Origin: Chryseobacterium binzhouense
GTDB lineage: Bacteria > Bacteroidota > Bacteroidia > Flavobacteriales > Weeksellaceae
NCBI RefSeq assembly: GCF_007474545.1
Contig: NZ_VKOG01000010.1
Span: 1 to 64,000, forward strand
Length of the DNA stretch: 64,000 nt
Direction: 5' to 3'
The notes beneath the pieces are model-generated. The model was not told where the DNA came from. It ran no database searches and saw only the letters and a program-made list of their open reading frames with translations. Positions 1 to 64,000 of the stretch are shown piece by piece; position 1 is the stretch's first letter, and each line of letters opens with the position of its first letter. The translations under genes were made by a program, and so were the position numbers.

Positions 1-88
1 ATATCCTTTTGCAAAAGCAGAAGTTGTAGAAGCTGCATTCACAAAATAATCAGTCGCTGTATTATATTCTGTGATGAATGAAGGAGTA
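1..88 (-). repeat. Copy A of an 88-bp identical inverted repeat shared with 23022-23109
   Basis: Read on the minus strand, bases 88 to 1 match 23022-23109 of the plus strand at every position. The identity stops abruptly just before TACTCCTTCATTC and continues to the window edge, so the true repeat may be longer. Both copies encode the same in-frame stretch of two T9SS surface proteins, ending in SAFAKGY. Confidence 0.95.
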
Positions 89-2382
89 GCACCAGGATAC
101 ATAGCCGTTAAATTCTGTGAAGCTACCGGTGAAGACCAGAATGCATACTTATCCTGTACGCTTGTTCCGTTTTTCAAAACTTTGAATGTTCCGGTATGAT
201 TCAACACCCCAGAATCTTTGATCACTAAATTTCCTCCGTCTTCTACGGTTACATCTGCTGCATTAACAGTGTTTGTTCCATTGATTTCCAAAACACCGCC
301 GTTTTTGATCGTGATGTTATTGGCGGTAAAGGCAGGATTTGATGTTGTTGTGTAAATCCCATTAATAATTACATTAGTTTCATTATTTGGAATTCCATTA
401 CTCCAAGAAGACGACCAAATTGTTGTTGAGAAAGACAATCCTTCAACTGTTATGTCATCAATAAAGCTTGTTCCGCCACTTGCTACTGAACCATTATTTA
501 TACTTATATCAGATGAATTTAAAATTCTAATAAATACTTGGGACTTATTATTAATTAGTGAAACGGTATCAAAATCAAATATTCTAACAGATCCAGCGAC
601 TGTAGATGAATTGTTCCAAGAATCATTTACTATTGAATAATTTCCTCCAGCTAAGTCAGTAAAAGAAATTCCATCCGTACTATACTGCAATTTAAAATCT
701 CTAGGTCCTGTATTACTTCCTCTTTGACTTATTTTTAATCTAATATTTTTATAGCCAGTTGTAGCAAATTTTATCTGCCAATAATCTCCATTATTCCAAT
801 TTGGAACTGTTGCTGCCTTGGACGACCCATTTCCTGTACCAGTACTCCAACTACTGCTTGATGAATGATACCCTGAAAAAACTGATCCTGTTGTAAGAAG
901 TCCGAAATTGGCTGAAACCGGATTAACATTAGGGGTATTACCAGTTCCTGTAATTGTTGTATTTTCAAAATCCCAACCAACGATGGCTACTGGAGCATTA
1001 TTTATAGTTATTATTCCAGAAACTATTGTTGGAAAATTACCTGAAACTGCTGAAATTGTATAATTGTCCGCAATATCAAATTTTATATCATTAAATGTTG
1101 CAACACCATTTATAAAGTTTACACTTGAAGTTGTTCCAGACATAGTTCCCGTACCTGCTAATTTGTTTATCGTGACAAAGCCTGAATAATTTGTATCAAT
1201 TGTATTATTAGGTGTTCTAGCCTGAACACTAAAAGTTCCCAAATTACTGTTTACAAATCCACTAGATGGAACATTTACAAAAACAATTTGTGTAGCAGGA
1301 ATTAATGTTGTAAAAGTTTGTTCCGTTCCATATATGTAAATTCCATTTGCATCTTTTACATATGCTCTATAAAAATAAGTCGTTCCTGCTGTTAAAGAAG
1401 ACAAATTAATATTAAAGGAGCCTGTTGTTACTGTTGTTCCTATAACGATTGGAGCACCATAAGAACCAGAAAAAGTTCCATAAACAAAACCTCTTTCAAC
1501 CGTAGCAGGACAAGTTCCCAATGTTGCTAGATTTCCATTAAGTGTCACAGTATTATACGAAATTGCAGTTGCACTGTTTGTTGTGATTACTGCATTTGAA
1601 GTAGAATTTATTGTTACTGGATATCCTACTGTAGAAGCCCCTGACCAGCAAGTTCCATTATATGCCCTTACGTAATAAGTACCCGAAGATGTTACATCCA
1701 AAGCATTATTAGCAGGAAAACTCAAAGAGGTCCCTGCTAGACTTGTTTGCCAATATAAATTAGCGGCATTTTCACCAACTGAGGGATTATAAGTCAAAAC
1801 GGTTGAATTACATGCTGGAGTAATACCTGAAATTGAACCTCCAGGATTTGAAGGTGCTACGCAATTTGATGTTCCTACTAATATAAGGTCATCAAGTCTG
1901 TGTGTAGCACTTGTTCCGGTCGATGTTATTCTAATTCTTATTGAAGTTTTATTATCATAATTCGAGCCTAATGTCGTTTGTGCTAAATTTGTAAAACTAC
2001 CATTTCCAGAATTTAAACTTGTAATATTTGAAAATGTTGATCCACCTGCTGGATCACCAGTTACAGACCATATACTGCCAGATTGTGATGATCTACCACT
2101 AAAAGATATTTTTACATTTGTGTAGCCTATAGTTGAAATTGTCAATTCAAAATACTTATTCGTAGAACTGCCAAATGCTACTGCATTACCAGTCACTCCT
2201 GCAAAATACGAAACTGCACTTGAAGCAGTCAAATTCGGTGAACCAATGCTCCCTGATTCCGGAAGCAAATTATCTTCAAATTTATAATTAACGAGTGTCG
2301 TCTGCCCCCAACTCCAAACCGAGAAAAGAGCCATCAAAAATGCATATAACATTTTTGATTTCGTGTGTAATTTTAATTTCAT
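1..2382 (-). CDS. T9SS-type surface protein with FN3 and jelly-roll-like regions (3' end outside window)
   Basis: The frame is open from the ATG at 2382 to the window edge: 794 codons with no stop, so the C-terminus is missing. Residues 1-27 are a signal peptide (MKLKLHTKSKMLYAFLMALF, then WSWGQ). The translation then shows a jelly-roll-like region, a stretch typical of fibronectin type III (TYFYRAYVKDANG, YGTEQTFTT, about residues 270-360), a second lectin-like region (about 470-640), and from about residue 655 a WSNGIPN module leading into YAFWSSPV. That last module is also present in the protein at 20938-24198, which ends in a T9SS sorting domain, so I infer the same export route. The final 88 bases are identical to part of that gene. 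Substrate or adhesive role cannot be read from sequence. Confidence 0.8.
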   Translation of the reverse strand, partial: MKLKLHTKSKMLYAFLMALFSVWSWGQTTLVNYKFEDNLLPESGSIGSPNLTASSAVSYFAGVTGNAVAFGSSTNKYFELTISTIGYTNVKISFSGRSSQSGSIWSVTGDPAGGSTFSNITSLNSGNGSFTNLAQTTLGSNYDNKTSIRIRITSTGTSATHRLDDLILVGTSNCVAPSNPGGSISGITPACNSTVLTYNPSVGENAANLYWQTSLAGTSLSFPANNALDVTSSGTYYVRAYNGTCWSGASTVGYPVTINSTSNAVITTNSATAISYNTVTLNGNLATLGTCPATVERGFVYGTFSGSYGAPIVIGTTVTTGSFNINLSSLTAGTTYFYRAYVKDANGIYIYGTEQTFTTLIPATQIVFVNVPSSGFVNSNLGTFSVQARTPNNTIDTNYSGFVTINKLAGTGTMSGTTSSVNFINGVATFNDIKFDIADNYTISAVSGNFPTIVSGIITINNAPVAIVGWDFENTTITGTGNTPNVNPVSANFGLLTTGSVFSGYHSSSSSWSTGTGNGSSKAATVPNWNNGDYWQIKFATTGYKNIRLKISQRGSNTGPRDFKLQYSTDGISFTDLAGGNYSIVNDSWNNSSTVAGSVRIFDFDTVSLINNKSQVFIRILNSSDISINNGSVASGGTSFIDDITVEGLSFSTTIWSSSWSNGIPNNETNVIINGIYTTTSNPAFTANNITIKNGGVLEINGTNTVNAADVTVEDGGNLVIKDSGVLNHTGTFKVLKNGTSVQDKYAFWSSPVASQNLTAMYPGATPSFITEYNTATDYFVNAASTTSAFAKGY

Positions 2383-2456
2383 ATATAACTAATTTATTTT
2401 TCAGCAAAGCTAAAAAATATTTTCATTTGTTAATGAAACTTAAAATTACATATATA

Positions 2457-2924
2457 TTAATTTTCAATTACCTGCAAAATAAGGTCGTATTCAAAGCCTT
2501 TACTTAAAAGATATTTAATAGTTTTTGATTTTTTTTGATAATCTTTCAATCCTTTTAGTTTACCTGCATAGTTTTCGTAGATCTTATTTATTATGTTTAT
2601 ATAATCATTTTCATCAATTTCATCAAAACAGGTAGAGATTAGTTTATCCGTAATGCCTTTTTGTTTTAAATGGATCTTAATTTTTGTCTTTCCCCAATTT
2701 TTCATGTAAAATTTTCCGCGGATATAACTTCGTGTAAATCTTTCTTCATTCAGATAATTTTCTTTCATCAGGTATAGAAGAATTTCATCTTTTGCTTCGG
2801 GAATTAAAACAAATTCACGCATCTTCTGCTCAACTTCAGAATGGCAACGATCCTGATAAACGCAGTAGTTTACCAGTTTCTGTTTAATTTCTTCAAAAGT
2901 GAATAATTTTTTTTCAGGATTCAT
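2457..2924 (-). CDS. recX: RecX-family regulatory protein
   Basis: A 155-residue protein with the three-helix repeat architecture of RecX: an N-terminal segment with YCVYQDRCHSEVEQKM, a central LNEERFTRSYIRGKF motif and NWGKTKIKIHLKQKGI, which is the most conserved part of the family. RecX proteins bind RecA filaments and limit RecA activity during recombination and SOS. Length fits the short bacterial forms. It lies downstream of glyA on the same strand but is separated from it by a hairpin terminator, so it probably has its own promoter. recA is not in the window. Confidence 0.85.
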   Translation of the reverse strand: MNPEKKLFTFEEIKQKLVNYCVYQDRCHSEVEQKMREFVLIPEAKDEILLYLMKENYLNEERFTRSYIRGKFYMKNWGKTKIKIHLKQKGITDKLISTCFDEIDENDYINIINKIYENYAGKLKGLKDYQKKSKTIKYLLSKGFEYDLILQVIEN

Positions 2925-2956
2925 TTTTTAGTTGATAGTTAAAATTACAATTTGCA

Positions 2957-2990
2957 AAAAAGAGGCACAAATATTTGCACCTCTTTTTAT
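2957..2990 (-). terminator. Rho-independent terminator after glyA
   Basis: On the minus strand AGAGG pairs with CCTCT around an inner CAAATATTTG palindrome, with a two-base internal mismatch, followed by a run of T. It is 47 bases beyond the glyA stop. Confidence 0.7.
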
Positions 2991-3036
2991 TTTAAATTAA
3001 TGCCAAAAGCAAATTGCTGTTAGCTGAAAGCAATTC

Positions 3037-4302
3037 TTAATAATTAAACAAAGCTTTACCTTCCATTAAAGTATTAACTTTTTTTCTAACTTCGGCAATG
3101 AGTTCTTCATTTTTGATATTGTCTATTACTTCAGAAATTAGATCCGCAATCGTCTCCATATCATTTTCTTTAAGACCTCTTGTGGTAATTGCGGCAGTTC
3201 CCAATCTGATTCCGGAAGTGGTGAAAGGAGATTTATCATCAAAAGGAACCATATTTTTGTTGCACGTAATATCTGCTTTTACCAGAGCTTTTTCAGTTTC
3301 TTTTCCGTTAACCCCTTTATTTCTAAGGTCAACCAACATCAAGTGATTGTCTGTCCCGCCACTCACAATGTCAAATCCGTTAGAAATCATTGCTTTAGCC
3401 AAAGCCTGTGCGTTAGATTTCACCTGTTTTGCGTATGTTAAGAATTTATCGTCAATGGCTTCACCAAAAGCAACTGCTTTTGCTCCGATTACATGTTCCA
3501 GCGGACCACCCTGAATTCCCGGGAAAACAGCGCCATCTAAAACCTGGCTCATCATTTTTACTTCACCTTTTGGCGTTTTATGTCCGTAAGTATTTTCAAA
3601 ATCTTTCCCCATCATGATCATTCCGCCTCTTGGTCCTCTCAATGTTTTGTGAGTTGTAGTACTTACAATATGGCAGTGCTCAAAAGGATTATTCAGAAGC
3701 CCTTTAGCAATTAAACCCGCAGGATGTGCAATATCTGCCCAAAGAGTTGCCCCGATTTCATCTGCCACTTCTCTGAATTTAGCATAATCTAAATCTCTGG
3801 AATACGCCGAGAAACCTGCAATCATCATTTTGGGCTTTTCTCTTAAAGCAGTTTCTCTCATCTGATCATAATCAATAAGACCTGTTTCCTGCTGAACGCC
3901 GTAAGAAACTACATCATATTGAATTCCGGAAAAATTAACCGCAGAACCATGAGTAAGGTGACCTCCCATTGAAAGATCCATTCCCATGATTTTGTCTCCC
4001 GGCTTCAAAACAGCAAGATAAATTGCTGCGTTTGCCTGAGAGCCGGAATGCGGCTGAACATTCACATAATCAACACCGAAAAGCTGTTTTGCTCTTTCGA
4101 TTGCTAAAGTTTCAACCTCATCTACCACTTCGCAACCTCCGTAATATCTTTTTCCGGGATAGCCTTCTGCATATTTGTTGGTCAAAACACTTCCCATCGC
4201 TTTCATTACATTTTCAGAAACAAAATTTTCCGAAGCAATAAGTTCTAATCCGTGAGACTGTCTCGCTCTTTCTTTTTCGATAAGGTCAAAAATAATGTCC
4301 AT
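3037..4302 (-). CDS. glyA: Serine hydroxymethyltransferase
   Basis: A 421-residue protein, full length for the family. It converts serine and tetrahydrofolate to glycine and 5,10-methylene-THF, using pyridoxal phosphate in the cytoplasm. The PLP-lysine motif [14 protein letters not shown] places the Schiff-base lysine at K219; D190 and H193 in WADIAHPAG contact the cofactor. The N-terminus starts directly in the helix found in the family ([20 protein letters not shown]), which supports this start. It has a terminator downstream and is divergent from nothing: the arsenic operon upstream is on the same strand and may read through the 86-base gap. Confidence 0.97.
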
Positions 4303-4388
4303 TTATTTTTAGATTTAAAATTTCAAGTCCAAATATACGGAATTTCCTACACGATTTCAACAATGATAGGGATGATAAATGCTGTTAT

Positions 4389-5411
4389 TTAATAAAATTT
4401 TTTCTTCAGAAATAAGCTGAACTTTACCAGAAGAATCAACACAGGAACCTCTACCAAAGGACCAATGACCCCCACAAAAGCCTGGGCTGAATTGATCCCG
4501 AAAACTGAAATCGCTACTGCAATTGCCAGCTCAAAATTGTTTCCGGTTGCAGTAAAAGAAATGGATGCGTTTTTATCGTAAGGCACTTTCATTGATTTAT
4601 TGATGAAAAAACTCACAAAAAACATCAGGACGAAATAAATAATTAACGGAATAGCAACTTTTACCACGTCCATCGGTAATTCTATGATCTTTTCGCCTTT
4701 CAGACTGAACATTAAAACAATCGTGAATAATAGAGAATATAAAGTAATTGGTGAAATTTTCGGAATAAACTTACGGTTATACCATTCAATACCTTTTGTT
4801 TTTATTAAAAAAAATCTGGTTAAGAATCCTCCTAAAAAGGGAATTCCAAGATAAATCAAAACGCTTTCTGTAACATCCCGCATCGGCACCGAAACACTGA
4901 ATTTTCCAAAGCCTAATTTTTGCGGCAGTACATTAATGAACAACCAAACTAAAAAACTGTAAGAAAAAATCTGGAAAATGCTGTTCATGGCGACCAGAAG
5001 TGCAGCATATTCACGGTTTCCTTTTGCTAAATCATTCCAGACAATCACCATTGCAATGCATCTTGCCAATCCGATTAAAATCAGTCCAACCATATAATCC
5101 GGTTCGTCCCGCAGGAAAATTAGGGCAAGAATGAACATTAAAACCGGACCAATAATCCAGTTGAGGATCAAAGAAATTGAAAGTACTTTTTTATCCTTAA
5201 ATGCTTTTGGCAGCAACGAATAATCTACTTTTGCAAGCGGAGGATACATCATCAGAATCAAACCAATCGCCAAAGGAATATTGGTACTTCCTACAGAAAG
5301 TGAATTTGTTATAGCCGAAATATTTGGAATAAAATAACCTAAAGCTACGCCAATTGCCATTGCTAGGAAAATCCAAAGGGTAAGAAAGCGGTCGAGGAAT
5401 TTTAGTTTCAT
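4389..5411 (-). CDS. arsB: ACR3-family arsenite efflux permease
   Basis: A 340-residue integral membrane protein with about ten hydrophobic segments. The ACR3 (Arsenical Resistance-3) family pumps arsenite out through the cytoplasmic membrane. The diagnostic [13 protein letters not shown] segment is present, with the conserved functional cysteine at C118. It is the last gene of the ars operon, 43 bases after arsC. It is the ACR3 type (sometimes called Acr3 or ArsB), not the E. coli ArsB fold. The gene has no obvious terminator before glyA. Confidence 0.93.
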
Positions 5412-5454
5412 TGATTATATGATTTGAAGATTTGTTGATTATACGATTTAATCA

Positions 5455-6084
5455 CTATATCATCATATCATCAGCAAATCGTATCATCGAAAAAATATAC
5501 AAACATTCCATTGCAATTTGGTTGCTTCGTTCAGTGTATTTTTCGTCCTGAAGAATGGAATTGTCGTAAGATTTCGGGTCGAAATATGTTGTTCCAATTC
5601 GCAAATCGCAACCCGGAATAAACGGACAGTTTTCATCGGCATCGCCACAAGTCATTACCGCTACAAAGTTTTCTTTAGGAAGGCTTTCATCCTCAATGGT
5701 TTTGGAAAAACAAAGATTGAATTTTCCGTCACCAAAATGTACTTCGTATTTCGGATTGTTGGTTTCGTCTGTTTTTTTCACATCAAAACCTGAATAAATT
5801 AAAGCATTGATTGCATTCTGATTGAAAGCTGTCGCTTCTGTTCCTGCGGAAAAAGTATTAACATTAAAACCAAAAAAATTAGCCGCAACTTTTGCCCAAA
5901 CCTGTCCCAGATGACTTCTGCGGGAGTTGTGCGTACAAACATAGACTAAATTAATCTCCTTGTTCTCATTAATTTTCCTCTGAATATGATCAGCTAATTT
6001 TTCAAGCAAAGCTTTTCTTTCCGGATTGATTTCTTTAAAATTTTTACTGAGAATTTCGCAGCGGTCTTCTATTTTCTGAAGCAT
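5455..6084 (-). CDS. arsC: Thioredoxin-type arsenate reductase (low-molecular-weight phosphatase fold)
   Basis: A 209-residue protein. The phosphatase loop VCTHNSRRS starts with C50, and a second cysteine pair C146 and C153 lies in TCGDADENC. The spacing of seven matches the C82/C89 pair of the Staphylococcus pI258 ArsC relay, in which thioredoxin regenerates the enzyme after arsenate is reduced to arsenite. It is longer than that enzyme because of an N-terminal helical extension of about 45 residues, as is common in Bacteroidota. The neighbours (ACR3, ArsR) support an arsenate role over a tyrosine phosphatase role. Confidence 0.88.
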   Translation of the reverse strand: MLQKIEDRCEILSKNFKEINPERKALLEKLADHIQRKINENKEINLVYVCTHNSRRSHLGQVWAKVAANFFGFNVNTFSAGTEATAFNQNAINALIYSGFDVKKTDETNNPKYEVHFGDGKFNLCFSKTIEDESLPKENFVAVMTCGDADENCPFIPGCDLRIGTTYFDPKSYDNSILQDEKYTERSNQIAMECLYIFSMIRFADDMMI

Positions 6085-6102
6085 TTTCGTATACTTTTTA
6101 AA

Positions 6103-6576
6103 TTAACAACATCCGCCACCGGGTGTGCAGGAATTAGCGGCATTTACTGTAAGTTCAGATAAATTTCTTTTTGGTTTTTCCGCAGGAATTCCGCACGCAT
6201 CCTGAGCGAGACAAGCGGTGGTTTTATTTTTCAGAACAAAATGTTTTCCATTAAATTCTAAATCATATTTTCCAATGGTATCCGATTGATATTCTACTTC
6301 GATTTCAGCATCTTCGATACACAATTTCTCTTCAGAAAGCTGTATGATGTTCAGCAATTTTGCAGGTTTTAAGCGATGTTCAAAATCATCGGCATTCCAA
6401 AGCTGGAAATTCACTGTTTTTTCTTTGCGGATCACGCCACCGCAATCAATAAAGTTTTTGGTAATTTGTCCCACTTCCGTAACGTGGAAATGTTCAGGAA
6501 TCATTGTCCCATTTTCCAGCTGAAATTCCACATTTTTTAATGTAGGAAGAATTTCTTTAATTTCTGTAAGAGTCAT
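6103..6576 (-). CDS. DUF6428-type protein of the arsenic operon with a cysteine tail
   Basis: A 157-residue soluble protein with no signal peptide. I recognise it as the DUF6428 type seen beside arsR in Flavobacteriia; its function is not established. The body is polar and contains H28/H30 (EHFHVTEVGQI) and several scattered cysteines. The last residues are SCTPGGGCC (C150, C156, C157), a flexible thiol-rich tail that could bind As(III). It sits between arsR and arsC, 61 bases after arsR and 18 before arsC, with a second operator copy just upstream. A metallochaperone-like or arsenic-sequestering role is inference. Confidence 0.7.
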   Translation of the reverse strand: MTLTEIKEILPTLKNVEFQLENGTMIPEHFHVTEVGQITKNFIDCGGVIRKEKTVNFQLWNADDFEHRLKPAKLLNIIQLSEEKLCIEDAEIEVEYQSDTIGKYDLEFNGKHFVLKNKTTACLAQDACGIPAEKPKRNLSELTVNAANSCTPGGGCC

Positions 6577-6598
6577 ATTTTATGATGTTTTATAATTT

Positions 6599-6619
6599 AA
6601 TATTGCAATATTGCGATTT
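6599..6619. promoter_or_regulatory. Second ArsR operator copy, between arsR and the DUF6428 gene
   Basis: Contains the perfect 14-base palindrome AATATTGCAATATT (6599-6612) followed by GCGAT. The same palindrome followed by ACGAT precedes arsR. Placement inside the operon suggests an additional internal control point. Confidence 0.7.
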
Positions 6620-6637
6620 ATTTAGTCAAAAAAATAT

Positions 6638-6964
6638 CTAACAACATTTTGATTTGGAAACCGTCTCAATAATTTTTGAGAAATATGCATTGAGAATTTC
6701 AATTGTTTTTTCATCAATACAGTAGCAGACAGAATTTCCTTCAATATTTCCTTTGATGATTCCTGCATTTTTGAGTTCTTTCAAATGTTGAGAAACTGTC
6801 GGCTGAGCCAGAGGGAGTTCATTTACAATATCTCCACAAATGCATTCATTTACTTTCAGTAGATATTCAATAATAGCTATTCTTGCGGGATGACCTAAGG
6901 CTTTTGCTATATTTGCCATTTTATTTTGCTGCTCCGTGAAATGCTCTGTTTTTGTAGCGCCCAT
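6638..6964 (-). CDS. arsR: ArsR-family arsenic-responsive repressor
   Basis: A 108-residue winged-helix repressor. The recognition helix region is LAQPTVSQHLKELKNAGII and the classic inducer site ECICGDIV gives C41 and C43; further cysteines are C80, C82 and a terminal C107-C108 pair. ArsR/SmtB proteins leave DNA when As(III) binds these thiols. It is the first gene of the operon and has palindromic operators on both sides (6599 and 6976), so it very likely controls itself, the DUF6428 gene, arsC and the ACR3 pump. Confidence 0.93.
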   Translation of the reverse strand: MGATKTEHFTEQQNKMANIAKALGHPARIAIIEYLLKVNECICGDIVNELPLAQPTVSQHLKELKNAGIIKGNIEGNSVCYCIDEKTIEILNAYFSKIIETVSKSKCC

Positions 6965-6975
6965 TATCTTAACTT

Positions 6976-6997
6976 AATATTGCAATATTACGATATT
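6976..6997. promoter_or_regulatory. ArsR operator upstream of arsR
   Basis: Perfect 14-base palindrome AATATTGCAATATT at 6976-6989 followed by ACGATATT. It begins 12 bases before the arsR start codon and should overlap the promoter or leader. Confidence 0.75.
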
Positions 6998-7106
6998 AAA
7001 TTTTGAGAAAAAAGTATTTTATAGTTTTTTCCAGAATATCAGACAAAAGTTTTTTATTATTCTTTATATTTTATTGATATTTAGTGTATTATTGGTTTGA
7101 TTTTTT

Positions 7107-7180
7107 ACGCAAAGCTTTATTTTAAAATCATTTTATTTTTGAGATACAAAGGCAAATAAATTGCTTTTCAGGCGTGAAAA
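7107..7180. repeat. Direct repeat copy 1
   Basis: About 74 bases beginning ACGCAAAG and ending GGCGTGAAAA, with the shared core CAAAGGCAAATAAATTGCTT. It is imperfectly repeated at 7228-7302. It lies in the 350-base gap between arsR and the SulP gene. Confidence 0.8.
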
Positions 7181-7227
7181 CATTGTTTTTTTTAAATTGA
7201 TGATTCATCCTTTACTCTTTATATATA

Positions 7228-7302
7228 ACGCAAAGTTTTATTTTTCAAACCATTTTATTTTAAGATGCAAAGGCAAATAAATTGCTTCGCAAAGCGTGAA
7301 AA
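7228..7302. repeat. Direct repeat copy 2
   Basis: About 75 bases beginning ACGCAAAG and ending AGCGTGAAAA, same core as copy 1 at 7107-7180. The two copies are 121 bases apart start to start. Copy 2 ends 13 bases from the SulP stop codon. The ends (ACGC... and ...GCGTGAAAA) are partly complementary. Confidence 0.8.
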
Positions 7303-7315
7303 TTTAGCAATTTTC

Positions 7316-8851
7316 TTAATTATTCGTCATTACTTTATAGGTTGGATCTTCAATGATATTGACATCAATTACACTCTCTGCATTTTTGAGCAATTGTCTG
7401 CAATCCGGGCTCAAATGTTTTAAATGGACTGTTTTTCCTGCTTTATGGTATTTCTCGGTGACTTTATTCAGTATTTCAATGGCAGACATATCTGCCACTT
7501 TACTTTCTTTGAAATCTATAATAACTTCCTGCGGATCACCTGCTACATCAAACTTATCTGCAAACGCTGAAGCAGAACCAAAGAATAATGGTCCATAAAT
7601 TTCATAATGCTTTACACCTTTTTCATCTGTAAATTTTCTGGCACGAATACGTTTAGCACTTTCCCAAGCAAACACTAAGGCGGAAATTACAACACCAATC
7701 AGCACAGCCAAAGCTAAATTGTGCAGAACGATGGTAATAAGTGCTACCAGAATTCCTACAAAAATATCGTGACGAGGCATCTTGTTTATGATTCTAAAAC
7801 TAACCCACTCAAAAGTTCCGATAGAAACCATCATCATGACACCTACCAAAGCCGCCATAGGAATCTGCTCAATAACAGAGCCTCCTATTAAAATAACAAG
7901 CAATATAGTTAGTGCACCTATGATTGCAGAAAGCCTGGCTCTTGCTCCTGCTCCAATATTTACCAACGTCTGGGCAACCATTGCACAGCCTCCCATTCCT
8001 CCGAAAAAACCGTTGGCAATGTTAGCCATACCTTGTGCTGCAGCTTCACGATTAGACTGACCTTTGGTATTGGTAATTTCATCAACCATATTAAGCGTGA
8101 GAAGACTTTCTATCAATCCAACTCCTGCCATTACTAAAGCGTAAGGGAAAATAATTTTGAAAGTTTCCAGATTAAAAGGGATTTGAGGAATATGAAAAGA
8201 AGGTAAAGATCCGCTTACAGATGCAATATCAATCACTTTTTTTGTATCTATATTCAAAAAATAAACAATCCCGGAAACTACAATGATAGCAACCAAAGAA
8301 GCCGGAACAGCTTTGGTAAATTTAGGAAGAACAAAGACAATGGCAATTGTAAGCATCGTTAATCCAGCCATGAGGTACAGTGCATTTCCCTGCATCCAGA
8401 CTTCAGTACCATTTTGAAAAATTTTGAACTGCGCAATCTGAGCCATAAAAATAATTACCGCAAGGCCATTGAGAAAGCCATACATTACCGGTTGTGGAAT
8501 TAATCTTACAAATTTGCCTAACTTAAATATACCAACAAGCAACTGAAAGAACCCTGCTAAAATGACTGCAGCAAAAAGATATTCAACTCCGTGTGCAGCA
8601 GCCAATGCAATAAGCACAACAACAGTCGCTCCTGCTCCTCCCGAAACCATTCCCGGTCGTCCGCCCAGAACGGCGGTAATTAATCCCATTAAAAAAGCCG
8701 CATAAAGTCCGGTTAAAGGGGAAAGTCCTGCCAATATAGCAAATGATAAACTTTCAGGAATCATGGTCATAGCGACTGTTAATCCTGCTAAAATTTCATT
8801 TTTGTAATTAATCTTCTGTTTGAAATCAAACAAGTTGATTATTTTTTGCAT
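7316..8851 (-). CDS. SulP-family anion transporter with STAS domain
   Basis: A 511-residue protein from the ATG at 8851; the longer frame to 8902 would need a GTG and adds residues unlike the family. SulP (SLC26) carriers move sulfate, bicarbonate or other anions through the cytoplasmic membrane. The signature GLTVAMTMIPESLSFAILAGLSP begins the transmembrane core of about 11-12 segments; GMGGCAMVAQTLVNIGAG is the second conserved region. A C-terminal STAS domain (about residues 410-500) contains the typical FKESKVADMSAIEIL loop. It stands alone, with a 150-base leader after the -7 box. Substrate is not determined by sequence. Confidence 0.9.
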   Translation of the reverse strand: MQKIINLFDFKQKINYKNEILAGLTVAMTMIPESLSFAILAGLSPLTGLYAAFLMGLITAVLGGRPGMVSGGAGATVVVLIALAAAHGVEYLFAAVILAGFFQLLVGIFKLGKFVRLIPQPVMYGFLNGLAVIIFMAQIAQFKIFQNGTEVWMQGNALYLMAGLTMLTIAIVFVLPKFTKAVPASLVAIIVVSGIVYFLNIDTKKVIDIASVSGSLPSFHIPQIPFNLETFKIIFPYALVMAGVGLIESLLTLNMVDEITNTKGQSNREAAAQGMANIANGFFGGMGGCAMVAQTLVNIGAGARARLSAIIGALTILLVILIGGSVIEQIPMAALVGVMMMVSIGTFEWVSFRIINKMPRHDIFVGILVALITIVLHNLALAVLIGVVISALVFAWESAKRIRARKFTDEKGVKHYEIYGPLFFGSASAFADKFDVAGDPQEVIIDFKESKVADMSAIEILNKVTEKYHKAGKTVHLKHLSPDCRQLLKNAESVIDVNIIEDPTYKVMTNN

Positions 8852-9001
8852 AATGTATAAATTGTAGAATTTGAAATATTCCCGATCGAAATAATCAGGC
8901 ACGATTGATAGCCAATAAGTAATTGGTAAAATAACAGTTTGACCTTAGATCAAGGCGGTGTAACTTGGGAAGATGTTTGTACCGTATTTTTCATAGAGCT
9001 G

Positions 9002-9009
9002 CAAAGCTA
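9002..9009 (-). promoter_or_regulatory. Likely -7 box for the SulP gene
   Basis: Minus-strand TAGCTTTG fits the Bacteroidota TAnnTTTG consensus, with a TTTT tract about 20 bases further upstream. The predicted transcript has a leader of about 145 bases. Confidence 0.45.
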
Positions 9010-9140
9010 CAAATTTTTAATAAATAGAGAAAACTTGTCGCGCCAGAGTAAAAATGATATTTAAAGACTTTATATAGTAATCAATCAAATCTCAAAATTT
9101 TCTTGTTTAAGATTAAAAAAAATCCCTATATTGAAAAATG

Positions 9141-9148
9141 TAAATTTG
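9141..9148 (+). promoter_or_regulatory. Likely -7 box for the gene at 9178
   Basis: TAAATTTG matches TAnnTTTG, giving a predicted start near 9153 and a leader of about 25 bases. No good -33 element is visible. Confidence 0.4.
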
Positions 9149-9177
9149 TATCATCAGAAAATAGTTAATCTGAAATT

Positions 9178-9471
9178 ATGGGAAAGAAAAAATATAAAAA
9201 ACAATTAATCAGTACCCTGAAGTCACTGGAAAATACGGAACATTACATTTTGGAAAGTATGACCAATCTGATGCTGTTTGGGGAATTGAAGAAAAGCAAG
9301 ATTGAATTTAAAAACGGAGACACTTTTAGTTTCAAAGACAATATCTTTGATTACAGTGAAGATAAAAACATCAGAAAACTGGCAAAACTTCGCAGAAAAA
9401 TGCTCAAAACGATGAATAAGCTGGTTAATAAAAATAAATTTAAAGATAAAGAGATTAAGTTTTTAAGCTGA
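9178..9471 (+). CDS. Small basic protein of unknown function
   Basis: A 97-residue, strongly lysine-rich protein without signal peptide or membrane segment. It is predicted largely helical: a basic start (MGKKKYKKQLISTLKSLENT), a central segment with aromatic and acidic residues, and a basic C-terminal helix (KLAKLRRKMLKTMNKLVNKN). I do not recognise a family. It has a -7 box, an A-rich leader and its own terminator, so it is a single-gene unit. Nucleic-acid binding is possible from its charge but is only a guess. Confidence 0.65.
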   Translation: MGKKKYKKQLISTLKSLENTEHYILESMTNLMLFGELKKSKIEFKNGDTFSFKDNIFDYSEDKNIRKLAKLRRKMLKTMNKLVNKNKFKDKEIKFLS

Positions 9472-9497
9472 TTCAGAACTTAAATTATAATAATAAT

Positions 9498-9519
9498 AAA
9501 GTCCCATATTTGGGACTTT
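9498..9519. terminator. Bidirectional terminator between convergent genes
   Basis: AAAGTCCCA pairs with TGGGACTTT around a short AT loop, with T-runs on both sides. It serves the gene at 9178 and the beta-lactamase gene on the other strand. Confidence 0.85.
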
Positions 9520-9542
9520 TAATTTTTAATCAACATAATCTG

Positions 9543-10295
9543 TTACTGATTATTCTTAAATAGTTGAATGGTATAATCTAATAATTCTGTTCCTCCAGCA
9601 TTTCCGTGACCGGGAATAATAATCTTCGCATCAGAAAACTTTGTTTTAATTTTTTCTACAGTTTCAGACCAGTTTTTTACATTGGCATCTCCAAGATATC
9701 CTTTAGTAGTGTTCATTTCTTTAATAAGACAACCGCCAAACATTACCTTTTCTTTCGGAAAATATCCTATGATATTATCTTTGGTATGACCTTCTCCCAA
9801 AAATTCAGCATACACATGTTGATTTCCAACATTTAATACCATTTGTCCGTTGAAGCCATTTTGAGGTATGTTAAAGTCATTTTTTTTGGTTAATTCAATG
9901 GTTTTATTATTAGCATAAGAAGGAATTTTGTTTTTATCAAACTCTTTCAGACCTCCCACACAATCATCATGAAAGTGGGTAGCGATCACGGCGTTTATTT
10001 TACAATGAAGCTTATCTTTAATCCAAAAAATAAGTTCAGAGGAGCTCTTATCATCTACCGGAGTATCAAAAACTATGGTTTCTTCCTTGTCTTGCACAAT
10101 CATTCCGTTGCATTCAACTCTTCCGAATGACTCGGTGTTGAGATAGGAAATATGCTGGTAAACATGATTTGATAACTGAATGATTTTTAAATTTTCAGAT
10201 TGATAAACAATCTTGTTTCCCTGAAAGCTGGATTTTTGCGAATGACAGCTTAACAAAATAAATGCTGAAATTAAAATCCCTAAGATTGGCTTCAT
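9543..10295 (-). CDS. Subclass B1 metallo-beta-lactamase, predicted lipoprotein
   Basis: A 250-residue protein. Residues 1-17 are a lipoprotein signal ending in the lipobox LLSC, so the mature enzyme probably starts at C17 and is membrane-anchored in the periplasm. Zinc ligands fit subclass B1: H107, H109 and D111 in HFHDDCVGG, H170 in GEGHTKDN, C189 in GGCLIKE and H230 in PGHGNAGG; K192 follows C189 as in enzymes that bind the beta-lactam carboxylate. The residue after the aspartate is C112, as in CcrA, where many B1 enzymes have arginine. Chromosomal B1 enzymes are common in Chryseobacterium and relatives. No mobile element is nearby, so it appears intrinsic. Actual hydrolytic spectrum cannot be read here. 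Confidence 0.88.
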   Translation of the reverse strand: MKPILGILISAFILLSCHSQKSSFQGNKIVYQSENLKIIQLSNHVYQHISYLNTESFGRVECNGMIVQDKEETIVFDTPVDDKSSSELIFWIKDKLHCKINAVIATHFHDDCVGGLKEFDKNKIPSYANNKTIELTKKNDFNIPQNGFNGQMVLNVGNQHVYAEFLGEGHTKDNIIGYFPKEKVMFGGCLIKEMNTTKGYLGDANVKNWSETVEKIKTKFSDAKIIIPGHGNAGGTELLDYTIQLFKNNQ

Positions 10296-10361
10296 AAAAA
10301 TTATTATTGAACTAATATAAAAAATTTAAACAAGAAGTAAAGTAACCATCAAACTCATATC

Positions 10362-10394
10362 AAAAAAAATCCTGATCAATTCAGGATTTTTTTT
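10362..10394 (-). terminator. Terminator of the efflux operon
   Basis: AATCCTGA pairs with TCAGGATT, loop of five bases, T-run on the minus strand; it is directly after the adaptor gene. Confidence 0.85.
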
Positions 10395-10404
10395 AAAATT
10401 ATAA

Positions 10405-11601
10405 TTACTTACCAGATTTTTCTTTCAGTTCTTCTTTGTCTTTATCGGAAGGATTCCACACTTTTACCTCTGCATTTTTATCAATTCCTGAGAGAACCTG
10501 CACATTGATACCGTCACTGGCTCCGAGTTTTACATATACTTTTTTAAATTTTCCATCAGCCTGCTTTACTTCTACAAAAGGTTTGTCTTTTCCGTTGCTT
10601 TTCTCGTACTGGATAAGAGATTCATCCAAAAGAAGAGCATTTTTCTGAGAGCTTAAAACAATTTCTCCGTTGGCAGAAAATCCTGCTCTGATGTATTCAT
10701 TATTAGGATTAAATACGTCACCCTCCACAGGAAATTTGATGGTTCCGTTGTTGTCTTTCCCTTTTGGAGCTATCATCGTAAGCTTTCCGGGAAAAGATTT
10801 ATTCTGCAACGCTCCGATCACTATGTTCATATCCATTCCCTGTTTTAGTTTTCCGGCCTGAGCTTCATCAATCTCTCCCTGAAAAATTAAAGAGTTAAGA
10901 TCTGCAATAGAGCAAATGGTTGTTCCCGCATTGAAAGAGTTCGCCTCAATTACCTGGCTTCCGACTTTCACCGGAACTTCTAGAACGGTTCCTGAAGCTT
11001 TGGAGCGGATCTGAGTGGTTGCTAAACCCTGCAATTCCGGAATAGCACCCGTTTTAGCGATTTGCAAGGCTTTTTGTGCCGTTATCAACTGTTGATTGGC
11101 GTTTTTCAAAGCCTGCTGTTGTGTGTATAACTGCTGCTGTGCTGTTAAATATTCCTGTTTTGAAATAACTCCCTGCTTAAAAAGTTTTTCAGACATAGTA
11201 AACTGCGTCTGCATATTAGAAACATTCATTTTGGCATTATTGATCTGAAGCTGCGCATTCTGCACATTTTGCTGCGCATTATTTACCTCTGCGATATTCG
11301 GAACAATTCTTACGGTTGCGATAAGCTGTCCTGCTTCTACACGATCACCTTCATCTACAAGAATTTTATCAATAATTCCTGCTATATTGGGTTTGATCTC
11401 AATTTCTTCCTTAGGAATAATCTTTCCGGTTGCCATTACTTTATCTTCCATATTCTGGACGGTTGGCTTTCGGGTAAGAAAAGTTACACTTTCTTTTGAG
11501 TTGGATTTTACGAGGTAGCTGATTCCGGCAAATAATGCAACAGCAAAAATAAGCCCGAGCAGAATGTAAATTGCTTTTTTCCAGGTAAACTTCTTTTTCA
11601 T
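10405..11601 (-). CDS. MacA/HlyD-type periplasmic adaptor of an ABC efflux system
   Basis: A 398-residue membrane-fusion protein. An N-terminal membrane anchor (about residues 9-30) is followed by a biotinyl-lipoyl-like half-motif (IAGIIDKILVDEGDRVEAGQ), a coiled-coil hairpin (about 105-185, rich in Q, N and A), the second lipoyl half (SKASGTVLEVPVKVGSQV) and beta-barrel domains. Such adaptors link an inner-membrane pump to a TolC-like outer-membrane channel. It is the last gene of a four-gene operon, 58 bases after the second permease. No TolC homologue is in the window, so a channel must be encoded elsewhere. Confidence 0.9.
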   Translation of the reverse strand: MKKKFTWKKAIYILLGLIFAVALFAGISYLVKSNSKESVTFLTRKPTVQNMEDKVMATGKIIPKEEIEIKPNIAGIIDKILVDEGDRVEAGQLIATVRIVPNIAEVNNAQQNVQNAQLQINNAKMNVSNMQTQFTMSEKLFKQGVISKQEYLTAQQQLYTQQQALKNANQQLITAQKALQIAKTGAIPELQGLATTQIRSKASGTVLEVPVKVGSQVIEANSFNAGTTICSIADLNSLIFQGEIDEAQAGKLKQGMDMNIVIGALQNKSFPGKLTMIAPKGKDNNGTIKFPVEGDVFNPNNEYIRAGFSANGEIVLSSQKNALLLDESLIQYEKSNGKDKPFVEVKQADGKFKKVYVKLGASDGINVQVLSGIDKNAEVKVWNPSDKDKEELKEKSGK

Positions 11602-11659
11602 ATGTTTAATAGTCTATTTTTATTTACAATTTAGAGATTTATATAATCTTATTTAATAC

Positions 11660-12931
11660 TTATTCACTTCTTAATGCTTCAATCGGTCGGATCTTTACTG
11701 CTCTCTGTGCCGGAATCATTCCGATAATGAGTCCCAGTAAAATCATCACACCCATTGCTGAAAATACATCACCGTAATTTACTGTGGGATTGTAAAAAGG
11801 AAACGCATCCTGATTTTTTGTGGATATATCTATAATCATCAGCAAAATAATTCCGAACATAAACCCAATCAAACCTGAGACGAGAGTAATCACAACACTT
11901 TCCAGCAGAATCTGATTTCTTACTTCAGAAGGTTTGGCTCCTAAAGCACGGCGGATTCCAATTTCTTTGGTACGTTCTTTCACGGTGATAAGTAAGATAT
12001 TAGAGATCGCAATAACTCCGGCAATGATCGTTAATGTTCCTACAATGATTGTTAACAGCTGCATTCCTGTAAGAAAACCGGTCATTTTTTCAAACATTTT
12101 CCCTAAATTGAATGTTCCGAATGCATTGGTATCTTCCGGAGAGACACTGTTCTTACTTTTAAGCTCATCTTTTGCCTGATCTTCCACAATTGCCAAATCT
12201 GCATCGGGCTTACTTACGATCGCAAAAAAGTCTACGCGGTCACCATCATTAAACATTTTGGTAAAAGTTGAAAGCGGGATGAAAGCGGTGGTATCATTGT
12301 TATTCGGACCTCCGGCTTTGGCTACTTTATAAACTCCTATAACGTTGAAAAATATTCCTTTAATGTTGATTGACTTTCCGATAGGATTTTCATTTTTCTT
12401 GGCATCGAAAAAGTTTTTGTAAATACCTTCTCCGATGACTGTCACGTTTTTGTTTCCTGAAATATCGGCATCGTTGAGGTAACGTCCGAAAATCAGTTTC
12501 TTTTCTGAAATTTTATTTCCTACAGGATAATCTCCGGTTAAGGTATAAACTGCAGTTTTTCCGTTTCTGCTCATCTGCTCGCCCGGATTTCCAAAACTTC
12601 CTCTGGAATTCTGAGGAGATATATAATCTATCTGCGGAATTTTTCTTTCCAGCAAATCCATATCCGGCAAATGAAGCGACATTTGTCTGCCTTTTGGAAA
12701 ACCATTGTAAGGAATTGATGTATTTTGCGCCCAAAGAAATATAGAATTGGTCGCAAAACCTGAAAAAAGCTTATCGAAACCATTTTCCATTCCTTTTGCA
12801 GCACCCAAAAGACTCACATACAAAAACATTCCCCAACCCACACCAATCATGGTGAGAAAGGTACGAAGCTTATTATTCTTGAGTGAATAATAAATTTCCT
12901 GCCATGTATCTTTTCTGAATATGATGTTCAT
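11660..12931 (-). CDS. MacB-like ABC transporter permease (second of two)
   Basis: A 423-residue permease of the MacB/FtsX superfamily: one N-terminal membrane segment (about 22-42), a large periplasmic MacB-PCD domain (about 50-280), then three C-terminal segments with the conserved KERTKEIGIRRALGAKPSEV coupling motif and a terminal PAQRAVKIRPIEALRSE. Unlike E. coli MacB there is no fused ATPase; the ATPase is a separate gene upstream. The paralogue at 13090-14319 suggests a heterodimeric permease. The exported compound is unknown. Confidence 0.9.
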   Translation of the reverse strand: MNIIFRKDTWQEIYYSLKNNKLRTFLTMIGVGWGMFLYVSLLGAAKGMENGFDKLFSGFATNSIFLWAQNTSIPYNGFPKGRQMSLHLPDMDLLERKIPQIDYISPQNSRGSFGNPGEQMSRNGKTAVYTLTGDYPVGNKISEKKLIFGRYLNDADISGNKNVTVIGEGIYKNFFDAKKNENPIGKSINIKGIFFNVIGVYKVAKAGGPNNNDTTAFIPLSTFTKMFNDGDRVDFFAIVSKPDADLAIVEDQAKDELKSKNSVSPEDTNAFGTFNLGKMFEKMTGFLTGMQLLTIIVGTLTIIAGVIAISNILLITVKERTKEIGIRRALGAKPSEVRNQILLESVVITLVSGLIGFMFGIILLMIIDISTKNQDAFPFYNPTVNYGDVFSAMGVMILLGLIIGMIPAQRAVKIRPIEALRSE

Positions 12932-13089
12932 TTTCTAAATATCAATTTTTATTTACAACGTGAATTTGATTTTTTCCTGAATTTATATTACGACTGCCCA
13001 CTTCTAATCATGTATAGATTCTTTGAGTATAGCGGATATTCAAAATTATCATTTCAAACTTAAAATTCACTATTTACCATTCACTATTG

Positions 13090-14319
13090 TCATTCCGTTC
13101 TCAATGCTTCAATCGGTCTGATTTTAGAAGCCCTGTAAGCCGGAATAAACCCTGCAATCAATCCCGAAATAACGAGACAGATAAATGCTGCAAAAATCAA
13201 CCCCCATCCTACACTAGGATCTTTAATGAAATATTTCTCAAGACCGTCGCCTATCAGTTCCAGTGTCAAAACTCCAATTCCTACTCCAATAAAACCTGAA
13301 ATAACTGTTATGACAATACTTTCCTGCATAATGAGCCCTACAATACTTCTCGGTTTGGCTCCTATTGCTTTTCTTACTCCAATTTCTTTGGTTCGTTCTT
13401 TTACGATATATACCATGATATTGCTGATCCCAATAATTCCCGCCAGCAAAGTTCCCATTCCGATAAAACCGACAATCATCGTAATCACAAAAAGGAAAGT
13501 GAAAGAATCTTTAAGTCCTTCTGCACGGTTGTTGACAAAAATTGCGTTTTCGTCATCCGGAGATACTTTTTTTCTTGCTTTCAGCTCTTTTTCCAGATTT
13601 TTACCGTATTCGATAGCCTGTTCAGGTTTCATATTTTCATCATACGCAATGTAAATACTGCTTATCGTATCAGAACCTTTTTTGATCTGCTGTAAAGTGG
13701 AAACCGGTAAGCTGATCATCCGCTCATCCCAGTCTCCTCCGTCGTCTGCAAAAACCCCTATTACTTTGAAGATACTGCCATTGATTTCGACTTCTTTTCC
13801 TATAGGATCACCATTTTTTATCAAATCCCGCTGAACCATTCTTCCGATTACCGCCACATATTGATTATTGGCGATATCTCTTTTTGAAATAAATCTTCCG
13901 TTTACCAGTTTTCGGTTTTCAATAAATGATTCTTCATCGTTTGCTCCCGATATCTGATAATTACCGCTTTCTTTCCCATATTTCACCAAAAAATTAGTAG
14001 AATATCTCGGTGTGGAATACTGTACCTTATCAGGCTGAGAACCAATGATGGCTTCATAATCAGAATTATTCAGGGTTATATCTCTATTTGCCTGCAAACC
14101 ACCGTAAGCAATATTGGTACGTCCTGTAAAAATTGAGATCAGATTTTGTGCATCTCTTGTAAATCCTTCCTGAAAAGCATTCTGAAGACCGTTTCCGATC
14201 CCGAAAAGCACAATGAAAATATACAGTCCCAATGCTACAGTAAAACCAGAAAGTACCGTCCGCAAAATATTGCTACGGATAGAACTGAAGATTTCCTGCC
14301 AACGATCTAAGTCAAACAT
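13090..14319 (-). CDS. MacB-like ABC transporter permease (first of two)
   Basis: A 409-residue paralogue of the following permease with the same plan: N-terminal membrane segment (about 19-40), periplasmic domain, three C-terminal membrane segments, KERTKEIGVRKAIGAKPRSI motif and PAYRASKIRPIEALRTE end. The gap of 158 bases to the next permease contains no gene. Two non-identical permeases with one ATPase and one adaptor are a common arrangement in Bacteroidota efflux operons. Confidence 0.9.
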   Translation of the reverse strand: MFDLDRWQEIFSSIRSNILRTVLSGFTVALGLYIFIVLFGIGNGLQNAFQEGFTRDAQNLISIFTGRTNIAYGGLQANRDITLNNSDYEAIIGSQPDKVQYSTPRYSTNFLVKYGKESGNYQISGANDEESFIENRKLVNGRFISKRDIANNQYVAVIGRMVQRDLIKNGDPIGKEVEINGSIFKVIGVFADDGGDWDERMISLPVSTLQQIKKGSDTISSIYIAYDENMKPEQAIEYGKNLEKELKARKKVSPDDENAIFVNNRAEGLKDSFTFLFVITMIVGFIGMGTLLAGIIGISNIMVYIVKERTKEIGVRKAIGAKPRSIVGLIMQESIVITVISGFIGVGIGVLTLELIGDGLEKYFIKDPSVGWGLIFAAFICLVISGLIAGFIPAYRASKIRPIEALRTE

Positions 14320-14461
14320 ATTTTTTGGTTTGATGCGGAAAGCTGGATGATTGAGGTCGCCAATCTCGCCGCTGATTTTTCATTTTTTTAAATATAAACT
14401 GTAATTGTTTCCAACAATTCTTAAATCAATACATCATTCATTCTTCATGATTGATCCAACC

Positions 14462-15151
14462 TTACAAAACAATCTGCTCAATAAACTCATCACTCTCAAT
14501 GATTCCGTCGCGGAGTATTACATTTCTTTTGGTTTGTGCAGCTACATCCGGCTCGTGTGTAACAACAATGATTGTTTTTCCTTCATTATTAATATCCTGA
14601 AGGAGCTTCATGATATCATGCGTCGTTTTGGAATCTAACGCTCCGGTTGGCTCATCAGCAAGAATGACTTTCGGATCTGTAATTAATGCTCTTGCAATGG
14701 CAACCCTTTGCTTTTGTCCACCCGAAAGCTCATTGGGAAGATGATTTGCCCATTGTCCCAATCCTACTTTTTCAAGATATTCTAAAGCTTTCTGATTTCG
14801 CTCTTTTCTGGGAACATTCTGATAATACAAAGGAAGTGCAACATTTTCCACGGCTGTTTTATACCCGATCAGGTTAAAAGACTGGAAAACAAATCCTAAA
14901 AATTTGGATCTGTACTCTGCGGCTTTTACCTCGTTGAGATGCTCAATAGGAATTCCGTCCAGTTCGTAAATTCCGGAATCTTTTTCGTCCAAAATTCCGA
15001 TAATATTCAGCAAAGTAGATTTTCCCGAACCCGAGCTTCCCATGATAGAGACAAACTCACCCTCGGAAATATTAAGATTTATCCCTTTGAGAACGTGCAG
15101 TTTACTCTTTCCTGTATCGTATGACTTATGTAAATCCTGAATTACTAACAT
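14462..15151 (-). CDS. ABC transporter ATPase (LolD/MacB type)
   Basis: A 229-residue ATPase with Walker [10 protein letters not shown] (about residues 37-45), Q-loop in VFQSFNLIG, signature [15 protein letters not shown], Walker [14 protein letters not shown] and H-loop VVTHEPDVA. The family energises lipoprotein sorting or MacB-type export. It is the first gene of the operon with two permeases and an adaptor downstream, so it most likely drives that pump. The operon promoter should lie in the 430-base gap shared with nrdB; I could not place it. Confidence 0.93.
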
Positions 15152-15315
15152 TAAGCTAAGACTGTTTTAATTTTTAATAAGTAGCTTCACAAGAGAATTT
15201 GTTACAATATTTCAAATTTCTTTTGTTTTTAATCTGTTTAATATTTAAAACTTTGATAATCATTTATTTAAATTAAATTGTTTAACTAAAATCATACCTA
15301 GACAATTATTTTAAT

Positions 15316-15495
15316 ATGTTAAATCGCTCTGATCCAATACCAAAGGGAGTTTCATGTAAATGTGGAAAACTTTTAGGGTTAAAAGTCAGCCAATTAGTCT
15401 TTAGCTCTTTCAAAATAGAGGTTGGTTTTCTAACTTTGTACGTAGTTTGTGATATGAATAACAAATTCGTAATGAATGCAAAGCCAAAAAGCTAA
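15316..15495 (+). CDS. Candidate 59-residue ORF with a CxC motif (doubtful)
   Basis: ATG-started frame of 59 codons ending 89 bases before nrdB. The product contains SCKCGKLLGLK, which resembles the first knuckle of short zinc-ribbon proteins, but no second cysteine pair follows (only one later Cys, C45). It overlaps the probable nrdB -7 box, which argues against it. I list it because it cannot be excluded by sequence alone. Confidence 0.2.
   Translation: MLNRSDPIPKGVSCKCGKLLGLKVSQLVFSSFKIEVGFLTLYVVCDMNNKFVMNAKPKS
15431..15438 (+). promoter_or_regulatory. Probable -7 box for nrdB
   Basis: TAACTTTG fits TAnnTTTG; a CTTTC tract lies about 20 bases upstream. The leader would be about 140 bases. 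Confidence 0.4.
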
Positions 15496-15584
15496 CATTC
15501 AGATAAACAATAAGTTATTAAATAACGCAATTTTCTAAGCATAATGACCGCCGGTTTTAGTAAATAAAAAATTAAATTTTTAAT

Positions 15585-16559
15585 ATGGGAATTTTCGATA
15601 AAAGAGTTAGTTATAAGCCATTTGAATACCCTGAAGTTCTGCAGTTTGTAGAAGCGATTAACAAATCTTTCTGGGTACACTCGGAAGTAGATTTTACAGC
15701 AGATGTTCAGGATTTTCACTCTCAGCTGGAGCCACACGAAAAAAATGCAGTAAAAAATGCACTTTTGGCAATTGCTCAGATCGAAGTTTCCGTAAAATCT
15801 TTCTGGGGAAACCTGTATAACCACCTTCCAAAGCCTGAACTGAATGGTTTGGGAGCTACATTTGCAGAATGTGAATTCCGTCATTCGGAAGCCTACTCAA
15901 GATTGCTGGAAGTTTTGGGTTATAATGAAGAATTCCTTCACGTGGTAGAAGTTCCTGCCCTGAAAAAAAGAATTGAATTTTTGTCTAATGTTCTGAAGCA
16001 TGCTAATTCTGCAACACCGAAAGAGTATGTTTCATCGCTTTTATTATTTAGTATTCTGATTGAAAATGTGTCTTTATTTTCTCAGTTTGCGATTATTCTT
16101 TCGTTCACGAGATTTAAAGGATACATGAAAAATGTTTCCAACATTATTGCATGGACTTCAGTGGATGAGCAGATTCACGCCAACGGCGGAATTTATCTCA
16201 TCAATAAAATCCGTGAGGAACAGCCTGATCTATTAACGGATTCTGACATCGAAGATATTTATACTTTAGTTGATCAGTCGGTAGAACTGGAAGGAGAAAT
16301 CCTAAGCTGGATTTTTGAGCTGGGTGAACTGGATAAATTCTCGAAAGAAGATTTGATCAACTTCATGAAATACCGAGTTGACGACAGTTTGAAGAAAATC
16401 GGTATGGAACCGAGATATAAAATTTCTCCTGAAGAATACCGTCCGTTGATGTGGTTTGAAGAAGAAGTTTTCGCCAATTCTATGGATGATTTCTTCGCCA
16501 AAAGACCGGTAGATTATACTAAGCATGATAAGAGTATTACGGCGAATGATTTGTTTTAA
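15585..16559 (+). CDS. nrdB: Ribonucleotide reductase beta subunit, class Id type
   Basis: A 324-residue ferritin-like radical-generating subunit. Predicted metal ligands are E67 (LLAIAQIEVS), E97 and H100 (ECEFRHSEAY), E160, E195 and H198 (SVDEQIHANGG), with a tyrosine at 104 next to the site. The first ligand is glutamate instead of the aspartate of E. coli NrdB. This set matches the Flavobacterium johnsoniae class Id enzyme, which uses a dimanganese centre activated by superoxide and no stable tyrosyl radical. There is no N-terminal ATP-cone. It should pair with the NrdA at 17655. The assignment of class Id rests on my recollection of that family. Confidence 0.93.
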   Translation: MGIFDKRVSYKPFEYPEVLQFVEAINKSFWVHSEVDFTADVQDFHSQLEPHEKNAVKNALLAIAQIEVSVKSFWGNLYNHLPKPELNGLGATFAECEFRHSEAYSRLLEVLGYNEEFLHVVEVPALKKRIEFLSNVLKHANSATPKEYVSSLLLFSILIENVSLFSQFAIILSFTRFKGYMKNVSNIIAWTSVDEQIHANGGIYLINKIREEQPDLLTDSDIEDIYTLVDQSVELEGEILSWIFELGELDKFSKEDLINFMKYRVDDSLKKIGMEPRYKISPEEYRPLMWFEEEVFANSMDDFFAKRPVDYTKHDKSITANDLF

Positions 16560-16600
16560 AAAAGGAAAAAAAATAGTAATACATTCTTGATTTAAATAAT

Positions 16601-17116
16601 ATGGAAAATTCACTTATATTTCAAACATCACCAGAAGTAACTTTAGCTACGAACAGATTTATAAATGTACCTGTGATTTTAAAGTATGAAGATACAAATT
16701 TAATAGAGATTATAAAGGATCAAGCTATTGGGTTTACCACACAAATACCAATCTACCATTCGGATGGAACTTATCTAGCAAAAGTGATAGGAAACAGAAT
16801 TTACTCAACGAAAGATGGTGAAAAAGCAGGATTGAAAATTGAAAAGCATCAAAATTTGTGGGTATGTACAATGGATAATAAAACCGTATTTGAAATTCAA
16901 CAGAATCAAGGAGATGCATTCAAAACTACTGCTGAATTGTATACTCCAGAGGGTTATTTTGTAAAATGTTCAGACTCCCCATCTCCCAATCTTTTTGATT
17001 TAACAGGTAGTGAATTGAGATTCCCTGGAATAGTAATGTCTGGAAACACTTTTTCAGGATGTAAAGTTGGTATTTGGCTAAAAAAGAATGGAGGTTTTCT
17101 GATTGGTGTAAATTAA
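16601..17116 (+). CDS. Unknown protein encoded between nrdB and nrdA
   Basis: A 171-residue soluble protein without signal peptide. It is predicted mostly beta: residues 50-80 (YHSDGTYLAKVIGNRIYST) and 100-170 contain short glycine-turned strands that could form repeated beta hairpins. I do not recognise the family. It starts 41 bases after nrdB in an AT-rich gap and is followed by about 540 bases of dispersed repeats, so this stretch looks like an insertion that split an nrdBA pair. Whether it affects the reductase is unknown. Confidence 0.6.
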   Translation: MENSLIFQTSPEVTLATNRFINVPVILKYEDTNLIEIIKDQAIGFTTQIPIYHSDGTYLAKVIGNRIYSTKDGEKAGLKIEKHQNLWVCTMDNKTVFEIQQNQGDAFKTTAELYTPEGYFVKCSDSPSPNLFDLTGSELRFPGIVMSGNTFSGCKVGIWLKKNGGFLIGVN

Positions 17117-17205
17117 TCTTGTCTATCAAGAAGTTTAGTCATTTTACAACGAAAAAAACTTCAATAAGCTTTTAAGATCTAGCACCAAACAGTTAGTATT
17201 AGAGA

Positions 17206-17273
17206 TGTCATGCTGAGCTTGTCGAAGCATCTCTACAAAAAGTAGAGACTCCTCGTTCCTCGGAATGACAAAC
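17206..17273. repeat. Dispersed inverted element with TGTCA/TGACA ends
   Basis: Begins TGTCATGCTGAGC and ends CCTCGGAATGACA, with GTCGAAGCATCTCT and AGAGACTCCTCG inside; the two halves are partly complementary. Elements of this type are scattered through many Chryseobacterium genomes. A short degenerate relative (GAGATTCCTCCGTAATGACA) lies at 47819-47838. Confidence 0.7.
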
Positions 17274-17290
17274 TGTAAAATTCAATAGGA

Positions 17291-17340
17291 ACGGGCTTTA
17301 GCCCGTTTTAAATAAAAGAAAATCCATTGGCTTCAGCCAA
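17291..17340. repeat. Paired short palindromes (REP-like)
   Basis: ACGGGCTTTAGCCCGT (17291-17306) and TTGGCTTCAGCCAA (17327-17340) are two small hairpins about 20 bases apart, a combination typical of dispersed palindromic repeats in this genus. Confidence 0.65.
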
Positions 17341-17382
17341 AACTTAGGAATTGAGTTTCTGAAATGGGATTATTGCGAAAAA

Positions 17383-17415
17383 AACCTTGTCAAAGTTTGG
17401 AACCTTGACAAGGTT
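17383..17415. repeat. Inverted repeat AACCTTGTCAA/TTGACAAGGTT
   Basis: Eleven-base arms around a loop that itself reads AGTTTGGAACC. Third member of the repeat cluster between the unknown gene and nrdA. Confidence 0.65.
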
Positions 17416-17505
17416 GATTAGAAAACCAAAATTGCAGGAATAAAAAGATTACATCATTCTCTGCAATAACGAGATTCAGAAGTAAAGAAAGCAAATCGTC
17501 ATTTT

Positions 17506-17575
17506 AGCCCTGATTGAGCGGCATGTCTGAGCTCTTTTTCTTTGCAAAAGAAAAAAGCGAGCAGCGAAAGCAGGT
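17506..17575. repeat. Dispersed repeat with a T-rich/A-rich hairpin core
   Basis: CTTTTTCTTTGCAAAAGAAAAAAG forms a hairpin flanked by GAGCGGCATGTCTGAG and CGAGCAGCGAAAGCAGG. I recognise the flanks as a recurrent Chryseobacterium intergenic element. It ends about 80 bases before nrdA and could also act as a terminator or processing site. Confidence 0.55.
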
Positions 17576-17654
17576 ACACAAATGAAAAGAAAGACTAAAT
17601 TTTCTGCTCCTAAAAAATAACAAAACAATGCATTGGCATTTTACAATATAAAAA

Positions 17655-19313
17655 ATGGAAGAACAAAACAACAATATCTGGTGGCTCAACGAAGAATCTG
17701 AGCAAATGCTGAACAGAGGCTATCTTCTGAAAGGCGAAACGGTAGACGGTGCCATTGAAAGAATTACCACCGCAGCAGCAAAAAAATTATACAAACCCGA
17801 ACTGCAGCCAGCTTTCAAAGAAATGATCACGAAAGGATGGATTAGTTTTTCTTCTCCTGTTTGGGCAAACATGGGAACGCAGAGAGGTCTTCCAATCTCT
17901 TGTTTCAATGTTCATATTCCGGACAGCATCGAAGGAATTACCCACAAAATGGGTGAAGTCATCATGCAGACAAAAATCGGGGGCGGAACTTCGGGATATT
18001 TCGGGGAACTCAGAAACAGAGGAACAGCAGTTACCGACAACGGAAAATCTTCAGGAGCAGTTTCGTTTATGAAGCTTTTTGATACTGCAATGGATGTGGT
18101 TTCTCAGGGTGGCGTAAGAAGAGGTGCTTTTGCAGCATATCTTGATATTGACCACGGTGATATCGAAGAATTTTTATCCATCAAAGACATTGGAAGCCCG
18201 ATTCAGAATTTGTTTACGGGAATTTGCGTTCCGGATTACTGGATGCAGGATATGATTGACGGTGATATGGATAAGCGTAAAGTCTGGGCAAGAGTTTTGG
18301 AAAGCCGTCAGCAAAAAGGTCTTCCGTATATTTTCTTTACCGATAACGTTAACAGAAACAAACCTCAGGTTTACAAAGATCTAGGACTGACTGTTAATGC
18401 AAGTAATCTGTGCTCGGAAATCATGCTTCCGTCAACCAGAGAGGAGTCTTTTATCTGCTGTCTTTCTTCTATGAATTTGGAATTGTATGACGAATGGAAA
18501 GATACCAACGCTGTGAAGCTTGCTATTTATTTCCTTGATGCGGTTTTATCAGAATTTATTGAAAAAACGGAAGGGAATTATTATCTGCAGGGTGCAAGAA
18601 ACTTCGCCATGCGTCACAGAGCGCTTGGTTTGGGAGTTTTGGGTTATCATTCTTATCTGCAGAAAAATATGATTCCGTTTGAAAGTTTTGAAGCGACTCA
18701 GTTTAATGCAAGAGCGTTCAGACACATCAGAGAGCAGGCTGATATTGCGTCGAAAGAATTGGCAAATATTTACGGCGAGCCGGAACTTCTGAAAGGATAC
18801 GGAATGAGAAATACCACTTTAATGGCAATCGCTCCTACTACTTCGAGTTCAGCAATTTTGGGACAGACTTCTCCGGGAATTGAGCCTTTCGCATCGAATT
18901 ATTACAAAGCAGGTTTGGCAAAAGGAAACTTCATGCGTAAGAATAAATATCTTGCTAAATTATTAGAAGAAAAAGGTCTTGACAATGAAGATACATGGAG
19001 AACAATTATGCTAAATCATGGTTCTGTTCAGCATTTAAATGAATTAACAGACGAAGAAAAAGCAGTATTCAAAACGTTTAAAGAGATTTCTCCGATGGAG
19101 ATTATTTCTCAGGCTGCACAAAGACAACAATACATCGATCAGGCTCAGTCTCTGAATTTACAGATTCCGTCTACGATGCCTGTAAAAGATGTAAATTATC
19201 TCTATATTGAAGCCTGGAAGAAAGGAGTGAAAACACTATATTACCAAAGAAGCTCATCAGTTTCTAAGGAAATGATGGTAAATTTTGTAACTTGTTCGGC
19301 TTGTGAGGCTTAA
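17655..19313 (+). CDS. nrdA: Ribonucleotide reductase alpha subunit, minimal class Id type
   Basis: A 552-residue catalytic subunit, short for the family because the N-terminal ATP-cone is absent. The redox pair partner C83 (GLPISCFNV), the loop NASNLCSEI with the radical cysteine C253 and E255, and the C-terminal swinging pair C547/C550 (TCSACEA) are present. It reduces ribonucleoside diphosphates with NrdB. The compact size fits the minimal alpha subunits described for class Id. It is 1.1 kb downstream of nrdB; a terminator follows. Confidence 0.95.
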   Translation: MEEQNNNIWWLNEESEQMLNRGYLLKGETVDGAIERITTAAAKKLYKPELQPAFKEMITKGWISFSSPVWANMGTQRGLPISCFNVHIPDSIEGITHKMGEVIMQTKIGGGTSGYFGELRNRGTAVTDNGKSSGAVSFMKLFDTAMDVVSQGGVRRGAFAAYLDIDHGDIEEFLSIKDIGSPIQNLFTGICVPDYWMQDMIDGDMDKRKVWARVLESRQQKGLPYIFFTDNVNRNKPQVYKDLGLTVNASNLCSEIMLPSTREESFICCLSSMNLELYDEWKDTNAVKLAIYFLDAVLSEFIEKTEGNYYLQGARNFAMRHRALGLGVLGYHSYLQKNMIPFESFEATQFNARAFRHIREQADIASKELANIYGEPELLKGYGMRNTTLMAIAPTTSSSAILGQTSPGIEPFASNYYKAGLAKGNFMRKNKYLAKLLEEKGLDNEDTWRTIMLNHGSVQHLNELTDEEKAVFKTFKEISPMEIISQAAQRQQYIDQAQSLNLQIPSTMPVKDVNYLYIEAWKKGVKTLYYQRSSSVSKEMMVNFVTCSACEA

Positions 19314-19370
19314 TATAAGATCAAGTAAAAAGTCAAAAGAAACAAGCAAGTTTAGCTATAAACATATTTA

Positions 19371-19398
19371 AACCGCAGAATTTTTTCTGCGGTTTTTG
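19371..19398 (+). terminator. Terminator after nrdA
   Basis: AACCGCAGAA pairs with TTCTGCGGTT around a T loop, followed by TTTGTTT. Confidence 0.9.
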
Positions 19399-19421
19399 TT
19401 TAAATAGAAAGTAAAAAAAAC

Positions 19422-19452
19422 TTTACAAATTGTAAAATATTTTTTACATTTG
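19422..19452 (+). promoter_or_regulatory. Promoter of the membrane/XRE pair
   Basis: TTTA (19422-19425) and the -7 box TACATTTG (19445-19452) are about 19 bases apart. A TTACAAATTGTAA palindrome (19423-19435) overlaps the -33 part and could be the operator of the XRE protein encoded next. Confidence 0.5.
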
Positions 19453-19472
19453 TGTCATTAAAATTTTACAAT

Positions 19473-19922
19473 ATGAATACATTACCACTTTTACCTAACC
19501 GCTTCAAAACGATTGGCTGGTTTATTTTTATTCCGTCACTTATTTTTGGATTAATCTCTCTTTCAAGGTTCTTTGATTTTCAGATTTCATTTCCCGTTAT
19601 CTATAATTCAGGTTTTTTTAATCACGGAGAAACAGGTTTTATGAAAACCACAGAAGTTGATTTATTCCCCAATTTATTTGGTATTTTAATCATTATTGGC
19701 GGAATTCTTGTTGGATTTTCGAAAGAAAAAATTGAAGACGAATATATATCGAGTTTACGCCTAAAATCAGTTTTTTGGAGTCTGATCGTTACTTATACAA
19801 TAGTTCTTCTATTATTTTTAACCGTTTTTGGAATGTTATTTTTTACCTTTATGATTTTCATTATGTTTTTGCCGTTGGTTCTTTATGTTTTCAGGTTTAA
19901 TTATTTACTGATGAAAAAATGA
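19473..19922 (+). CDS. Four-helix membrane protein paired with an XRE regulator
   Basis: 149 residues from the ATG at 19473; an upstream GTG at 19452 lies inside the promoter and is unlikely. Four hydrophobic segments (about 16-35, 66-88, 99-125 and 127-147). Its stop overlaps the start of the XRE gene by ATGA, which indicates translational coupling. Such membrane-plus-Cro/CI pairs (DUF2975-like in other phyla) are widespread; I cannot assign a function. It may sense a signal at the membrane for the regulator. Confidence 0.75.
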   Translation: MNTLPLLPNRFKTIGWFIFIPSLIFGLISLSRFFDFQISFPVIYNSGFFNHGETGFMKTTEVDLFPNLFGILIIIGGILVGFSKEKIEDEYISSLRLKSVFWSLIVTYTIVLLLFLTVFGMLFFTFMIFIMFLPLVLYVFRFNYLLMKK

Positions 19923-20119
19923 AAAATACAATTAAAATCGCACGAGCCTTTAAAAATATTACTCAGGAAGATTTAGCTAAAGAGATAGGAGTTTCTAGAC
20001 AGACTATTAATGCTATGGAAGCCGGAAAGTACGTTCCTTCAACCGTTTTGGCTTTAAAAATCGCCAAATATTTTGGTAAAAAGGTTGAGGAAATTTTTGA
20101 GCTTGAAGAGAATGATTAG
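19919..20119 (+). CDS. Short XRE-family DNA-binding regulator
   Basis: A 66-residue helix-turn-helix protein consisting of the Cro/CI domain alone: ARAFKNITQEDLAKEIGVSR is helix 1 to the turn, QTINAMEAGKYVPS is the recognition part. The acidic tail FELEEND is typical of small YozG-like regulators. It is coupled to the membrane protein upstream. A palindrome in the promoter at 19423-19435 is a plausible binding site. Confidence 0.88.
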   Translation: MKNTIKIARAFKNITQEDLAKEIGVSRQTINAMEAGKYVPSTVLALKIAKYFGKKVEEIFELEEND

Positions 20120-20218
20120 TTTAAGCAGCAAAAAATTTATTAATCGTTCGTTATGAATGATGATTTTGATTTGAATGCAATTAAATAAGTGACTACGGAG
20201 AATAATAAATTATAAAAA

Positions 20219-20791
20219 ATGAAAAAAGTCATACTTGTTTTACTGATTTTGGCGGCGAATATTGTTTATTCACAGTATAAAATTTATGCTTTTGTTGGAA
20301 AGAAAATTTCTGTGGAAAGAGTAAAATCTGATGACAGCTTTTATTTGAAATATAAAAACATTTATAAGGTTGAGCAAAGTTTCAATGAAGAAATAAAAGC
20401 AGATACGATTGTTTTCAATTCTTTTACTCACATGAATCAGATTAATTATTCTATTTACGATTATGCAATTATTTATGTAGTAAAAAATGATAAAGGAGAG
20501 ATTGTTCATAAAAGAACCTATTTTACACCAATTGTTTTAAAAGAAAACGGAAAATGGTACGGATTTGAAATAAATGAAAAAAGAACTGAAAATTATTTAC
20601 CGATAAAACCACATAAATTACGGATAAAAAATAGCAGAAAAGCTGCAAAGACCATTATTCCTGAGTTTAAGAAAGAAAAGCATATTGTAGAGGCATTTTA
20701 TCCTCCTAAGTTCTTTGAATACGTTAATAAAAACACTGTAAAAGCCAGATTCCTTCAATCTGCTGAGAATTTAGTCAAACAAAAATTTTAA
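20219..20791 (+). CDS. Secreted protein of unknown function
   Basis: 190 residues, with a signal peptide of about 18 residues (MKKVILVLLILAANIVYS). The remainder is lysine- and tyrosine-rich, with beta-strand-like segments and the motif YFTPIVLKENGKWYGFEI in the middle. No family recognised. It is probably periplasmic. It lies 99 bases after the XRE gene and is followed by a hairpin, so it may be a single-gene unit. Confidence 0.65.
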   Translation: MKKVILVLLILAANIVYSQYKIYAFVGKKISVERVKSDDSFYLKYKNIYKVEQSFNEEIKADTIVFNSFTHMNQINYSIYDYAIIYVVKNDKGEIVHKRTYFTPIVLKENGKWYGFEINEKRTENYLPIKPHKLRIKNSRKAAKTIIPEFKKEKHIVEAFYPPKFFEYVNKNTVKARFLQSAENLVKQKF

Positions 20792-20801
20792 TTTAAACTT
20801 T

Positions 20802-20828
20802 CCTCAATAGATTCATATTGAGGTATTT
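20802..20828 (+). terminator. Likely terminator
   Basis: CCTCAATA pairs with TATTGAGG (six-base loop), then TATTTTA. The T-run is weak. Confidence 0.6.
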
Positions 20829-20863
20829 TAAAATCAAAATAAAAACACCGTAATGTGATTTTT

Positions 20864-20895
20864 TTTGTAGCAGAGAAAAAATATTTGTACTTTTG
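20864..20895 (+). promoter_or_regulatory. Strong Bacteroidota promoter of the T9SS protein gene
   Basis: TTTG (20864-20867), 20 bases, then TACTTTTG (20888-20895): the best consensus match in the window. Transcription should start near 20900, giving a leader of about 38 bases that is A-rich just before the ATG. Confidence 0.7.
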
Positions 20896-20937
20896 CCTTG
20901 TTGATTTTATCTCTAATTTCAATCTAAAAAAACACAA

Positions 20938-23900
20938 ATGAAAAAAACTCTCATTGCTCTTTGTGTAAGCTTATTTTCATCGGCTTACTCTCAAAATCTG
21001 AATTTCACAGATTCCAAATTCAAAAGTTTAATCTTAAGTTCCAATCCGGGCAACAGTATTGCAAAAGACGTTAACGGAAATTCTATTGCTATTGATGCAA
21101 ACGGCGATGGAGAAATTCAGCTCTCGGAAGCTCAACAAGTAAAAATATTAAAAGTACAGCTTCCCACATTTGCAAGTAACTTAGTCCCGGATAGTGTTTC
21201 TGATGCAACATTATTTGCCAATGTTGAAGAACTTTACATTTATCATGCACATTCTGTAATTCTGAATTATTTAAATAATAATTACATCAGAAAAGTAAAG
21301 TATATGCCATCAATAGACGTTAATCCAAGTATTGTTGCATTTACTTTTGATAACTGTTCCTCTTTACAAACATTGAATGATGTAATAACCTCACCTGTAA
21401 ATAGCCAATATGCCACTATTACTGCTGAAAAACTGAGCATCAAAAATTGTTCTCAACTTATCCCCAATCAGATTATTGAAGGAATACTTAAAGAACTTAC
21501 CATTGAAAACAGTCCTGTAAGTGATTTAACCATAATAGTTGATGGTGGTTTTGAAAAACTCAATGTCCCAAACTTGTCATCTTTAGTTAATATAAAATTA
21601 TCTTCTTTAGCTTATGGAAATTTTGCATCCATTCCTGTAGAAGTGGTGGCAAATGACTGTGTCAACTTACAGCAAATTACAACACAAGATATCTTGCCAT
21701 ATATATCATTACTCAACGTAAACGGATGTTCTTCTTTAAAGAAAATAAAAGGTCTTAATGCTCCGAATATTGATTTATCATCTGCAGGTTTAGTGAATCT
21801 TGAAGAATTAGACTGCGGATTTTATAACAGATATATTTACACGTCATCCTCAATGGGTTCTGTTACTTTAGGAACCGCAACTACATTAAATCTTGCAGGG
21901 CTTCCTAGTTTAAAAAAACTTGTGGCTTTTAATCAGCCTATCAGTACTGTTAATTTTTCTCCTACACCATTACTAGAAGAGATTGATATTGTAAATACGG
22001 CTCGTTTTATGCCGAATCTTAATATTAGCAATTTATCTCATCTACACACTTTAAAAGCATTTAAACCGCATGAGAATAATGATGGTTTACCTCAAAATCT
22101 TGAATTGGTAAATGCGCAAAACTGCACATCGTTGGTTAATTTAAAATTAGGCGGTAATGCAGAGTTGAAAGAATTAAACTTAAATAACTGCTCTAGCTTA
22201 GTTAATTTTTTTATAGGATACAATAATAATTTGGAGATTAGCTTTGGGGGGAATTTAAACACTTTAAATCTTCTAGGTTGCACTGCTCTTAAAGATTTTA
22301 TCATTCAGGGTACACAACTTAACACTTTAGATCTTTCGCAATGTAGTTCTTTAGAAAATTTAAGCATTGAATATTGCTCAACACTTACTAGTGCTACTAT
22401 ACCTAATAATTCATTAGCATTATCAACAGTAACATTAGTACATTGCCCATTAATCACCCAGTTTGACGTTTCCAATGCTTCAAATTTATACGGAATCGAT
22501 GTTATAAACATGTCAGGTTTAGTAAAGCTGAATCTTAGAAATGGAGCATATGAAGGTACTTACTTTTCAGGTTCCTTAAACAATAACTTATCTGTATGCA
22601 TAGACGATGTACAATTATCGGATGCACAAGCGGAATATCCAGATATATATTTCTCTACAGACTGCAGTAATTTAATTACTACAGTCTGGAACGGAACATC
22701 ATGGAGTAATGGAGCACCTACAGCAAATATAACGGCCATCATTGATGCACCTTATTCCACTATTTCAAATTCTGCATTCACCGCTAAAAACATCATTGTT
22801 AATAAGGATGCCGTATTGGAAATAACTTCTGGAAACACAATCAATGCAGGTGATGTTACAATAAAAAATGATGGAAATCTTATTCAGAGAGATGGATCGG
22901 TTTTAAATTATTCAGGAGTGTTTACCGTAAGAAAAAAGGGAACAAGCTACGTTGATCAATATGCTTTCTGGTCATCTCCTGTTATGTCTCAAAATCTAAT
23001 TAACATTTACGAAAGCGGAGGTACTCCTTCATTCATCACAGAATATAATACAGCGACTGATTATTTTGTGAATGCAGCTTCTACAACTTCTGCTTTTGCA
23101 AAAGGATATTCTATTAAAACTCCTGCAGTTTCTAATGCGGAATTCACGGGAACACCCAACAACGGCACCCAGACTTTTACTTTGTCAACGGCAGGAAACG
23201 GATACAACCTTGTAGGAAATCCTTATCCGTCAAATCTTGATTTAATAGCGTTCTACAATGCCAACTCACAAAGAATCTCAAATACGTTCTATTTCTGGGA
23301 CAACACCAGCAACAGCGTAACGGTACAGGGTGGAGCTACCACTACAAACGTAGGATATGCAACCTATAACCCTGCATCTCAAATCTGGACTCCGGCTCCG
23401 AATATTTCGGTTATTCCTACGCAAAACAGCGTAAAAATAGGACAGGGATTCATCGTAAAAGCGACTAATACAGCAGATACTTCTCTAAGTTTTAACAATG
23501 ATATGAGAACTGCAGCTCCGGCGACTTTTTACAACAAGAACAATTCATCTGCGGAAGGAAAATTCTGGTTGAGATTAAACTCTTCTTATAATACGAACAA
23601 TACATTTGCAGTAGCTTATATCAACGGAGCGTCCAACTCGTTTGATCAGTACGATTCAAAAGCAATCGGAACAGGTTCTGATGCATTTTATACATTGGCA
23701 GGCACTCAGAAACTTGTGATTCAGGGGAGAGAAAGCTTCAATATCAATGATGTGGTTCCGGTAGGTGCAAAACATTTCCAAAACGGGAACTTCACCATTT
23801 CATTGGTTCAGAAAGAAGGAATTTTCAATAACGGACAGGCGATTTATCTTCATGATAAAGTAACGGGAACTTATACTGATCTTCAGAATAATACTTACTC

Positions 23901-24198
23901 ATTTGCAGCCAACTCGGGAGATGTTTCCAGCAGATTCGAGATTGTTTACAAACTGGGCGTATTATCAACTTCAGAGGTTTCTAAAGATTCTTTTGAAGTG
24001 TACAGAAACGGAGATCACTTTGTGGTAAGAAACAACAAAAATATTGATAGTGTAATCGTTTACGATGCTTCGGGAAGACAGATTCAGACTGTTGAGGGAG
24101 GTTCTAAGGAAATCAGAATCACTCTGGATGCAAAAGGAGTGTATGTTGTAAAAGCAGTATCTGAAGGCAAAGAATACACGAAAAAAATAATTAAATAA
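20938..24198 (+). CDS. Leucine-rich-repeat surface protein with type A T9SS sorting domain
   Basis: 1086 residues. Signal peptide about 1-18 (ending SAYSQ). A calcium-loop-like DANGDGEIQLSEAQ follows at about 51-64. Residues about 90-540 are irregular leucine-rich repeats with N(C)SSL and LKELN(L)NNCSSL periodicity. At about 580-640 a WNGTSWSNGAPT module begins, shared with the protein at 1-2382 and including QYAFWSSPV. The last 80 residues (FEVYRNGDHFVVRNN, YDASGRQI, KGVYVVKAVSEGKEYTKKIIK) are a type A sorting domain, so the protein should be exported by the type IX system and anchored or released at the surface. A role in adhesion is inferred from the repeats. Confidence 0.9.
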   Translation: MKKTLIALCVSLFSSAYSQNLNFTDSKFKSLILSSNPGNSIAKDVNGNSIAIDANGDGEIQLSEAQQVKILKVQLPTFASNLVPDSVSDATLFANVEELYIYHAHSVILNYLNNNYIRKVKYMPSIDVNPSIVAFTFDNCSSLQTLNDVITSPVNSQYATITAEKLSIKNCSQLIPNQIIEGILKELTIENSPVSDLTIIVDGGFEKLNVPNLSSLVNIKLSSLAYGNFASIPVEVVANDCVNLQQITTQDILPYISLLNVNGCSSLKKIKGLNAPNIDLSSAGLVNLEELDCGFYNRYIYTSSSMGSVTLGTATTLNLAGLPSLKKLVAFNQPISTVNFSPTPLLEEIDIVNTARFMPNLNISNLSHLHTLKAFKPHENNDGLPQNLELVNAQNCTSLVNLKLGGNAELKELNLNNCSSLVNFFIGYNNNLEISFGGNLNTLNLLGCTALKDFIIQGTQLNTLDLSQCSSLENLSIEYCSTLTSATIPNNSLALSTVTLVHCPLITQFDVSNASNLYGIDVINMSGLVKLNLRNGAYEGTYFSGSLNNNLSVCIDDVQLSDAQAEYPDIYFSTDCSNLITTVWNGTSWSNGAPTANITAIIDAPYSTISNSAFTAKNIIVNKDAVLEITSGNTINAGDVTIKNDGNLIQRDGSVLNYSGVFTVRKKGTSYVDQYAFWSSPVMSQNLINIYESGGTPSFITEYNTATDYFVNAASTTSAFAKGYSIKTPAVSNAEFTGTPNNGTQTFTLSTAGNGYNLVGNPYPSNLDLIAFYNANSQRISNTFYFWDNTSNSVTVQGGATTTNVGYATYNPASQIWTPAPNISVIPTQNSVKIGQGFIVKATNTADTSLSFNNDMRTAAPATFYNKNNSSAEGKFWLRLNSSYNTNNTFAVAYINGASNSFDQYDSKAIGTGSDAFYTLAGTQKLVIQGRESFNINDVVPVGAKHFQNGNFTISLVQKEGIFNNGQAIYLHDKVTGTYTDLQNNTYSFAANSGDVSSRFEIVYKLGVLSTSEVSKDSFEVYRNGDHFVVRNNKNIDSVIVYDASGRQIQTVEGGSKEIRITLDAKGVYVVKAVSEGKEYTKKIIK
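23022..23109 (+). repeat. Copy B of the 88-bp identical inverted repeat
   Basis: Identical to bases 88-1 of the minus strand. Flanking sequence of the two genes encodes related but clearly diverged protein, so the sharp identity edge suggests recombination, not simple common descent. Confidence 0.95.
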
Positions 24199-24279
24199 GA
24201 ATGATGGACTCGCCTGACTGATTTGATTAAAAACAACAGACAGGCGATACCCTGTAACTTGAAAAATGAAAATTAAGAT

Positions 24280-24525
24280 ATGAAAAAGATATTAATAACT
24301 GCTTTGTTTGCTGTTTCCGGTTTTGCATTAGCGCAGGAACAGGAAACATCAGATAATCCTTATGTACATGAAACTCAGGATGAGGTGGCAGAAGATACTT
24401 ATCCCGGAAATCCCGGAGATCCAAATCCTGCTCCTATTGATGATTATATTCCTGCACTGTTTGCTTTAGCTGCTGCCATTGCTGTACGAGCTAAAATGAA
24501 TAGAAAAGTGAAGGAAAGCAATTAG
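24280..24525 (+). CDS. Small exported protein with a PID-CTERM-like tail
   Basis: 81 residues: signal peptide (about 1-18, ending FALAQ), an acidic linker rich in E, D, P and N, then PIDDYIPALFALAAAIAVR followed by a basic KMNRKVK end. The PID motif, hydrophobic helix and basic cluster match the three-part C-terminal sorting signal called PID-CTERM in Bacteroidota annotation. Between the two signals only about 37 residues remain, so the mature part is tiny. It lies 81 bases after the T9SS protein gene and may be co-transcribed with it; its own terminator follows. Confidence 0.7.
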   Translation: MKKILITALFAVSGFALAQEQETSDNPYVHETQDEVAEDTYPGNPGDPNPAPIDDYIPALFALAAAIAVRAKMNRKVKESN

Positions 24526-24545
24526 AAACCAACATAATCAAATGA

Positions 24546-24571
24546 AAAAACTCCCGAAAAGGGAGTTTTTT
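24546..24571 (+). terminator. Terminator after the PID-CTERM-like gene
   Basis: AAAAAACTCCC pairs with GGGAGTTTTTT around GAAAA. Confidence 0.9.
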
Positions 24572-24607
24572 ATTGTGCATTATTAGAGAAATTTAAAAGC
24601 TTATTTT

Positions 24608-24615
24608 TATATTTG
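24608..24615 (+). promoter_or_regulatory. Possible -7 box for the DUF72 gene
   Basis: TATATTTG fits TAnnTTTG, 29 bases before the ATG at 24644; no clear -33 element. Confidence 0.4.
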
Positions 24616-24643
24616 TTTTAGACTAATCATCAAAATTTATACA

Positions 24644-25534
24644 ATGAAATTCGGACAAGTTGAAGATCCTTCTCAAATAGATTTTACCCTGCCAAAAGAT
24701 CATTCACGAACCAAAGCAATTCTTAAGCAAAATAAAAAAGGGCTTGAAAACATATCAATTGGCTGCGCAAAGTGGAATAAAACTGACCTCAAAGGCTTTT
24801 ATCCGAAAGGAACAAAAGATGAACTTACTTACTATGCAAAGCAATTCAATTCTATCGAATTAAATGCTACATTCTACGGAATGCCGACTCCTGAACAGGT
24901 GCAGACATGGAAAGAAAAAACGCCTCCGAATTTTAAGTTTTTTCCTAAAATTACCAATACCGTTTCGCACTTTAGAAGACTTCTGAATGTTGATGATGTA
25001 GTAACACAATTTGCAACTGCTGTTTTAAATTTTGATGAAAAACTGGGAATGGTTTTTCTACAGCTGCATGATAATTTTAAACCAAAAGATTATGAAAGAC
25101 TGGAGCAATTTGTCAACAAATGGCCAAAAGAAGTTCCTTTAGCTATCGAACTCAGAAATACAGAATGGTTTACAGATGAAGAAATTTTAGACAAAACCTG
25201 TCAGCTTTTTGAAGAAAACCAAATTACCAATATCATTGTAGATACAGCAGGAAGACGGGATATGCTTCATATGAGACTGACGACGCCCAATGCTTTTGTA
25301 AGATACGTTGGAGCCAATCACGAAAGTGATTACGAAAGATTAGATGACTGGCTGAATCATCTTACACAATGGAAAAAAGAAGGATTGCAGAATTTATATT
25401 TTTTTGTACATCAAAATGTAGAAAAAGCATCACCGCTTTTATCGGCATATTTTATCGAAAAAATCAACAAAGAATGGAAAACTGATCTTCCTATTCCAAG
25501 GATGGCACAAGATAATCCACCATCTTTATTTTAG
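24644..25534 (+). CDS. DUF72 (YecE-like) protein
   Basis: 296 residues, with the family hallmarks ISIGCAKWN at the start of the barrel, FNSIELNATFYGMP, FKFFPKITNTVSH and FFVHQNVEKASPLL. The family has a TIM-barrel fold related to endonuclease IV; its biochemical role is not established. The first 40 residues are an extension before the barrel. It is a single gene with a convergent neighbour one base away. Confidence 0.88.
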   Translation: MKFGQVEDPSQIDFTLPKDHSRTKAILKQNKKGLENISIGCAKWNKTDLKGFYPKGTKDELTYYAKQFNSIELNATFYGMPTPEQVQTWKEKTPPNFKFFPKITNTVSHFRRLLNVDDVVTQFATAVLNFDEKLGMVFLQLHDNFKPKDYERLEQFVNKWPKEVPLAIELRNTEWFTDEEILDKTCQLFEENQITNIIVDTAGRRDMLHMRLTTPNAFVRYVGANHESDYERLDDWLNHLTQWKKEGLQNLYFFVHQNVEKASPLLSAYFIEKINKEWKTDLPIPRMAQDNPPSLF

Positions 25535-25535
25535 G

Positions 25536-26126
25536 TTAGTTTCTTTTCATTAATAATCCCAGATTCAAAAAAATCAGAAGAAAACAGAGGGTTACCCAAA
25601 TTCCAAGCTGCATATTTTCATAATTATGGGCTTCAACTTCTTTCCTGGCTATAGTTGATAGCTTTTCACTCTGATTTATGTAGTTCTGAACCTCAACAAT
25701 CTGATCCATGTTCTTATTGGGTAAGGCATGCTGTGAAAAATAAACAAGATTTTTTCTTCCCAGAAAACCTGCAACCCAGTATTCATCAGATTTATTCATT
25801 TTCAGATACTCAATTCTATAAAATTCGGGACGAATTTTTCCAATATGCTTGGTTTCTATAGGCAAATTCTGATCAAGATTATTAAGGTTGATAACATAAA
25901 AATCCAATGTCTGAGGAAGTTTATTGATCATCTGCAAAGAAACAGAATCATTTACAATACTGACAGCTGATTTTTTCACAAACCAATAACTAAAAATTGA
26001 TATGGAAAAAATAACAGACGCAAATCTGAAAATTTTTGCATACTGACCTAAAGCCCCCTTTTTAACTTTAGCTAAAAAAAGTGAAAAAATAAGTGACAGA
26101 AAAATGACAAAAATGATAAATCCCAT
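25536..26126 (-). CDS. Membrane protein of unknown function
   Basis: 196 residues. Hydrophobic segments at about 1-20, 31-50 and 172-192 bracket a polar domain (about 55-165) that should lie outside the cytoplasm; the domain contains YWVAGFLGRKNLVYFSQ. The C-terminal LLMKRN is typical of a membrane-anchored end. No family recognised. Stop codons of this gene and the DUF72 gene are adjacent on opposite strands. Confidence 0.7.
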   Translation of the reverse strand: MGFIIFVIFLSLIFSLFLAKVKKGALGQYAKIFRFASVIFSISIFSYWFVKKSAVSIVNDSVSLQMINKLPQTLDFYVINLNNLDQNLPIETKHIGKIRPEFYRIEYLKMNKSDEYWVAGFLGRKNLVYFSQHALPNKNMDQIVEVQNYINQSEKLSTIARKEVEAHNYENMQLGIWVTLCFLLIFLNLGLLMKRN

Positions 26127-26153
26127 TTGGCAAAGATAAACAATAGCAAGCTT

Positions 26154-26798
26154 CTACTCAACATTCCATTCCTTCAAAAACTGGTCGAGGAAAGTCAGCA
26201 TAAACTGATGTCTTTCTTCGGCTATTTTTTTTCCTTCTTCCGTATTCATAAGGTCTTTCAGCAGCAATAGTTTTTCATAAAAATGATTAATGGTAGTTCC
26301 GTTGGATTTTTTGTATTCTTCTTTTGACATATTCAGTTTCGGATGAATATCGGGATGATACATCAGATTATTTTTAAAACCTCCGAAATTGAACGTTCTT
26401 CCGATTCCAATAGCACCAATTGCATCCAGCCTGTCAGCATCCTGCACAATTTTCAATTCAATTGGTAAGTTTTCAGGAGCTTCTCCCCTATTCTTGAATG
26501 AAATATTTTGAATAATAAAAAGAACCTGTTGAATAGTTTCTTCACTCACATTCTGAATTTCTAGAAATTCTCTGGAAATTTTTAAGGCTAAAGTTTCATC
26601 ACCATCATGAAATTTAGGATCAGCAATATCATGCAGTAAAGCCGAAAGTTTCACAACCTCAAGATTGCATTGTTCAGTTTCAGCAATTTTTCGGGAAAGC
26701 TTCCACACTCTTTCAATATGAAACCAGTCGTGACCCGCTTCTGCTCCTTCCAGTTTTTCCTTTACGAATTTTATTGTGTTTTGTACGATGTTATTCAT
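26154..26798 (-). CDS. HD-domain phosphohydrolase
   Basis: 214 residues with the HD signature: H23 in GHDWFHIERVW, the paired H56-D57 in LLHDIADPKFHDGDE, and a distal aspartate in VQDADRLDAIGAIG. Proteins of this YedJ/YpgQ-like group hydrolyse nucleotides with a divalent metal; the exact substrate is unknown. It is 27 bases before the membrane protein gene on the same strand. A link between the two is not evident. Confidence 0.88.
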   Translation of the reverse strand: MNNIVQNTIKFVKEKLEGAEAGHDWFHIERVWKLSRKIAETEQCNLEVVKLSALLHDIADPKFHDGDETLALKISREFLEIQNVSEETIQQVLFIIQNISFKNRGEAPENLPIELKIVQDADRLDAIGAIGIGRTFNFGGFKNNLMYHPDIHPKLNMSKEEYKKSNGTTINHFYEKLLLLKDLMNTEEGKKIAEERHQFMLTFLDQFLKEWNVE

Positions 26799-26847
26799 TA
26801 TGAAGTTAAATTTAATCTAATTATTAAAGACTTGTCTGATTTGAATT

Positions 26848-27684
26848 TCAGATTTTATTTAAAACAATATTCCAAAGCTTCTTATTATAGCTTCTGAAAA
26901 AATTCACATGTCCAATTTCACCTTTATCAGATTCCGAGACTTTTAACAGTCTGTATTCGGGCTTTAAATTGGGATAAGTATCCCGTAACAGACTTTTTAC
27001 TCCTTTTTCCGTAAGCCAGTCATCATCTTCAGCATATAAAACCAAAACTTTTTGTGATAATCTGTGAGAATAATTTTCTGTTTTTTCAAGCAGTTTATTG
27101 GTAGATTTTCGGTTCAAAATTAAGGTTCTCCAGTCATAAGCACAATTTTTAGGCAAACTTTCTCCCAAACCAAACCAATGGGCAGGAAAATATCCCAACA
27201 CAAAACTTGTAATTGGCTGTACAACTCCAAATCCAAGATAAGCCTCTATTCTTGTCTTAAACCTTAAATTTCCTACAAAAGCATTTTGAGTTCCCACAAA
27301 AATAAATTGTTTGAATATATCAGAATTTTTATTCATGCCGAGTAAAAGAGCTCCCACAGAATGCCCAAGACAGAATTTTATGTAATTATTAAATTCTTTT
27401 ATTACAAAATCAGTTACTGCTTTGAAATCAGAATTTCCCCACGATTTCATAGAAGCATTACAGTTTTTTATGCGATCCGGTTTAGACATCCCTATTCCGA
27501 AATAGTCATAAGTCATTACCGTAAAGCCATCATCTTTCAAAAAATGAGCAAATGCGAAATAAACCTGCTGCTTTACTCCTGTTGCTGAATTGATGACGAG
27601 AAACTTCCCGTTAGACTTTTCCGGCAGAAACAGATGTGCAGTAAGATGATTTTGCTGATCTGTAACAATCTTAATTTTTTGCAT
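26848..27684 (-). CDS. Alpha/beta hydrolase
   Basis: 278 residues without signal peptide. The nucleophile elbow GHSVGALLLG supplies Ser (about 104), the acid is likely in LYAEDDDWL (about 226-230), and the histidine in IGHVNFFR (about 262). The N-terminal part (FLPEKSNGKFLVINSATGVKQ, YDYFGIGMS) is of the kind seen in uncharacterised lipase-like cytoplasmic hydrolases. Substrate unknown. Confidence 0.8.
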   Translation of the reverse strand: MQKIKIVTDQQNHLTAHLFLPEKSNGKFLVINSATGVKQQVYFAFAHFLKDDGFTVMTYDYFGIGMSKPDRIKNCNASMKSWGNSDFKAVTDFVIKEFNNYIKFCLGHSVGALLLGMNKNSDIFKQFIFVGTQNAFVGNLRFKTRIEAYLGFGVVQPITSFVLGYFPAHWFGLGESLPKNCAYDWRTLILNRKSTNKLLEKTENYSHRLSQKVLVLYAEDDDWLTEKGVKSLLRDTYPNLKPEYRLLKVSESDKGEIGHVNFFRSYNKKLWNIVLNKI

Positions 27685-27695
27685 GATTCAGAAAT

Positions 27696-27725
27696 AAAAA
27701 AATCCACATCAAATGTGGAAATTTT
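27696..27725 (-). terminator. Terminator after the ribokinase gene
   Basis: TCCACA/TGTGGA stem with a five-base loop and a T-run on the minus strand, beyond the ribokinase stop at 27777. Confidence 0.7.
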
Positions 27726-27776
27726 AGTTTAAAATTCTTTAAAATAATACGGTTTTCAATATGTACCAAATAAAGT

Positions 27777-28664
27777 TTACTTTATATCTTTAAGATAAGG
27801 TAAAGCTGCTTGAGCACCTTTGCCTAAAGAAACTTTCGATGAGACAAGGTTTCCGAATTTCACACAGTCTTCAATAGTATTTTTATGACACATTGCGATA
27901 GAAAAACCTGTAGTAAAAGCATCACCCATTCCCATTTTATAAATCATATTTTCATTTTCATTACGGAAATATTTCATTTCAGTTCCGTTAAAATAAAGCG
28001 TGGAATTGGTTTCGTCTCTTACAAACAGTTTATTGAAATATTTTTCGAGAATCTTTTCTCTTTCATCTTCTCCAAAGATTACAGACAGCTCATTTGATTT
28101 AGCGATAATAAAATCAACAGAATTTAAAATTTCGTCATTAAGCCTTTTTCCGGGTGATGCGTAAAGACCTACCATTTTGCCATAAGACTTTGCCTTTTTT
28201 ACGGTAAATTCTACTACTTCCATAGAAATTTCAAGCTGCAGCAAAACCAAATCAGATGCTGCAATATATTTTTCTGCGTTCTTTACGTTTTCAGTAGCGA
28301 GATATTTATTGGCAGCAGGATCAACTACAATAGAGAAATCTCCGTTGCAACTGGTTACATAAGCAATTCCTGTGGGTGCCTGATCTGTTTCACAAACATA
28401 ACCTACATTTACATTTTCATTCACAAGATTACGCATAATCTGCTGTCCTAAAGGATCTATTCCCACGCAGCCCACAAAATAAACATTAGCGCCCAATCTT
28501 GCGGCTCCAACAGCCTGATTGGCACCTTTACCTCCAAAAAAATTTTCGGAATGGTGAGCCATTACGGTTTCATTACCGCCCGGAATTTTATCTGTATACA
28601 AGACTAAATCAAGTGAACAGCTTCCTATGACTACGATTTTTGGTTGTTGTGATGAGAATTTCAT
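27777..28664 (-). CDS. rbsK: Ribokinase-like PfkB sugar kinase
   Basis: 295 residues. PfkB signature 1 is GGKGANQAVGAARLGA (about 44-59), and signature 2 is GMGDAFTTGFSIA with the catalytic aspartate; the usual GAGD is GMGD here. It phosphorylates ribose or a similar sugar at O5 in the cytoplasm. No ribose transporter is near, so it may salvage ribose from nucleosides. The symbol is by similarity; another pentose or nucleoside kinase activity is possible. Confidence 0.85.
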   Translation of the reverse strand: MKFSSQQPKIVVIGSCSLDLVLYTDKIPGGNETVMAHHSENFFGGKGANQAVGAARLGANVYFVGCVGIDPLGQQIMRNLVNENVNVGYVCETDQAPTGIAYVTSCNGDFSIVVDPAANKYLATENVKNAEKYIAASDLVLLQLEISMEVVEFTVKKAKSYGKMVGLYASPGKRLNDEILNSVDFIIAKSNELSVIFGEDEREKILEKYFNKLFVRDETNSTLYFNGTEMKYFRNENENMIYKMGMGDAFTTGFSIAMCHKNTIEDCVKFGNLVSSKVSLGKGAQAALPYLKDIK

Positions 28665-28713
28665 TTATAAAAATCTTAGCTTGTTAAAATATAAAGTTTA
28701 AATGTAAGTAATT

Positions 28714-29355
28714 TTAATTTACCAATATCTCTATAAATTCTGTAATTACCTTTACAGGCTCATTTTTTTCGTTAAAACCAATATAGCTCGCATAGAAGCC
28801 TTCTCCGTAACCTGTTTCAAAAGCAAAAATATTTCCGGGGGTTTCTTCATTTGGTTTTAAAAATGCAAACTGATCAATCGCTCCGTTTTCATCGAAAAAA
28901 TGTCCGTGAAAAAATTCTTCATAAATTCCCATAAAATCATCTCCCTTTCTGCGAAAAAGCTTCTGCTCCAAAAGGTTAAGCTGTTCCTGTGTCTCAAAAT
29001 CCATAAAACATCCCATTCCGCTTTCTACAGGATATCCAAAAACCTCTCCTTCGGCTAAATCTTCCGTATGCTGATTTTCGGTTGTTGCCATTTTCCATGA
29101 CGATATTTTTTCGTCACTGAAAACGATTTCAACATACGCAACACAATTGCTTTCCCGCTCTTTGTGAAGTATGACCTGAAAATCTCCTTTTGGAAATTCA
29201 GTAGAAAACGGCTGCATATCATTCGTAATCAAAGGATCACAAGCCACCAGTTTTCCGGTCGAAAGATATATTTTTCCGACTTCAAAACTTTCCAGTAACG
29301 GACTTTCTACAAAGTCTTTGGAAAAAAGTTTTTGTATATTTTCTAAGTGTTGCAT
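28714..29355 (-). CDS. DUF4241 protein
   Basis: 213 residues. Recognised from KLVACDPLITND near residue 34, the FPKGDFQVILHKE segment and YPVESGMGCFMDFETQEQL, which are typical of DUF4241. No signal peptide and no membrane segment; function is unknown. Some members are associated with immunity or polymorphic-toxin loci, but no toxin gene is seen here. Confidence 0.8.
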   Translation of the reverse strand: MQHLENIQKLFSKDFVESPLLESFEVGKIYLSTGKLVACDPLITNDMQPFSTEFPKGDFQVILHKERESNCVAYVEIVFSDEKISSWKMATTENQHTEDLAEGEVFGYPVESGMGCFMDFETQEQLNLLEQKLFRRKGDDFMGIYEEFFHGHFFDENGAIDQFAFLKPNEETPGNIFAFETGYGEGFYASYIGFNEKNEPVKVITEFIEILVN

Positions 29356-29398
29356 TTTATATTAAGATAGGATTAAAGCTATATTACGTCTTTAATTT

Positions 29399-29953
29399 TT
29401 AATTTAAATTTTTTATTTCTAATTCTATTTTCAGCCTTTTCTCGCTCCAATAATTTATTCTTTCTATTTTATCAGGATATTCTTCAAAACTAACATTCTG
29501 ATAAAATTTAATAGAATCCTGATAATCTGTTAAAACTTTTTCCAAATAATCTTTGTAGTCTCTTTCATTTTGTGGAATATATCCAATTCCGTCACATCCA
29601 CAACTGAAAAAGGTTTTACCAATTCTATAAAGTCCTTCTATAATTTTCCATTCTTTTGTAGCAGATATTTTCGGAGCTTTAAAATCTTTTCCCAAATTAA
29701 CCATTAGATTACTACATTCAGGACATTTTATAGTTCTATTTTCAATTTCGTCACTTAATTCTTTTAAATTATTAATCTCTTTTTTTGTAAATACCTGTCC
29801 AACTTTTTTAATGGATTTTCCATTCAGTTCATGATATACTTTGTCTTTTTTTATTCTTAGTAAAATATCATCCACAGGAGTTTGTTTAAATGTTTTTTTA
29901 CATCTAAAACAAACATAATGGAACTTATATATTTTAAAAGCATATCTACACAT
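29399..29953 (-). CDS. Cysteine-rich zinc-ribbon-like protein of unknown function
   Basis: 184 residues. CFRC (C15, C18), CPEC (about 97-100) and FFSCGCDGIG (about 137-139) suggest two or three zinc-binding sites. The C-terminal 45 residues are charged and helical. It starts 15 bases after the valS stop on the same strand and could be co-transcribed with it. Function unknown; the even spread of cysteine pairs suggests a structural zinc protein. Confidence 0.65.
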   Translation of the reverse strand: MCRYAFKIYKFHYVCFRCKKTFKQTPVDDILLRIKKDKVYHELNGKSIKKVGQVFTKKEINNLKELSDEIENRTIKCPECSNLMVNLGKDFKAPKISATKEWKIIEGLYRIGKTFFSCGCDGIGYIPQNERDYKDYLEKVLTDYQDSIKFYQNVSFEEYPDKIERINYWSEKRLKIELEIKNLN

Positions 29954-29967
29954 CTTTGGATATAAAC

Positions 29968-32670
29968 CTAAAGCGTTTTTAATTTTTCTTCAAGAATCGC
30001 AATTTTGTCCAGAGCATCTTTTTGTTTTTTGCGCTCTACTTCTACAATTTCTGGTTTTGCATTGACAACAAACTTTTCGTTTGAAAGTTTTTTGTCTACA
30101 GAAATCAAAAATCCTTTCAGATACTTTAGTTCTTCTTCTGTTTTTGCTTTCTCTTCTGCTAAATCTAAGTTTTCACTTAGAGGAATGGAAATTTCCGTTG
30201 CACCTACCAAAAATGTAAAGCTTGGCTTATCTGTTTTTGTCCCGAAATGAATATCATAAACATTTGCCAGTTTTTTAATAACATCTTCATTCTTAAATTC
30301 TGCAGCATTTGTATAAATTTCTGCTCCTTCTCTTGAAGAAATTCCTTTTGTCTGGCGATAATTTCTAATGCCCGAAATGACTTCGGATGCTATTTCAAAG
30401 TTTTTAATAATTGTTTCGTCAAACGATTCTGCTTTTTTCTGCTGAGCGATAACTAAAGCCTCATCAATATTTCTTTCAGAAATAGCCTGCCACAATTCTT
30501 CAGTTAAGAACGGCATAAACGGATGAAGCAATTTCATTAATTCTTCAAAGAGCTCAATTGTTTTATTGTAGACCTCTTTAGAAATACCTTCACCATAATT
30601 TGGTTTTATTGCTTCAAGATACCATCCGCAGAAATCATCTTTAATTAGTTTTTGAATTAAATTTAAAGCATCAGATATTCTGAATTTGCTGAATTGGTCA
30701 TTAATTTCAACGATTGATTTATTCAGTTGATTTTCAAACCATTCAATTGTCTGAATTTCAGTAGAATTTGCAGGCTTATCTTCATGATTCCACAAATTGA
30801 TTAATCTAAAAGCATTCCAGATTTTAGTTCCGAAATTCCTTCCCAAATCGCAAAGAGGCGAAGTATAAATTGGATCTCTACCTTCATCCATTCTTTGTTT
30901 TATCTGTTTTTCTGTAAGAACATTCCCCTGTTCATCAATTTGTTCGGAATCAAATTTCAGATCATTTCCAGCAGCAGAACTCATCATAATTCCTACTCTT
31001 ACAGCATCAGCTCCATAACGTTCCATTAAATCCAGCGGATCCGGAGAATTACCAAGAGACTTAGACATTTTTCTGCCAATTTTATCCCTTACAATCCCCG
31101 TAAAATAAACATTTTTGAAAGGAACTTCTTTTCTGTATTCCAATCCTGCCATAATCATTCTGGCAACCCAGAAGAAAATAATATCCGGACCTGTCACTAA
31201 GTCTGAAGTCGGGTAATAATAATTAATATCTTTATTTTCAGAATCAAGCAATCCATCGAAAACCGACATTGGCCACAACCATGATGAGAACCAGGTATCA
31301 AGAGCGTCTTCGTCTTGTTTTAAGTTCTCAGTTGTTAGTTGATCGTTGTTGGTTTTTTGCTTTGCAAGTTCTAATGCCTCTTCGATGCTTTCAGCAACGA
31401 CAAAATCATTTTCTCCGTCACCATAATAATACGCAGGAATTTGCTGTCCCCACCAAAGCTGTCGGGAAATATTCCAGTCGCGGATATTTTCCATCCAGTG
31501 TTTATAGGTATTTTTAAACTTTTCAGGATAAAATTTAACCTCATCATCCATTACAACATCCAAGGCTGGTTTTGCAATTTCAGACATTTTCAGGAACCAC
31601 TGAACAGAAACTTTAGGTTCAATGACCGCACCAGTTCGTTCTGAAGTTCCTACTTTATTCATGTAATCTTCTGCTTTCAGCAAAAGATCTTTTTCTTCTA
31701 ATTCCTTAGCAATCTGCTTTCTTACCTCGAATCTGTTTTTTCCTGCGTAATGTAACCCGTGATCATTCAGATTTCCGTCATCATCCAAAGCATCAATCAT
31801 CTGAAGATTGTGTTTCTGTCCTATTTCGTAGTCGTTGATGTCGTGTGCAGGCGTAATTTTCAAAGCTCCTGTTCCGAATTCAATATCTACATATTCGTCT
31901 TCGATGATAGGAATTACTCTGTCAACAATCGGTACGATAACGTTTTTACCTTTTAAATGAGCATATCTTTCATCATTAGGATTGATGCAAACCGCAGTAT
32001 CCCCGAAAATGGTTTCAGGACGCGTTGTAGCTACAGAAAGGAATTCCTCAGATCCTTCGATTTTGTATTTTAGAAAGTATAATTTTCCGTTTTGTTCTTT
32101 AAAGATTACTTCTTCGTCAGAAATATTGGTTTTCGCTTCAGGATCCCAATTGACCATTCTGTACCCACGATAGATTAGTCCTTTATTGTATAAATCAACA
32201 AAAGATTTGATGACCTGCTGAGAAAGTTTTGGCTCCATGGTGAAACGGGTTCTGTCCCAATCGCATGAGCATCCTAATTTTTTCAACTGCTCAAGAATCG
32301 TTCCTCCATATTTGTCAGTCCAGTCCCAAGCGTGTTTTAAGAATTCTTCACGAGTAATATCAGATTTATTGACTCCTTCAGACTTCAGTTTAGCAACAAC
32401 TTTAGCTTCTGTAGCAATAGAAGCATGATCTGTTCCCGGAACCCAACAGGCATTAAAGCCCTGCATTCTTGCACGACGAACCAGAACATCCTGAATGGTA
32501 TTATTCAACATATGCCCCATGTGCAAAATCCCCGTTACGTTTGGCGGAGGAATTACAACAGTGTAAGGCGGCTTGTCATTCGGTTCTGAATGGAAATATT
32601 TGTTTTCCAACCAGTAATTGTACCACTTTTGTTCTGTTTCCTTTGGATTGTACTTTTCTGAAATCTGCAT
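29968..32670 (-). CDS. valS: Valyl-tRNA synthetase
   Basis: 900 residues, normal length. Class I signatures: PPPNVTGILHMGHML (HIGH at 50-53) and GRKMSKSLGNSPDPL (KMSKS). The connective editing domain includes TTRPETIFGDTAV. An anticodon-binding region and a C-terminal coiled coil (last 60 residues, lysine/glutamate-rich) complete the enzyme. It charges tRNA-Val and edits threonine. The next gene upstream is divergent, with its -7 box about 80 bases away. Confidence 0.98.
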   Translation of the reverse strand: MQISEKYNPKETEQKWYNYWLENKYFHSEPNDKPPYTVVIPPPNVTGILHMGHMLNNTIQDVLVRRARMQGFNACWVPGTDHASIATEAKVVAKLKSEGVNKSDITREEFLKHAWDWTDKYGGTILEQLKKLGCSCDWDRTRFTMEPKLSQQVIKSFVDLYNKGLIYRGYRMVNWDPEAKTNISDEEVIFKEQNGKLYFLKYKIEGSEEFLSVATTRPETIFGDTAVCINPNDERYAHLKGKNVIVPIVDRVIPIIEDEYVDIEFGTGALKITPAHDINDYEIGQKHNLQMIDALDDDGNLNDHGLHYAGKNRFEVRKQIAKELEEKDLLLKAEDYMNKVGTSERTGAVIEPKVSVQWFLKMSEIAKPALDVVMDDEVKFYPEKFKNTYKHWMENIRDWNISRQLWWGQQIPAYYYGDGENDFVVAESIEEALELAKQKTNNDQLTTENLKQDEDALDTWFSSWLWPMSVFDGLLDSENKDINYYYPTSDLVTGPDIIFFWVARMIMAGLEYRKEVPFKNVYFTGIVRDKIGRKMSKSLGNSPDPLDLMERYGADAVRVGIMMSSAAGNDLKFDSEQIDEQGNVLTEKQIKQRMDEGRDPIYTSPLCDLGRNFGTKIWNAFRLINLWNHEDKPANSTEIQTIEWFENQLNKSIVEINDQFSKFRISDALNLIQKLIKDDFCGWYLEAIKPNYGEGISKEVYNKTIELFEELMKLLHPFMPFLTEELWQAISERNIDEALVIAQQKKAESFDETIIKNFEIASEVISGIRNYRQTKGISSREGAEIYTNAAEFKNEDVIKKLANVYDIHFGTKTDKPSFTFLVGATEISIPLSENLDLAEEKAKTEEELKYLKGFLISVDKKLSNEKFVVNAKPEIVEVERKKQKDALDKIAILEEKLKTL

Positions 32671-32749
32671 AAATTCTTAATTTCTTTTCTTTACGATTTG
32701 CAAAAATAGTTTAAAGTAAAAAAATGTAAGCACTAATTAAAATAATTTT

Positions 32750-32757
32750 TAACTTTG
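32750..32757 (+). promoter_or_regulatory. Likely -7 box for the DUF1573 gene
   Basis: TAACTTTG fits TAnnTTTG and gives a leader of about 38 bases to the ATG at 32800. Confidence 0.5.
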
Positions 32758-32799
32758 TTCCTCAAAATTTATCTAACAAACATATTAACATTCAAGAAT

Positions 32800-33261
32800 A
32801 TGAAAAAATTAATCGCAGGAATTGCATTATTCGGAACTTTTGCATTAGCATCTGCACAAACCATTACTTTTGACAGAACAACGTACGAATATGGTCAAAT
32901 AAAGCCAAATTCTGACGGAAATAGATTTTTTACAGTAACTAATACAGGTGACAAGCCTTTAATTATTTCCAATGTAAAACCTTCTTGCGGATGCACAACT
33001 CCGGAATTCAGCCAGGATCCTATTTTACCCGGAAAATCTGCAAAGATAAAAGTGGGTTACAACACTGCGTCTCCAGGTGCTTTCAATAAAATGATTGAAG
33101 TTTTTTCTAATGATCCTGTAAACAGCAGAAGTGTAATTTACATCAAAGGTGATGTAAATCCTAATGCTCCTGACCCTAAACCATTAACTCCCGCCGAGCT
33201 AAAAGCTAAAGCTAAGGCTGATAAAAAAGCAGCTAAAATAGCAAAGAAAGCAGCTAAATAG
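32800..33261 (+). CDS. DUF1573 secreted protein with a lysine/alanine tail
   Basis: 153 residues from the ATG at 32800, where the signal peptide starts (MKKLIAGIALFGTFALASAQ); a longer in-frame reading from 32755 lies over the promoter. The DUF1573 core has the diagnostic KPSCGCTTPEFSQDPILPG (CGC) and an immunoglobulin-like KVGYNTASPG. The last 30 residues are lysine/alanine-rich (KAKADKKAAKIAKKAAK), probably a basic helix. Function of the family is unknown; periplasmic location is predicted. Own promoter and terminator. Confidence 0.88.
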   Translation: MKKLIAGIALFGTFALASAQTITFDRTTYEYGQIKPNSDGNRFFTVTNTGDKPLIISNVKPSCGCTTPEFSQDPILPGKSAKIKVGYNTASPGAFNKMIEVFSNDPVNSRSVIYIKGDVNPNAPDPKPLTPAELKAKAKADKKAAKIAKKAAK

Positions 33262-33284
33262 TGTTCAGATTAAAAAAATAGTAG

Positions 33285-33311
33285 AAACCGTCTCAATTGA
33301 GGCGGTTTTTT
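33285..33311 (+). terminator. Terminator after the DUF1573 gene
   Basis: AAACCGTCTC pairs with GAGGCGGTTT (one G-T pair), then a T-run. Confidence 0.85.
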
Positions 33312-33336
33312 GTTATTTTAGATAAAAAAAATATCA

Positions 33337-34206
33337 ATGGATAAGAATTTTTCAGATAATTTTAAAGTGACAGAAAATTTTTCGATTAAAAAAACACCCA
33401 CTCAATATGAAGGTCCGCTTACAAAAGATGATGGTATTATCATTCTTAATGAAGAGAAACAAAAACTTAGAGAACTTCAGGAAAAACTCTATGCAGATGG
33501 AAGCAAATCTTTGCTGGTTGTACTTCAGGCAATGGATGCAGCTGGAAAAGACAGTCTTATAGAACACGTTTTCGGCGGTGTCAATCCACAAGGATGTAGC
33601 GTGACGAGTTTTAAAACCCCAAGTTCAAAAGAATATTCGCATGATTTTTTGTGGAGGCATTATCTGGCTTTACCTCAAAAAGGAATGATAGGAATTTTTA
33701 ACCGTTCGCATTACGAAAGTGTTTTGGTTTGTAAAGTACATCCTGAATATAATTTGAGCGAAAAAACCTGGGATTCTGTAGATGATTTTGATGATAAATT
33801 CTGGGAAAACCGTTACGAAAGCATCAGAAATTTCGAAAAGCATCTGGCTCAAAATGGAACAACCATTATTAAAATTTTTCTTCATGTTTCAAAAGATGAA
33901 CAAAAGAAAAGACTCCTTGACCGCATCAACGAACAGGATAAAAACTGGAAATTTTCTGCTTCTGATCTTCCTGAAAGGGCTTTATTTAATGAATATATGA
34001 AATGTTATGAAGAAGCCATCAACGAAACCTCAAAAGATCACGCACCATGGTATGTAATTCCTGCCGACAACAAATGGTTTGCAAGACTTTCTGCTATACA
34101 GATCATTATTGATACTTTAGAGAAAATGGATTTAAAATTCCCGGAACTTTCAGAAAAAGATAAGGCTGAATTAGATAATGCTAAAAAACAATTGGAAAGT
34201 GAATAA
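33337..34206 (+). CDS. ppk2: Polyphosphate kinase 2 family protein
   Basis: 289 residues. Walker A AMDAAGKDS (65-73), Walker B-like FNRSHYES (121-128), and the lid region with RLLDRI. PPK2 enzymes transfer phosphate between polyphosphate and nucleoside mono- or diphosphates. Subclass (AMP or ADP acceptor) is not determined; the length of about 290 is in the range of single-domain class I and III enzymes. Located just upstream of the RNase P RNA gene on the opposite strand. Confidence 0.9.
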   Translation: MDKNFSDNFKVTENFSIKKTPTQYEGPLTKDDGIIILNEEKQKLRELQEKLYADGSKSLLVVLQAMDAAGKDSLIEHVFGGVNPQGCSVTSFKTPSSKEYSHDFLWRHYLALPQKGMIGIFNRSHYESVLVCKVHPEYNLSEKTWDSVDDFDDKFWENRYESIRNFEKHLAQNGTTIIKIFLHVSKDEQKKRLLDRINEQDKNWKFSASDLPERALFNEYMKCYEEAINETSKDHAPWYVIPADNKWFARLSAIQIIIDTLEKMDLKFPELSEKDKAELDNAKKQLESE

Positions 34207-34287
34207 ATTAGGACGGAAGATAGGAGTTAAAAACTTTATATTAAAACTTCCAGCTTCAAACTTCTGCCTTCCAGCTTAAACAAAAAT

Positions 34288-34610
34288 CACGAGAAAATCT
34301 ATAAGCCGGATTTTGTACTTTAAAAAAGTGCCTGTTATTTATCTGCGTTTTACATTGCTGCAAAACTTGAGCTGATTACCCCTCGGCTTTCAGGACGAGC
34401 CGCCCCTATTTTCATTACTGAAAAGAACCGATATACTTATCATTGCACCGCAAAGAGTTTACCTGGTTTCACTACAGCCGAACTGTACCTGCTTTCTGTT
34501 GCACTTGTCCTATCCTCACGGATGACGGATGTTATCCGCTTTGCTGCTCTATGGTGTCCGGACTTTCCTACCCTCAATTGAATGAGAATCAACAAGCCGA
34601 TTTTCTCGTG
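34288..34610 (-). ncRNA. rnpB: RNase P RNA
   Basis: On the minus strand the ends pair as P1: CACGAGAAAAT at 34610 downward with ATTTTCTCGTG near 34288. Conserved bacterial elements are present in order: GGAAAGTCCGGAC with CATAGAGCA, GGTACAGTTCGG.. ACAGAAAGCAGG, GTAAACTC, GCAATG, and the terminal CCGGCTTATAGATT. This is the catalytic RNA that trims tRNA 5' leaders together with RnpA. Ends are set by the P1 helix and may be off by a few bases. Confidence 0.95.
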
Positions 34611-34794
34611 GATACAAAGATATGTAAAATGAGAATAGTAAATCATATTTTGTGAATGATGAACAGTCAATTCACTTTGTTGTCAATTTTGAAACTTTTC
34701 AATTAAATTAAAAAATAAAATTTACAATTCAGTTACGAAGTAAAATTCACAATTGACTAATAATTATTATCTTCGTGCAGTTATAAAATTTGTT

Positions 34795-35286
34795 TTGATT
34801 TCAAAAGAAAAAGAGTTTGCGCAGCTTGTAAAAGATAATCAGGGATTGATTATCAAAGTTTCGCGTCTCTATACCAACTCTCTGGAAGATGAAGAAGATT
34901 TGTTTCAGGAAATCGTACTTCAGCTTTGGCGGAGTTATGACTCTTTTAAAGGAAATTCAAAAATTTCAACGTGGATGTACCGTGTAGCACTCAATACTGC
35001 AATTACTCTTTTCAGAAAAAAAACCAAAAGCATACAAACCAATGAGCTGGACATCAATCATCGGGATTTTGTAGAAGATGATGATGAAAAACAACAGCAG
35101 ATTTCACTTCTTTACACTGTTATAAAAACTTTACCCAATGTAGAACGAGCCATCGTAATGATGTATCTGGATGATTTACCATACAAAGATATTGCAGAAA
35201 ATTTGGGAATTACTGAAGTCAATGCGCGTGTAAAAATGAACCGACTCAAAAAAGTTCTTAAAGAAAAAATGGAAAAACATGCCTGA
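34795..35286 (+). CDS. ECF-type RNA polymerase sigma factor
   Basis: 163 residues from a TTG at 34795; an earlier in-frame TTG at 34753 would add 14 residues unlike the family. Region 2 includes LEDEEDLFQEIVLQLWRSYDSF and ISTWMYRVALNTAI; region 4 is LPNVERAIVMMYLDDLPYKDIAENLGITEVNARVKMNRL-like. The downstream membrane protein overlaps it by eight bases and starts PEFDLDSFKKTWQEQ, so the pair probably forms a sigma/anti-sigma unit. A second such pair is at 41095-42213. Confidence 0.9.
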   Translation: MISKEKEFAQLVKDNQGLIIKVSRLYTNSLEDEEDLFQEIVLQLWRSYDSFKGNSKISTWMYRVALNTAITLFRKKTKSIQTNELDINHRDFVEDDDEKQQQISLLYTVIKTLPNVERAIVMMYLDDLPYKDIAENLGITEVNARVKMNRLKKVLKEKMEKHA

Positions 35287-35956
35287 ATTTGATTTAGACA
35301 GCTTTAAAAAAACCTGGCAGGAACAGTCTGTACAGTCCAAATATGATCAAAATGAGATCCTGAAGATGCTCAATAAAAAATCGCGCAACTATATGAAATA
35401 TATTTTCTGGATCAGCGTGGCAGAGTTTTTATTTTTTAGTATTTTGGGATTATTTTACATTGTTAAAAGCAATGATTCGCAAAGTTTTCTTTCAATTTTG
35501 GAAAAAATGGGCGTTCAGAAAGATGTGGAACTCGAAAATAAGCTTGATAATATTTATTTATTAATCAAAATTCTAAGTCTTCTGGTAACCGGATTTTTTG
35601 TAGTAATATTTTATCTGAATTACCGAAAGATAAAAGTTGAAGAAGATCTGAAGAAATTTATTATAAGGATTATCACATTCAAAAAGACAGTTAATGCTTT
35701 CATTCTCACGAATATTGGCTTGCTGATTATCTTAATTTTGGTTTTAACGGGATTTGTATTTTATATCCTCAACACACAGCACATTGAGCTGAGCGGCTCG
35801 GAATTCACCGGATTTATCGTTGGAATTATCGCAAGTACGGTTTTGTGTGTAATGCTGATCTGGATTTATTACAGACTGGTGTACGGAATCATTATGGGAA
35901 GATTGGACAAAAACCTTAAACAGCTTAAAGAAATTGAGTCTCAGGAAAATATGTAA
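35279..35956 (+). CDS. Membrane protein coupled to an ECF sigma factor (putative anti-sigma)
   Basis: 225 residues, overlapping the sigma gene by eight bases. The N-terminal cytoplasmic helix (about 1-35) is followed by four hydrophobic segments (about 40-60, 98-118, 140-165, 180-205). The cytoplasmic N-terminus before a membrane domain is the layout of anti-sigma factors, and the same layout is seen in the protein beside the sigma factor at 41722. No zinc-binding HxxxCxxC motif is present, so it is not a ZAS anti-sigma. Function inferred from position. Confidence 0.7.
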   Translation: MPEFDLDSFKKTWQEQSVQSKYDQNEILKMLNKKSRNYMKYIFWISVAEFLFFSILGLFYIVKSNDSQSFLSILEKMGVQKDVELENKLDNIYLLIKILSLLVTGFFVVIFYLNYRKIKVEEDLKKFIIRIITFKKTVNAFILTNIGLLIILILVLTGFVFYILNTQHIELSGSEFTGFIVGIIASTVLCVMLIWIYYRLVYGIIMGRLDKNLKQLKEIESQENM

Positions 35957-35970
35957 CAAAAATGTGGTTA

Positions 35971-36177
35971 CTAATCAAAATTTTGGGGCGGCGTTTTATC
36001 GTCTTTCCCTCTGTTCATAATAACTAAACCTAAAGACAATCCTACAACACCTGCTCCGGCAATCATAAGCGCTCTTTCCAGTTTATCGGCTTCATTATTC
36101 CCTAAGTAATTCATCAAAAAAAGAATAACAAAAGTGATTGCAGAAATGATAAGATGATTTTTTCTAAATAATTTCAT
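35971..36177 (-). CDS. Small two-helix membrane protein
   Basis: 68 residues: helices at about 8-25 and 38-58 connected by an acidic loop (GNNEADKLERA), then a charged tail. No family recognised. It is convergent with the anti-sigma-like gene and lies 30 bases after the outer-membrane protein on its own strand. Confidence 0.6.
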   Translation of the reverse strand: MKLFRKNHLIISAITFVILFLMNYLGNNEADKLERALMIAGAGVVGLSLGLVIMNRGKDDKTPPQNFD

Positions 36178-36207
36178 TGTAAATTTATTTTAATTAGTGA
36201 TATAGAA

Positions 36208-36858
36208 TTATTTTAGACGGTAAGAAATCATTATTCCGCCGCGATAAGGCAGTATTTCTCCGCTTCTGTTGTATCCGTTAGGTTTTTCGTCATATCTTTT
36301 ACCTGATATTCTGTCGTAACCTTTGTAAAAATCCTGTGACGAACCAACCGTTCCGTAAACGTCCATTCTCCAGTTTTCAGACAGCTTAAACTGATACCCT
36401 AATGTAGCACCAAACAAAACAGAATAGCCTTTTTGGTAGAGATTTGATTTAATAAAAGTTACGCCCTCCTCGTTTTTACTCGGAAAAGGCTCATCACTCC
36501 AGTAATTCCATTTTTGAAGCACAAAAGATGATGCCGCAATATTAGCTCCAACATACCATCCCTGAAAAGCTTCTTTAAAATAATAACGCCCTTCCAATGA
36601 CAATGAATAATACTGAAGCTCATGTCCTGCAAAAGATTTCCACGGCGAAACCAGAATATCACCCTGCATCGTAAATTTCTGATTCAGCTGATATTCCAAG
36701 CCTGCATTCACAATTCCAATCGGAATAAATAAAGCATTACCTTTTATATAAAGTTTTTTCTCTGAATTATCAATATTTTGAAAATCAGAATTTTCCTGCG
36801 CCTGTAATCTAAAAACAGAAAGCAGTACAAAAAGCAGGGTAAAAAATTTAATCTTCAT
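36208..36858 (-). CDS. DUF3575 outer-membrane beta-barrel protein
   Basis: 216 residues. Signal peptide about 1-20 (ending RLQAQE). The rest has amphipathic strands of a small beta-barrel: YIKGNALFIPIGIVNAGLEY, FTMQGDILVSPW, YSLSLEGRYYF and a terminal MISYRLK with an aromatic-rich last strand. DUF3575 is common in Bacteroidota and of unknown function. It begins seven bases after the thioredoxin-like gene, so they form an operon with the small membrane protein. Confidence 0.75.
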   Translation of the reverse strand: MKIKFFTLLFVLLSVFRLQAQENSDFQNIDNSEKKLYIKGNALFIPIGIVNAGLEYQLNQKFTMQGDILVSPWKSFAGHELQYYSLSLEGRYYFKEAFQGWYVGANIAASSFVLQKWNYWSDEPFPSKNEEGVTFIKSNLYQKGYSVLFGATLGYQFKLSENWRMDVYGTVGSSQDFYKGYDRISGKRYDEKPNGYNRSGEILPYRGGIMISYRLK

Positions 36859-36865
36859 TATCTAT

Positions 36866-38041
36866 TTACTTTATCTGGTTAAGAATACCTTGAGCTAGAC
36901 CTGAATCTTTTCCAGTTCTTGAAGCAATATCTTTCGATAGTTCGGCGAAGTTTTTAGCCAGATCTTTATTACCTAAACTTAAATAAATTTTTGCCAGAAT
37001 ATAGGTGTTTTCGGAAGTTTCTCCTCTCATAACAGATTTTTCTGCCCATTCTGCTGCTTTTTTCAGAGATGATACATTTTTAATATGATCAGAAAAAATC
37101 CAAGCTGCTTTTAATAACTCATTAGCATCAAAATCATCTGCATTTTTATAATACTCCAAAGCTGTTTTTTCATATTCCTGAAAATCGGCATTTTGTTCAT
37201 AATACGCAAGTTTTGTCTGATTAAGCTTCAGTTGTGCTGTTTCTCTTCCTACAAGAGGTTCTGCTGTTTTCAGAAAATAATCATCATTGATCTTTTTCTT
37301 CTTTTCATCAATAGATTCCTGAACTACTTTAGCCAGAACAAGCTGATTTTTAAAATCATTATAATTCTGCTCAGGAAAAAACTGCAGAATATCTGATTTT
37401 CTGTCTAAAAACATTTTATAATTAGGATCTTCGGTAGATTTTAGGAAGAAAAGTAAATAGCCCACTTCATCTTTCGTAAGCGATTCGCTTTTGGATTTGT
37501 TGGAGAAATATCTTTCAGAAGCTTTTTTGGCAAAATCAAAATCAGAATTGGAGTTGAGTTTCATAATACTGACCAAAAATGCGGGATCTTTTTCTCCCTT
37601 AGCAAACCTTTCTTTCAATGAACCTTTTTTATTCGAAGGAGAATCAATATTCTCAGCCATTGCCAGAAACATACTTTCCTCCATATATCCATAATTCTGA
37701 GAAACCAGTTCACCATCGCCATTCAGAAACAGATAGGTAGGATAAGATCTTACGCCGTATTTGGCAGCAATTTCTCTTCCTTCACCTTTTTCCATATCAA
37801 TACGGGCGTTCACAAAGTTTTTATTGTAAAAATCACCAACAGATTTTTGAGGAAACACATTTCTTTCCATCATTTTACACGGACCACACCATGAAGCATA
37901 GGCGTCAACAAAAACAAGCTTATTTTCTTTTTTTGCTTTGGCAAGCATATCTTTGAATGGAATTTCTTCGAATTTAATTCCTTCCTGAGCCAATATAAGA
38001 ACAGTAAAAAAAACAAATAATCCGGAGATTAATCTTTTCAT
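36866..38041 (-). CDS. Exported thioredoxin-fold protein with helical C-terminal domain
   Basis: 391 residues. Signal peptide about 1-18 (ending ILAQE). The thioredoxin domain has the active site WCGPCK (C52, C55) and the cis-proline RSYPTYLF loop at about 98. The C-terminal 250 residues are helical and TPR-like (AEWAEKSVMRGETSENTYILAKIYLSLGN). Periplasmic thiol reductases of this type support envelope protein folding. It is the first gene of the operon with the DUF3575 and small membrane genes. Confidence 0.85.
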   Translation of the reverse strand: MKRLISGLFVFFTVLILAQEGIKFEEIPFKDMLAKAKKENKLVFVDAYASWCGPCKMMERNVFPQKSVGDFYNKNFVNARIDMEKGEGREIAAKYGVRSYPTYLFLNGDGELVSQNYGYMEESMFLAMAENIDSPSNKKGSLKERFAKGEKDPAFLVSIMKLNSNSDFDFAKKASERYFSNKSKSESLTKDEVGYLLFFLKSTEDPNYKMFLDRKSDILQFFPEQNYNDFKNQLVLAKVVQESIDEKKKKINDDYFLKTAEPLVGRETAQLKLNQTKLAYYEQNADFQEYEKTALEYYKNADDFDANELLKAAWIFSDHIKNVSSLKKAAEWAEKSVMRGETSENTYILAKIYLSLGNKDLAKNFAELSKDIASRTGKDSGLAQGILNQIK

Positions 38042-38171
38042 TTCTAAAGTATTTTAAAAAGCGAAGATACTTATTTTTTGAATTTATATGAATAATGAAG
38101 AGGATAAAGAATATAATGTAATTGAAATAAATAAAAATCCTCTGATAACAATAGTTTCAGAGGATATTTTG

Positions 38172-38251
38172 TACCCAGGACCGGGATCGAACCGGTACTC
38201 CTAAGAACTGGTGTTTGAGACCAGCGCGTCTACCAATTCCGCCACCTGGGC
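38172..38251 (-). tRNA. tRNA-Leu (CAA)
   Basis: Minus strand: acceptor GCCCAGG with CCTGGGT, D arm with GGCGGAATTGGTAGACGC, anticodon stem CTGGT/ACCAG around loop CTCAAAC (anticodon CAA), a variable arm, and T arm ACCGGTTCGATCCCGGT. CCA is not encoded. End positions may vary by one base. Confidence 0.93.
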
Positions 38252-38318
38252 TGCTGTAAATTGGTGTGCAAATATAGAAACTTTTTTTACTATTCAAAAA
38301 CTTTTTATCAAATTTTCT

Positions 38319-39086
38319 TTAAAAAATAATCTCCAAACCATCGTAAGCAAGGGAAATTCCATCAGGAAGCTCTTTATTTTCAACATCATGCAGCCCAAAA
38401 TGATGACTGATGTGCGTTAGAAATAATTTCTTAGGCTTCAGCTCTTCAAACAACTCTAAAATATCCGGCAGAATAAAATGAGCAGGATGAGGATCAAATT
38501 TGCGTATGCAGTTTAAAATTAAAACATCCAAATTTTTAAGTTTCTCTTTTTCCGCTCCGGAAATAGAACCTGCATCTGTAATGTATGCAAGGCTTTTAAA
38601 TTTATACCCAAAAACAGGAATTTTGTAATGAGTAACCTCAACAGGCTGTATTTCTGTATTAGCTACGGTAAACTTTTCATTTTCTATTATGTGAAGATCA
38701 AATGCAGGAGCTCCGGGATATTTTTCATCTGCAAAAGCATACGGAAATCGGTTTTTAACCTCACCTCCTACTCTTTTCATACAATACAGCGGCATATTTT
38801 CTCCACTTTTGAAAATCAGCGGACGCATATCATCCAATCCGATAACGTGATCGTTGTGCTCATGCGTTAATAAAGCAGCATCAATATGATTTTCATGATT
38901 CAGAAGCATCTGCTGTCTGAAATCTGGACCGCAATCAATAAGAATCTTCCTGTTTTCTTCGGTGGTTACCATTACTGAAGCCCGGAAACGACTGTCCTTC
39001 GGGTTTTCTGATGTACAGACCTCGCAAGTGCAGCCAATTACCGGAACACCCTGTGAAGTGCCTGTTCCTAAAAATTTCAACTTCAT
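38319..39086 (-). CDS. MBL-fold metallohydrolase (PhnP-like)
   Basis: 255 residues. Metal motif THEHNDHVIG (H75, H77, D79, H80), further histidines in VTHYKIP and LTHISHHFG. The N-terminal loop CTCEVC (C19, C21, C24) is the structural zinc site found in PhnP-type phosphodiesterases. It probably hydrolyses a cyclic or diester phosphate. Single gene in front of the divergent gene at 39140. Confidence 0.88.
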   Translation of the reverse strand: MKLKFLGTGTSQGVPVIGCTCEVCTSENPKDSRFRASVMVTTEENRKILIDCGPDFRQQMLLNHENHIDAALLTHEHNDHVIGLDDMRPLIFKSGENMPLYCMKRVGGEVKNRFPYAFADEKYPGAPAFDLHIIENEKFTVANTEIQPVEVTHYKIPVFGYKFKSLAYITDAGSISGAEKEKLKNLDVLILNCIRKFDPHPAHFILPDILELFEELKPKKLFLTHISHHFGLHDVENKELPDGISLAYDGLEIIF

Positions 39087-39103
39087 TTCTTTTGAGGTTG
39101 TTT

Positions 39104-39111
39104 TAATTTTG
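39104..39111 (+). promoter_or_regulatory. Possible -7 box for the gene at 39140
   Basis: TAATTTTG fits TAnnTTTG; the leader would be about 24 bases. Confidence 0.4.
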
Positions 39112-39139
39112 GTAAATTTACGAAAAATTTAATGTCCTA

Positions 39140-40567
39140 ATGTATCAGAAACTAACTCCTAAACAAAAAGCATTAACAATTAACTTAGATCCTACTATTT
39201 ATGGTACTTTCGCAGAAATTGGAGCAGGACAGGAAACCGTTCGACACTTTTTTAGAGCTGGAGGAGCTTCAGGTACAATTGCAAAAGCAATGTCGGCTTA
39301 CGACAAAGATTTCAGTGACGCTATTTACGGAAAAGAGGTAAAAAACAGATATGTTACCCAAAACCGACTCAGAAAAATGCTTCGTTATGAAGTATCGCTT
39401 ATTGAAGAAAGAATCTCAAGAGACAGCAATCCCGGAAGAAAATATTTCTCTTACGCCAATACCGTTACCACCATCAATTTTGATAAAACAGTAAAAGGTC
39501 ATGGCTGGGTAGGAATCCGTTTTCAGGTAAAAGAAAATGAGGATTACAACGAAATCGTTATCCATGTAAAATTTAAAGAAAATGACGCCACTTTACAGCA
39601 GGAAACTCTGGGAAATCTTGGTGTGAATCTTATTTTCGGGGCTTTTACCTATTATGACAATCCAAGAAGACTCATTGAGTCTCTTTACGATGATATCGCA
39701 ACAGATAATCTGGAGATTGATATGATTGACTTCAGCGGACCGGCGTTTGCCTACGTTGACAACAGGCTGATGTCTTTACAGCTCGTAAAAAATAACATGA
39801 CCGATGCTGTAATTTTCAATTCTGAAGGAAACAATATGCTTCCGGCAGATATTTTATACAAAAAAAATATTTTTGCAGTAAGAGGAAGCTTCAGGCCCGT
39901 TACAAAGGTAAATATTGATATGCTGCGCAATGGCATGGATATGTTTCTGAAAGATGCTATCTGCACTCATGAAGAAACCGAAATCCTTATAGAAATTACC
40001 ATTTCCAATCTAAGAGCAGACGGAGACATTGATGAAAGAGATTTTCTTGATCGTGTGGATGTTTTGGGAAAACTGGGCTATACCGTAATTATTTCCAATT
40101 TCTCTGAATATTACAGACTGATAGATTATTTTTCTCATTATACCAACGGTGATATTGGAGTTGCAATGGGAGTAAATAACCTATTAATGGTATTTGATGA
40201 GAAATACTACAAAGATCTTTCAGGAGGAATTCTGGAAGCATTCGGAAAGTTTTTCCGAAACGGAATGAGAGTGTATCTCTATCCTTACAAAGATCCCGAA
40301 ACACATGAGCTTCTGGACTCTTCCAATCTGAAAGTAGAAGAGAATCTGAAAGAGCTGTACAAATATTTCAAACTCAACAACCGTATTGTAGATATTAAAA
40401 ATTACAATCCGCAGTTTTTGGAAATTTATTCGCGGGAAATTCTCAGAAAAATCTCATGCAATATGAACGGATGGGAAAATCAGGTACCGGAAGGTGTCGC
40501 AGAAATGATTAAAGAAAGAGGAATGTTCGGCTTTAAAAACGAACTGTCCCTTAAACAGTTTTCATAA
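39140..40567 (+). CDS. Large conserved cytoplasmic protein of unknown function
   Basis: 475 residues, no signal peptide or membrane segment. I recognise the N-terminus (LNLDPTIYGTFAEIGAGQETVRHFF-type, GGASGTIAKAMSAYDK) as a widely conserved protein of bacteria whose label varies between databases (TonB receptor, nucleotidyltransferase); none of these labels is supported by the sequence I can see. Secondary structure is alternating alpha/beta. It is followed after 11 bases by the GAF gene, so the two likely form an operon. Confidence 0.75.
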   Translation: MYQKLTPKQKALTINLDPTIYGTFAEIGAGQETVRHFFRAGGASGTIAKAMSAYDKDFSDAIYGKEVKNRYVTQNRLRKMLRYEVSLIEERISRDSNPGRKYFSYANTVTTINFDKTVKGHGWVGIRFQVKENEDYNEIVIHVKFKENDATLQQETLGNLGVNLIFGAFTYYDNPRRLIESLYDDIATDNLEIDMIDFSGPAFAYVDNRLMSLQLVKNNMTDAVIFNSEGNNMLPADILYKKNIFAVRGSFRPVTKVNIDMLRNGMDMFLKDAICTHEETEILIEITISNLRADGDIDERDFLDRVDVLGKLGYTVIISNFSEYYRLIDYFSHYTNGDIGVAMGVNNLLMVFDEKYYKDLSGGILEAFGKFFRNGMRVYLYPYKDPETHELLDSSNLKVEENLKELYKYFKLNNRIVDIKNYNPQFLEIYSREILRKISCNMNGWENQVPEGVAEMIKERGMFGFKNELSLKQFS

Positions 40568-40578
40568 AAATTATAAAA

Positions 40579-41028
40579 ATGTCTGAATTAAAAAAAAGAC
40601 TTTCGTCTATTCTGGAAAGTCCGAAGCATAATACTGAAGAAAAACTTCAGAAAGTTTGTCATTTACTGGATCAGGAGATTTCATATTTCAACTGGACGGG
40701 TTTTTATTTCAAAAACGGGGATAAAAACGAGCTTAAACTAGGTCCTTATGTAGGCGCCGAAACCGATCACACCATTATTCCGTACGGAAAAGGAATCTGC
40801 GGACAGGTAGCTGTTTCCAACGAAACATTTGTAGTTCCTGATGTACATTTGCAGGACAATTATCTAAGCTGCTCTATTGATACAAAAGCGGAAATTGTAG
40901 TTCCGATTTTTAAGAATGGAGAAAATATCGGGCAGATAGATATTGATTCTCATACTTTAGATCCTTTTACAAAAGAAGATTTAGAACTGTTGGAGTGGCT
41001 TTGTAATGAAGTTTCAAAGATTTTGTAA
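40579..41028 (+). CDS. GAF-domain free methionine-R-sulfoxide reductase-like protein
   Basis: 149 residues, a single GAF domain. The redox cysteines of the fRMsr family are at C74 (GKGICGQ) and C98 (NYLSCSIDTKAEIVVPIF); the third cysteine seen in E. coli MsrC is replaced by valine. The enzyme reduces free methionine-R-sulfoxide in the cytoplasm using thioredoxin. The neighbour at 39140 is unknown. Confidence 0.8.
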   Translation: MSELKKRLSSILESPKHNTEEKLQKVCHLLDQEISYFNWTGFYFKNGDKNELKLGPYVGAETDHTIIPYGKGICGQVAVSNETFVVPDVHLQDNYLSCSIDTKAEIVVPIFKNGENIGQIDIDSHTLDPFTKEDLELLEWLCNEVSKIL

Positions 41029-41057
41029 TTCATTTTCTCTCAATTCTAAAATAAATG

Positions 41058-41092
41058 AAAGCCGCAGATAGATAATTTCTGCCGCTTTTTTT
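41058..41092. terminator. Terminator between convergent genes
   Basis: AAAGC(C)GCAGA pairs with TCTGC(C)GCTTT with one C-C mismatch, then a T-run on the plus strand. Confidence 0.6.
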
Positions 41093-41094
41093 AT

Positions 41095-41691
41095 TTAATT
41101 ATTTTTAAGATGCAAAAAAAGAGATTCAATCTTTTTAATATATTGACCATAAAATTTGTTGAACCACCATTTCCCAAACACGAAAAGCAGAACAATACCT
41201 ACAACTAAGGTAGAAATCAAAGTAACAGCAATTTTCATATCAGACAATGGTATCTGCCGCGGAATAAACTCCAGAACAATCAGCAGTTCGCATACTAAAA
41301 AAGGAGCAAATGCAACATAAAAAGACAGATAATACTGTTTGTTAAGCTCAAGCTGATGCAAAAGATCTTTCAGTCCCTCAAGCGTATTAAGATTCATATC
41401 GGTCATGTTTCTGTAAAGTTTAAAAAACTTATCGAAAAAAAACATGGTAACAAAAATCATTGAAGCAACAAGAATGGAGATATAAAATTTAAATTTGAAC
41501 GGAGCTTCACAAACAGCAATTAATGCAAAAGCAAAAATAAAAATACCCAGAGTAGACCAAAATTCCATCCGCATATTTTTTCTTATCTTTTCCAAAGGAA
41601 GATGAATGCGTTTTTTATCTTCCATATTAATTTCCGGAATCTTTTCAGACTGATCGTCATTCCACATATTTTTCAGTTCATCTATATTCAT
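41095..41691 (-). CDS. Membrane protein of an ECF sigma module (putative anti-sigma)
   Basis: 198 residues. N-terminal cytoplasmic helix (NIDELKNMWNDDQSEKIPEI, 1-40), then four hydrophobic segments (about 45-63, 69-88, 123-142, 150-170) and a basic cytoplasmic tail. Layout and position match the protein at 35279: a soluble N-terminal region of about 40 residues and a four-helix membrane domain next to an ECF sigma gene. It is 30 bases after the sigma gene. Confidence 0.7.
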   Translation of the reverse strand: MNIDELKNMWNDDQSEKIPEINMEDKKRIHLPLEKIRKNMRMEFWSTLGIFIFAFALIAVCEAPFKFKFYISILVASMIFVTMFFFDKFFKLYRNMTDMNLNTLEGLKDLLHQLELNKQYYLSFYVAFAPFLVCELLIVLEFIPRQIPLSDMKIAVTLISTLVVGIVLLFVFGKWWFNKFYGQYIKKIESLFLHLKNN

Positions 41692-41721
41692 AGCAAAATT
41701 TATTAAGATTAACTATAATTT

Positions 41722-42213
41722 TTAGTTTAAAAGTTCTTTAAGTTTATTTTTCGCCCGGTTCATTTTTACCCGTACATTTCCCTCCGAAATTCCCATCTGT
41801 TCGGCAATTTGTTTTCCGGAAAAATTTTCCAGATAGTAAAATATAAATGCTTTATCAATGGGATTAAGTTTATTGATCGCAGAATACATTTTTGAAAGTT
41901 TCTCTTCTTTTTCATCATCATATTCCTCATTTTTAATTCTATAGTCAGAAAAATCATCATTGGTGGTTATGAAACTTCTTCTTTTCTCAGATCTCAGAAA
42001 CATAATGGCGGTATTGAGAGCAATTCTGTAAAGCCAGGTAGAAAACTCGCTATCCCCTCTGAATGTAGAATACGCTTTCCAGACCTGATAGGTAATTTCC
42101 TGAAAAAGATCTTCCCGATCGCTCTGGTTATCCATATACATTTTGGAAATCTTATAAATGATTCCCTTATGTTTTTCAATCTTTTCTAAAAATTCCTTTT
42201 GTTGTAAAGTCAT
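41722..42213 (-). CDS. ECF-type RNA polymerase sigma factor
   Basis: 163 residues. Region 2: SDREDLFQEITYQVWKAYSTF and FSTWLYRIALNTAIMFL; region 4: LNPIDKAFIFYYLENFSGKQIAEQMGISEGNVRVKMNRAKNKL-like. It is closely similar in plan to the sigma factor at 34795, so the two are likely paralogues with different promoters. Regulation by the downstream membrane protein is inferred. Confidence 0.92.
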   Translation of the reverse strand: MTLQQKEFLEKIEKHKGIIYKISKMYMDNQSDREDLFQEITYQVWKAYSTFRGDSEFSTWLYRIALNTAIMFLRSEKRRSFITTNDDFSDYRIKNEEYDDEKEEKLSKMYSAINKLNPIDKAFIFYYLENFSGKQIAEQMGISEGNVRVKMNRAKNKLKELLN

Positions 42214-42359
42214 TTGATTGTACTCTATAGAGTTAGTATCTCTTGAATAAAAATGTTACAAATTATTATAAAATTAAAAATAAAGACAATAAAGATTAAA
42301 AATAATACCTCAGCTGGCTCAAAATTTGTTTTGAATGTGTTACACCAAAAAATATAGAT

Positions 42360-43184
42360 ATGCCTTACATTACAAAGCAAAATGACAAGAGTTTTGAACT
42401 TTATTATGAAGATTTCGGATCAGGACAGCCTATTATTCTCATTCACGGATGGCCGTTGAGCGGAAAATCCTGGGAACTTCAGGTTCCTGTACTTCTTGAT
42501 TTGGGTTACAGAGTCATTACCTATGACAGAAAAGGTTTCGGGAAATCTGCACCTACGTTAGACGGTTATGATTATGACTCTCTTGCAGCAGATCTTCATG
42601 AATTAATTTCTCAGCTTGAGCTAAAAAATGTAATTCTTTTTGGCTTTTCTATGGGTGGCGGAGAAGTCGTACGTTATCTTACTAATTATGGTTCTGAAAA
42701 TATTGATAAAGCAGCATTAATTTCATCCATCATTCCTTTGGTTAAACAAAAAGAGGACAATCCGCACGGAGTTCCACCTGAAGAATTGGCTGAAATTATG
42801 AAAAATTTGAGGCTAGACCGAATAAACTTTTTGGAAACTTTCCACAAAAATTTTTACAACTATGGAATGCTTTCTCCTACCGTAAGTCCAAAACAAATGG
42901 ATTTCGATTGGGCTATTGCATCATGTGCCTCGCCTATTGCCACCATCAAGTGTGCAGAAAGCTGGGCAGATACAGATTTCAGGTCTGAACTCGCCAATGT
43001 TACCGTAAAAACACTTATCGTTCATGGCGACAGCGACCAGATTGTTCCTATTGAAACTTCCGGTCAACAAGCAGCGCAAGGCATTCCGGACAATCATTTT
43101 GTAACCATTGAGGGTGCTCCGCACGGTCTGAATGTTACTCATGCAGAGGAACTCAATCAAATAATTACTAAATTCTTATCCTAG
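42360..43184 (+). CDS. Alpha/beta hydrolase of the non-heme haloperoxidase type
   Basis: 274 residues. Motifs: ILIHGWPLSGKSWE (oxyanion region), YDRKGFGKSA, nucleophile elbow GFSMGGGEVVRY with Ser at about 98, acid in VHGDSDQIVP, histidine in EGAPHGLNVTH. The group includes cofactor-free perhydrolases and esterases; halogenation is not a proven in-cell role. Single-gene unit with its own terminator. Confidence 0.87.
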   Translation: MPYITKQNDKSFELYYEDFGSGQPIILIHGWPLSGKSWELQVPVLLDLGYRVITYDRKGFGKSAPTLDGYDYDSLAADLHELISQLELKNVILFGFSMGGGEVVRYLTNYGSENIDKAALISSIIPLVKQKEDNPHGVPPEELAEIMKNLRLDRINFLETFHKNFYNYGMLSPTVSPKQMDFDWAIASCASPIATIKCAESWADTDFRSELANVTVKTLIVHGDSDQIVPIETSGQQAAQGIPDNHFVTIEGAPHGLNVTHAEELNQIITKFLS

Positions 43185-43213
43185 TTTTTTCAGTTTATAG
43201 TTTTTATTAAGTG

Positions 43214-43243
43214 AAGCCGCAGTTTTTTACTGCGGCTTTTTTC
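43214..43243 (+). terminator. Terminator after the haloperoxidase-like gene
   Basis: AAGCCGCAGT pairs with ACTGCGGCTT around five T, then a T-run. Confidence 0.92.
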
Positions 43244-43288
43244 TTTAATATGCTAATTTTACAGAAACCAAGATCTATAAATTATAAT

Positions 43289-43321
43289 ATAAAAAAAGAC
43301 AGACCTTCACAAATCTGTCTT
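43289..43321 (-). terminator. Terminator of the mrp-nifU operon
   Basis: AAGACAGA pairs with TCTGTCTT; the minus strand then has a run of T. Confidence 0.75.
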
Positions 43322-43341
43322 AAAATATATTGTCGTATTTT

Positions 43342-43590
43342 TTACTCTACATTTACTACCTTTTCAATTTCGGGAGCGTATTGTTTGATGGTGTTTTCTA
43401 CGCCTAATTTAAGAGTAGAAAAGTTAAGAGAACAACCCGAGCAATTACCTAAAAGCTTAACAAAAACTGTTTCGTCTTTTACATCAATCAGCTCAATATC
43501 TCCACCGTCTTTATTAAGAAACGGACGAATGCTGTCTAAAGCCTCCATCACCCTGGTTACTGTATCTTCGTGTGTTGTTTTTATTTCCAT
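43342..43590 (-). CDS. NifU C-terminal-type iron-sulfur scaffold protein
   Basis: 82 residues from the ATG at 43590; an upstream in-frame TTG at 43608 is less likely. It is the NifU C-terminal domain alone, with the cluster-binding CSGC (C50, C53) in LLGNCSGCSLNF and the typical NKDGGDIEL. It holds or transfers Fe-S clusters. It is 36 bases after mrp on the same strand, consistent with joint work in Fe-S protein maturation. Confidence 0.9.
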   Translation of the reverse strand: MEIKTTHEDTVTRVMEALDSIRPFLNKDGGDIELIDVKDETVFVKLLGNCSGCSLNFSTLKLGVENTIKQYAPEIEKVVNVE

Positions 43591-43626
43591 ATTTGGTTTG
43601 GTTTTCAAAATTTATTTGAAATTACA

Positions 43627-44730
43627 TTATTTTTTGGGCGAGCAACCAGCCATTGTGGTAATTTTCACTGCTTCAGTCGGAGGAAGAAATTTATTTCTCT
43701 CTACCAGACTTTCTACCATTTTTTGTGCCGTTTCAGTATAAATTTCAGCAATTTTAGAACCTTCCTGCAAAGCAGCCGGTCTTCCGACATCGCCCGCTTC
43801 TCTGATGCTCTGAATCAAAGGAATTTCTCCTAAAACCGGAATATTTAAATCATCAGCCAAATACTGCGCTCCCTGATTTCCAAAGATATAATACTTATTC
43901 TCAGGTAACTCTTCAGGCGTAAAATATGCCATATTTTCTATCAATCCCAAAACCGGAATGTTAATACTTTCCATCTGGAACATAGCAATACCTTTTCTTA
44001 CGTCTGCCAAAGCAACATGTTGAGGTGTACTTACAATTACTGCTCCCGTTACCGGAACTTCCTGAATAATAGACAAATGAATATCACCGGTTCCCGGAGG
44101 AAGATCAATTAACAAGAAATCCAGTTCTCCCCAAGCTGCGTCTCTGATCATCTGGTTCAAAGCTTTTGAAGCCATTGGTCCTCTCCAGACAACCGCCTGA
44201 TTTGCCCCTGAAAAATATCCTATCGAAAGCATTTTTACTCCATAATTTTCAATAGGCTTCATTAAATTTTTTCCGTCAACTTCTACAGAAATTGGCTTTT
44301 GTCCTTCCGTATCAAACATCGTAGGAACTGAAGGTCCGTAAATATCGGCATCTAATAAACCTACTTTAAAACCCATTTTTGCTAAAGTTACAGCAAGATT
44401 GGCGGCAACCGTAGATTTCCCTACTCCGCCTTTTCCTGATGCAATAGCAATAATATTCTGAATTCCGGGGATCTGTTTTCCTTTAATCTGACTTAGCTGA
44501 ACTTCACTCGGTTCCGGAGAAACTATTTTAAGTTTTAAATTAATTTCTTCTCCAAACTCACTGGCAAAAGCCTGCTTCATTGCCGCCTCAAGCTTCTTCT
44601 TTTCATGCATTGCAGGAGAATGAGCAGTCATATCAATATAAACATCATTTCCCATAATCTGAAAATTATTTACCAGATCATCTACTTCTATTTCTTTAAG
44701 GAAATTCTGAACCTTTTCTTTAGTCAACAT
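43627..44730 (-). CDS. mrp: Mrp/NBP35-type Fe-S cluster carrier ATPase
   Basis: 367 residues from the ATG at 44730. N-terminal MIP18/DUF59 domain (about 1-75), then the P-loop ATPase with Walker A ASGKGGVGKSTVAAN (about 98-112), LLDADIYGPSVP and LIDLPPGTGDIH. A C-terminal CSPKK replaces the usual paired CxxC, so cluster coordination may differ. First gene of the operon with nifU. Confidence 0.9.
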   Translation of the reverse strand: MLTKEKVQNFLKEIEVDDLVNNFQIMGNDVYIDMTAHSPAMHEKKKLEAAMKQAFASEFGEEINLKLKIVSPEPSEVQLSQIKGKQIPGIQNIIAIASGKGGVGKSTVAANLAVTLAKMGFKVGLLDADIYGPSVPTMFDTEGQKPISVEVDGKNLMKPIENYGVKMLSIGYFSGANQAVVWRGPMASKALNQMIRDAAWGELDFLLIDLPPGTGDIHLSIIQEVPVTGAVIVSTPQHVALADVRKGIAMFQMESINIPVLGLIENMAYFTPEELPENKYYIFGNQGAQYLADDLNIPVLGEIPLIQSIREAGDVGRPAALQEGSKIAEIYTETAQKMVESLVERNKFLPPTEAVKITTMAGCSPKK

Positions 44731-44857
44731 AAAATATAAATTGACTACAAATTTACGCAATTTTTAATTATTTAGAATCAATAAACTTATCTATAGATAA
44801 ATTCTTTTACATCCTAAAATTTATGTATTTTAGGACGATTTTTTTAAATTGATATCC

Positions 44858-47671
44858 ATGAAAAAAATAGTAATCATTCTTTTAGGATTTATTGCTCATA
44901 ATTTGTTTTCACAAAACTTTTCACAATACGTAAACCCTTTTATCGGAACCGGCGGTCACGGTCACACTTTTCCGGGAGCAATCGTACCTTTCGGGATGGT
45001 TCAGCTTTCTCCGGATACAAGAATTGACGGAAGCTGGGACGGCTGCAGCGGTTATCATCATTCCGATTCGGTGATTTACGGGTTTTCTCATACACATCTG
45101 AACGGAACCGGAGTTTCAGATTACGGAGATATTATGCTGATGCCGACCATGGGAAAAGCGGGTTTAACACCGAAGGAATATTCTTCTAAATTTTCTCATA
45201 AAAACGAAAAAGCCACAGCAGGATTTTATTCGGTAAAATTAGATAAAGATAATATTGATGTTCGGTTAACCACAACAAAAAGAGTGGGCTATCACGAATA
45301 TAAATTTAACAAAGCCGGAACAGCGAACATTATTTTAGATCTCAATCACAGAGATAAATTGCTGGAAGGTGAAGTAAAAATTATCGACAGCAAAACGATT
45401 GAAGTTTTCCGCAGAAGTGAAGCGTGGGCAACGAATCAATATATTTATGCGAGAATTGAGTTTTCAAAACCGATGTTTGAAGCTAAATCGTTGGTTGAGA
45501 ATCTATCACAACCTGGTGTTGCTCGTACAAATTATAACGGAACAAAAATTCAAATTGCATTTTCAAATAAAGTAAAAAAAGGTGAAAAAATTCTTGTAAA
45601 AGTGGCAATTTCACCGACAGGTTACGAAGGTGCTGCAAAAAATATGCTGGCTGAAGGAAGTTCAAATGATTTTGATTTAATTAAAAAACAGGCAGAAACC
45701 GACTGGAATAAAGAATTGTCTAAAATTGAAGTTAAATCTGACAATAAAGATAAACTGACGATTTTCTACACCGCATTGTACCATGTTTTCACACAACCCA
45801 ACATCAATATGGATGTTGACGGAAAATACCGAGGCAGAGATAATAAATTTTACATGGCGAAAAACTTTGATTATTACACGGTTTTTTCGTTGTGGGACAC
45901 ATTCAGAGGAGCGCATCCTTTAATGACTTTGATCGACAGAAAAAGAACGGCAGATTTCGTCAATACTTTCATCAAACAACGTGAACACGGCGGAAGAATT
46001 CCTGTTTGGGAACTTGCTTCCAACGAAACTGAATGTATGATTGGCTATCATGGCGTTTCTGTAATTGCAGATGCGATGGCAAAAGGAATTACAGGATTTG
46101 ATTATGAAAAAGCTTTTGAAGCTGCAAGAAATTCGGCAATGCAGGATATTTTTGGATTAAATGCTTACAAACAGAAAAACTACATCAGCATTGATGATGA
46201 GCATGAAAGTGTATCAAAAACACTGGAATATGCTTACGATGACTGGTGTATTGCTCAAATGGCAAAGATTTTAGGCAAAAATGATGATTACGAATACTTC
46301 ATGAAACGTTCTCAGAACTGGAAAAATCTTTACAATCCGAACAACGGTTTTATGCAGGCAAGAAAAAACGGAAACTGGTACGAACCGTTTGATCCGAGAG
46401 AAGTTAACAATAATTACACAGAAGGAAATTCATGGCATTATTCTTATTTCGTTCCACAGGATATTCCAGGATTAATTCAGGCTCATGGCGGAAAACAGAA
46501 ATTTGAACAGTTTATTGATGCTATTTTTTCAGCATCAGACAAAACAACAGGGAGAGAACAGGTAGATATTACCGGACTGATCGGACAATATGCCCAAGGA
46601 AATGAGCCAAGTCACCACATTGCTTATCTCTACAATTTTGTTGATAAACCACAGAAAACTGAAGAAAAAATAAAATACATTCTTGATAATTTCTATAAAA
46701 ATGCTCCCGATGGTTTAATTGGAAATGAAGACTGCGGACAAATGAGCGCATGGTTTATTTTGAGCTCGATGGGAATTTATTCCGTAACTCCGGGAAAACC
46801 GGAATGGGAAACCGTAACGCCTTATTTTGACGAAATTAAACTTCATCTGGAAGAAGGAACAACTAAAACCATAACCAAAAACACTCCAAAAAGCGAGCTT
46901 AAAACTTTAGGTCTTGAAAATGTGAAAACGGCTAAAGATTTAAAATATTCTGAGCAGACCGCCTCACCGGTAATTGCTGCAGACCGAATTTTTGATTTTA
47001 CAACTCAGGTAAAAATAACACCTCTCAACGAAAAAGATAAAGTGTATTATATGACACTGGATGAAGATGATAAAAATGTAAGAAAAACCTTTAAAATCTA
47101 TAAAGAACCTTTTACGATCAGTAAAACCACACAGGTTTCTGCCTATGCAGAGAGAAATGGTGAGAAAAGCGGAATTACCATTTCAGATTTTAACAGAAGA
47201 CCCAATCATTGGGATATCACCATCAATTCAAAGGTAAATCCTCAATATACAGCGGGAGGAAAATTTGCTTTGATTGACGGAATCAACGGTGATGTGAACT
47301 GGCGAAAAGGAGAATGGCAGGGTTATCAGGGACAGACTGTGGAAGCCATTATTGATTTTAAATCACCTCAGCAAATTAATTATATTTCCTCCACTTATTT
47401 ACAGGACAGCAGAGCATGGATTTTGATGCCTAAAAAAGTAGAATATTATGCTTCTATGGATGGGAAAACATATATTCTTCTGAAAACTTTAGAAAATAAC
47501 ATCGATGCAAAAGATGAAAAAGTTCAGACGAAAGATTTCTCTACCGAAGTTCTTCCTACTGAAGCCCGCTATCTTAAAGTAAAAGCTTATCATTTCGGAA
47601 AACTCCCGGAATGGCATCAGGGAGCAGGCGGAGATTCTTATATTTTTGTGGATGAGATTTCCGTGAAATAG
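44858..47671 (+). CDS. GH92 alpha-mannosidase, exported
   Basis: 937 residues from the ATG at 44858. Signal peptide about 1-20 (ending HNLFSQ). The GH92 catalytic regions are clear: VNPFIGTGGHGHTFPGA near the start, HLNGTGVSDYGD, NEPSHHIAYLYNF with the likely general acid glutamate, and GNEDCGQMSAWF with catalytic aspartate. At the C-terminus are a chitobiase-like domain (about 690-790) and an F5/8-type carbohydrate-binding region (about 800-937). It trims exposed mannose from N-glycans or other mannosides, probably in the periplasm or at the surface. No SusCD pair is adjacent. Confidence 0.93.
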   Translation: MKKIVIILLGFIAHNLFSQNFSQYVNPFIGTGGHGHTFPGAIVPFGMVQLSPDTRIDGSWDGCSGYHHSDSVIYGFSHTHLNGTGVSDYGDIMLMPTMGKAGLTPKEYSSKFSHKNEKATAGFYSVKLDKDNIDVRLTTTKRVGYHEYKFNKAGTANIILDLNHRDKLLEGEVKIIDSKTIEVFRRSEAWATNQYIYARIEFSKPMFEAKSLVENLSQPGVARTNYNGTKIQIAFSNKVKKGEKILVKVAISPTGYEGAAKNMLAEGSSNDFDLIKKQAETDWNKELSKIEVKSDNKDKLTIFYTALYHVFTQPNINMDVDGKYRGRDNKFYMAKNFDYYTVFSLWDTFRGAHPLMTLIDRKRTADFVNTFIKQREHGGRIPVWELASNETECMIGYHGVSVIADAMAKGITGFDYEKAFEAARNSAMQDIFGLNAYKQKNYISIDDEHESVSKTLEYAYDDWCIAQMAKILGKNDDYEYFMKRSQNWKNLYNPNNGFMQARKNGNWYEPFDPREVNNNYTEGNSWHYSYFVPQDIPGLIQAHGGKQKFEQFIDAIFSASDKTTGREQVDITGLIGQYAQGNEPSHHIAYLYNFVDKPQKTEEKIKYILDNFYKNAPDGLIGNEDCGQMSAWFILSSMGIYSVTPGKPEWETVTPYFDEIKLHLEEGTTKTITKNTPKSELKTLGLENVKTAKDLKYSEQTASPVIAADRIFDFTTQVKITPLNEKDKVYYMTLDEDDKNVRKTFKIYKEPFTISKTTQVSAYAERNGEKSGITISDFNRRPNHWDITINSKVNPQYTAGGKFALIDGINGDVNWRKGEWQGYQGQTVEAIIDFKSPQQINYISSTYLQDSRAWILMPKKVEYYASMDGKTYILLKTLENNIDAKDEKVQTKDFSTEVLPTEARYLKVKAYHFGKLPEWHQGAGGDSYIFVDEISVK

Positions 47672-47692
47672 AAATTTGCAGTTTAAAATATG

Positions 47693-47722
47693 AAACCTCT
47701 TTCGACTGGAAGAGGTTTTTGT
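47693..47722 (+). terminator. Terminator after GH92
   Basis: AAACCTCTT pairs with AAGAGGTTT around TCGACTGG, then a long T-run. Confidence 0.85.
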
Positions 47723-47880
47723 TTTTTTTTAATTAAATCTTGAAAATTGGAATCTAAAAACGCTGAGTTTTTCATCCAGTAGGAATTTCTACGTTGTTAT
47801 TTAAATATAAAAGTTGTTGAGATTCCTCCGTAATGACAAAGATACCGTGAAACTTACATTTTATTAATCATGAGCAACTA

Positions 47881-48606
47881 TTAATTCATCCTCTCCGACC
47901 AATTCAGTTCTTCCGGCAATTCTCTATCCGAAAACTCAATATGAATCACTCTCCTTTTCTTGCCGTTGGTTGTTCTGTTTGAACGGTGGAGAAGTAAAGG
48001 CTTTATCAACATGATTCCGCCTTTTTCTACATTACAGATGGTTTCTGTTTCCACATCCCAATCAATCGTTTCAGGTCTATAAATACCTTTTGCGTGAGAC
48101 TTCGGAACCACTTTTAAAGCTCCGTTGTTTTCGTCTGTATCATCCAGATGAATTCTTATGGTAAAAATATTTTCAAGAATATCTAAAGGTGGCTGTACTG
48201 CAAATTGATTTTGTTTGGTTGTCCAGGGTCCGAAATTTTCCAGTTCTAATTTCTTATCAACTGAAATTGTTAAATCCTGATGATAAGCTACATACCAATT
48301 CGATTTTTCAGGCTTATCAAAATAAATACTCTTTACGGCAAAATAATTTTCACCAAAAATTTCTTTGATAATCGTTTTTAAATTTTCATTAAAAATCAAA
48401 TCTTTTACCTCAGGAATTTCTTTTAAAAACTGTCTAATCGCAAAAAGATCTTCCGATTTCCTGAAGGTGTCTTTTGAAGAATCTATATTTTGAATTGCTT
48501 CACTTATTTTCTCGACTTCTTCTTCAGAAAAGATATTATTGATTACAGCAAAACCGTTGTCAGTAAATTCATTTTTATAAGTCTGCAGATTTATCATATT
48601 GAACAT
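47881..48606 (-). CDS. Phytanoyl-CoA dioxygenase (PhyH) family protein
   Basis: 241 residues; an ATG at 48597 is an equally good start. Iron ligands are H109 and D111 in YHQDLTISV and a later histidine in LLLHRSNRT; the arginine two residues on likely binds 2-oxoglutarate. PhyH-type enzymes hydroxylate lipids, acids or small secondary metabolites. No biosynthetic neighbours; substrate unknown. Confidence 0.85.
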   Translation of the reverse strand: MFNMINLQTYKNEFTDNGFAVINNIFSEEEVEKISEAIQNIDSSKDTFRKSEDLFAIRQFLKEIPEVKDLIFNENLKTIIKEIFGENYFAVKSIYFDKPEKSNWYVAYHQDLTISVDKKLELENFGPWTTKQNQFAVQPPLDILENIFTIRIHLDDTDENNGALKVVPKSHAKGIYRPETIDWDVETETICNVEKGGIMLIKPLLLHRSNRTTNGKKRRVIHIEFSDRELPEELNWSERMN

Positions 48607-48672
48607 TAGTATTTAGATTTGATTATAAATCAATACGTTTTTTCTAAATTTATCTACTAAAGTAATCATAAT

Positions 48673-48704
48673 TTTTAAATCATGCTTAATTTTAATTACT
48701 TTTG
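48673..48704 (+). promoter_or_regulatory. Promoter immediately before the gene at 48709
   Basis: TTTA (48673-48676), 20 bases, TACTTTTG (48697-48704). The predicted start is near 48709, the first base of the ATG, so the mRNA may be leaderless. Confidence 0.5.
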
Positions 48705-48708
48705 AGAA

Positions 48709-48987
48709 ATGTCAAAAGAACTTAAGATTCTATGGTTTTTTTTCAGGAAACTTCTGATTCCGGGAGTTTTATTTTCTTTTTTGCTATCATTGATGGTTGG
48801 ATTCAATATCAAAATTTTTGGCTTAAGTTTTATGTTGCTTTTCCCGTTTCTTCATTATTTTATTTATGAATTGCGGTTTAGAAATGAATATGTTTTTTAT
48901 GCCAATTTCGGATTTTCCAGAATTTTTCTATGGACAATTACCGTCATTATTTCTGTTGTTTTACAATTCGTAACATTTTTATTATGA
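48709..48987 (+). CDS. Small membrane protein coupled to an ABC ATPase
   Basis: 92 residues with three hydrophobic segments (about 16-34, 38-52, 68-90). Between the second and third lies ELRFRNEYVFYANFGFSR, which resembles the coupling-helix region of ABC permeases. The stop codon overlaps the ATPase start by ATGA. It could be the entire permease of a minimal transporter. No family recognised with certainty. Confidence 0.7.
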   Translation: MSKELKILWFFFRKLLIPGVLFSFLLSLMVGFNIKIFGLSFMLLFPFLHYFIYELRFRNEYVFYANFGFSRIFLWTITVIISVVLQFVTFLL

Positions 48988-49646
48988 GTACGCTTCACAT
49001 CGACAGCATCACAAAGTCTTACGGTAAAAAAGATATTCTGAGAGATATTTATTTGAGCTGCGAAACAGGAAAAACTATTGGGATCTTAGGAAGAAACGGC
49101 TGCGGAAAATCTACTTTGCTACAAATTATCTTTGGAACAGTAAAAGGAAAAAGTCAATACATAAGGTGGAATCATAAAATTCTGCAAAAGCAATCTGACA
49201 GAAAAAATATCATTGCTTATTTACCTCAAAGCACCTTTCTTCCGAAAAATATAAACATCAAAAAACTCATCATCCTTTTCTGCAGTCATCAAAATACCGA
49301 AAAGCTATTTCAAAATGACTTAATGAAACCGTTTCTTGACGAAACTCCAAAAAATCTTTCTGGCGGAGAAGCCAGAATTATAGAAATCCTGCTCTTACTG
49401 TGTTCAAATGCTGAGTTTATCTTGCTTGATGAGCCATTTCAAAATCTATCTCCCAAAATAGTCTCGGAAATAAAAACAATTATCAGACAGCAAACTCAGA
49501 ATAAAGGATTTATAATTTCTGATCATCAATACCAAGACGTTATTGATATTGCAGATGAGCTGCATCTTCTTTCTGAAGGCTGTTTACGACCAGTAAAAGA
49601 TTTATCTGATCTGAAACAATTTAATTATCTTCCAAAAAATATTTAA
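48984..49646 (+). CDS. ABC ATPase of a minimal two-gene system
   Basis: 220 residues from the ATG at 48984, overlapping the membrane gene by ATGA. Walker A GRNGCGKST (about 36-44), Q-loop YLPQSTFLP, signature LSGGEARIIEIL, Walker B FILLDEPFQNLSP, H-loop ISDHQYQDV. The signature is LSGGE, and the region around the Q-loop is shortened. Function may be transport or a non-transport ABC role; the only partner visible is the 92-residue membrane protein. Confidence 0.85.
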   Translation: MSTLHIDSITKSYGKKDILRDIYLSCETGKTIGILGRNGCGKSTLLQIIFGTVKGKSQYIRWNHKILQKQSDRKNIIAYLPQSTFLPKNINIKKLIILFCSHQNTEKLFQNDLMKPFLDETPKNLSGGEARIIEILLLLCSNAEFILLDEPFQNLSPKIVSEIKTIIRQQTQNKGFIISDHQYQDVIDIADELHLLSEGCLRPVKDLSDLKQFNYLPKNI

Positions 49647-49650
49647 TTTA

Positions 49651-49658
49651 TATCTTTG
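49651..49658 (+). promoter_or_regulatory. Possible -7 box for the gene at 49681
   Basis: TATCTTTG fits TAnnTTTG and gives a leader of about 18 bases. Confidence 0.4.
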
Positions 49659-49680
49659 GACTATAATATTCTCAATAAAA

Positions 49681-50478
49681 ATGAAATTTATCAATAAACT
49701 AACATACTTATCTATATTCAGCATTTTTTCAATGTGTTTGATTCAGGCACAGAATAAAATTCCGTTTGGTGTTGTAAAAGCCACGGAAGGATATGCAATG
49801 GTGCGTGTACACAAAGAAGATTACCGAAAAATAGTAGACAAAATAAGAATGAAGAAAGGCGATGTTTTTGTATATGTGAAACCCGCTCCCGGAGAAACCG
49901 ACTGGATCTGGATAAAATATCCTGAAAAAGACGACATCCCAAAACCATTTGTAAGATATGACAGTCTTACAAAAGAAGGCATGGTAAATAAAGAAAGAAT
50001 TGCATTTATTGACCAGCTCCCAAAATTCACACCTTCAAAATCAAAAAACGGGAGGTCACTTATATTTACAGATGATACCAACCAAAAAATCCCCACCAAT
50101 GAACGTACAAAAGTGATCATTGATGTATATCCTTCCAGCGCAAAATTCAAAAAGCAGGAAAAAGATACAGAAGGAAATATCATCAAGATTGATAAGCAGA
50201 AACCATGGGGAATCGGCAAAGAACTGCCGGAAGGACTTACTGAGGTAAAATCTATCAGAGTACAGCAGCCGGGAAGAGGATCTGTTTTTGTAAGAGAAGC
50301 GATCAAGAATATGTTTGAGCCTACAATGGATTTTGATAAAGCCGGGGTTTCTTCTATTGATAAAGATCATATTTTCTTGTACATGATCAACGGTTCGGGA
50401 GCAAACAGATATACTACATTCTGGACGATCAAAGAAGGAAAAGTAATTAGCCAGATTGTATATCATAATCCTGAATAA
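49681..50478 (+). CDS. Secreted protein of unknown function
   Basis: 265 residues with a signal peptide of about 23 (ending CLIQAQ). The mature part is lysine-rich. It contains a tract (PSSAKFKKQEKDTEGNIIKI) and strand-like segments such as VFVYVKPAPGETDWIWIKY. No family recognised. The next element downstream is the cobalamin riboswitch. Confidence 0.7.
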   Translation: MKFINKLTYLSIFSIFSMCLIQAQNKIPFGVVKATEGYAMVRVHKEDYRKIVDKIRMKKGDVFVYVKPAPGETDWIWIKYPEKDDIPKPFVRYDSLTKEGMVNKERIAFIDQLPKFTPSKSKNGRSLIFTDDTNQKIPTNERTKVIIDVYPSSAKFKKQEKDTEGNIIKIDKQKPWGIGKELPEGLTEVKSIRVQQPGRGSVFVREAIKNMFEPTMDFDKAGVSSIDKDHIFLYMINGSGANRYTTFWTIKEGKVISQIVYHNPE

Positions 50479-50496
50479 AATCTGAATTTTAATTCT

Positions 50497-50504
50497 TATT
50501 TTTG
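50497..50504 (+). promoter_or_regulatory. -7 box directly before the cobalamin riboswitch
   Basis: TATTTTTG fits TAnnTTTG; the RNA would begin near 50509, right at the aptamer. Confidence 0.5.
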
Positions 50505-50509
50505 TCCTC

Positions 50510-50694
50510 AGAAAGTGCATAAGCTTTCGGAAAAATGGTTGTGCTTAACCGCAGATGAAAAGGGAATCGTGTGAAAATCACGAGCTGTCGCGCAACTGTA
50601 AGTAACGCTAATCTTTATCACAAAACCACTGTGCAAAGTCATGGGAAGGAGATAAAAGATAGTTATCAGCCAGGAGACCTGCCAATTTTCTTTA
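50510..50694 (+). ncRNA. Cobalamin riboswitch
   Basis: Core elements of the B12 aptamer are all present in order: GGGAATCGTGTGAAAATCACG, GCTGTCGCGCAACTGTAA, ACCACTGTGCAAAGTCATGG GAAGG and the B12 box AGCCAGGAGACCTGCC (50668-50683). The aptamer binds adenosyl- or methylcobalamin and in Bacteroidota usually represses B12 uptake genes. An expression-platform hairpin could be AGCAGA (50728-50733)/TCTGCT, followed by a weak T-run. The next gene, 112 bases on, is an acyl-CoA thioesterase, which is unusual. Confidence 0.93.
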
Positions 50695-50805
50695 GAATAA
50701 AACTTTCGCGATTTGAAGTTTTTGATTAGCAGATTTTCGGAGATTTTTATCTCTGCTTATTTTCTGTTGTTTTAAACTTTCATTTTGCCTTAAATTTATA
50801 ATGAA

Positions 50806-51189
50806 ATGACAACAGAAGAAAGAATTGAAGCTTCCGAAACCAGAATTTTTAAAGCCGTTTTCCCGAATACAACCAACCATTATGACACCCTTTTCGGTGG
50901 TACTGCCATGCAGCTGATGGATGAAGTAGCTTTTATTGCAGCCACCAGATTTGCCAGAAAACGTGTTGTAACTGTAAGCAGCGACAAAATTGACTTTAAA
51001 AAGCCAATTCCCGCAGGAACAATTATTGAACTTATCGGAAAAGTTTCTCATGTAGGAAGAACCAGCATGAAAGTAAACGTAGAAATCTACACCGAACAGA
51101 TGTACTCCTATGAAAGAGAAAAAGCGATTACAGGAGATTTTACTTTTGTGGCAATTGATGAGTTTAAAAAACCTATTCAGATATTGTGA
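50806..51189 (+). CDS. Hotdog-fold acyl-CoA thioesterase
   Basis: 127 residues of the YciA/BFIT type: FPNTTNHYDTLFGGTAMQLMDEVAFIAATRFARK is the conserved front of the hotdog domain, with the catalytic Asn and the GG loop. It hydrolyses acyl-CoA esters in the cytoplasm. It is the first and only gene after the cobalamin riboswitch and ends at a strong terminator. Confidence 0.88.
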   Translation: MTTEERIEASETRIFKAVFPNTTNHYDTLFGGTAMQLMDEVAFIAATRFARKRVVTVSSDKIDFKKPIPAGTIIELIGKVSHVGRTSMKVNVEIYTEQMYSYEREKAITGDFTFVAIDEFKKPIQIL

Positions 51190-51223
51190 AAAATCGGCGG
51201 GCTTTGCCCGCCGATTTTTTTTA
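51190..51223. terminator. Strong terminator between convergent genes
   Basis: AAATCGGCGGG pairs with CCCGCCGATTT around CTTTG, T-runs on both sides. Confidence 0.95.
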
Positions 51224-51227
51224 TATA

Positions 51228-51818
51228 CTATCTTAATACTTTTTCGGTTTCCAGATTAAGATTCAGCAGTTGATGAAAAGCCTCTCCCATTTCATCGGAT
51301 GCTCTGCATATAGCATTTTCAAGCATATTTCGGATCTGAAGCTCTGTAACTTTAGCTTCTGTCCAGCTTTTTCCTGAGGTATGGGAATTTAATATAAAAG
51401 GCATAATTCTGTCAATAGCACACGCAAAGATAGCATCCGGAGTCTGCTCTTCTTCAAATTCCAGCCAGAGATTAAAAAATTCTGACCGAAGTGGCTCATC
51501 CAAAATTCCGAAAATCTTCTGAGCAGAATTTTTTTCCCTTTCAAATTTGCCAACCATGGCTGCTTCGTCAAACAGAAAAGTATCGCCGGCTTCAATTTCA
51601 ACCAAGTCATGAATGGAAAGCATTCTGATTACTCTCAGCAAATCAATATCTGCTCTGTTTTTTGCATAAGGAAAAAGGATCTGAGCCAGAATAATGATCT
51701 GCCACGAATGTTCCGCTGTATTTTCTCTGCGGGAATCATCGGCGTTGTAATTTCTTCGCTGAACATTTTTCAATGCATCTACAGCGATAATAAAATCTAT
51801 TTCTTTTTGAATTTTCAT
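51228..51818 (-). CDS. HD-domain nucleotidase (YfbR/HDDC2-like)
   Basis: 196 residues. Motifs RRENTAEHSWQIII (H), MLSIHDLVEIEAGD (H-D) and AIDRIMPF with the distal aspartate match the 5'-deoxynucleotidase group. It dephosphorylates dNMPs or similar nucleotides with a divalent metal. Single gene. Confidence 0.85.
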   Translation of the reverse strand: MKIQKEIDFIIAVDALKNVQRRNYNADDSRRENTAEHSWQIIILAQILFPYAKNRADIDLLRVIRMLSIHDLVEIEAGDTFLFDEAAMVGKFEREKNSAQKIFGILDEPLRSEFFNLWLEFEEEQTPDAIFACAIDRIMPFILNSHTSGKSWTEAKVTELQIRNMLENAICRASDEMGEAFHQLLNLNLETEKVLR

Positions 51819-51944
51819 GCTGTAAAATTACATTATTTAGACGAAAATTTAACTTTAATTAAAATCTACAAATTACAAAAATAATTTTATTATACTGAAA
51901 ATCAATATTTTAAAGTAAATAATAAAAATATTTTACTACTTTGT

Positions 51945-51977
51945 ATTGCATAATACCATTTTAATTACATATCTTTG
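51945..51977 (+). promoter_or_regulatory. Promoter of the PadR-PspC operon
   Basis: TTG (51946-51948) then TATCTTTG (51970-51977) with 21 bases between. The leader to the PadR start is about 77 bases and contains the palindrome at 51997-52014. Confidence 0.5.
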
Positions 51978-51996
51978 TAATATAAAATCAGAACAA

Positions 51997-52014
51997 GTTC
52001 ATCTAGCTAGGAAC
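51997..52014. promoter_or_regulatory. Imperfect palindrome in the PadR leader
   Basis: GTTC-AT-CTAGCTAG-GAAC: symmetrical arms around a CTAG core with a two-base offset. A candidate operator for the PadR protein encoded 45 bases downstream. Confidence 0.35.
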
Positions 52015-52058
52015 TTTAATCTGAAATGATGATAACTAATTAATAAAACCAATTAACA

Positions 52059-52388
52059 ATGAATACCGAAAATACCAAAGCGCAAATGCGAAAAGGGATT
52101 CTGGAATTCTGTATTTTAAGTCTTATCAATTATCGCGAAATGTATGTTTCTGATCTGATTGATGAGCTCAAAAAAGGAAAACTGGATGTAGTGGAAGGAA
52201 CACTCTACCCTCTTTTAACAAGATTGAAAAATGGAGAATTTCTCTCTTACAGGTGGGAAGAATCAACGGGTGGACCACCAAGAAAATATTACCAGATTAC
52301 TGAAAAAGGCAAAACTTTTCTTACCGAACTTCAGAATACATGGAAAGAACTGACAGATTCTGTAAACCAAATCACTCAAAAAAATTAA
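52059..52388 (+). CDS. PadR-family transcriptional regulator
   Basis: 109 residues. The PadR winged helix is evident: GILEFCILSLINYREMYVSDLIDEL, VEGTLYPLLTRLKNGEFLSYRW and GGPPRKYYQITEKGKTFL. PadR proteins usually repress a neighbouring gene and respond to small molecules or membrane stress. The PspC gene follows after 12 bases, so it likely controls that operon. Confidence 0.92.
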   Translation: MNTENTKAQMRKGILEFCILSLINYREMYVSDLIDELKKGKLDVVEGTLYPLLTRLKNGEFLSYRWEESTGGPPRKYYQITEKGKTFLTELQNTWKELTDSVNQITQKN

Positions 52389-52400
52389 AAACAAAAAGCT

Positions 52401-54101
52401 ATGAACAAGACACTCTCAATAGGACTCGCAGGTTTTTCTTTTACCATAGAAGAACACGCATATATAAAGCTCAGTGATTACCTGAACGCTCTGAGAAGCT
52501 CTCTGGATATTTCGGAAGCAGATGAGGTAATGCATGACATAGAAATAAGAATGGTTGAAATCTTCAAAGATTCTTTAGGAAGACGCGAGGTGATCAATGA
52601 CGCTGATGTAGAAAAAGTAATTGCACAGATCGGCTCACCTGAAAAAATTGAGGAGCAGGAAGAAGCATATTACTCAGAAAAGAATTCTAAAGCAAAAACC
52701 TCAGGAACTTATTATACCGATAAAAAACAACTGTTCAGAGATCCTGAAAAACAAAAAATAGCAGGTGTATGTGCTGGTTTGGCTGCTTATTTTGGTCTGG
52801 AAATCAGCTGGATGAGGTTGATCTGGGTAGGAGCATTTATCCTGTTATGGATCGCACCAGGATCATCTTTCTTAGTGATCATTCTTTATATCATTCTTTG
52901 GGCAGTATTGCCAAAAGCGGAAACTGCATCAGATTTTTTGAAAATGAAAGGCAAACCGCTCAATTTTGATAATTTGAAGGAAGAATCCAGCAAAATTGTA
53001 CAGTTTGCCAACGAAACCACAACAAGAGCAGGAGAAATCTATATTGAAAATAAACCTTACGTTAACAAAGCTGGAAGCGGAATCTGGAATGTTTTGAAAT
53101 ACATCATCGGGATTTTCTTCGCCATCATGGCAGTAAGCAGCATTATCGGGGTATTCGTAGTTTTTGGACTTTTCGGCATTGATTCTAATTTTCCGGGAGC
53201 CAATGAAATGAAATTTTATTTTGACGATAATGGTCTGTATAATGTTCTGGCTGCATTAATCATCATCGGGTCTTTGATTCCTGCAATTCTATTCAGTTTA
53301 CTGAGCATCAAAATTTTTTCTCCGAAAACAAAGTTGAGAAATATCGGATGGGTTTTAGGGGCTTTATTTCTTACCGTGATTGGATTGGGAACCTATTTCG
53401 GAATTAGCATGGCAAAAAGAGAGATGCTTTTTACGGGTCATAAGGAAGATACAGAAGAAATTGCCATCAACACTCAGTCTGATACCCTTTATGTAGATGT
53501 AAAACAAATTACCATCCCACAAAATTTTGTAGGCTATGATGATGATCTGTACTCTGATAAAAGCTATGTTTATAAAAAAGACTGGATCAATGTAGATATT
53601 ACCAGAAAACCAGATGTTAAAACTCCTTATCTTATCATTAAAAAAGATGCGAAAGGATACAATATTCCTCTGAATGTACATATTCCTGTAGAAATCATGG
53701 ACAATAAAGTAATCCTTCCTAATTATGTAAAATACCCTTACGATCATCGTTTCAGAGAATATCATATTGATTACGAATTAGTTATTCCAGAAAACTCAGT
53801 AATCATTTCATTGAAAAAGAACGAAATTAATATGAATGGTGATGCAGATGGAAATGGGATTAATGATGATGACGAGGATAATGAGCATGAAGAAGAAAGC
53901 GAAAATGTGATTAAGATAAATGGTTCTACTATAGAGTATAATTCTGATGATAAAGACAGTGTAATCATCAATGGCAAAAAATACCCTAAAGGCGAAGCAA
54001 AGCAGGTGATGGATACGATGAAGAAAAAAATCGGTGAACTAGAAAATGTTGACATCAAAATAAAAGACGGCAAAAAAGAACTATCTATTAAAACCAAATA
54101 A
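52401..54101 (+). CDS. PspC-domain membrane protein with long C-terminal region
   Basis: 566 residues. The N-terminal 95 residues (SIGLAGFSFTIEEHAYIKLSDYLNALR) contain a small domain common in such PadR-linked proteins. PspC domain at about 113-175 (LFRDPEKQKIAGVCAGLAAYFGLE), with further membrane segments at about 230, 275 and 320. The C-terminal 200 residues are soluble and acidic (GDADGNGINDDDEDNEHEEE) and lysine-rich at the end. It likely senses envelope stress or anchors such a response. Confidence 0.85.
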   Translation: MNKTLSIGLAGFSFTIEEHAYIKLSDYLNALRSSLDISEADEVMHDIEIRMVEIFKDSLGRREVINDADVEKVIAQIGSPEKIEEQEEAYYSEKNSKAKTSGTYYTDKKQLFRDPEKQKIAGVCAGLAAYFGLEISWMRLIWVGAFILLWIAPGSSFLVIILYIILWAVLPKAETASDFLKMKGKPLNFDNLKEESSKIVQFANETTTRAGEIYIENKPYVNKAGSGIWNVLKYIIGIFFAIMAVSSIIGVFVVFGLFGIDSNFPGANEMKFYFDDNGLYNVLAALIIIGSLIPAILFSLLSIKIFSPKTKLRNIGWVLGALFLTVIGLGTYFGISMAKREMLFTGHKEDTEEIAINTQSDTLYVDVKQITIPQNFVGYDDDLYSDKSYVYKKDWINVDITRKPDVKTPYLIIKKDAKGYNIPLNVHIPVEIMDNKVILPNYVKYPYDHRFREYHIDYELVIPENSVIISLKKNEINMNGDADGNGINDDDEDNEHEEESENVIKINGSTIEYNSDDKDSVIINGKKYPKGEAKQVMDTMKKKIGELENVDIKIKDGKKELSIKTK

Positions 54102-54222
54102 TTAAACTTTAGAGAGTGCGGAAGGTGTGAATGGAAGGCAATCGTTTGAAATTCACACTCTTCTTCTCTCAAAAAATTAAAATAATTTTCAATCTAAAGT
54201 GTTTTATTACAGAAATAATTCT

Positions 54223-54230
54223 TATATTCG
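54223..54230 (+). promoter_or_regulatory. Possible -7 box for the 20-residue peptide gene
   Basis: TATATTCG is close to TAnnTTTG (one mismatch); the RNA would start near 54235, 40 bases before the ATG. Confidence 0.3.
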
Positions 54231-54274
54231 TACTTTAAAATATCACAAATTATAAACACAAAAAAAATTAACCC

Positions 54275-54337
54275 ATGGTACAAGTAGTTTTAGAAATCGC
54301 AGTAAAAATCGCAGATTTTATCAGCAGTTTATTTTAA
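54275..54337 (+). CDS. Candidate 20-residue amphipathic peptide gene
   Basis: ATG to TAA encodes MVQVVLEIAVKIADFISSLF. On a helical wheel Q3, E7, K11, D14 and S18 fall on one side and V, L, I and F on the other, so the peptide would form an amphipathic helix like membrane-active peptides. The leader is A-rich (ACACAAAAAAAATTAACCC), a possible -7 box lies at 54223 and a perfect 10-base terminator stem follows at 54366. Hence it looks like a small independent unit in a 310-base gap. It may instead be a small RNA; there is no homology evidence. Confidence 0.4.
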   Translation: MVQVVLEIAVKIADFISSLF

Positions 54338-54365
54338 GAGCAACAATATTTCAATATATTTGTAG

Positions 54366-54396
54366 AGTATAACCATTTTTTGGTTATACTTTTTTG
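54366..54396 (+). terminator. Terminator after the peptide gene
   Basis: AGTATAACCA pairs perfectly with TGGTTATACT around five T, then TTTTTTG. A -7 box TATATTTG at 54355-54362, probably for the acyltransferase, sits just before it. Confidence 0.8.
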
Positions 54397-54412
54397 TTTT
54401 AAATCGAAAAAA

Positions 54413-55009
54413 ATGAGAAAACTGATTGGCAAACTTATGCTGAAAATTCTTGGCTGGAAAGTTGTACTGCAAGGAAACGTTGATAATCTTGACCGCTGCA
54501 TCCTTGTCGTAGCTCCCCACACCCATAATATGGAATACCTGTTAGGAAATCTTGCTTATTGGTCTTTAGGAAAAAAATTAAAAATAATTATCAAAGATGC
54601 TCATACCAAATCGTGGTATGGATCTATTGTAAAGAGTTTGGGAGGAATAGGAATTGACAGAAGCCAGAAAAATGATCTTGTTAATTTTGTTGCCGGACAA
54701 TTTGCCAAAGAAGATTTCAGTCTTGTAATTACACCGGAAGGAACAAGAAGCTGGGTTCCAAAGTGGAGAAAAGGTTTTTACCATATGGCATTGGCGGCAA
54801 AAGTACCAATAGTTTTGGCAGCCGGAGATTTTAAAAGAAATATCATCTATTTGGGCTATCAGATTTCTTATGAAAGATTAGAATCTGCAAGTTTTGCTGA
54901 AATTATGAAAGAAATTGAGGATTATTACATTAAAAATGATATTGTCCCAAAAGTTCCTGCCAACTGGAATCCTAATATTATGGGAAATGAAACAGAAGTT
55001 AGAAGTTAG
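54413..55009 (+). CDS. PlsC-type glycerol/lyso-phospholipid acyltransferase
   Basis: 198 residues from the ATG at 54413. Acyltransferase motifs: VVAPHTHNMEYLL (H-x4-E in place of the usual H-x4-D), GGIGIDRS, VITPEGTRSWVPKWRKGFYHMA. It transfers an acyl chain to a lipid or glycerol phosphate at the membrane. The stop codon lies within the heptamer repeat array. Confidence 0.85.
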   Translation: MRKLIGKLMLKILGWKVVLQGNVDNLDRCILVVAPHTHNMEYLLGNLAYWSLGKKLKIIIKDAHTKSWYGSIVKSLGGIGIDRSQKNDLVNFVAGQFAKEDFSLVITPEGTRSWVPKWRKGFYHMALAAKVPIVLAAGDFKRNIIYLGYQISYERLESASFAEIMKEIEDYYIKNDIVPKVPANWNPNIMGNETEVRS

Positions 55010-55040
55010 AAGTTAGAAGTTAGAAGTTAGAAGTTAGAAG
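54994..55040. repeat. Tandem 7-bp repeat (AGAAGTT)
   Basis: Six perfect copies plus a partial one. The first two units form the last codons of the acyltransferase (EVRS and the TAG stop), the rest are in the intergenic region. Replication slippage could change the copy number without altering the protein. Confidence 0.95.
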
Positions 55041-55110
55041 CAAAATTACTTTTTACTCTTTTACTTTTTATCATTTTCTATTCATCATCCATTAATTATC
55101 ATTCATAAAA

Positions 55111-55548
55111 ATGTATATACAAAATAAATCTAAAGAAGAGATTCTGGAATTTTTAAATAACTGGGGCGGCGAAATTACTTTGGCCAAAACTCTGGAAATA
55201 AAATTTACAGATATTGATCTTGAAAAAGAAATGCTTACCGCAACCATGCCTGTACAGCCTAAAGTACACCAGCCGTTCGGAATTTTACATGGTGGTGCAA
55301 GCTGTGTTTTGGCAGAAACATTGGGATCAAGCCTGTCTAATCTATTTATTGACGGCAGCAAATATTACGGTGTGGGAACTAATATTAACTCCAATCACCT
55401 CAGAAGTAAAAAAGACGGTACAGTGACGGCAGTTGCCAGATTCATCCGAAAAGGAAAAACCATGCATGTTTCAGAAATTGAAATAAGGGACGAGAAAAAT
55501 CAGCTCATCAATCATACCACGATGACCAACAATATCATCAACCGATAA
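55111..55548 (+). CDS. menI: PaaI/MenI-type thioesterase
   Basis: 145 residues. Hotdog motif HQPFGILHGGASCVLAETLGS with the catalytic acid glutamate, and GVGTNINSNHLRS. This group hydrolyses DHNA-CoA in menaquinone synthesis (MenI) or phenylacetyl-CoA-like esters. A MenF-like gene at 61665 supports the menaquinone reading, but the 6 kb between them is unrelated. Symbol is tentative. Confidence 0.75.
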   Translation: MYIQNKSKEEILEFLNNWGGEITLAKTLEIKFTDIDLEKEMLTATMPVQPKVHQPFGILHGGASCVLAETLGSSLSNLFIDGSKYYGVGTNINSNHLRSKKDGTVTAVARFIRKGKTMHVSEIEIRDEKNQLINHTTMTNNIINR

Positions 55549-55570
55549 CTTCACATTAAAAAAAAATTAA

Positions 55571-55600
55571 GGACTCAATAAAAATTTGAGTCTTTTTTTT
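55571..55600 (+). terminator. Terminator after the thioesterase
   Basis: GACTCAA pairs with TTGAGTC, then eight T. Confidence 0.85.
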
Positions 55601-55665
55601 ATGTTTTGTTGCAACCTTTTGATTTTTTTTCATCATATATACAGAAACCCTTAAATTTATAGATC

Positions 55666-56121
55666 ATGAAAAAACTTCTACTCTTTTTGTTAATCTCAGT
55701 TTTATTTATCAATTATTCCTGTAATGATAAGGATGAAAATATTGAAAGTAAAACACAAATTAATTTCCAGTTAATCGGAAAAGGAGAACTCATTGGAAAC
55801 AGCCTGACACAGCAAAATCTTGTCATCACCAATTCTGCACAATGGACTACCCTTCTCAATACTCTGGATGCGAACAATGATGTATCAGGAGGATTTACCG
55901 AAACGAATATTGATTTTAACCAGTACATGGTAATTGCGGTTTTTGATCAGACTTACTTAAATGGTGGGCATTCTATTGATATTATTGCAGTAGATGAAAC
56001 AGCATCAAATCTGGAAATAAATGTAGAGAAATTATTGCAGGGCAATGTAACGTCAATCGTCACCCAGCCTTATCATATTGTAAAAATACCTAAAATTGCA
56101 AAACCTGTAACATTTTATTAA
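55666..56121 (+). CDS. PrcB-like lipoprotein
   Basis: 151 residues. Lipoprotein signal with lipobox NYSC (about 1-19). The C-terminal 60 residues (FNQYMVIAVFDQTYLNGGHSIDI, VTQPYHIVKIPK) resemble the PrcB C-terminal domain, known from the PrcB protease-stabilising protein of Treponema. Here no protease is adjacent. Probably anchored to the outer or inner membrane. Confidence 0.7.
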   Translation: MKKLLLFLLISVLFINYSCNDKDENIESKTQINFQLIGKGELIGNSLTQQNLVITNSAQWTTLLNTLDANNDVSGGFTETNIDFNQYMVIAVFDQTYLNGGHSIDIIAVDETASNLEINVEKLLQGNVTSIVTQPYHIVKIPKIAKPVTFY

Positions 56122-56172
56122 AATTCACTGCAACCTTTTAATAATTCTTCATCTTAATAGAAAATAATAACC

Positions 56173-57237
56173 ATGAGAAATTTAATTTTACCTTTTATTT
56201 TGTTGTTAACTTTTGTATTTTCTTGCAGGGAGAATGAAACTGAAGATCTGGAAAAAAATGTTAATTCTGTAGACCTTTATGTTGCTGGTGCAGAAAACAA
56301 TCAAGCTTGTTATTGGAAAAATGGGCAAAAGGTTATTTTACAAAACGGAACTGGACTGTATGCTCACCAGATTATTGTTGAAAATAACAACATCTATGTT
56401 TTGGGCTCAAAAACTAGTGAGTACATGCTGGATTTACCCTCAAAACATCATTATTTATGGAAAAACGGAAACAGATACAATTTGGATGAATATTTAGAAG
56501 ATGTTCCAAATCCAGGACCAAATAGTCATTTCGGAATAAATTCTAAAATGATTGTTGAAAATGGTAATATTTATTTGTCTGGTTATATCACAATTTATAA
56601 TGCTTCTTCAGCATCTCCAATTACAAGCTATTATTCTTGGAAAAACGGAATTAAAACTTTAATTTCAAATGATACTGATGTTGCTTTTCATTCATCTTAT
56701 GATTTAATAAATAATGAAATTTATTATAGTATAAGAAAAAATTATCAATATAATCCTCCTACCTGGGAAACGGGTTTTTTTAAAAATAACATATATTATT
56801 CTTTAGCTACCAACTCTGATGTTAAAAGCTTACATGTTGATAATTCAGGAACATACGCTCTAATTAAAAATGTAATGAATGGTGAGAAATATTTAAAAAA
56901 TATAAATACAAACGCTATTTTGCAATTACCTTCAAATCCTCCTGGAGAAATCTTGGATATGCTTTGGATAGATAACGATAAATATTATATTGGAAATAAT
57001 TTTTACTACAAAAACAATACTTTAATCCAACTAAATGACCCAAATGGATATAATATTATTCGCGGATTTAAAGTAAAAAACCAACAAGTATATACAATTA
57101 GATATAAAGATGGGATAAATATTGGAGATTATGCTAAAGTATTTATTAATGATATTGAATTTCAAAATATGGCTCAGACATTAACATCAACAGCAGATCC
57201 GAATGTAGGAGGTCTTTTATCAATATTTATAGATTAA
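56173..57237 (+). CDS. Lipoprotein with WKNG repeats, possible beta-propeller
   Basis: 354 residues. Lipobox VFSC (about residue 18). The mature part has repeated units: CYWKNGQKVIL, YLWKNGNRYNL, YSWKNGIKTLI, FYYKNNTLIQL, spaced by strands such as NNNIYVLGS and NGNIYLSGY. This is compatible with a propeller of four or more blades. AT-rich codons in this gene differ from the neighbours. No family recognised. It is 51 bases after the PrcB-like gene and seven before the sigma gene. Confidence 0.7.
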   Translation: MRNLILPFILLLTFVFSCRENETEDLEKNVNSVDLYVAGAENNQACYWKNGQKVILQNGTGLYAHQIIVENNNIYVLGSKTSEYMLDLPSKHHYLWKNGNRYNLDEYLEDVPNPGPNSHFGINSKMIVENGNIYLSGYITIYNASSASPITSYYSWKNGIKTLISNDTDVAFHSSYDLINNEIYYSIRKNYQYNPPTWETGFFKNNIYYSLATNSDVKSLHVDNSGTYALIKNVMNGEKYLKNINTNAILQLPSNPPGEILDMLWIDNDKYYIGNNFYYKNNTLIQLNDPNGYNIIRGFKVKNQQVYTIRYKDGINIGDYAKVFINDIEFQNMAQTLTSTADPNVGGLLSIFID

Positions 57238-57243
57238 TTGTAA

Positions 57244-58320
57244 ATGCAAAAACTCAACTGGCAAAAAATTTACCTCAACTATTCCCCAAAACTCTTGGGG
57301 ATTTGCCGGCGTTATGTAGCAGATCTTCAGGCTGCTGAAGATATTGTTCAGGACAGTTTTATGACAGCCATTGAGAAAAACCAACAGTTGAAAGATGAAA
57401 AGGCTGTTTTTGGATGGCTCAGAAAAATTGTTATCAACAACGCCCTGCAATACATCCGAAAAACAAGTGCAGAAAATTTTGCAACCACAGAAATATCAGA
57501 AATTGCCGAAATAACCGATACCCATCCCGCAATGGACGAAAAAAAGCACATCCTAATATATGATTTCACGAGAGAAGAGCTGTTGAAGTCTATCGACAGC
57601 CTTCCCTCTCATCACAAATCTGTTTTCAATCTCTATTTTATTGAAAACTACACCCATTCAGAAATTTCAAACCTGCTTCAAATCCCTGTAAACACTTCAA
57701 AGTCGCATTTATTAAGGGCGAAAAAATCAGTTCAGGATTATTTGATGAAAAATTTTGGAAACAGGCAAAATGCCAAAAACAAAACTGCTCAGATTCTTGT
57801 TTTTCTTGGCTTCGGCGGACTTTTATGGGCACAGACTTTTCAAAATAAATTTTCAGATTTCGAAATTCAGCCGCAAAAACTATCCGAATTTTCGGGAAGT
57901 ACTGACTTGCAGAATTATTCTGGTTTCAATCAATATTTCAAAAAAAATCTTGTAATTGCTGCAACTTTTTTAATCCTGATGACAGGATCTGCATTTTTGT
58001 TCAGACCAATACCTTCACTTTCTGCAACAAAAAATAATATAAGCTTATCTGAAAATCATTTAGAGCAAAACATAAAAATTAAAGCAGATTATACATCACA
58101 GCAGGAAAAAATAAAAATTTCAACTATTAATACTGATTTAAAAGAAAACTCAGAAGTGACTTTACCAAAATCAGAAGTCGCACAAATAATTTTAACACAA
58201 AGTAATTCTGAAAAAAAACCGCTTACAAAAACAATCTCTCAACCGACTGAAGAAAAAACTGCTCCTGTCGTTATAGTTAAGAAAATCATCCAGAGAGATA
58301 CCATATTTATAGAACACTAA
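57244..58320 (+). CDS. ECF sigma factor with fused membrane segments and DTIF tail
   Basis: 358 residues, about twice the usual ECF length. Residues 1-185 carry region 2 (LQAAEDIVQDSFMTAIEKN, VFGWLRKIVINNAL) and region 4 (LPSHHKSVFNLYFIENYTHSEISNLL). Then follow hydrophobic segments at about 182-198 (AQILVFLGFGGLLWAQTF) and 239-256, and a polar C-terminal region that ends VVIVKKIIQRDTIFIEH. Such an attached anchor could hold the sigma factor at the membrane until released. The next gene starts with a very similar DTIYIYEK segment. Confidence 0.85.
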   Translation: MQKLNWQKIYLNYSPKLLGICRRYVADLQAAEDIVQDSFMTAIEKNQQLKDEKAVFGWLRKIVINNALQYIRKTSAENFATTEISEIAEITDTHPAMDEKKHILIYDFTREELLKSIDSLPSHHKSVFNLYFIENYTHSEISNLLQIPVNTSKSHLLRAKKSVQDYLMKNFGNRQNAKNKTAQILVFLGFGGLLWAQTFQNKFSDFEIQPQKLSEFSGSTDLQNYSGFNQYFKKNLVIAATFLILMTGSAFLFRPIPSLSATKNNISLSENHLEQNIKIKADYTSQQEKIKISTINTDLKENSEVTLPKSEVAQIILTQSNSEKKPLTKTISQPTEEKTAPVVIVKKIIQRDTIFIEH

Positions 58321-58332
58321 ACTATTCTGCTT

Positions 58333-59196
58333 TTGAAAAAACTAATATTCTTTTTATTTATACTGTTTTACACTTGCTTTCAGGCTCAGAGAAAAAAAAC
58401 CGACACTATTTATATTTATGAAAAAGTAATCGTATATGATACCATTTATCTTGAAAAAGCCATCAAATTAAAACCTGCAAATCTTATGTTTTCTTCTTTC
58501 GAAATTAAGGAACAAGAAATTAAAGAAATCAGTCGAAGCATTGATGAAGAACAAATAAAAAAAATTAAATCGAAAAGATTTCAATACGGAATTCAGGCAG
58601 GAATTGGTTTCAAAAAAGCAAGCTGGGCTGAAATGCTCTCTCAAAAGAATCAACAGTTCGGACAAAATTTTGGAATATGGTTTTCTAAAAGCATCATCAA
58701 TCCTAATTTTTCTCTGATGTTTTCCGTTAATATTCATCATTGGAATTCTACTTTTGATCTGGACGCCAATAAACAAGAAACATACCTTGACGGATTTTAT
58801 TTTTCTAAAGATGATCAGCCTCTGCTTTTCCAAAGATTTAATAATAAACATTTCGAGTATATCTTGCAGTTAAAAGCAGTATATGAATGGAAAAAAATTC
58901 GTCCTTTTGCTGGAATTTTAGCCAGCCAGAATGTTTATAAAATGCAATTTTTGACTCCTGAAAACTATGTGTTGAACAAATTGGATGATTTTAAAAGCAA
59001 TCAAATCAATTTCGGATTTTCTGCAGGTCTTCAGTATCGGGTTTTCAGTCGTTTTTTTATTGATTTTGAATATCAGCAATTCAGAATTAAGAATCTTTCT
59101 CTAAAAAATCCCGCATTTGACTTTGACATATTTAAACCGAATAATATCTTTGCTGAAAGAAAATTCTTACTCGGAATTTCTTACCAGATCAGATAA
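58333..59196 (+). CDS. Outer-membrane beta-barrel protein with a DTIY periplasmic start
   Basis: 287 residues from a TTG at 58333 (MKKLIFFLFILFYTCFQAQR signal). The mature N-terminus TDTIYIYEKVIVYDTIYLEK is followed by a helical linker and a predicted barrel (FQYGIQAGIGF, INFGFSAGLQYRVF, FLLGISYQIR with aromatic end). Thirteen bases separate it from the sigma gene. The shared DTI(F/Y) motif suggests that the two proteins touch the same partner, or each other. Confidence 0.7.
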   Translation: MKKLIFFLFILFYTCFQAQRKKTDTIYIYEKVIVYDTIYLEKAIKLKPANLMFSSFEIKEQEIKEISRSIDEEQIKKIKSKRFQYGIQAGIGFKKASWAEMLSQKNQQFGQNFGIWFSKSIINPNFSLMFSVNIHHWNSTFDLDANKQETYLDGFYFSKDDQPLLFQRFNNKHFEYILQLKAVYEWKKIRPFAGILASQNVYKMQFLTPENYVLNKLDDFKSNQINFGFSAGLQYRVFSRFFIDFEYQQFRIKNLSLKNPAFDFDIFKPNNIFAERKFLLGISYQIR

Positions 59197-59241
59197 TTCA
59201 GAAAAGCACAAATCAAGAGAATAATATCTAAAATAATAAAA

Positions 59242-59275
59242 CAGCCTTTTACAATTTTTGTAAAAGGCTACTTTT
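59242..59275. terminator. Bidirectional terminator
   Basis: AGCCTTTTAC pairs with GTAAAAGGCT around AATTTTT. It separates the sigma/barrel unit from the convergent six-cysteine operon. Confidence 0.85.
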
Positions 59276-59280
59276 TAAGA

Positions 59281-59850
59281 TTAATTTTGCTGTATTGATT
59301 CAGTTAATTTTGTGGTAGTACTTGTACTTTTGTGACAAGAAAGATGACAATCTGCAGAACATAATGAAGCACCTAAACTTGTCGGTTTTCCATAACAATC
59401 ATTTGCACGGTGACATTTAATTACACAAATTGCCGGATCATCACCAGAGCCTGCTAAACTCATATCTTTTGTAGACTTAATATGCAGAATTTCCTTACTT
59501 ATATAGATCAAATGCTTTTTGGTTTTTTCGCTTAGAATATTGCTATCCTCTGCAATGTAAGTAGCCACAGGTTTTTGACTTTTCTTATCAACAACTACCT
59601 TAAAATAGTATCCCTTTCCTTCCGAATCCTCTTTGTAAATTGTATAATATTCAATATTATTTTTCTCCAAAACAAAGTTATCTTGTTCTGTTAATAATGA
59701 AAATGATTTATTTTTAGGCTCTTCATTTTTCCTAAAATTACTAAAGTATTCTTTATCATTATCTGTGTTGTTTTTTGTAGCAGCATAAGAAAATAGGCTA
59801 CATAAAATTAGCATCAATAGCGTTACTTTTTTTAAAAAATTTTTTTTCAT
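59281..59850 (-). CDS. Secreted six-cysteine protein A
   Basis: 189 residues: signal peptide about 1-23, a charged middle of about 115 residues, then a cysteine-rich tail with C142, C146, C152, C164, C168 and C172 (spacing 3, 5, 11, 3, 3) after SLAGSGDDPA. The end is TKLTESIQQN. The same spacing and a similar tail occur in the protein at 60695, so they are paralogues. Two CxxxC helices suggest a helical hairpin with three disulfides or a metal site. No family recognised. Five bases after the GLPGLI gene. Confidence 0.75.
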   Translation of the reverse strand: MKKNFLKKVTLLMLILCSLFSYAATKNNTDNDKEYFSNFRKNEEPKNKSFSLLTEQDNFVLEKNNIEYYTIYKEDSEGKGYYFKVVVDKKSQKPVATYIAEDSNILSEKTKKHLIYISKEILHIKSTKDMSLAGSGDDPAICVIKCHRANDCYGKPTSLGASLCSADCHLSCHKSTSTTTKLTESIQQN

Positions 59851-59855
59851 AATTG

Positions 59856-60683
59856 TTAAGGTTTTAGTTCTATTTTATTTTGTTTTTTAAACATTTCTAT
59901 TAAACTTTTTTGAGTATCATTAACTAATTTTCTCATATCTACAACATTACCGTTTTTATCAGCTCTTTCATAGATTTGAGTAGCATTCATTAACTCTTGC
60001 ATTCTTTGTGTAGGATTATCCTCATAATTTTTTCTCAAATCATAATATTTTTTTCTAGAAGTTTCTATAAATTTAGTAGTACTAAGATCTAAAGTAATAT
60101 CGTTTCTATCTGTAGAAATACCTATAATACTAAAACAATGCTTATTTTCTGTGTCATAAATTTCCAAGATTAAACCTGGTAAACCAAAAAATTTATAGGG
60201 ACCTTCCTGGATAGGTATTTGTTCCGTAAAATAAGCCTCATAACTTCTTCCTGCATAAGAAGTTTTTGCTAAAACAGCATTATATCCTAAGATTTCTTTT
60301 TTTGTATTAGTAATAATCCATTTAAAATCTGGCTTTTCAGAATATTTGAATTGTTTATCCATAAAATCATTAGAATAAAAAACAACTTCTCTTTTTGCTA
60401 AATCTTTACCTATAATACCTCCAAGATAATCTTCTGGTAAAGCTCTGAAATTGGTTGTTTTATTGTTTTTAGTATCTGCAATCATAATAGAATCTGACAA
60501 GTATTCGCCTTCACTAAAAAATAAAGATTCTTTTTCATCAATCCGAAGAAATGCTGTCTGAGATATTATTGTGGTATCTTCAACATTTTTTTGTTTAGAA
60601 TACTTATACTGAACAACTAAATTTTGTGAAAATAAACTGCTGCAACTGAAGAATAAAACAATTATACTTATTTTCATTCTCAA
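59856..60683 (-). CDS. GLPGLI family protein
   Basis: 275 residues. Signal peptide about 1-19 (ending SSLFSQ). The family motif is present as FFGLPGLILEIYD at about 176. GLPGLI proteins are exported Bacteroidota proteins of unknown function, often beside TonB-dependent receptors; here none is adjacent. The C-terminal 60 residues are helical and charged (KLVNDTQKSLIEMFKKQNK). It sits between the two six-cysteine genes with gaps of 11 and 5 bases, so all three are one operon. Confidence 0.85.
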   Translation of the reverse strand: MRMKISIIVLFFSCSSLFSQNLVVQYKYSKQKNVEDTTIISQTAFLRIDEKESLFFSEGEYLSDSIMIADTKNNKTTNFRALPEDYLGGIIGKDLAKREVVFYSNDFMDKQFKYSEKPDFKWIITNTKKEILGYNAVLAKTSYAGRSYEAYFTEQIPIQEGPYKFFGLPGLILEIYDTENKHCFSIIGISTDRNDITLDLSTTKFIETSRKKYYDLRKNYEDNPTQRMQELMNATQIYERADKNGNVVDMRKLVNDTQKSLIEMFKKQNKIELKP

Positions 60684-60694
60684 ATTTATATAAT

Positions 60695-61183
60695 TTATTG
60701 TATTGATGCCGTAAGAGATTTTACTGGTTTAGAAAGCATATAACATTCAATGAAACAGTCTGTAGCACAAAGCATAGTTCCTACTTGGGATGGTTGATCA
60801 TCACATTTCCATTTATTATTACAGTCCGAAAAGCAGTTGGCTCTTATGTCTGTTGGCCCTCCATCACCTGAACTTTTTACACTATTAATGTGATAAGTAA
60901 TGAAATCAGAAACTTGTTGAGTTGCAATATCAATGTTTATGATATCTTCTAATTTTTGGTCAGAATCCAATACTTCGATTGAATAAGAGGATATTTTACC
61001 ATTTTCAGCTTCTCCTACATAAACTTTGAGCTTTTTTCTCATACCATCAGCAACCGTTCTGTACACAATTTTTTCATGCACATTAATCTCTCTTAGCTGT
61101 TCATTCTTATACAGCTCAACTCTGTCTCCTGCGAAGCAAAAAGAAGTAATAAATAAAACGAATAATAATGTTAAATTTTTCAT
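60695..61183 (-). CDS. Secreted six-cysteine protein B
   Basis: 162 residues: signal peptide about 1-18 (ending FCFAG), a middle region (KLKVYVGEAENGKISSYSIE), then C117, C121, C127, C139, C143 and C147 with spacing 3, 5, 11, 3, 3 after VKSSGDGGPTDI. The tail ends SKPVKSLTASIQ, similar to the end of protein A. First gene of the operon. Its promoter region is shared with the divergent XRE gene. Confidence 0.75.
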   Translation of the reverse strand: MKNLTLLFVLFITSFCFAGDRVELYKNEQLREINVHEKIVYRTVADGMRKKLKVYVGEAENGKISSYSIEVLDSDQKLEDIINIDIATQQVSDFITYHINSVKSSGDGGPTDIRANCFSDCNNKWKCDDQPSQVGTMLCATDCFIECYMLSKPVKSLTASIQ

Positions 61184-61212
61184 TTGAATTAAGTTTTTAT
61201 TGTTTAACAGTT

Positions 61213-61220
61213 CAAAACTA
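61213..61220 (-). promoter_or_regulatory. Possible -7 box of the six-cysteine operon
   Basis: Minus-strand TAGTTTTG fits TAnnTTTG; the leader would be about 25 bases. No clear -33 element. Confidence 0.35.
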
Positions 61221-61252
61221 AAACAAATATTTCACACTATATATGAATATTA

Positions 61253-61271
61253 TTCCACAAAATATGTGGAA
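61253..61271. promoter_or_regulatory. Palindrome TTCCACA-n5-TGTGGAA in the divergent promoter region
   Basis: Perfect seven-base arms at 61253-61259 and 61265-61271. It lies between the two -7 boxes, where binding could affect both directions. Candidate operator for the XRE protein at 61311. Confidence 0.55.
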
Positions 61272-61289
61272 CTTTTTGGACATTTTTTA

Positions 61290-61297
61290 TATTTTTG
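61290..61297 (+). promoter_or_regulatory. -7 box of the XRE gene
   Basis: TATTTTTG fits TAnnTTTG; transcription should start near 61302, nine bases before the ATG. Confidence 0.45.
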
Positions 61298-61310
61298 CAA
61301 AAAACATTTT

Positions 61311-61631
61311 ATGGTCGGAAAAAAATTAAGAATCCTTAGAACTAAAGCACAAATTTCTCAGCAGGACTTAGCAGATTTTGTAGGTGTTGACAGAAAAACA
61401 TATATCAACTGGGAAAACGAAATTACTGATATAAAATCGGAGTACATCCCTAGATTAGCAGAAAAATTAGGTGTCGATTTCAACGAACTTTTTGATGAAA
61501 ATGTGACTAGTATTCAGCAAACCTTTACTGACAGTATATTTAATAATAGTATTATGATTATGATGGTTACCGACAAAAAAGTAATGACAGATGTATTAAA
61601 AGTTTTGAAAAGAGATAACAATCCTGAATAA
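61311..61631 (+). CDS. XRE-family regulator divergent from the six-cysteine operon
   Basis: 106 residues from the ATG at 61311; the longer reading from 61200 runs through the promoter and palindrome. Cro/CI domain: GKKLRILRTKAQISQQDLADFVGVDRKTYINWENEITDI (about 3-41). The second half, about 60 residues, contains SIFNNSIMIMMVTDKKVMTDVL and may be a dimerisation segment. It lies 127 bases from the divergent operon and probably regulates it. Confidence 0.82.
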   Translation: MVGKKLRILRTKAQISQQDLADFVGVDRKTYINWENEITDIKSEYIPRLAEKLGVDFNELFDENVTSIQQTFTDSIFNNSIMIMMVTDKKVMTDVLKVLKRDNNPE

Positions 61632-61664
61632 AAACAAATTCGGATTTAAGAAAAGCACTACTTT

Positions 61665-62639
61665 ATGATTTACTTTCAGTTTCCTTTTGACGAAAAATTC
61701 TATTCTATCGATGAAAAATATGAGATACATCCCATAGAATTTCGTTCATTTGACAATGCGGAAATTAAAAATTTCAAAGGAAAAATATTGGAAATCAGTA
61801 AGGATGAATTTAATACACTAAATATAAATTCTGCCATTCTCCATGATGAGGAAGTAAATTATAAAGCAGAAAACAAAGAGGAATACCTGAAAAAGCTGGA
61901 AGATATAATCGAAATTATCAAAGAAAACAAACTACCGAAACTTGTTCTGTCAAGAAGAAAAATTATCCGTGATTTTAATTCTTTAAATCTTAACAAAAGT
62001 TTTTCAAATCTTTGCCTAAATTATCCAAATGCCTTTAAATACGTGTTTTTTGACGGAAAAGATTCCTGGATGGGTGCTTTCTCAGAAGTTTTGGGAAAAT
62101 TTAATAAAATAACTCAGGAATTTGAAACGATGAGTCTTGCAGGAACAATTCCTGTGCATGAAAACTGGTCGCAAAAAGAAATTGAAGAACAAAAACCTGT
62201 TTCAGATTACATCCGGAATATTCTACAACAATACGATTTTGAAAATACATTAAAAGAGTCTGAAACCTATGATCATATTTCAGGGAATATTAAACATTTA
62301 AAAACAGATTTTAAGCTGAAAATTAATCCTGAAAATTTGGATATGATCATCAGAGAACTGCATCCTACACCAGCGGTTTGCGGTATTCCCAAAGATTTTT
62401 GCGCAGATCAGATTGGTAAAATCGAAAAATTTCCGCGCGAGCTGTATGCAGGATATATCAAAATTGAAACAGAACATCACATTCAGTTTTTTGTCAATCT
62501 GCGTTGTGCCAAGCTTTATAAAAATGCTATTCATCTCTTTGTTGGCGGCGGAATTACCGCAGAAAGCAGTCCGGAAAAAGAATGGGACGAAACAGAACTG
62601 AAATCAGAAGCTGTTTTAAAAAATCTTGAGCTGAATTGA
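61665..62639 (+). CDS. menF: Isochorismate synthase (MenF-like chorismate-binding enzyme)
   Basis: 324 residues. Chorismate-binding motifs: MSLAGTIPVHENW, HPTPAVCGIPKDF, ELYAGYIKIE and VGGGITAESSPEKEWDETELK. It converts chorismate to isochorismate for menaquinone (or siderophore) synthesis. The N-terminal part is shorter than in E. coli MenF. The start is 33 bases after the XRE gene. A salicylate or siderophore role cannot be excluded, but no siderophore gene is in the window. Confidence 0.88.
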   Translation: MIYFQFPFDEKFYSIDEKYEIHPIEFRSFDNAEIKNFKGKILEISKDEFNTLNINSAILHDEEVNYKAENKEEYLKKLEDIIEIIKENKLPKLVLSRRKIIRDFNSLNLNKSFSNLCLNYPNAFKYVFFDGKDSWMGAFSEVLGKFNKITQEFETMSLAGTIPVHENWSQKEIEEQKPVSDYIRNILQQYDFENTLKESETYDHISGNIKHLKTDFKLKINPENLDMIIRELHPTPAVCGIPKDFCADQIGKIEKFPRELYAGYIKIETEHHIQFFVNLRCAKLYKNAIHLFVGGGITAESSPEKEWDETELKSEAVLKNLELN

Positions 62640-62672
62640 ATTTACTTCTAATAAAATGTGAGTTACAATACA

Positions 62673-62699
62673 AATCCTCCTGAATTTCTCGGGAGGATT
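62673..62699. terminator. Hairpin after menF
   Basis: AATCCTCCTGA pairs with TCGGGAGGATT (one G-T pair); the T-run is weak. Confidence 0.55.
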
Positions 62700-62731
62700 C
62701 TTGGTATTTAATCAGTGTTGACAACGATAGC

Positions 62732-63907
62732 CTATTCATAATATTCAATTTTTCTTATCCATTTATATAAATCTTTTCCATCTACATTTTTAATAACTTC
62801 TGTCCAGTTTTTATACTTATCATATTTATATTTAAATACAATTTCAGTTGCTTTTAAATCACTTTTACTTTCCCCTTGAGCATCTAGATACAAAACTTTT
62901 ACTATTTGATTATTTTCATATGTAAACTGAATTTGATTTAAAATATTCCCTTGATAAAAGTTTTTTCTTGTTTTCAGAGTACCATCATCATAATATTCAT
63001 AAGCTGTTGATGAAATACTGGCAAAAGCACCTCCAATTATTTCTTCACGGTATTTTCCGTTTTTTTCTAATATATAATACCGGTATTTATCGTCATTAAT
63101 CTGAGTCTCTTTTATAATTCTTCCTAATGTATCCCGTTCATATTTTGTGTATCCTCTTTGAAAAAGTTTTTTATTATAATGATCGCTCCTGTAACTGAAT
63201 GATTTTGATTCTTTAATTTGTAAATCATTATCATAAAAATTAACCTGAGTTAGTCTTTTCCTGAAAACTGAATCCTTTCCTTCCAGAAAAGAATTTTTTC
63301 CGAGTTTATTCCATACAAAATCAGTTACAGCAAAAACACTGTCGGTCTTTGTTAATGTATCAAATTTTGTTATTATGAACGGATTATATTTTTCATGATT
63401 GATAAAATAAACTTTAGTAGGTTCATCTTCCCATTTGGAGCGATATTCTGTGAACTTTAATTTTTTACTTGAACCCTCATAAATATATTTCTTATAAGTT
63501 TTGGAATACTTATTAGTGGATTTTTCATTAATTAACCTTCCCAAAAAATCATAAGTATAATCATAATCGTCAACAACATCTCCTGACCTATAATACCAGG
63601 TTTCTTTTGTTATATTTCGGTTTTTATCGTAATATGTTTCGTTATTAATGTATCTGCAAAAATCACTCTCAAACCATGTTCCTGACATTCTGGATCTTAA
63701 ATTTTGGGGTGTCATGATCACCGAGTGACCATATTCGTCATCTCCATGCATAAACGTAAAAGGACCTGAATCATTTAAAAATAGTACATATTCTTTTACA
63801 TATTTTGGTTTCCCAAAAATAGAATCTTTAATAATCTTAGAGCTATTTTGTTGGGCTTGAGTTATTAAAACCATTCCAAAATTAAACAGCAATAATATTT
63901 TTTTCAT
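62732..63907 (-). CDS. Secreted protein with YD/MORN-like repeats
   Basis: 391 residues. Signal peptide about 1-19 (ending TQAQQ). The body has recurring tyrosine-rich units: YDFLGRLINEKS, YERDTLGRIIKET, YYDDGTLKTRKNFY, YENNQIVKVLY. These resemble the YD or toxin_WG-type repeats of Rhs and surface proteins, but the protein is small, with no toxin domain. Other end features are absent. Function unknown. The start is 93 bases from the window edge. Confidence 0.72.
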   Translation of the reverse strand: MKKILLLFNFGMVLITQAQQNSSKIIKDSIFGKPKYVKEYVLFLNDSGPFTFMHGDDEYGHSVIMTPQNLRSRMSGTWFESDFCRYINNETYYDKNRNITKETWYYRSGDVVDDYDYTYDFLGRLINEKSTNKYSKTYKKYIYEGSSKKLKFTEYRSKWEDEPTKVYFINHEKYNPFIITKFDTLTKTDSVFAVTDFVWNKLGKNSFLEGKDSVFRKRLTQVNFYDNDLQIKESKSFSYRSDHYNKKLFQRGYTKYERDTLGRIIKETQINDDKYRYYILEKNGKYREEIIGGAFASISSTAYEYYDDGTLKTRKNFYQGNILNQIQFTYENNQIVKVLYLDAQGESKSDLKATEIVFKYKYDKYKNWTEVIKNVDGKDLYKWIRKIEYYE

Positions 63908-64000
63908 TTATAATTTCTTATTTTAACAAAAGTTGTCCTAAAAGTCAGATGTTCTTTTGAGCATCGAATATGTAGATATACTACTTATATAGGAGTTACA

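Follow-up and report, generated by a model that had tools for sequence, protein, structure and literature searches.

An apparently discrete, recurring cassette of two exported-looking six-cysteine proteins, a GLPGLI-family protein and a divergent regulator in Weeksellaceae

The GLPGLI family (TIGR01200/PF09697) is widespread in Bacteroidota, and neither library assigns it a function. Class IIb two-peptide bacteriocins are made as short precursors with double-glycine leaders. GLPGLI genes are merely listed among PhoP-dependent genes in the part of PMC9603813 consulted, and the N-terminal domain of type II PNGase has been described as unique (PMC9522356). Short cysteine-rich helix-turn-helix peptides are known as plant alpha-hairpinins and fungal hairpin loop peptides (consulted sections of PMC11591084 and PMC13357843); for the alpha-hairpinins the consulted section gives the 6C motif CX3CX3CX4-20CX3CX3C (PMC11591084).

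The locus analysed here lies in a stretch of 64,000 nucleotides from Chryseobacterium binzhouense (hereafter the window); its closest known counterparts are compared below. As the initial annotation had it, a GLPGLI protein lies between two six-cysteine proteins, CysA and CysB: the middle protein scores 157.4 bits against TIGR01200 (cut-off 50) and 36.2 bits against Pfam Porph_ging (PF09697; cut-off 25), carries the motif FGLPGLI, and has no Pfam match besides Porph_ging, a match to PF22252 falling at 25.0 bits under the cut-off of 27.6. The PNGase catalytic domain is absent from this 275-residue protein. Its identity to LolA/LolB and RseB/MucB is 5-14%, no lipoprotein or sigma-factor partner being known for the module; a carrier- or sensor-like role is putative. 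The CysB tail has in common with the alpha-hairpinins a predicted helix-turn-helix fold, but the spacing in both window proteins is x3, x5, x11, x3, x3, with x5 between second and third cysteine; moreover, the tail is bacterial and the C-terminal part of a larger protein, and no homology to plant or fungal hairpins is claimed. As in class IIb bacteriocins, two exported-looking partners share an operon, but their starts are signal-peptide-like instead of double-glycine leaders, they are 148-189 residues long across all 11 complete modules, given the starts used, and the window operon holds no ABC exporter. Nor is there a LanB/LanC-type enzyme, as in class I lanthipeptide systems, among the eight window genes scanned (57244-63907).

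Table 1. Positions of cassette genes and associated elements in the window, and of the second module (L006) of the same genome.
Feature	Position	Strand	Basis
CysA, first operon gene, 162 aa, acidic six-cysteine tail	60695..61183	-	ORF
CysB, last operon gene, 189 aa	59281..59850	-	ORF
GLPGLI-family protein, middle operon gene, 275 aa (TTG start 60683)	59856..60683	-	
Six-cysteine tail of CysA	60740..60847	-	tail-profile match, E 1.2e-17
Six-cysteine tail of CysB	59332..59436	-	tail-profile match, E 1.1e-16
Divergent XRE (Cro/CI-type HTH) regulator, 106 aa	61311..61631	+	HTH_19 43.7 bits, HTH_3 43.5 bits
Palindrome TTCCACA-n5-TGTGGAA, candidate operator	61253..61271		
TATTTTTG, possible -7 box of XRE gene	61290..61297	+	read from sequence
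TAGTTTTG, possible -7 box of operon	61213..61220	-	read from sequence
L006 CysB	240-719	-	
L006 GLPGLI	734-1561	-	
L006 CysA	1564-2013	-	
L006 divergent XRE	2202-2591		

Judged by comparison of loci, the three operon genes and the divergent regulator form a discrete cassette that recurs as a unit. The tail pattern C-x3-C-x5-C-x11-C-x3-C-x3-C is exact in CysA and CysB, as first reported, and these are the sole matches among 68 window ORFs (at least 60 residues, overlap-filtered; 19,048 residues, 0.95% cysteine), for which cysteine frequency alone gives a chance expectation of 1.4e-8. The ends of the two proteins are also similar (LTASIQ and LTESIQQN). The initial annotation took them for paralogues, and profile comparison upholds this for the tail (an alignment limited to 49 columns, probability 98.7) and not along the length: once signal and tail are removed no match is found (probability 0.2), and a shared origin of the N-terminal domains was rejected as not detectable. 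CysA starts with a signal-peptide-like segment, read from the sequence, followed by an N-terminal region of its own. CysA and CysB appear to be exported proteins without detectable relationship except for the six-cysteine tail. The AlphaFold model of CysB (pLDDT 78.4) has an N-terminal helix (4-22), a beta4-alpha domain, a low-confidence linker and a six-cysteine helical hairpin; the tail is predicted to be a helix-turn-helix behind that linker, with helices at 139-149 and 158-172 (block pLDDT 93-94).

The tail is found beyond the window genome: its profile matches at 32 places in 17 of 321 family genomes and 7 of 33 genera, while the CysA profile matches in 9 of 149 genus genomes and the CysB profile in 10 of 247 family genomes. 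At 30 of the 32 places the spacing is exact within an open frame, the exceptions being L035 (internal stop) and L124 (degenerate); the uniform spacing of the 26 distinct tails in the tail alignment arises because tails were chosen by the pattern itself. A scan of named genomes, from which the window genome's own records were possibly excluded, gave seven loci, of which one is in a Weeksellaceae MAG and the other six are in Chryseobacterium. In samples of 395 genomes from the order and 395 from the phylum, both of which take in the family itself, no convincing match lay outside the family. Seven distinct extra-family matches were taken as chance (E 4.7e-4 or worse, six of seven with in-frame stops), and even a loosened tail pattern was absent from the ORFs at their fetched loci.

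The 20 tail loci that these 17 genomes contain were all mapped. Eleven carry the complete order CysA-GLPGLI-CysB (the window, L006, L027, L028, L029, L030, L031, L032, L064, L066 and L067), with gene gaps of -23 to 17 bases given the starts used. The tight spacing annotated in the window (11 and 5 bases) holds for the GLPGLI start TTG 60683; with the alternative ATG 60677 the protein has 273 residues and the gaps are 17 and 5. In L069 the order is CysA-CysB-GLPGLI. GLPGLI-CysB without CysA occurs in L034, L065 and L068 (CysB broken in L068), L033 has an intact CysB behind a truncated GLPGLI (a C-terminal remnant) near a contig end, and L035 has a broken CysB with no GLPGLI within 15 kb. At L124 (G246:C8, 5996-6863) a 128-residue exported-looking protein with a degenerate, cysteine-poor tail was observed beside a divergent XRE gene, with no GLPGLI in the fetched 12 kb.

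The window genome holds a second complete module, L006, at the end of contig C1. Pairwise identities between the two copies are 40% (CysA), 52% (GLPGLI) and 46% (CysB), so the second copy is no recent duplicate. In the window and L027 the module lies between an OMP gene and menF, whereas in L030, L031 and L032 it is on the opposite side of menF: the two different sides suggest separate arrivals at one region. The modules of L066 and L067 are located elsewhere, two genes flanking that of L067 being common with the L006/L028 neighbourhood. In other genomes bearing menF (30 genomes searched) the module is absent within about 1.5 kb on each side in 17 of 17. A short peptide gene (MKNLKKISRDDLKQIKGGG...) was seen beside menF at L128 (G008, 1215-1403), on the side that holds the module in L030-L032; the peptide has an apparent likeness to the bacteriocin-like leader in L029. 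The window also encodes an ECF-type sigma factor (57244-58320; domains at 10-162) with a long C-terminal extension containing a hydrophobic segment, followed by a barrel-like outer-membrane gene (58333-59196, under the Pfam cut-off); such long sigma factor forms were also seen in L031 and L032.

Conservation of the GLPGLI neighbour was considered from both directions. An intact GLPGLI of the module kind directly adjoins the tail gene in 15 of 20 loci; in the remaining five a GLPGLI gene is two genes downstream (two loci, another clade), truncated (one) or absent (two). In reverse, the module-clade GLPGLI profile (E <=1e-60) was searched in 307 family genomes and matches at least 13 places, spread over 10 of them, with up to eight first-look candidates scored per genome, such that a miss is possible; all 13 matches belong to loci already mapped and adjoin a tail gene, whole or broken. 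A FastTree phylogeny sets the module GLPGLI apart, with support 0.999, from the L070/L071 proteins and from six further GLPGLI encoded in the window genome. The window genome has 10 GLPGLI matches: two adjoin tail genes, and the remaining eight are single genes, paired genes or neighbours of a large protein. The GLPGLI proteins between CysA and CysB form a distinct clade. The predicted fold is that of the bowl-like N-terminal domain of type II PNGase, with a possible resemblance to the LolA/LolB/RseB/MucB carriers and sensors; the model matches PDB 4r4x/4r4z/7zgn strongly and LolA-like folds weakly. These matches may indicate a fold link for the entire GLPGLI family.

Window CysA has no Pfam or NCBIfam match and window CysB only matches under the cut-offs. 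DUF5634 was left aside for CysB (17 bits, cut-off 30.4), as was the PG1828 lipoprotein family, weakly matched by 4 of 11 CysA (best E 0.014). Among relatives, 15 CysB against Pfam gave a best E of 0.0077 and 11 CysA against NCBIfam a best E of 0.014. PADLOC (at E 0.01) and PHROGs gave no match for CysA, CysB or GLPGLI, and a known anti-phage defence or phage gene was rejected for the three; the XRE protein matched in PADLOC HTH-containing models alone. Mobile carriers were likewise rejected, with no CysB match among 72,556 plasmid and 50,697 phage records; of 185 stretches in viral contigs that fitted a pattern, not one encoded a relative. The initial remark that no system of this make-up has been described agrees with our literature search, which covered few subscription papers, so that a description elsewhere is possible. 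The initial interpretation as a candidate undescribed system is supported by the spread of the tail, the usual GLPGLI neighbour and the lack of a known family.

In each of the 11 complete modules the CysA tail carries a net charge (K, R, D, E) of -1 to -4 and the CysB tail one of 0 to +2 (-3 and +1 in the window copies, histidine left out; Wilcoxon p 0.001, relatedness of modules ignored); at L069 both tails are negative. The acidic tail of CysA and neutral-to-basic tail of CysB suggest that the two proteins act as a pair. C-terminal extensions are also matched in length: 12-17 residues in both proteins at four loci, 1-3 in both at seven. For six hand-picked, partly overlapping locus pairs, dN/dS (Nei-Gojobori) of the three operon genes – the only genes compared – is 0.04-0.22, indicating that these genes are maintained. 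Of 12 tail comparisons, four give a dN of zero for the tail and three a higher dN for the tail than for the rest. Those three notwithstanding, the dN/dS values speak against a fast-evolving toxin.

These data can be accommodated by the following explanation. CysA and CysB would leave the cytosol by Sec, and their tails would be locked by disulfides outside it. The GLPGLI protein would then bind the tail, to escort or hold the cargoes until they reach the outer membrane or the exterior: binding is proposed because the tail is the sole part common to both cargoes, the GLPGLI clade stays alongside and its predicted fold is carrier-like. Once delivered, CysA and CysB would act as a pair, while the XRE protein would repress the operon and itself via operators between the two genes. 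The end use is most likely competition with other bacteria, a use suggested by the rarity, patchiness and apparent horizontal spread of the cassette and by two placements beside lanthipeptide-like clusters; it is the weakest step. Taken whole, this chain of events strikes us as a real possibility that falls somewhat short of probable. A more general version, in which the six-cysteine hairpin is an address tag that a dedicated LolA-fold GLPGLI recognises in escorting otherwise unrelated exported proteins across the periplasm, is doubtful. Were GLPGLI to bind its neighbour's tail, two undescribed protein families would gain a role at once, and there would be a lead for the remaining GLPGLI family, functionless in the libraries searched; were the address-tag version true, GLPGLI proteins might by extension be escorts for small secreted Bacteroidota cargoes, as repeats of cargo plus GLPGLI at L070 hint. 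Three small proteins encoded there (G166:C43, 1191-8399) begin with similar signal-like sequences (MKNLLFG...GTFAFA) and differ in their bodies; one is the six-cysteine protein, and each has a GLPGLI gene within a few genes downstream, an arrangement that looks like variable cargo plus GLPGLI.

Alternatively, CysA and CysB could be precursors of a two-component, bacteriocin-like pair, with the six-cysteine hairpins as active peptides and GLPGLI as immunity or processing protein. The compact C-terminal cysteine-rich hairpin behind a linker and the opposite charge tendencies of the two tails fit this, as do two neighbourhoods. In L029 (179-7063) and L064 (7516-14001) the module lies divergent beside an AraC-type regulator (67% identity between the two), a short, lanthipeptide-like precursor peptide (19.2 bits in L029, under the cut-off of 22), an X-Pro-type peptidase and LanB (Lant_dehydr_N). 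In L070 (6371-7618) and L071 (6437-7664) a gene for a small ABC ATPase (PF00005) comes directly after the tail gene, and next are a second protein that matches no family and a GLPGLI of another clade; in L070 an additional GLPGLI gene stands upstream of the tail gene at a distance of 426 bases. The NCBIfam matches shown for this stretch (ABC-F, bacteriocin-export and other ATPases) are all under their cut-offs. Against precursors of this kind stand the purifying selection on the tail, the intact CysB of L033 despite its truncated GLPGLI, and the result that none of the eight scanned window genes is a C39 peptidase or lan gene. Moreover, 139 of 149 genus genomes (a sample without G307) encode a relative of the L029 AraC regulator. 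Identity is at least 60% in 19 genomes; three of these have a tail gene, which adjoins only in G031. A lanthipeptide partner as a general association was rejected on this count. Overall we regard a bacteriocin-like pair as rather unlikely.

Less likely still is an envelope stress or redox/metal system in which the six-cysteine domains sense or bind metal or oxidants with GLPGLI as an RseB/MucB-like periplasmic sensor: inspection of the mapped loci by eye showed no recurrent anti-sigma factor, metal transporter or redox enzyme next to the module; a VKOR was seen beside L029. A surface adhesion or matrix module, with CysA and CysB paired on the outer surface and GLPGLI only a periplasmic chaperone, would agree with the signal-like starts, the beta domain with its cysteine hairpin and the opposite tail charges, but the operon has no outer-membrane partner and the idea is improbable.

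In the escort explanation regulation is assigned to the divergent gene, and a divergent regulator, usually XRE, appears to be a regular part of the cassette. The annotated XRE gene was recovered, its end at 61631 falling beyond the interval first given (59281..61271), and in 9 of the 11 complete modules a divergent XRE gene stands in front of the operon. That it and the palindrome are incidental neighbours, and not the operon's regulator and operator, has some support in the occurrence of at least three weakly related XRE types, in the AraC-type regulator at the XRE position of two complete modules (L029, L064) and in the weakness of the palindrome by shuffles; the 9 of 11 modules, and the recurrence of one XRE type with the module in a second genus, where the flanks differ, make it a poor prospect. 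Type I comprises the window, L027, L066 and L067 (57-80% identity) and accompanies the module in genus g12, at loci without menF; type II comprises L030, L031 and L032 (79-91%); a third group is L006/L028 (57%). Between the last two, at equivalent loci (7703-8080 in L028), the DNA-binding half is identical at 32 of the first 62 residues and the C-terminal coil at 31 of 33 aligned residues near the end.

The palindrome has the sequence and position initially annotated, is the sole exact copy in its genome, and is exact in L027 and partly kept at the same place in L067. Regarded only as an inverted repeat, it is weak: its arm length was reached by 134 of 300 mononucleotide shuffles and its composition-weighted score by 6 of 200 dinucleotide shuffles. 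Over the nine XRE loci the best inverted-repeat score was reached by 2 to 35 of 200 dinucleotide shuffles, none being strong alone. Type II loci have in common TATGTT(C/A)TCGCGAAAACATA, and L006/L028 have two shared elements, a near-palindrome of 22 bases and, between the genes, a palindrome of 12 bases with a paired change from ATCAATATTGAT to ATCAGTACTGAT. The -7 box consensus of Bacteroidota is TAnnTTTG, and TATTTTTG and TAGTTTTG are possible -7 boxes; the TAGTTTTG string also precedes the operon in L030 and L031.
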